22,972 nt of DNA from a virus, in the IMG/VR virus record IMGVR_UViG_3300025778_000083, positions 1-22,972 of that record; one strand, given 5' to 3'. Under the pieces are notes generated by a model, which was not told where the DNA came from, did no database searches, and saw only the letters and a list, made by a program, of their open reading frames with translations. Made by a program: the position numbers and the translations under genes. This document shows, in pieces, positions 1 to 22,972 of the stretch (positions are counted from its first letter, which is position 1; every line of letters starts with the position of its first letter).

Positions 1-5530: not shown

Positions 5531-5815
5531 TTACTTCTTCATTTCTAGAGCGTCTATACGCTCCGTTAATATAGCGCCTAGGTCTTTACCTTTGATCGCT
5601 ACCATTTGCGCCTCAGGGCACTCGTAAACCACGTTCCCAGCGTCTTTGAGACCCTTATTGTAGCCACTAGTGTATGCATCATTACCATCAATGATCATTG
5701 CAATAGCGTCACGGATTAGCACAGATGCTTTACGATCCTTTGCTAGTTCCTTTAGCTTCAAGAATAAATTCTCAGGCAAGTAAACTGAATACGGTATTAA
5801 GTTTTTGGCTGCCAT
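5531..5815 (-). CDS. Ribbon-helix-helix DNA-binding protein, 94 aa
   Basis: Residues ~7-43 (IPYSVYLPENLFLKLKELAK followed by DRKASVLIRDAIAMII) fit a CopG/Arc-type ribbon-helix-helix: a short strand, two helices and a dimer interface. The C-terminal half (~50-94) is an unrecognised extension. Such dimers usually bind inverted repeats as repressors of their own operon. It overlaps the stop of the preceding gene by 19 bases; the Shine-Dalgarno signal is weak. A candidate target is the palindrome at 10695-10709, but nothing in the sequence proves the pairing. Confidence 0.75.
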   Translation of the reverse strand: MAAKNLIPYSVYLPENLFLKLKELAKDRKASVLIRDAIAMIIDGNDAYTSGYNKGLKDAGNVVYECPEAQMVAIKGKDLGAILTERIDALEMKK

Positions 5816-6219
5816 GCTGTGTACTTTCTATATAGTTGGTCTAATAATTTCTGAGCTTCTACGTTTGTTTTAAGATCAGAGCGTGATGGCACATTCAAAT
5901 ACGTACGGATCCAGTCAGTTGCGTTCTCATGGTCTTGTGTAAAGATTTGGTTATCATCGTATAAGAACTTCCAAAACTTAGGATCACGACACAACATGCC
6001 TGCTATACGTATTGCTTTGTCACCAGCAAACTCCTCTTCCTTATCCATCGGTTGCTCATTCTGATCTAATCGCACCATGACAACTTGATACCTCGCCCCA
6101 ATGAAATCCCTGAGCAAATCGTCAGGGACATCATCAGGATGAAGAGACAAGGTAAGTACATACCCTGTCTTATCTTGTTTGAATGCGACTTTAACGCCCT
6201 CAAACTGGATTGTTTTCAC
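5797..6219 (-). CDS. Conserved phage protein of the ERF operon, 140 aa
   Basis: The protein begins KTIQFEGVKVAFKQDKTGYV after its GTG and contains TLSLHPDDVPDDLLRDFIGA then RYQVVMVRLDQNEQP, a pattern I know from phage proteins that travel with ERF annealing proteins. No catalytic motif is visible. The longest frame starts earlier (6258), but GTG at 6219 has TTGGAG upstream and reduces the overlap with the previous gene from 59 to 20 bases. The role is probably in DNA replication or recombination, by context only. Confidence 0.7.
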   Translation of the reverse strand: MKTIQFEGVKVAFKQDKTGYVLTLSLHPDDVPDDLLRDFIGARYQVVMVRLDQNEQPMDKEEEFAGDKAIRIAGMLCRDPKFWKFLYDDNQIFTQDHENATDWIRTYLNVPSRSDLKTNVEAQKLLDQLYRKYTAWQPKT

Positions 6220-6502
6220 TCTTGTTCTCCAAGTAAGAGATGACTGCAAGATAACCAATTTCTTGATGCTTCAGATTAGCAATATCTTTTTTTAAATTGT
6301 TAATCATATGATCCACAAATGGCCAATCTTTTTCTGAAATTTTATAATTAGATAGTGCTGTCCTAGCTTCATTTAACTCATTTTGCAACTCTATATTTTT
6401 TGCTTCAAAAGCTGCAATTTTCTTTTGCATGGGTGTCATTTTACCTACTTGACTGGACGGAGCACGTTTAGTGTATTTACGTTTAGGTTTAATAGTTTCC
6501 AT
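6200..6502 (-). CDS. Coiled-coil hypothetical protein, 100 aa
   Basis: A basic N-terminus (METIKPKRKYTKRAPSSQ) is followed by a long heptad-rich region (~25-55, QKKIAAFEAKNIELQNELNE) typical of a coiled coil, and another helix near the C-terminus. The ATG at 6502 has GGGAG eight bases upstream and lies two bases after the previous stop; the longer TTG frame at 6514 is less likely. The basic tail plus coiled coil suggests a dimeric nucleic-acid-binding protein, but the family is unknown. Confidence 0.65.
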   Translation of the reverse strand: METIKPKRKYTKRAPSSQVGKMTPMQKKIAAFEAKNIELQNELNEARTALSNYKISEKDWPFVDHMINNLKKDIANLKHQEIGYLAVISYLENKSENNPV

Positions 6503-6504
6503 GA

Positions 6505-6774
6505 TTACTCCCAAGGGTTCTTTTCAGCATCAGCTGGTTTCTCGTATGGCTCTGCAATTGCTAGAGACTGGAAGTCATTGCCACTTGCTGAAGTTTTCTT
6601 CCATGCAGATACGGCTAACTTCACTAGACCTGTAGGGTTCTTCTTCAATTGTGCAATCACTAGATCACGGTCAACGTAGATGTCACCACGTAAGTCAGGT
6701 TGGTTATCTGAAGACTTGCGTGTGTTTACAAATAGTGCGCCTGAGTTAGGACGTTGTTCAAAAGTGGTAGCCAT
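6505..6774 (-). CDS. Small OB-fold-like (DUF736-like) phage protein, 89 aa
   Basis: The pattern RPNSGALFVNTRKSSDNQPD, GDIYVDRDLV and VKLAVSAWKKTSASGNDFQS resembles small phage proteins with a GALFxNxxKxxxxQPDxxG start and a WKKTS motif, akin to DUF736. They may be small OB-fold proteins that act beside single-strand annealing proteins. A good GGAG sequence precedes the ATG, and the start overlaps the previous stop as TAATG. The role in single-stranded DNA handling is inferred from the position two genes after ERF. Confidence 0.65.
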   Translation of the reverse strand: MATTFEQRPNSGALFVNTRKSSDNQPDLRGDIYVDRDLVIAQLKKNPTGLVKLAVSAWKKTSASGNDFQSLAIAEPYEKPADAEKNPWE

Positions 6775-6962
6775 TATTTAATCTCCTCTGTTGTAGTTGT
6801 TGGTGCTTCTTCTTTAGGTAATTGTGGTTGTACTTGCATGTTCATCTTACTAACAAGTAAAAATGCACCAGTCTTCGTTGGCAATTCATTGAGTACGTTA
6901 CCGATAAAAGTAACTTCCTCAAGTGTTAGTGTTAAGTTAATTTGTTGGTTGTTGTCAGCCAT
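6774..6962 (-). CDS. Conserved small phage protein, 62 aa
   Basis: The core INLTLTLEEVTFIGNVLNEL PTKTG (split here for readability) and VSKMNMQVQPQL follow a pattern common in phages: a short strand, then a helix ending in ELP, then a helix ending QxxPQL. The tail is Thr/Glu-rich. It begins one base after the ERF gene with GGAGAAATAAA before the ATG. No biochemical role is known to me; its constant position beside ERF genes suggests a partner role. Confidence 0.7.
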   Translation of the reverse strand: MADNNQQINLTLTLEEVTFIGNVLNELPTKTGAFLLVSKMNMQVQPQLPKEEAPTTTTEEIK

Positions 6963-6963
6963 T

Positions 6964-7716
6964 TTATTTCTCCTTTAGTTGGTTTTTACGTTCAGTGAAA
7001 CTTGTCATCATGTTCTTAAAGAACTCTTCATCTATTTCTTTTACTGTATCAAATAGCTGTTTGTTCTTCTTAAACAATCCCATTACATCATCTTCTTTAT
7101 CGCAGAATACTAAGAAGCCATTTACTGCTGTCTTAATCTCTTCTAGCCATGCTTTCTTATCTGCACCGCTATCAGTCGTTACTGTGATTACCCATCCACG
7201 TTTTGCTAAGTCTGCTTTAGAGTAAACCTTAGGTTCTACACCTTTAATCACTGGTGCAATCTCTTTCTCTTCAGCTAACTCCTCTGGCGTAAATGCAGAT
7301 AATTTACGCTCCTCAGGCTTTTTTGCTGGCTCATCCTTACCTGTTGTTGCATCAAGGGCATCGTGCTCTACGATCTCCATAGCGTTTACCCACAGGTATC
7401 TTCTTAAATAACTTTGGACTGCACCCAAATTTTGCACATCATGACAACCTTTAAGGGAAGCCGTAGACATTGGCGAAAGAAAAGATACAGTCTCCTCAGG
7501 CTTATCAATAGCCCGTATATGAAGAACGGCAAGCTCAGTGTTAAAAGAAATGTGACCGAATAAGCCATGATCAGCAAATATATTCTGAACTGTTGGAAGA
7601 AAGTCAGCGAGTTCAAAGTACTTGTAGTTTGCGAACTTGTTAAATCCTGACTTTTTAAGCTCCGTGTTCTGTAACTGGATCCTTGCTTTTTGGAGTCTTT
7701 CGTAAACATTACTCAT
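6964..7716 (-). CDS. ERF-family single-strand annealing protein
   Basis: The first ~125 residues match the ERF family: MSNVYERLQKARIQLQNTEL, SGFNKFANYKYFELADFLPT, and then HDVQNLGAVQSYLRRYLWVN. ERF proteins anneal complementary single strands in phage recombination and genome circularisation or repair. The C-terminal half (~130-250) is a charged, less conserved region usual for this family. The ATG overlaps the stop of the DUF3310 gene and AGGAG lies directly before it. Neighbours (nuclease, RusA, small partners) fit a complete phage recombination module. Confidence 0.9.
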   Translation of the reverse strand: MSNVYERLQKARIQLQNTELKKSGFNKFANYKYFELADFLPTVQNIFADHGLFGHISFNTELAVLHIRAIDKPEETVSFLSPMSTASLKGCHDVQNLGAVQSYLRRYLWVNAMEIVEHDALDATTGKDEPAKKPEERKLSAFTPEELAEEKEIAPVIKGVEPKVYSKADLAKRGWVITVTTDSGADKKAWLEEIKTAVNGFLVFCDKEDDVMGLFKKNKQLFDTVKEIDEEFFKNMMTSFTERKNQLKEK

Positions 7717-7918
7717 CTCCTAGCTCCTCTTGTATTAGTTTTTCTAAATAGTGTTGAGCTTTATATAAGTCCTCAATACCGCCTTTCTTTTTCCATCTAG
7801 ATACGTACTTGATAATGTTTCCTTCAATGTATCCGATGTTGTTAGCCATAATGTAATCCCATGTTTGGATGGAACTACGATAATGACTTCCTGCTACTTG
7901 TCTATCATTTGCTTTCAT
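7709..7918 (-). CDS. DUF3310 protein, 69 aa
   Basis: The sequence contains QVAGSHYRSSIQTWDYIMAN, GNIIKYVSRWKKKGGIEDLY and KAQHYLEKLI, the clear signature of DUF3310 (G-x-HY, N-x-I-KY-x-x-R-x-K, D-L-x-KA). The same domain is found in phage T7 gene 1.7, described as a nucleotide kinase, though that protein is larger. GAGGAGGG before the ATG is an excellent Shine-Dalgarno sequence. The role is probably in nucleotide metabolism; this is uncertain for the stand-alone domain. Confidence 0.85.
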   Translation of the reverse strand: MKANDRQVAGSHYRSSIQTWDYIMANNIGYIEGNIIKYVSRWKKKGGIEDLYKAQHYLEKLIQEELGDE

Positions 7919-8807
7919 CTATACCCTCCTCGTTTAATTCAATTAAATAGTTCTGATACTGCTTGCACCACTTACTTACTTGGCAATAATTAGCACAACG
8001 AGTACGCTCACCTGGCCGTATCTCAATCTCATAATCCTTACCAAGTTCATCTAGCAATTTAAGAGCAGCATCCATATCTTCCAATACGTATTTAGCTCTT
8101 ACACCGCCAATCTTTTTAATCGCATACATCGTAGGTTTTTCCCACATCTCTTTTGGAGTGCAGTCAGGTAATGGCTCACCTGTTTCAATTGCATACTCAG
8201 CTTCTGAATGCTTAGCAATGCGTCCTTTGATATATGCTTCACGCTCCTCAAGTGACCATAGCGTAATAGGAATACGTATGATGGCAGCTCTCGGATAGTT
8301 CTCTTTGTTCTCTGCTTCACGTGCTGACCAATCACGTAAGAACGCCACGATATTAAGACTCTTAATCGGCACCTTCTTATGTGTTTCAATCAACCATGCG
8401 TAGATGTTAAGTTGCTGTTCCCATTCAGGCTTGTCATTCATTGCAGACCATGTAGAGGTTAGCTTGTAATCAGAAATCACAATGCCATCGTCATATACTT
8501 CCTGCAAATCCACAGCGCCTGAGATCAACCAGCCATCCACCTCAGCATGTAAACGTTGTTCAACAATACTGTTCTCGTTCTTACCATGCTCTAATACACC
8601 ATGCATAGCTGAACCTAAGATAGACCAAATCATTCCTGACACATCTTGTTCCAACTCAGCATCATACTTCTTAGTGAGTGCAACAATCTTTGGACTATTC
8701 AATAACTGAGTAGCGGAGATGTTGGCATTCCCTTTGCTATAAGTAGGACGCTCAACTACGTTGACAATGATGTCAGGCAAGTTGTGCTTGTTAGTGATTT
8801 TCATCAT
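7905..8807 (-). CDS. RecB/Cas4-like PD-(D/E)XK exonuclease with possible Fe-S cluster
   Basis: The 300-residue protein has the full RecB-nuclease motif set: His69 (GSAMHG), Glu83 (IVEQRL), Asp100 (SGAVDLQ), Asp113-x-Lys115 (ISDYKLTS) and the Q-x-x-x-Y motif (QQLNIYAWL, ~131-139). Near the end, RTRCANYCQVSKWC gives Cys271, Cys275 and Cys281; with Cys216 these could hold a 4Fe-4S cluster as in Cas4 and AddB, although the spacing and the place of the first Cys differ. It likely resects DNA ends so that ERF can anneal strands. The start is ATG at 8807 or the adjacent ATG at 8804, after GAGGTGG. Confidence 0.88.
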   Translation of the reverse strand: MMKITNKHNLPDIIVNVVERPTYSKGNANISATQLLNSPKIVALTKKYDAELEQDVSGMIWSILGSAMHGVLEHGKNENSIVEQRLHAEVDGWLISGAVDLQEVYDDGIVISDYKLTSTWSAMNDKPEWEQQLNIYAWLIETHKKVPIKSLNIVAFLRDWSAREAENKENYPRAAIIRIPITLWSLEEREAYIKGRIAKHSEAEYAIETGEPLPDCTPKEMWEKPTMYAIKKIGGVRAKYVLEDMDAALKLLDELGKDYEIEIRPGERTRCANYCQVSKWCKQYQNYLIELNEEGIDESK

Positions 8808-9078
8808 CCACCTCTAGTTTAATTTTGCCTATGTAAGTCCAATTTTCAGTATCAGTTTTGCTTTTTGATAATTCAAATATGGCGCTTATGTCGCTTTCAT
8901 ACACATACAAATACTGTGGCTCTTTAGGCTGTGGTTTAATGCGGTATTCATATTCATTATCTTCATACCAATATGGTTGGACTAATGTAATCCATTCGCC
9001 TGTTTCTAAATGTTTAGTTTCAATCTCTACACCAGATGCCCAAGCTACAATCTCGTTATACCATTTGTGTTTCTGCAC
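8791..9078 (-). CDS. Conserved phage protein, C-terminal main part of a gene split by an HNH insertion
   Basis: From the GTG at 9078 the protein reads (M)QKHKWYNEIVAWASGVEI, then ETGEWITLVQPYW and EYEYRIKPQPKEPQYLYVYE. This is a common phage family (KHAxxIxxWAxGxxI...GEW...YRIKP) of unknown function. A longer frame opens at 9249 but is only the antisense-phase shadow inside the HNH gene; AGGAAAATATC before the GTG decides the start. The original 5' end appears to survive as the 9540-9632 fragment upstream of the HNH gene. The protein is probably still made and functional, since its first residues restore the family's usual N-terminus. Confidence 0.75.
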   Translation of the reverse strand: MQKHKWYNEIVAWASGVEIETKHLETGEWITLVQPYWYEDNEYEYRIKPQPKEPQYLYVYESDISAIFELSKSKTDTENWTYIGKIKLEVDDENH

Positions 9079-9547
9079 GATATTTTCCTTTCGCCATGTT
9101 ATGGGCTTCAATAGCCTCCGCCAAATCATCATATGTTCCAATGTTGTATCGCTTACCATCAGTTTGAATACGAACATTCCATTGTTCAGTTTCTTTTTTA
9201 AATGTAATTCCTGTATGTCCTGATGTATTGTCTTTTCTGATACCTGCATTATGTTGATTGCTCATATTTGTAGCTGGTCGCAAGTTTTCAATACGGTTAT
9301 CTGTTCTAATGCGATTTATATGGTCAATTTGTTCTGGCAATTCATCATTAAACATAAGCCAAATAATTTGATGTGCCAATCTTGGTTTACCCTCAATCTT
9401 TATTTGAATATATCCATGAGAATCTATTGAGCCAGCTTCATCTCCAACTTTAACTCTATTGGATACTTGTTTTGCCCAATATAATTTTCCATCTTCATAT
9501 CGCAATATGTTTTTTATTTCTTTTGCCCATTTATGTTGTTTATTCAA
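9056..9547 (-). CDS. HNH homing endonuclease with AP2 DNA-binding domain
   Basis: The 163-residue protein has an HNH core (LAHQIIWLMFNDELPEQIDH then NRIRTDNRIENLRPAT, ~58-93) and a C-terminal AP2-type domain (SGHTGITFKKETEQWNVRIQ and GTYDDLAEAIEAHN, ~109-150). This combination is typical of free-standing phage homing endonucleases, which cut an unoccupied allele and spread by repair. Its first residues (NKQHKWAKEIK) repeat the start of the genes on both sides, as does a 26-bp DNA repeat (9516-9541 and 9604-9629). It overlaps the downstream gene by 23 bases. It is therefore probably inserted into the 5' end of that gene. Confidence 0.9.
   Translation of the reverse strand: MNKQHKWAKEIKNILRYEDGKLYWAKQVSNRVKVGDEAGSIDSHGYIQIKIEGKPRLAHQIIWLMFNDELPEQIDHINRIRTDNRIENLRPATNMSNQHNAGIRKDNTSGHTGITFKKETEQWNVRIQTDGKRYNIGTYDDLAEAIEAHNMAKGKYRAETQMV
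9516..9541. repeat. Direct repeat, left copy (HNH gene start)
   Basis: This 26-base stretch matches 9604-9629 at 24 positions by eye. It covers the start codon region of the HNH gene, so the first codons of the HNH gene and of the fragment at 9540-9632 derive from one sequence. Confidence 0.75.
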
Positions 9548-9632
9548 AATACCATCCCCTTACATCACATCTGTTTTTAATCATTATCAATTTTATTTTG
9601 CTAATTACTTTTGCCCATTTATGTGGTTTCAT
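9540..9632 (-). pseudogene. 5' fragment of the split phage gene
   Basis: The frame starts MKPHKWAKVISKIKLIMIKN and stops after 30 residues, just inside the HNH gene. Its start has a good signal (GGAGTG nine bases upstream) and overlaps the stop of the preceding gene by 14 bases. The first nine residues match the usual N-terminus of the family whose main body is now at 8791-9078; after that the sequence becomes unrelated. The simplest reading is that this is the original start of that gene, cut off by insertion of the HNH gene. A short functional peptide cannot be excluded. Confidence 0.6.
9604..9629. repeat. Direct repeat, right copy (start of the split gene)
   Basis: This is the partner of 9516-9541 (24 of 26 bases identical), 88 bases apart. 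It covers the first codons of the 5' gene fragment. Confidence 0.75.
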
Positions 9633-9807
9633 AGTTTGTCACTCCAAATGCAGTTCTACTTGCTTTCCAAGCTTTTTCTAATTCATTCCATAATGTCTGA
9701 CTATCTACATATTTACCATCAACTGTTTTAATGTTAGTGATGGCAATGATGGCATCTTCTATTGAGTCATTGTCCCCTGTGCTTTGGTATTTAAGGTCTA
9801 GGCTCAC
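9619..9807 (-). CDS. Hypothetical protein, 62 aa
   Basis: It starts MSLDLKYQSTGDNDSIEDAI and has the segments IAITNIKTVDGKYV and SQTLWNELEKAWKASRTAFG. The GTG start overlaps the previous stop as GTGA. The Trp-rich helix at ~39-53 is the only notable element. The family is not recognised. It was probably followed directly by the gene that has since been split by the HNH insertion. Confidence 0.6.
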   Translation of the reverse strand: MSLDLKYQSTGDNDSIEDAIIAITNIKTVDGKYVDSQTLWNELEKAWKASRTAFGVTNYETT

Positions 9808-10073
9808 TTATGCGCCTCTTTAACCAATGCATCAGCTAACACGAATACCTTTTCAGTAAAACGTGAGATAGATACATGGCCTTCAGTGATGGTAATGTCC
9901 ATGCCTTTAAGTACATAATCTGCGACTGCCACAGCAAACTGGTTGCGAAGTGTATTATCTTGCGTAATACGCAAATCTGCTGAACCTCCTGCTACGACTG
10001 TTGCCTTTTCTTTTGCGACTGGCGCAGAAACTTTAGCTGTTACTTCTACTTCTTGATTGTTTTCAGATTTCAC
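9804..10073 (-). CDS. Hypothetical protein, 89 aa
   Basis: It reads (M)KSENNQEVEVTAKVSAPVAK at the start and VADYVLKGMDITITEGHVSI later. The first 30 residues are low-complexity (Val, Ala, Lys, Glu) and likely disordered; the rest forms a helix-strand domain. The GTG at 10073 follows GGAGG at proper spacing, so I prefer it to the TTG at 10085. It overlaps the preceding gene by 11 bases. The family is unknown. Confidence 0.65.
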   Translation of the reverse strand: MKSENNQEVEVTAKVSAPVAKEKATVVAGGSADLRITQDNTLRNQFAVAVADYVLKGMDITITEGHVSISRFTEKVFVLADALVKEAHK

Positions 10074-10347
10074 AATTACCTCCAATACACATACGGTTAG
10101 TTAAAATTTCTTCCTCCAAGTCTTCCATCAATAAATCTTGAATAGCTGACTCGGTTTCTTTTATTACACTTACATACACACTATCAGGTGTTTCATATGT
10201 TGCTGACTCAATCAGTAACCCACGGTCACGACCATGATCAGTAAGGACTGAACTTACAAAGTCAGCAGGGTCAATACCCCAACCAAGTACCTCTTGATAC
10301 TTAGCTTCTTCAATTTTGATTTCTGCAACGTATAGGAATTTACGCAT
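10063..10347 (-). CDS. Hypothetical protein, 94 aa
   Basis: The protein starts MRKFLYVAEIKIEEAKYQEV, has a middle part with SSVLTDHGRDRGLLIESATY and an acidic helix (LLMEDLEEEILTN, ~72-84), and ends with two cysteines (CIGGNC). The ATG has GGAG nine bases upstream and overlaps the previous stop as TAATG. I do not recognise the family; the fold seems to be a small alpha-beta domain. Confidence 0.65.
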   Translation of the reverse strand: MRKFLYVAEIKIEEAKYQEVLGWGIDPADFVSSVLTDHGRDRGLLIESATYETPDSVYVSVIKETESAIQDLLMEDLEEEILTNRMCIGGNCEI

Positions 10348-10637
10348 TAGTATGTCTCCATCTTTGTAAACATCTTTGGATCATACGTACGTTCTGATCT
10401 ATCATCATAAACAGCATGTACATAGCCATCATAAACAGCGTAACATCCGTTTAAGGTAACGCCATCAGGACCACGTGCATACATTTGGAAAAGTCTTGGA
10501 TACTTTGCTGAGCATTGTCTATCTGTTAATACGATTTGACCGCCAGCCTCGTTTGGCATTTGCCATGTATCTGCATGGGCGCAGCTACAAGTAGATAGCG
10601 CAATAGCAGAAAAAATGCTATAAAGATAACGTTTCAT
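10347..10637 (-). CDS. Small secreted protein with signal peptide, 96 aa
   Basis: From ATG at 10637, which follows GAGGGG at good spacing, the protein has a clear signal peptide: MKRYLYSIFSAIALSTCSCA then HADTW, with probable cleavage after AHA. The mature part (~72 residues) includes MPNEAGGQIVLTDRQC, a Cys pair likely to form a disulfide, and YVHAVYDDRSERTYD. I know similar MPNxAGGxIVLTD proteins from phages and proteobacteria, without a known role. The longer frame to 10676 adds a non-signal N-terminus and is rejected. It is the first gene of the early operon, so it may alter the cell envelope early in infection; that is inference. Confidence 0.75.
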   Translation of the reverse strand: MKRYLYSIFSAIALSTCSCAHADTWQMPNEAGGQIVLTDRQCSAKYPRLFQMYARGPDGVTLNGCYAVYDGYVHAVYDDRSERTYDPKMFTKMETY

Positions 10638-10666
10638 AATTAACCCCTCGGTAGTAATGAGACACA

Positions 10667-10695
10667 AGTTTGGCATATTGTTTTTATGATGTCAA
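10667..10695 (-). promoter_or_regulatory. Candidate promoter of the early minus-strand operon
   Basis: A perfect -35 box TTGACA (10690-10695, minus strand) is followed after 17 bases by CAAACT (10667-10672), a weak -10 box with three matches. The start would be near 10660, about 25 bases before the ATG at 10637. Position and -35 quality support it; the weak -10 suggests it may need an activator. Confidence 0.4.
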
Positions 10696-10709
10696 TAGGT
10701 TGTACCTAT
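10695..10709. promoter_or_regulatory. Operator-like palindrome between divergent genes
   Basis: ATAGGT-TGT-ACCTAT is a perfect inverted repeat with 6-base arms. It touches the -35 box of the minus-strand promoter and overlaps that of the plus-strand one, so a bound regulator could control both. The ribbon-helix-helix protein (5531-5815) is one possible partner. Confidence 0.4.
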
Positions 10710-10729
10710 ATTTATTCACCTACTATAAG
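10700..10729 (+). promoter_or_regulatory. Candidate promoter of the rusA-like gene
   Basis: TTGTAC (10700-10705) and TATAAG (10724-10729) are 18 bases apart. Transcription would begin only one or two bases before the ATG at 10738, and no clear Shine-Dalgarno sequence precedes that ATG, which suggests a leaderless messenger RNA. Confidence 0.4.
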
Positions 10730-10737
10730 ATAACTAC

Positions 10738-11088
10738 ATGGCTATACATTTAGAATTACCGTATCCACCAAGCGTCAACCATTATTGGGGACAGTCTGGA
10801 AAGCGCAGATTTATTGGTAAAAAGGGAAAAGAGTTTAGAGAAGCGGTGATTGCTATCGTTGAAAGAGAGAAGGCCAGAACGTTATTTGGCAGGCTTGCCG
10901 TACACGTTAATCTATATCCACCAGACAGACGTAAGCGTGACGTAGATAATTGTATGAAGAGTTTACTAGATGCTTGTGAACATGCAGGATGCTACGAGAA
11001 CGACTCCCAAATAGATGAGTTACATATCATCCGTAAGGAAGTCGTCAAAGGTGGAATGTGTATTGTTACTGTTCTTGAACTGCCTTAA
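10738..11088 (+). CDS. rusA: RusA-family Holliday junction resolvase
   Basis: The 116-residue protein has the family layout: LPYPPSVNHYWG at ~7-18, RFIGKKGKEFREAV at ~24-37, then PPDRRKRDVDNCMKSLLDAC with Asp68, Asp70 and Lys74, and Asp89 in ENDSQIDEL. These correspond to the metal-binding and catalytic residues of E. coli RusA. RusA cuts four-way junctions, resolving recombination or replication intermediates before packaging. It is the only sizeable plus-strand gene, divergent to the early operon and convergent with the large virion gene, whose end it overlaps by 23 bases. It has its own candidate promoter. Confidence 0.93.
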   Translation: MAIHLELPYPPSVNHYWGQSGKRRFIGKKGKEFREAVIAIVEREKARTLFGRLAVHVNLYPPDRRKRDVDNCMKSLLDACEHAGCYENDSQIDELHIIRKEVVKGGMCIVTVLELP

Positions 11089-14000
11089 CTTGATTGTTAA
11101 AGCGTTGCATAATTACAGTCTTTTGATTCTCTACTTGTTTCAATGCTTCTACTGAAGCACCACGAGATTCTAATTCACGTTTGCGTTTGTTCAATGCATT
11201 TATCTGATTTTCAACGTTATTTGCAGCATTCCATAGTCTAGCTTCAGGGTGATCTTGATAATAACCCATGACATCACCTTGGCTCTTCATACGTCCTTTA
11301 ACTACGTTCTCATGTTCAGCCATATCAGTAATGTTAGTGTAGAACTGTTGTGATGTAGCAGCTGGAGAACCAACGTCACCTACAAAACGACCGAAGAATG
11401 GAATTCTATGCATTGGTACTTCTTCACCAGTGGTAGTAGACTTAGCTAATTCACCAGCCTTTAAGATTTCACGGCTTACACCACCGCCTATTTGTCCTGC
11501 TAAGTAATCTAGTTGATCAGCAGTAGGGCTGATAAAGCCCTTAGCATGTTCTTCACCACCAGATGTCAACAAGTTCAAAGCGTATGCAATACCTTGGCTG
11601 AGTGAGCTTGCGTTATCACGTGAACGTTCCCAACCTGGAGTCGGTGCTGTTGCTCTATCTTCACGAGCAATAGGACGGCCAAATGCATCTTGGTTTTGTG
11701 AGATTGCTACCAACGGATCAAGCACAGTTGGCGTAATTGTTTGCAATCCAAGTGTTGCACCCAATGGGCTGAATGCATCTGCAATCGTACTAGCCATGTC
11801 ACCAATATGTTTACCCGTATGTGTAAAGCCATTACCTGCATAGTCAGATGTAATACGACCAATGTTAGGGAAAATATTAAATCCTAATGGATATGGGATA
11901 GACAAGTACTTCTGATCTGGCATTGGAACAATAAAGTTCTTTTCCTTAACAAACTCAGGGATGTCATTCTCATCGTAACCTGCAGCTGACAACATAATAG
12001 ATTGCATCACGCCAATACCTAAACCACCAGCCATAATCTTCTTGCCTGCTGGTCCTTTTAATGTTTCTAGTACACGGGCAGAACCTTGCACAGATGCATT
12101 AAAAAATGCGTATAGTGAGTTTACTTTTTGTGAGAATGCACCACGCTTATCAAAGTTGACTGTTAAGTTCTTAGCAATGATAGCTGCATCATGTTTGATA
12201 CCTGCAAGTTCATCTGGAGGGATAGACTTGATGTCTCTACCTGCAATGTTTTTATCTAGAGCAGCCTTGTATGCAGATAAACGTACAGCGTTTTCCATCA
12301 TGTCATTGAAGTCAGTAAGCATGCCAGCTACATAACCAAATGCCTTACGTGCATTACCATGTTTGATCTGACTGAGCTTCTCATCAATGATACGCATCTG
12401 ATCTTGTCTACGTACTAATGACTCACGATGACCAGCTTGACCGCCTTCTCTTCTGAAGTCTTTGTATAGTTCAGCCCATTCACCCTTAGTACCAGTCTCA
12501 CCAATACGCTCATCACGTAGTGTACTGATAATGCCACGCATAGCAGGCATGATGTTCTTAGCTACTTCCTTTTGTTTGCCAGCAAGTTGAGTAGTAGATA
12601 AGTTGTACATTGCACCCTTAACGTCACGGAACAAGTTGACGAAACCGAAGATAGGGTTGTACTGTGTATTCACGTTAGCAAACCAACGTGTAGCAGCGCC
12701 AATGCCACGCATAGCAGCATTCATTTGCTCAGCATCCATGTTCTGTAGTGAGCGAGCCATACGCATAGCATTAGGATCTTTAGGATTAAAGAACACGTAT
12801 CTATCTTTACCGTTAATACGTACAGTAAATACATGATCTTGATAACGCTCTAACGTATTGATCTTATTTCTTACTACTTCTCTGCTTGCAGGTAATGGCT
12901 CACCATTAATATCAAAACGTTCTGGTCCTGGTTTAACTTTAGTTAATACACGTTCTTTAGGCTCAGCCATGAGGTTTTTAATAAGATCTTCAGGTTGATC
13001 TATGCCCATGTTGCGTAGCTCTTCTATCACTCCTGCAGGATTCTTTAACGCATCAGGATTAACAGCCATCCAAAAGCCTGGATTAGGATGCTTAATAGCA
13101 AGACCATACACAGCCTTTTGAACTTCCATCTTTTCTTCACGAATCAATGCACGTTCATGCGCTGCTACGATGTTACCAATGATGTCATCAACAGTAGCCT
13201 TAGAACCAAGCGCACGTTTACCAAAGTTACCACGTACAGCAAAGCCCTTACCTACACCGCTAAATGGATTCTCGCCCTCTTGCACACGGTGCAATGGTAC
13301 GTAATGTTTATAAGTAGCATTCCACATATCAAGCATATCAGGAGCAATATCTCCAGATCTGCGTAATACTTCTTGCGTATCCTTAATCATTTCATCAAAG
13401 TGCTTGGCAACACGTTCAAGAGCCTCACGCTTTTTAGGATCTAACTCAGCCAAGTATTTCCTAGCATCTTGCGTATGGATGCCAGATCCTTGATCTTTTA
13501 AAGGATTTTCCTGAATCAACTCACCTGTATTTGGATGATATGTATCAGGATTAATTTTATTCATTTGCTCGTTACGCTCTTCAGCATGACGATTATGCAT
13601 GTACTCATTGATTTCAGCTGGAGTGATTTTTTCTTTCTCCATTGCTTTAACAGCAGGCATGACATCACCGAGCAAGAACTCTCTGATCTTAGTAGCTACA
13701 CGACCATGAAATGTTTGTTCCTTCTCATACGGGCTGAATCTGCTTTCAATCTTATGGCCAGCAGCTTTAATTGCTTTTTCAATATTCTTAGCGTCTAGCT
13801 GGTTATCTTGTAATGCATGAATGAACTTATCAATATGTAACTGTTTATCAGTTGCATTAGTTAGTGGATGCTCCCAAGTAGGTTCTGGTGGTTTATTACC
13901 TTTATAATTAACATCACCAAATGATTGCACACTTGAAAGCCCACGAACTTTCTTTTCATCTGCATAAGCTTTGAAATCTTTACCTCTGGTCACTTCACCG

Positions 14001-16453
14001 CTTAATGACATTAGATCATCAAACAAAGTTTTTTGTGGTGTGTTTTCTGGTAGTTTTAATGCACGTTTAATCAATGACTTAAAGTCATCCCATAATGTTG
14101 CATATTTAGATTTGTTTAATACGCTTGGTTGTGAACTCAAGTGTCTAATAAAATCTTTCTTACTAAATCCTTCAGAAATTAATTCATAGACGTTGCTATT
14201 ACCATATGGCTGTTTTGATCCTCTTCTCCAGCCTTTTCTAGAGGCTTCTAAAACTTTTACAAAGTCTCTTCCTAATGGAGTAAGTCCTTTGGATACAATT
14301 TTACCGTTAGCTGCTTTATATATTTGTACATGCTCATTAACACCATGTACGGTAGCAGCATGCATAGTTTCATGCATGAAAGTATTAATTGCATCATTAG
14401 CGCTATTTGCACCATGAACGTGTAGTTTATTTTGTAAAGGGAAATACTCTCCACCAACTCTACCACTTTCCTTTTTCATGCCGATGTGGTAATCGGTAAC
14501 ATGCAATGGAACTTTATTAACTGGACCTACACCCTTTAACTGTTCAGCTAAATGCGTATAAGCTTCTGTATGTTCTGGAGACAGTCCAAATTCTTCACCA
14601 CCATTAGTTTTTAAATGGTTGATAACTGTATCTAATGCATCACCAACATAATCATGTTTTTTAATTAAATCATTAAAGCTATTTGATGGCATCTTGCCAC
14701 GAATAACTTCATCGTTAGGAAGAACAAAATCGCCCTTTGGTTTATTAATGTCTTGAATATATTCATTTTTTTGATATTCAACATGCTTTAAAACTGGCTC
14801 TACATTTTCTGGAGTAAGCTCTCCATGTGAATGACGAATTGTATCTAAATGACTTTGTATCTGAGACGGTAATTCTTTAAATTTATCATTAGATAATTTA
14901 TTCCATTCAGCCTCTGTAGATGATGCTTTATATTTTTCAAATTGATTATGAACAGATTCAGCCACATGATTTGGTATATCAACTTTCCCATTAATTACAG
15001 GATCTTCAGGTGCCTTAATAATAGTGGACTTATCAACTAAATCCTTTTGCAAATATAAAGGAAGATCACCGAACTTAGGGCCATTACCATCTTTAACTAA
15101 TGGCGTATCATTCCATGAATTACGTAATTTTGTTTGATCAGTACCTTTTTCAGTTAAGTATTCATCAAACTTTGTGTAATCAGTAAATGCCTTATCAAAA
15201 TTTAAAGGCTCTGGCTTAGCAATAGGTCCTGTTGGAGTTTTTGGAATAGGTTTAACAGGCTCTTCAGCAACTGGAGCTTCTGGCGCAGGAGCAGCCTCTA
15301 CTGGAGGTGTAGGAGTTTCAACAGGTTTAGGTTCACCATATACTGATGGATCTGGTGTAATAGGTTTTCCCTCTAATTCACCTAGCATACCACCGATATC
15401 TTGACTTGCACCTGCTGGAGTTGTTGGAATAGGCTTGGTTGTTACTGGCTCAGTAACGGGAGGTTTTTCTGTAGATACTTCTGCTTCAGGTGGTCTGCGT
15501 AATAGTTCTACCTTGCTTCCTGTAAGTTTAGCAACAGGAGCTTCACCTAAATGAGCAAGCGTACGTCCAAGATTGGTTTCTTTCTGACCTGTTAAACCAA
15601 GTGCAGATGCCATCAATAATTTGGTTGGATCAAATGGTTCATTAGAACCAGCTTCATTAGCAGCCTCTAAACCACCAGTAATGGCAGAGTTGATTGCAGC
15701 ATTAACAACAGCAGATTTCTTTTCTGCAGCAAGAGCAGCTGCTTCTTTTTCTCCAAGACCTTCAGCGCTTTTAAGTAGCGCACCAGATGGACGCATGACT
15801 GCAAGGTTAGGAAGTAACGTACCAGCGAATTGAGCATACGGATGTTGTGCTGCCTCTTGAGCAGCTTGAGCTTCGTCTATGCCTAAGTTCTTAGCAACTT
15901 GTGGATGGGCTTCTAATACGGCTTCTTGTGCTTTCTCTGCAGCAGTTCCACCAAGTAACGCACCACCAATACCACCAACAACAGCACCTACAGGACCTAA
16001 AGCCATACCAGCTTCAGCACCTGCACCAGCCGCTGGAATCATAGCAGCCATAGGAACTACAGCTCTTTCTACAGCGTGACCGAATGCACCAAGCGCAGTA
16101 GTAGGAGGAGTGTATAAACCAGTACCACTACCAAGATCATAGTGCTTACCAAAGTCTAAGATATAGTTCTTACCCTTTTCACCCAATGCATTTATGTCAT
16201 TGGTTTTTAAGTACTTATCTACAACTCTTGGACTGTCATGAATAGCGATTAAAGCTAGAGAAGGATCTTTATAAATGTCTAAATACTTCTTCATTACACC
16301 AATGTTGGATGTACTGAAGTTAGTTAGCCCATTATCTTGATAGGCTTTTGCAATTGCAAAGTCAGGATCAACGCCCTGCTTGACAGCCTCATCGCCAATT
16401 TTCGCAGCGAATTTCTTTTGGCTGTCACTTAATTGATCAGCAGTTAATGCCAT
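11066..16453 (-). CDS. Very large internal virion / DNA-ejection protein with HExxH motif
   Basis: This 1795-residue protein is probably carried in the capsid and ejected with the DNA. Residues ~131-170 are a Gly/Ala-rich hydrophobic stretch (PVGAVVGGIGGALLGG) suited to membrane insertion. Residues ~325-420 are a Pro/Ala/Glu-rich linker. HETMH at 694-698 is an HExxH zinc-metalloprotease motif. The region ~1255-1400 (TRWFANVNTQYNPIFGFVNL, FRDVKGAMYNLS) matches a large polyvalent protein-associated domain (LPD38 type) known from phage and prophage giants. The C-terminus is a coiled coil (NQINALNKRKRELESRGAS). AAGGA precedes the ATG. It is the last gene of the virion module. Whether it is a true protease is unproven. 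Confidence 0.8.
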   Translation of the reverse strand: MALTADQLSDSQKKFAAKIGDEAVKQGVDPDFAIAKAYQDNGLTNFSTSNIGVMKKYLDIYKDPSLALIAIHDSPRVVDKYLKTNDINALGEKGKNYILDFGKHYDLGSGTGLYTPPTTALGAFGHAVERAVVPMAAMIPAAGAGAEAGMALGPVGAVVGGIGGALLGGTAAEKAQEAVLEAHPQVAKNLGIDEAQAAQEAAQHPYAQFAGTLLPNLAVMRPSGALLKSAEGLGEKEAAALAAEKKSAVVNAAINSAITGGLEAANEAGSNEPFDPTKLLMASALGLTGQKETNLGRTLAHLGEAPVAKLTGSKVELLRRPPEAEVSTEKPPVTEPVTTKPIPTTPAGASQDIGGMLGELEGKPITPDPSVYGEPKPVETPTPPVEAAPAPEAPVAEEPVKPIPKTPTGPIAKPEPLNFDKAFTDYTKFDEYLTEKGTDQTKLRNSWNDTPLVKDGNGPKFGDLPLYLQKDLVDKSTIIKAPEDPVINGKVDIPNHVAESVHNQFEKYKASSTEAEWNKLSNDKFKELPSQIQSHLDTIRHSHGELTPENVEPVLKHVEYQKNEYIQDINKPKGDFVLPNDEVIRGKMPSNSFNDLIKKHDYVGDALDTVINHLKTNGGEEFGLSPEHTEAYTHLAEQLKGVGPVNKVPLHVTDYHIGMKKESGRVGGEYFPLQNKLHVHGANSANDAINTFMHETMHAATVHGVNEHVQIYKAANGKIVSKGLTPLGRDFVKVLEASRKGWRRGSKQPYGNSNVYELISEGFSKKDFIRHLSSQPSVLNKSKYATLWDDFKSLIKRALKLPENTPQKTLFDDLMSLSGEVTRGKDFKAYADEKKVRGLSSVQSFGDVNYKGNKPPEPTWEHPLTNATDKQLHIDKFIHALQDNQLDAKNIEKAIKAAGHKIESRFSPYEKEQTFHGRVATKIREFLLGDVMPAVKAMEKEKITPAEINEYMHNRHAEERNEQMNKINPDTYHPNTGELIQENPLKDQGSGIHTQDARKYLAELDPKKREALERVAKHFDEMIKDTQEVLRRSGDIAPDMLDMWNATYKHYVPLHRVQEGENPFSGVGKGFAVRGNFGKRALGSKATVDDIIGNIVAAHERALIREEKMEVQKAVYGLAIKHPNPGFWMAVNPDALKNPAGVIEELRNMGIDQPEDLIKNLMAEPKERVLTKVKPGPERFDINGEPLPASREVVRNKINTLERYQDHVFTVRINGKDRYVFFNPKDPNAMRMARSLQNMDAEQMNAAMRGIGAATRWFANVNTQYNPIFGFVNLFRDVKGAMYNLSTTQLAGKQKEVAKNIMPAMRGIISTLRDERIGETGTKGEWAELYKDFRREGGQAGHRESLVRRQDQMRIIDEKLSQIKHGNARKAFGYVAGMLTDFNDMMENAVRLSAYKAALDKNIAGRDIKSIPPDELAGIKHDAAIIAKNLTVNFDKRGAFSQKVNSLYAFFNASVQGSARVLETLKGPAGKKIMAGGLGIGVMQSIMLSAAGYDENDIPEFVKEKNFIVPMPDQKYLSIPYPLGFNIFPNIGRITSDYAGNGFTHTGKHIGDMASTIADAFSPLGATLGLQTITPTVLDPLVAISQNQDAFGRPIAREDRATAPTPGWERSRDNASSLSQGIAYALNLLTSGGEEHAKGFISPTADQLDYLAGQIGGGVSREILKAGELAKSTTTGEEVPMHRIPFFGRFVGDVGSPAATSQQFYTNITDMAEHENVVKGRMKSQGDVMGYYQDHPEARLWNAANNVENQINALNKRKRELESRGASVEALKQVENQKTVIMQRFNNQVKAVQEQ

Positions 16454-16462
16454 TGCAAATCC

Positions 16463-19438
16463 TTATTGTTGAGATGCTTTGACTTGAGAGTATACACTAG
16501 ACTGTTGTGGAGCACTAGCAGTCTGAGTACCTCCAAAATGTTTATCCCACCATGATGGTTGTTTTTCAGGTGTAATTGGCGTATCACTTGGTTTAGGTAA
16601 GTTCAACATACTAGCGTATGGACCTTTGCTCATTACATTATATGTATATACATCAGCCTGTCTTTGAATTTCATCTGCAGGAAGTTCTGGATGCATTTTA
16701 GAGATCGTAGTGTATGCGCTATTTTGAATTCTAGTCAACTCACCTGAAGCGGTTGCTGTCATCAAGCGTTGTTGTTCTCTTTCTTTTTCCTCACGGCTTA
16801 ATTGCTTGTTAGCATTGATTTCTGCAAGACGGGCTTGAAGATTTTGTGCACTTGCAGCCAATGTTTCTCTGTGCATTTTTTCTTGCAATGCCATTTGTTG
16901 ATCTTTGATATCTTTGCTTTGTTGCAATGTCGCAATGTTACCAATGAGTCCAAGATCACGTGCTTGATCAGCCTTAGCAGCTTCGTATTTAAGCGTATTG
17001 ATTTTGCTTAGATCTTTAGTATTTTCATCTTCTTGTGCTGACAAGTAGTTCAATGCGCCTGTACCAGCAACACCTAGGTTAGTTAATGCATCAGCCCAGT
17101 TATGACCTGTACGAGCAGGAGCAGACATCATGCCAAGACCAGCACGGATAAGCGCTTCATCTTTTGCTCTTGCTTTTCTTTCCTCAATGCTCTTCATCAA
17201 TGATTGAACATCTTTCTCAATCGCTGTAGATGCATTACCTTTAGTTAAGTCAAGACCAGCTAATGGACTGCTTGCAGGAACAGATACGTCACCAAACTGT
17301 GTATGGATAATCTTGTACTCTTCTTGCGGTGCAGCTTGTGGAGCAGCAGGCATTGGAATACCAGCAGGAGCAGCTTTAGGTGCAGCAACAGGTGAAGGCG
17401 TTCCAGCACCAGGATTACCAGCACCAGGGAGACCAGCAGCAGGAGGTGCAGCATTAGCATCAGCTATCATGTTACTTGGATTGTTAGCCATCATCTTATC
17501 AAAGGCAAGACCATTAGCATTAACTGCAGCTGGGTTAGCAGCTTGTACGGCAGCCTGTGCTTGTGCTTTCTTTTGATCTTGTAATGCGTTGTATGCGGCA
17601 ATACCAGCTTCAGTTGATTTCTGGAACTCAGCTTCCTTGTCTACTTTTTTAGATTCTTTTTTAACAATGTTGCCACTCTTATCATACGTAGGATGAGCTG
17701 ATTCATACAAGCCAGATAAGCTACCTAACAATGCTTTACCAGCAGTAATAGGAAGACCAACGGTATAGTCTAGACCAGTTCCTGCGGCTTTAGCTAACCA
17801 ACTATCATGCAATGCTTGATCATATGCTACGTCAGCTGGACTCAATGGGTCTGCTTTAGGAACTTTCTCACCATCAGCAAATGCTAAGATACCGCCACCC
17901 GCCATACGTGTCATATCTCCCGTACCAATAGCACCTAGACCTGTACGATTAGGATCCATTTGTGCTACTTGTTGTTGTGGAGGTAAGCCTTGTGGTTGTG
18001 GCAATGGTTGACTCATTACCTTAGCAGCCTGTGGATTACTATTCATATAGTTATTCAAACCAAGCTGACCTTGCGCTACAATCTTAGCAATTGCGCTCTC
18101 TGATGGGCTTTGCTGTACTTGTTGAAGCTGTTGATTATTCATCATCTTCATAGGAATAGCGCCACCAACATCGTAACGTTCTACTTTATCTTCTTGTAAA
18201 CCACCACGTTTAGAGCCAGAAGTCTTACCCATTAAAGAGCTTAGACCTAAACCAGCGGTACCAAGACCAGCCAATTGAGATACAGTGCTTGGCGCAGCTT
18301 GATACATTGATGTAGAAGCTTGTTGCATTGGTAAACCACGTAGCATAGAGTTGAGCAAGCCCAATTGCATGAATGGATACTGTTGTGCTGTAGCGTAGTT
18401 TTGAATTGCTTGATTGATAATGTTTTGTTGTTGTGCTTGTTGTGTTGCACCTTGTTGCGCTTGTGTACCAATAACGCCTTGCTCTGCACCCAATTGTTGA
18501 GTACCAATGTTTGCAAGATTTGTAGCTTGTTGACCAGCTTGATTAAGACCAGCAAGACCATATTGACCAGCATTAACTCCTTGACCAACACCTTGTAATC
18601 CTGTTTGTGCGCCAGCAATACCTGTATTAAGAGCAGCGTTACCAGCTTGCATACCTTGTAGACCAAGATTAGCAGCTGCCAATTGTTGTGCTTGAGCATT
18701 ATTAAATGCAGTATTGTAGCCCTGACCAATTGCTTGATTCATTGCTGTATTTTTATTACGCTCATTTTCAGCGGCCATCAATGCTTCACGTGAGCCACCA
18801 AATGCACCTTGTTGCGTAGCATTAGCTTGTTCTTGTTGACCAGTAATTCCGTATTGACGTTGCATCTCTTGCAATTGTGGTTGCAATGATGATTGTAAAT
18901 ATGGGTTCATGTACGCTTGTACAGCATATGGATTGGTTGCTTGGTTAGCAAAGTTTTGACCAGCACCATAACCCATGCCAGCCATATTAGCAGCCATGTT
19001 GCCGAACATTGCGCCTTGATTACCATAGCCTAATGATTGACCCATTAATCCTTGTGCTTGATTAGCAGCACCTAAAGAACCAATACCTGCTTGAGCAGCT
19101 AAATTAGAACCGAAATTATATTGACCAGGCACTTGTAAATTAGCAGCAGATGATTGTGCTTGCTGTTGCAATGGTGACATTGATGCTACGTAATCAGAAG
19201 GATTAGAGCTGTATGGCGTATAAGCATTAAAGCCAGTACCAGATGGGTTATAAATTTGTGATTGCGCTGCATTCAACATGTTCATGACGTATGGCTGTGC
19301 ATAGTCAGGAATGTTAGTATTCGTAACAGTAGTGTTAGTAGGGCCTGAAGGTGCAGATCCGCCACCCTCTAATGTCATACGTTTGCCAACTGGCTGAAAT
19401 GCCTTTTCTGGCAACATGTCAAAATGGTTATATCTCAT
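16463..19438 (-). CDS. Ala/Gln/Gly-rich virion protein, probable internal core or ejection protein
   Basis: The 991-residue protein is dominated by small residues and Gln. Residues ~85-375 are an irregular helical region rich in QQ, AQ and GL steps (NQAQGLMGQSLGYGNQGAMF). Around ~505-520 it has AGGGILAFADGEKV, also seen in the 571-residue protein upstream. A Pro/Ala-rich linker follows (~670-715) and then a charged coiled coil (~855-890, NLQARLAEINANKQLSREEK). Composition, size and place between other virion genes fit an internal virion protein of podophages that helps form the channel for DNA entry. No enzymatic motif is seen. The Shine-Dalgarno signal is weak (AGG); ATG at residue 8 is an alternative start. 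Confidence 0.7.
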   Translation of the reverse strand: MRYNHFDMLPEKAFQPVGKRMTLEGGGSAPSGPTNTTVTNTNIPDYAQPYVMNMLNAAQSQIYNPSGTGFNAYTPYSSNPSDYVASMSPLQQQAQSSAANLQVPGQYNFGSNLAAQAGIGSLGAANQAQGLMGQSLGYGNQGAMFGNMAANMAGMGYGAGQNFANQATNPYAVQAYMNPYLQSSLQPQLQEMQRQYGITGQQEQANATQQGAFGGSREALMAAENERNKNTAMNQAIGQGYNTAFNNAQAQQLAAANLGLQGMQAGNAALNTGIAGAQTGLQGVGQGVNAGQYGLAGLNQAGQQATNLANIGTQQLGAEQGVIGTQAQQGATQQAQQQNIINQAIQNYATAQQYPFMQLGLLNSMLRGLPMQQASTSMYQAAPSTVSQLAGLGTAGLGLSSLMGKTSGSKRGGLQEDKVERYDVGGAIPMKMMNNQQLQQVQQSPSESAIAKIVAQGQLGLNNYMNSNPQAAKVMSQPLPQPQGLPPQQQVAQMDPNRTGLGAIGTGDMTRMAGGGILAFADGEKVPKADPLSPADVAYDQALHDSWLAKAAGTGLDYTVGLPITAGKALLGSLSGLYESAHPTYDKSGNIVKKESKKVDKEAEFQKSTEAGIAAYNALQDQKKAQAQAAVQAANPAAVNANGLAFDKMMANNPSNMIADANAAPPAAGLPGAGNPGAGTPSPVAAPKAAPAGIPMPAAPQAAPQEEYKIIHTQFGDVSVPASSPLAGLDLTKGNASTAIEKDVQSLMKSIEERKARAKDEALIRAGLGMMSAPARTGHNWADALTNLGVAGTGALNYLSAQEDENTKDLSKINTLKYEAAKADQARDLGLIGNIATLQQSKDIKDQQMALQEKMHRETLAASAQNLQARLAEINANKQLSREEKEREQQRLMTATASGELTRIQNSAYTTISKMHPELPADEIQRQADVYTYNVMSKGPYASMLNLPKPSDTPITPEKQPSWWDKHFGGTQTASAPQQSSVYSQVKASQQ

Positions 19439-19451
19439 ATGGCTTTACCTA

Positions 19452-19898
19452 CTATAAAATTTTCGTGAATAATTTATCTGTATGTTTGTAACCTAAGTAT
19501 TCAAACAATCTACTGTTATCTAAATGAATCTTTGTATGGACAATGATTCTGTTAATGCCACGCTCTTTTAAAACCTTTTCAGCGTATTGAAACAACTTAA
19601 TGCCAACTCTTCCCTTACGATACTCTTTTTTGATAAAGTAAACATCTTCATAAGCAGTCTTGCAGTCTTTATAGTGCACATGTGGCTGGATAAAAAATGC
19701 AATATAACCAATGAGTTCGCCATCATTTCTACAGGTAATTGTACGAAGCATACCAGAATTTGCCATATTCTTGTACGCATCCCAATCAGGATTTAATGGA
19801 AACTCTTTTGTAACGCAAAGCTCATCATAATGCAGTGGAAGAACCTGCATAAATTCTTCAATGAAGTCTATACCATTAACGTCTTCGTAAATGATCAT
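19452..19898 (-). CDS. GNAT-family N-acetyltransferase
   Basis: The 148-residue protein has the GNAT fold: strand DGELIGYIAFFIQPHVHY (~59-76), YEDVYFIKKEYRKGRVGIKL (~83-102) with the acetyl-CoA-binding R-x-x-x-x-G-like loop, and NSRLFEYLGYKHTDKLF (~127-143) at the end. It would move an acetyl group from acetyl-CoA to an unknown amine. The ATG overlaps the previous stop as ATGA, locking it into the virion operon, where GNAT genes of this size are frequent in podophages. It may modify a virion or host protein; target unknown. Confidence 0.88.
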   Translation of the reverse strand: MIIYEDVNGIDFIEEFMQVLPLHYDELCVTKEFPLNPDWDAYKNMANSGMLRTITCRNDGELIGYIAFFIQPHVHYKDCKTAYEDVYFIKKEYRKGRVGIKLFQYAEKVLKERGINRIIVHTKIHLDNSRLFEYLGYKHTDKLFTKIL

Positions 19899-21610
19899 GC
19901 TGGCAAGTATTTATATGCTTTAGTGTCTGCTGCAAATTTATCTTTTCCCATTGTTTTTTTACGGGCATTTTGCACACGGTCCATCATAGCGTATAGTCTT
20001 TTTGCGCCAGCATCAGTTGATCCATTTCCTAGTTCAGATACTATTCTGGATGGCACGACAAATTCCCCTGTCGCCAAACGTGCTGGTTGATGATGACCAA
20101 TAGATGCTGGAATAGAATCACTTACACCATCACCTGGACCTTTAAGTAAACGACCACCATCTGAGTATGAACCCAATGTACCAATACCACCCATTGACAT
20201 ATTCATTAAGCCACCTTCTTTAGCAGCAGCTGGTTGTTGTGCTTGTTGTGCAATTTGTTGTTGTGATACTAATGCTGGATCTGTAGGGATTGCACCTAAT
20301 GCACCTGCACTTGACATTGAGGTTTTGCCTGGGACAAATGCAGCAGTACGTAAATCATTCATCATACCAACTGCACGTTGATATGGATCAGCCGCTTTAT
20401 ATTTTTCTTCTCCATAAGCTACTGTGCCTGGATCAGTATGGAATGCAGCATGATAATTAGACATCTCATGTTTTGATGGACTAATCATTTCAAGACCTTT
20501 TTGCATCTCTTGTTCTGCATCAATAATCTTTTTAATCTTAGTGCTATCACTTACCTCTTCACCATCTGCATACGTTTTAACATCCATCAAACCACCACCA
20601 GCAGCAGCTATAGGGTTATATGGATTTTGTACGTAATTAGGATATTGTGCATGGTAATAAGGCTGTGGTGATGCTGGAACAGTAGGGCCTGACCATTGTG
20701 GGTTAATCTTTAATCCCATTGGATTTGTATTTTGACTAGTAGTTGCAGATGGAATGCCAGGTTGAATTGCTTTCATTGCGGCACCAAGAATAGGACTGAC
20801 CACGCCAAAGGTTGACCAAGGATTAGCTTTAGCAAAGTTCCATGCATTACCTAATGATTGACCAACACCTGTACCTGCGGGGTTAGAAATTCCACTCCAT
20901 ACAGCACCTAAACCTTGAGCATTTGATGCTAATGATGCATTAGCTTGACCTGCTGCACGAATAACATTATTAATGGTTGTTTGATCACCAGCTGCAGATG
21001 CAATTTGATTTTGTATATTAGCAAGTTGATCAGATGATAAGTTTGGAAATTGTTGTGGTGTTACAATGCTTTGGGCTGCATTAGTAAAACTAGAACCAGT
21101 AGGAGCAATATTGGTTGCAGCCATATTAGGAGCAATCGCTTGACCTGTAGCATCTGTAATAGCTGCTGGAGCTGCTTGTTGTGCTGCCGCTTGCTGTGCT
21201 TGTTGGAATGCAGCATCTGCCGTATTGCCACCAGTTTGCAATAAACTTTGTTGACCAGCTGTAGATAAAGCATTGCCAAAACCTGCACCACTCCATGCGC
21301 CTAAACCAGCCATTAAGCCTTGACCCAAACTTCCCGTGACTGCAGCATCAGCTAATCCCACACCGCCAGCAATTAACATTGGGTCAATACCAGTCATTGC
21401 ACCTAATGCTGCACCAGCAACAGTAGGAAGTAATGAGCTTAAGAAGCCAGCTTCAGGTAAGCCAGTATGAGGGTTGATCGTTAATGAGCCGCCTTTAGCT
21501 TCAGCAAGCTTTTGCAGTGAAGCAAGCTCACCAGTAGTCATATGGACTAGATGGGTATCATCACCACGACCGTGGGCTTGTAAATGTTGTGCTGCTAGTT
21601 GTAGGCTCAT
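19895..21610 (-). CDS. Conserved podophage virion protein (ejection-associated), 571 aa
   Basis: The N-terminus (GRGDDTHLVHMTTGELASLQ, then GGSLTINPHTGLPEAGFL and a Gly/Ala-rich hydrophobic region, ~60-110) and the C-terminus (LLKGPGDGVSDSIPASIG, QPARLATGEFVVPSRIVSEL, GNGSTDAGAKRLYAMMDRVQ) are well-known blocks of podophage structural proteins. The middle is low-complexity Gln/Ala. AAGGGLMDVKTYADGEEV near 330 echoes the AGGG...ADGE element of the 991-residue protein. It probably joins that protein inside the virion, with the hydrophobic part entering the host envelope. GGTGG before the ATG supports the start. The biochemical role is not established to my knowledge. Confidence 0.78.
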   Translation of the reverse strand: MSLQLAAQHLQAHGRGDDTHLVHMTTGELASLQKLAEAKGGSLTINPHTGLPEAGFLSSLLPTVAGAALGAMTGIDPMLIAGGVGLADAAVTGSLGQGLMAGLGAWSGAGFGNALSTAGQQSLLQTGGNTADAAFQQAQQAAAQQAAPAAITDATGQAIAPNMAATNIAPTGSSFTNAAQSIVTPQQFPNLSSDQLANIQNQIASAAGDQTTINNVIRAAGQANASLASNAQGLGAVWSGISNPAGTGVGQSLGNAWNFAKANPWSTFGVVSPILGAAMKAIQPGIPSATTSQNTNPMGLKINPQWSGPTVPASPQPYYHAQYPNYVQNPYNPIAAAGGGLMDVKTYADGEEVSDSTKIKKIIDAEQEMQKGLEMISPSKHEMSNYHAAFHTDPGTVAYGEEKYKAADPYQRAVGMMNDLRTAAFVPGKTSMSSAGALGAIPTDPALVSQQQIAQQAQQPAAAKEGGLMNMSMGGIGTLGSYSDGGRLLKGPGDGVSDSIPASIGHHQPARLATGEFVVPSRIVSELGNGSTDAGAKRLYAMMDRVQNARKKTMGKDKFAADTKAYKYLPA

Positions 21611-21650
21611 AATTCCACCAATTTGTCAATGTGTTACATTTTAAAGGGTT

Positions 21651-21938
21651 TTACACAATAGTGCCACTAGAATTTACCCAATGTGTACCATTATACCAAA
21701 TTGGTATTCCAAGCGTGGTATCAAAGTAAATAGTGCCTATAGGTAAATCAAAGGTTGGTCTGTTTGCTGTAGTGCCAAAAGATGGCTTAGCTACATTCTG
21801 TGTAAAATTATCTATCTGATTAAAATACAAACGTAAAGCATTGGTAAGTTGTATTTCATACTCAATAGAATACTCTGTTTGCGCTGTTGGTAAGTTAGGC
21901 GCAATAGTTGGCTTGACGGTGTAATTAATTGAACTCAT
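21651..21938 (-). CDS. Small podophage structural protein, 95 aa
   Basis: It has a helical N-terminal half (SIEYEIQLTNALRLYFNQID) and a C-terminal strand block (GTIYFDTTLGIPIWYNGTHW) of the FDTTLGxPxWYNGTxW type often found in tail fibre and adhesin proteins. The ATG overlaps the previous stop as ATGA. It is likely a minor tail component or an adaptor for the host-binding structure. About 40 non-coding bases separate it from the next gene. Confidence 0.72.
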   Translation of the reverse strand: MSSINYTVKPTIAPNLPTAQTEYSIEYEIQLTNALRLYFNQIDNFTQNVAKPSFGTTANRPTFDLPIGTIYFDTTLGIPIWYNGTHWVNSSGTIV

Positions 21939-22972
21939 CGTCTGCCTGCTGGTTTCAGATCAATACGTGGTGTACCTAATTGCCATGCTACGCCAAGATC
22001 TGTAGATTTAATCTGAAAAGCCATTTGGCGTCCACGAAGCCTTGTATATACCTGACCTGTATATTGTTCAATGGTATATTCAGAAGCTGTCTGATAGTTA
22101 TTTGCACTTGTTACCGTATCAATATCTGATGGCACATATGGAGAACCTGAGTTCTGACGTCCATACAATGTCATGGTGATTGATGGTGCATTTACTGTAG
22201 AGCCGTTGAAATTGATGTCAGGCAACATACGCCATACGAATCCCAAGTGGTCCCCAGCTTCAATACCAAAGTCTGAAGATTGTATATATGACACAATAGG
22301 TTGCGGTGAAGCTGTTGATACATCATCTGTCCCTACCTCATGATAAAGTAAACGATTGTTGTAATCTGCTGCTACAGGGCTTGGGTTAATACCATATTGT
22401 AACCATGCTGTTCTAGCCATTGTTCCATATGACCATACTTTGTCTAAGTAATTATAAATCACATACTTATCAATAGTATTATTAACACTTTCATTGCTGA
22501 CATAGAACCACCAAACTTCATTAAATGCTTCATTAGCTCCTGCAAATATTTGGAATGCTTGGGTTAAATTAATGTCATCAAAGATGTATTGGCGTAAAGC
22601 ACATGGCAATGTTTGTACAGTACCAGAATACGTATAGAACTTACCCTTACCAATCCAATAAGTAACGTTAGCAACTGTTACTGCAGAGTTTGGTGAAAGT
22701 ATAGAGATATTATCCATCAATACTTGGAAGCTGAATACATACGGATATCCAATGTATTGCATTGAATATAAACAAGAATCTGTCCATATCAAGTTTTCTT
22801 GTCTAGTAGCCATTGAGGTCATAATGTATGAGCCATTAGTCAAAGCAAACTCACCTGACTGATTTGTCACCGCAGGAACCCATTGTGTTGGATTTGCTTG
22901 ATCAGACCAACGTACCAACATAGGATTAAATGTGGCGGAGTATGTACCACCATTGTAAGAATTAGATCCCAT
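21935..22972 (-). CDS. Conserved podophage tail/portal-associated structural protein, partial at right edge
   Basis: The 345 residues visible include MLVRWSDQANPTQWVPAVTN, WTDSCLYSMQYIGYPYVFSF, NEVWWFYVSNES, YNNRLLYHEVGTDD and YTRLRGRQMAFQIKSTDLGV, all strongly conserved blocks of a large family of podophage virion proteins encoded just before the adhesin and ejection genes. It is mostly beta-strand and aromatic, consistent with a tail-tube or hub component. It begins exactly at the window edge with an ATG, but relatives are longer, so more N-terminal sequence probably lies outside. The C-terminus (DLKPAGRR) is complete. Confidence 0.8.
   Translation of the reverse strand: MGSNSYNGGTYSATFNPMLVRWSDQANPTQWVPAVTNQSGEFALTNGSYIMTSMATRQENLIWTDSCLYSMQYIGYPYVFSFQVLMDNISILSPNSAVTVANVTYWIGKGKFYTYSGTVQTLPCALRQYIFDDINLTQAFQIFAGANEAFNEVWWFYVSNESVNNTIDKYVIYNYLDKVWSYGTMARTAWLQYGINPSPVAADYNNRLLYHEVGTDDVSTASPQPIVSYIQSSDFGIEAGDHLGFVWRMLPDINFNGSTVNAPSITMTLYGRQNSGSPYVPSDIDTVTSANNYQTASEYTIEQYTGQVYTRLRGRQMAFQIKSTDLGVAWQLGTPRIDLKPAGRR

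Follow-up and report, generated by a model that had tools for sequence, protein, structure and literature searches.

Comparison with related viral contigs indicates that the window, a stretch of 22,972 nucleotides from a freshwater phage (IMG/VR record IMGVR_UViG_3300025778_000083), carries an HNH endonuclease gene that interrupts the start of a gene from a real family, with the start codons duplicated around it; to this extent an earlier sequence-only reading stands. The arrangement is best read, on the alignments described below, as the N-terminal mirror image of the fungal homing genes that replace the C-terminus of their host gene, and it sits at a gene-start block that is also used for gene insertion.

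Three near-identical N-termini, as noticed in that earlier reading, follow one another on the minus strand at 9632, 9547 and 9078. The ATG at 9632 opens a 30-codon ORF (MKPHKWAKVISKIKLIMIKNRCDVRGWYFE, then a stop; 9540–9632) beginning MKPHKWAKVI, the TTG at 9547 opens a 163-residue HNH protein (9056–9547) beginning (M)NKQHKWAKEIK, and the GTG at 9078 opens a 95-residue protein (8791–9078) beginning QKHKWYNEIVAWASG, i.e. (V)QKHKWYNEIV. Plausible Shine-Dalgarno sequences were recognized by eye before each of them (GGAG, AGGGG and AAAGGA, respectively). The main body of the split gene has the new GTG and ribosome site (AAAGGA) that had been claimed for it, and both proteins are predicted to stay translatable after the insertion; the last 23 bases of the HNH frame are shared with the gene downstream. 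Within 8791–9632, the strongest 26-base direct repeat without gaps joins the starts at 9632 and 9547 with the 24 matches previously reported, whereas the best repeats in 200 first-order Markov shuffles averaged 18.7 matches and never exceeded 21. The copy at 9078 is a repeat at the protein level, with 18 of 33 bases matching the copy at 9547. Four other IMG/VR contigs are identical in arrangement over whatever part of the region they include, and the state with both mini-ORF (the 30-codon ORF) and HNH gene is known from one virus only.

The HNH protein contains the nuclease domain (Pfam HNH_3, 49.5 bits against a cut-off of 24.8, 3e-13) and matches PHROG 99 (3e-59), with a weak AP2 match below the Pfam cut-off. 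The same gene occupies a defined site in the window and in two otherwise different contigs, L171 and L167, where the copies are 92% and 97% identical in different surroundings, and it is absent in a third contig, L108. Upstream of the start tag in L171 lies unrelated DNA with no mini-ORF ahead of the HNH gene, which begins there with MKQHKWHKEIK; the L167 contig starts within the HNH gene. The 5′ tags of the gene differ by locus: the window shares HKWAKEIK with L108, and L171 has HKWHKEIK.

The HNH-free L108 (L176 in full orientation) identifies which of the starts is resident. There, the mini-ORF MKPHKWHKVIRNIRFMFIKDKCDVRGWYFE comes first and is overlapped by a TTG, from which an intact family member LNKPHKWAKEIKAWADGAEIQ starts; this TTG start with its first 36 bases matches the HNH start of the window at 35 positions, with the upstream sequence also shared. 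Because of this match, the tag at 9512–9547 (TTG-NKQHKWAKEIK) is taken as the resident start of the split gene, now fused to an HNH body that runs from about 9511, the insertion point being after codon 11–12 (KEIK/AWADG), or between codons 12 and 13 when numbered from the L108 TTG. The 30-codon ORF had been interpreted as the stump of the original start and the HNH gene as the user of a copy of it; instead, L108 carries the same ORF directly before an intact gene, and the HNH gene uses the resident start itself. Likewise, the expected in-frame fusion of 9632 with 9078 is not found in HNH-free relatives, in which the junction lies at 9547 after the codons NKxHKWAKEIK. Since the mini-ORF is a separate, older insert, the junction of the split gene is 9547/9078 and not 9632/9078. 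Outside the start region L108 differs from the window, so that it represents the empty state of the start block only and not one half of a near-isogenic pair.

The tag at 9019–9078 (GTG-QKHKWYNEIVAWASGVEIE), whose initial 23 bases are also read, in a second frame, as the HNH C-terminus, has a different affinity, matching L171 at 54 and L167 at 55 of 60 bases but L108 at only 37. Downstream similarity to L171 and L167 spans the HNH end and GTG-QKHKWYNEIVAWASG-(V/A)-x-I-E (~60 bases) and then drops until the central block, so that past this shared segment the split gene diverges to 61% (L171) and 45% (L167) amino acid identity. The YNEIV form of the tag occurs in just 4 of 69 distinct family members, three of which carry the window-type HNH gene, compared with none of the other 65. 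By these comparisons, the GTG copy at 9078 came with the HNH gene, with which it is associated across loci. In the fourth member, L087, this tag DNA is present but no HNH gene, in surroundings otherwise occupied by HKWHKEIK tags, which suggests that the tag was transferred by itself or that the HNH gene has been lost; given this case, YNEIV may also be an ordinary tag variant and not HNH cargo. The insertion in the window carries a divergent copy of the host-gene terminus, and the resident terminus is retained beyond the inserted ORF.

The mini-ORF (9540–9632, minus strand) consists of an HKW start tag and the body VISKIKLIMIKNRCDVRGWYFE, with a stop that overlaps the next start (TTGAATAA). 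Its body (VIRKLRWMVIKNRCDVRGWYFE) recurs with the N-terminus TKDEALKI in L173, L174, L175, L177 and L179, where the gene behind it belongs to a different family that itself begins TKDEALK or NKDEA, and in L178/L115 the mini-ORF has the HKW N-terminus and precedes the TKDEALK-type family. Because the body occurs with other tags and before an unrelated family, we consider the mini-ORF an independent insert with exchangeable start tags; judged from its presence in the L108 type, it is older than the HNH gene. An origin as an HNH remnant was considered and ruled out by L108 and by six contigs with another gene behind the ORF. Pairwise, non-independent comparisons gave 37 synonymous and 100 non-synonymous codon differences, and changes were more frequent at third codon positions than at first or second; this excess suggests that the mini-ORF is coding. 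No relatives of it were found in annotated phage collections. In L115/L178 (2221–2319), an HKW-tagged mini-ORF is followed by a TKDEALK/DUF551-type gene and then by an HKW family member, with the two insert systems interleaved. Four successive, otherwise unrelated ORFs in L179 (minus strand; 519, 674, ~900 and 973 in reversed coordinates) share an N-terminus of the TKDEALK type (KNEAI being a close form), which repeats the chain of starts seen for HKW with a different tag, and the last of them represents the owner family (EALEQPAQEPVG / LYTHPHQWQGLTDDEI).

A search of IMG/VR viral contigs with the 95-residue protein of the split gene (8791–9078, minus strand) yielded 79 loci, and the family comparison took in 69 distinct proteins; the family pattern was read from an alignment made by eye. 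Members begin with M-x-x-HKWHKEIKAWADGAEIE or close variants (in the general form HKWxKEIKAWADGxEIE), followed by a variable stretch, the central block YRIKPQPKEPQYLYVY (8899–8946 in the window), a second variable stretch and GKIKLE. Among members, the DNA of the start block varies by synonymous changes while its protein sequence is conserved. The family is mosaic, as 22 of 1653 pairs share the first variable region and differ in the second or the reverse, with breakpoints at YRIKPQPKEPQYLYVY; since the same halves are paired with unrelated other halves, the conserved blocks appear to be recombination points. PHROG matches of the split gene were weak and to unannotated families, annotated phage collections contained one weak relative (28% identity), and the genome contigs searched contained one, in a betaproteobacterial MAG. 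Two contigs each carry two full copies of an HKW-family gene, adjacent in L126 (1757 and 2109) and at 600 and 3004 in L102.

A scan of the whole collection for HKWxKEIK with the next codon starting in a base other than G returned family variants, chance matches away from starts and four kinds of inserted gene: HNH, a TM protein (L186), a 54-residue protein (L188/L206) and a 129-residue protein (L207). All four directly precede a family member, as does a lipoprotein-like gene with a looser tag in L160. The first 33 bases are copied on both flanks with 33 of 33 matches for the TM protein and the 54-residue protein and 32 of 33 for the 129-residue protein, figures to be read against the 59% of unrelated tag pairs of the same type that are also identical over 33 bases. 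Because such identity is common among unrelated tags, an empty site is the stronger evidence: L206 aligns on both sides with L125 and L134, and its 128-base insert is flanked by a duplication of exactly 33 bases. In L149, an HNH gene of a second, independent lineage (40% identical; 2541–3001) abuts the start of a family member, whose first codons overlap the HNH C-terminus; the start of this HNH gene (ATGAAACCACA) agrees with the tag only over the initial 11 bases. Judging from these alignments, the site is a hotspot for the entry of unrelated genes, including the second HNH lineage. Among 53,871 neighboring start pairs, a sample biased by the loci having been fetched through the HKW gene family, 10 had at least 20 of 24 matching bases, mostly from the HKW and TKDEALK families. 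We found no relatives of two of the inserted genes in annotated phage collections.

Insertion at the start block has to be weighed against a course in which duplication came first, with a tandem copy of the whole gene arising and the body of the upstream copy later replaced by HNH, mini-ORF or others while its start codons were kept. Tandem full copies are indeed present in L126, two copies are found in L102, and family members do recombine at conserved blocks, but the L206/L125/L134 comparison reveals a 33-base duplication that is clean, lacking remnants of another gene body and any repeated ribosome site, and the 33-base limit common to three unrelated inserts is not something that body replacement requires, leaving this course unlikely. 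We rate as distinctly improbable the proposal that the shared N-terminus is a protein-level signal, such as a binding peptide, kept by selection with an incidental gene order. Such a signal would fit the protein-level conservation and synonymous changes of the block among family members, yet it leaves the exact pair of empty and filled sites unexplained, and every true tagged non-family gene in the collection-wide scan lies directly before a family member. The identity of the flanking copies as DNA also speaks against it, weakly when taken alone in view of the unrelated pairs with the same identity.

The remaining two alternatives concern the HNH gene itself. A split at 9632 that left a 30-codon stump and placed HNH on a copied start was suggested by the 24-match repeat between the first two starts and the good ribosome site before 9632, but it is contradicted by the ORF standing before an intact gene in HNH-free L108, by six further contigs in which its body precedes genes of an unrelated family and by the L171 HNH gene with no such ORF upstream, and we now give it very little weight. 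HNH genes often lie in introns, and the starts could then be exon remnants around a self-splicing intron or an intein; no Rfam match at E ≤ 1 was obtained in 8600–9900, however, no intein domain was among the Pfam matches, and splicing would be unneeded for a gene with its own start after HNH, so this explanation has almost no credibility.

The closest known systems are fungal mitochondrial homing-endonuclease ORFs with a replacement C-terminus, described in Allomyces atp6 and in Glomus atp6, atp9, cox2 and nad3, for which mobility has been demonstrated and the displaced terminus matches relatives (PMC3630166). In common with them, the window has an endonuclease gene within a coding gene together with a divergent terminus copy, a displaced resident terminus that matches HNH-free relatives, and a host gene readable as a hybrid. 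The window differs in that the replaced end is the N-terminus and not the C-terminus, the setting is a phage and the enzyme is of the HNH/AP2 type; in addition, the displaced start now serves the endonuclease, whose coding end overlaps the donor terminus. To our knowledge, all described terminus-replacing homing ORFs replace the C-terminus, and a limited literature search found no description of an N-terminal form.

Resemblances to other phage systems are partial. The free-standing HNH/AP2 homing endonucleases of tailed phages (PHROG 99) are of the same family, with an intact HNH_3 domain and nested among phage genes, but the few members examined in annotated phages keep their own N-terminus with no repeat of the next gene's start; among the few HNH relatives checked in Klebsiella, Salmonella and Pseudomonas phages, no copied neighbor start was seen. 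Start-Associated Sequences of cluster K mycobacteriophages are likewise repeats that accompany numerous unrelated genes at their starts (PMC3203893), but these are 13 bases long and upstream of the start codon, whereas the block in the window is inside the coding region and translated. We found no conserved 13-base GGGATAGGAGCCC upstream, and the upstream sequences differ between the start copies. Lambda ninR is an example of linker or boundary-sequence mosaicism in lambdoid phages. The short conserved blocks that join unrelated pieces in such mosaicism and in phage protein-fragment shuffling (PMC10684548) are comparable, except that the block described here consists of the 11 opening codons of a gene and has entire small genes between two of its copies.

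Taken together, we think it likely that the start block serves as an insertion point, where the HNH gene would arrive with a replacement N-terminus through homing and co-conversion and other inserts probably through recombination. In the sequences compared, the conserved start block (the first ~11–20 codons) belonged to an intact gene, and in HNH-free L108 the mini-ORF is already ahead of it. The HNH gene entered after codon 11–12 and now has the resident start and ribosome site, with a chimaeric N-terminus, and the divergent replacement start (GTG-QKHKWYNEIVAWASG) brought by the HNH unit and overlapping its 3′ end restores the interrupted gene. The start block of HNH-free alleles may be the cleavage target of the HNH protein, and both HNH and the replacement start would then be copied when the break is repaired on an HNH-bearing phage template (homing with co-conversion). 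A carrier would be protected because its target is split and the incoming start sequence is divergent, and both products would presumably be expressed. We know of no mobility enzyme for the non-HNH inserts. For these (the TM protein, two uncharacterized proteins and the mini-ORF), recombination between start blocks is the probable route of entry, perhaps with the help of the Erf-family single-strand annealing protein that the phage encodes (6964–7716, minus strand; Pfam ERF 1.5e-12, PHROG 155 7e-24), a candidate recombinase of a type that acts on short, diverged homology (PMC3945230).

More tentatively, the start blocks of two unrelated families (HKWxKEIK and TKDEALK) could be general docking sites, with repeated insertion at a fixed codon, takeover of the start and a precise ~33-base duplication; homing nucleases would be one class of passenger, and recombinase-driven cassette traffic would move the rest. 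If so, chains of unrelated genes with one N-terminus would result. The arrangement in the window suggests that a homing gene can invade coding sequence with neither intron nor intein and without killing the gene, by taking the resident start and carrying a spare. With the exact 33-base duplication found around other genes at this point, one way in which phages gain small genes becomes directly testable, and shared N-termini of this kind can mislead homology searches and start calling.

The surroundings of the insertion also vary between relatives. L006, which is 88% identical in the downstream PD-(D/E)XK exonuclease gene (7905–8807, minus strand; Pfam PDDEXK_1, PHROG 2139), is missing the entire 1,000-base block of 62-residue protein gene, mini-ORF, HNH gene and split gene (8804–9803, minus strand). 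It aligns to 10394–9804 of the window and resumes at 8803 with a 3-base overlap, the flanking genes being joined at a stop/start boundary, and with this clean junction the block behaves as one gene-boundary insertion. The exonuclease relatives L006–L009 were rejected as HNH-free controls because, with the whole block missing, they are uninformative on the HNH junction; L006 still provides the clean block boundary. Elsewhere in the window, two more ORFs (1311–1868 and 4583–4957) have HNH-like cysteine/histidine patterns by eye.
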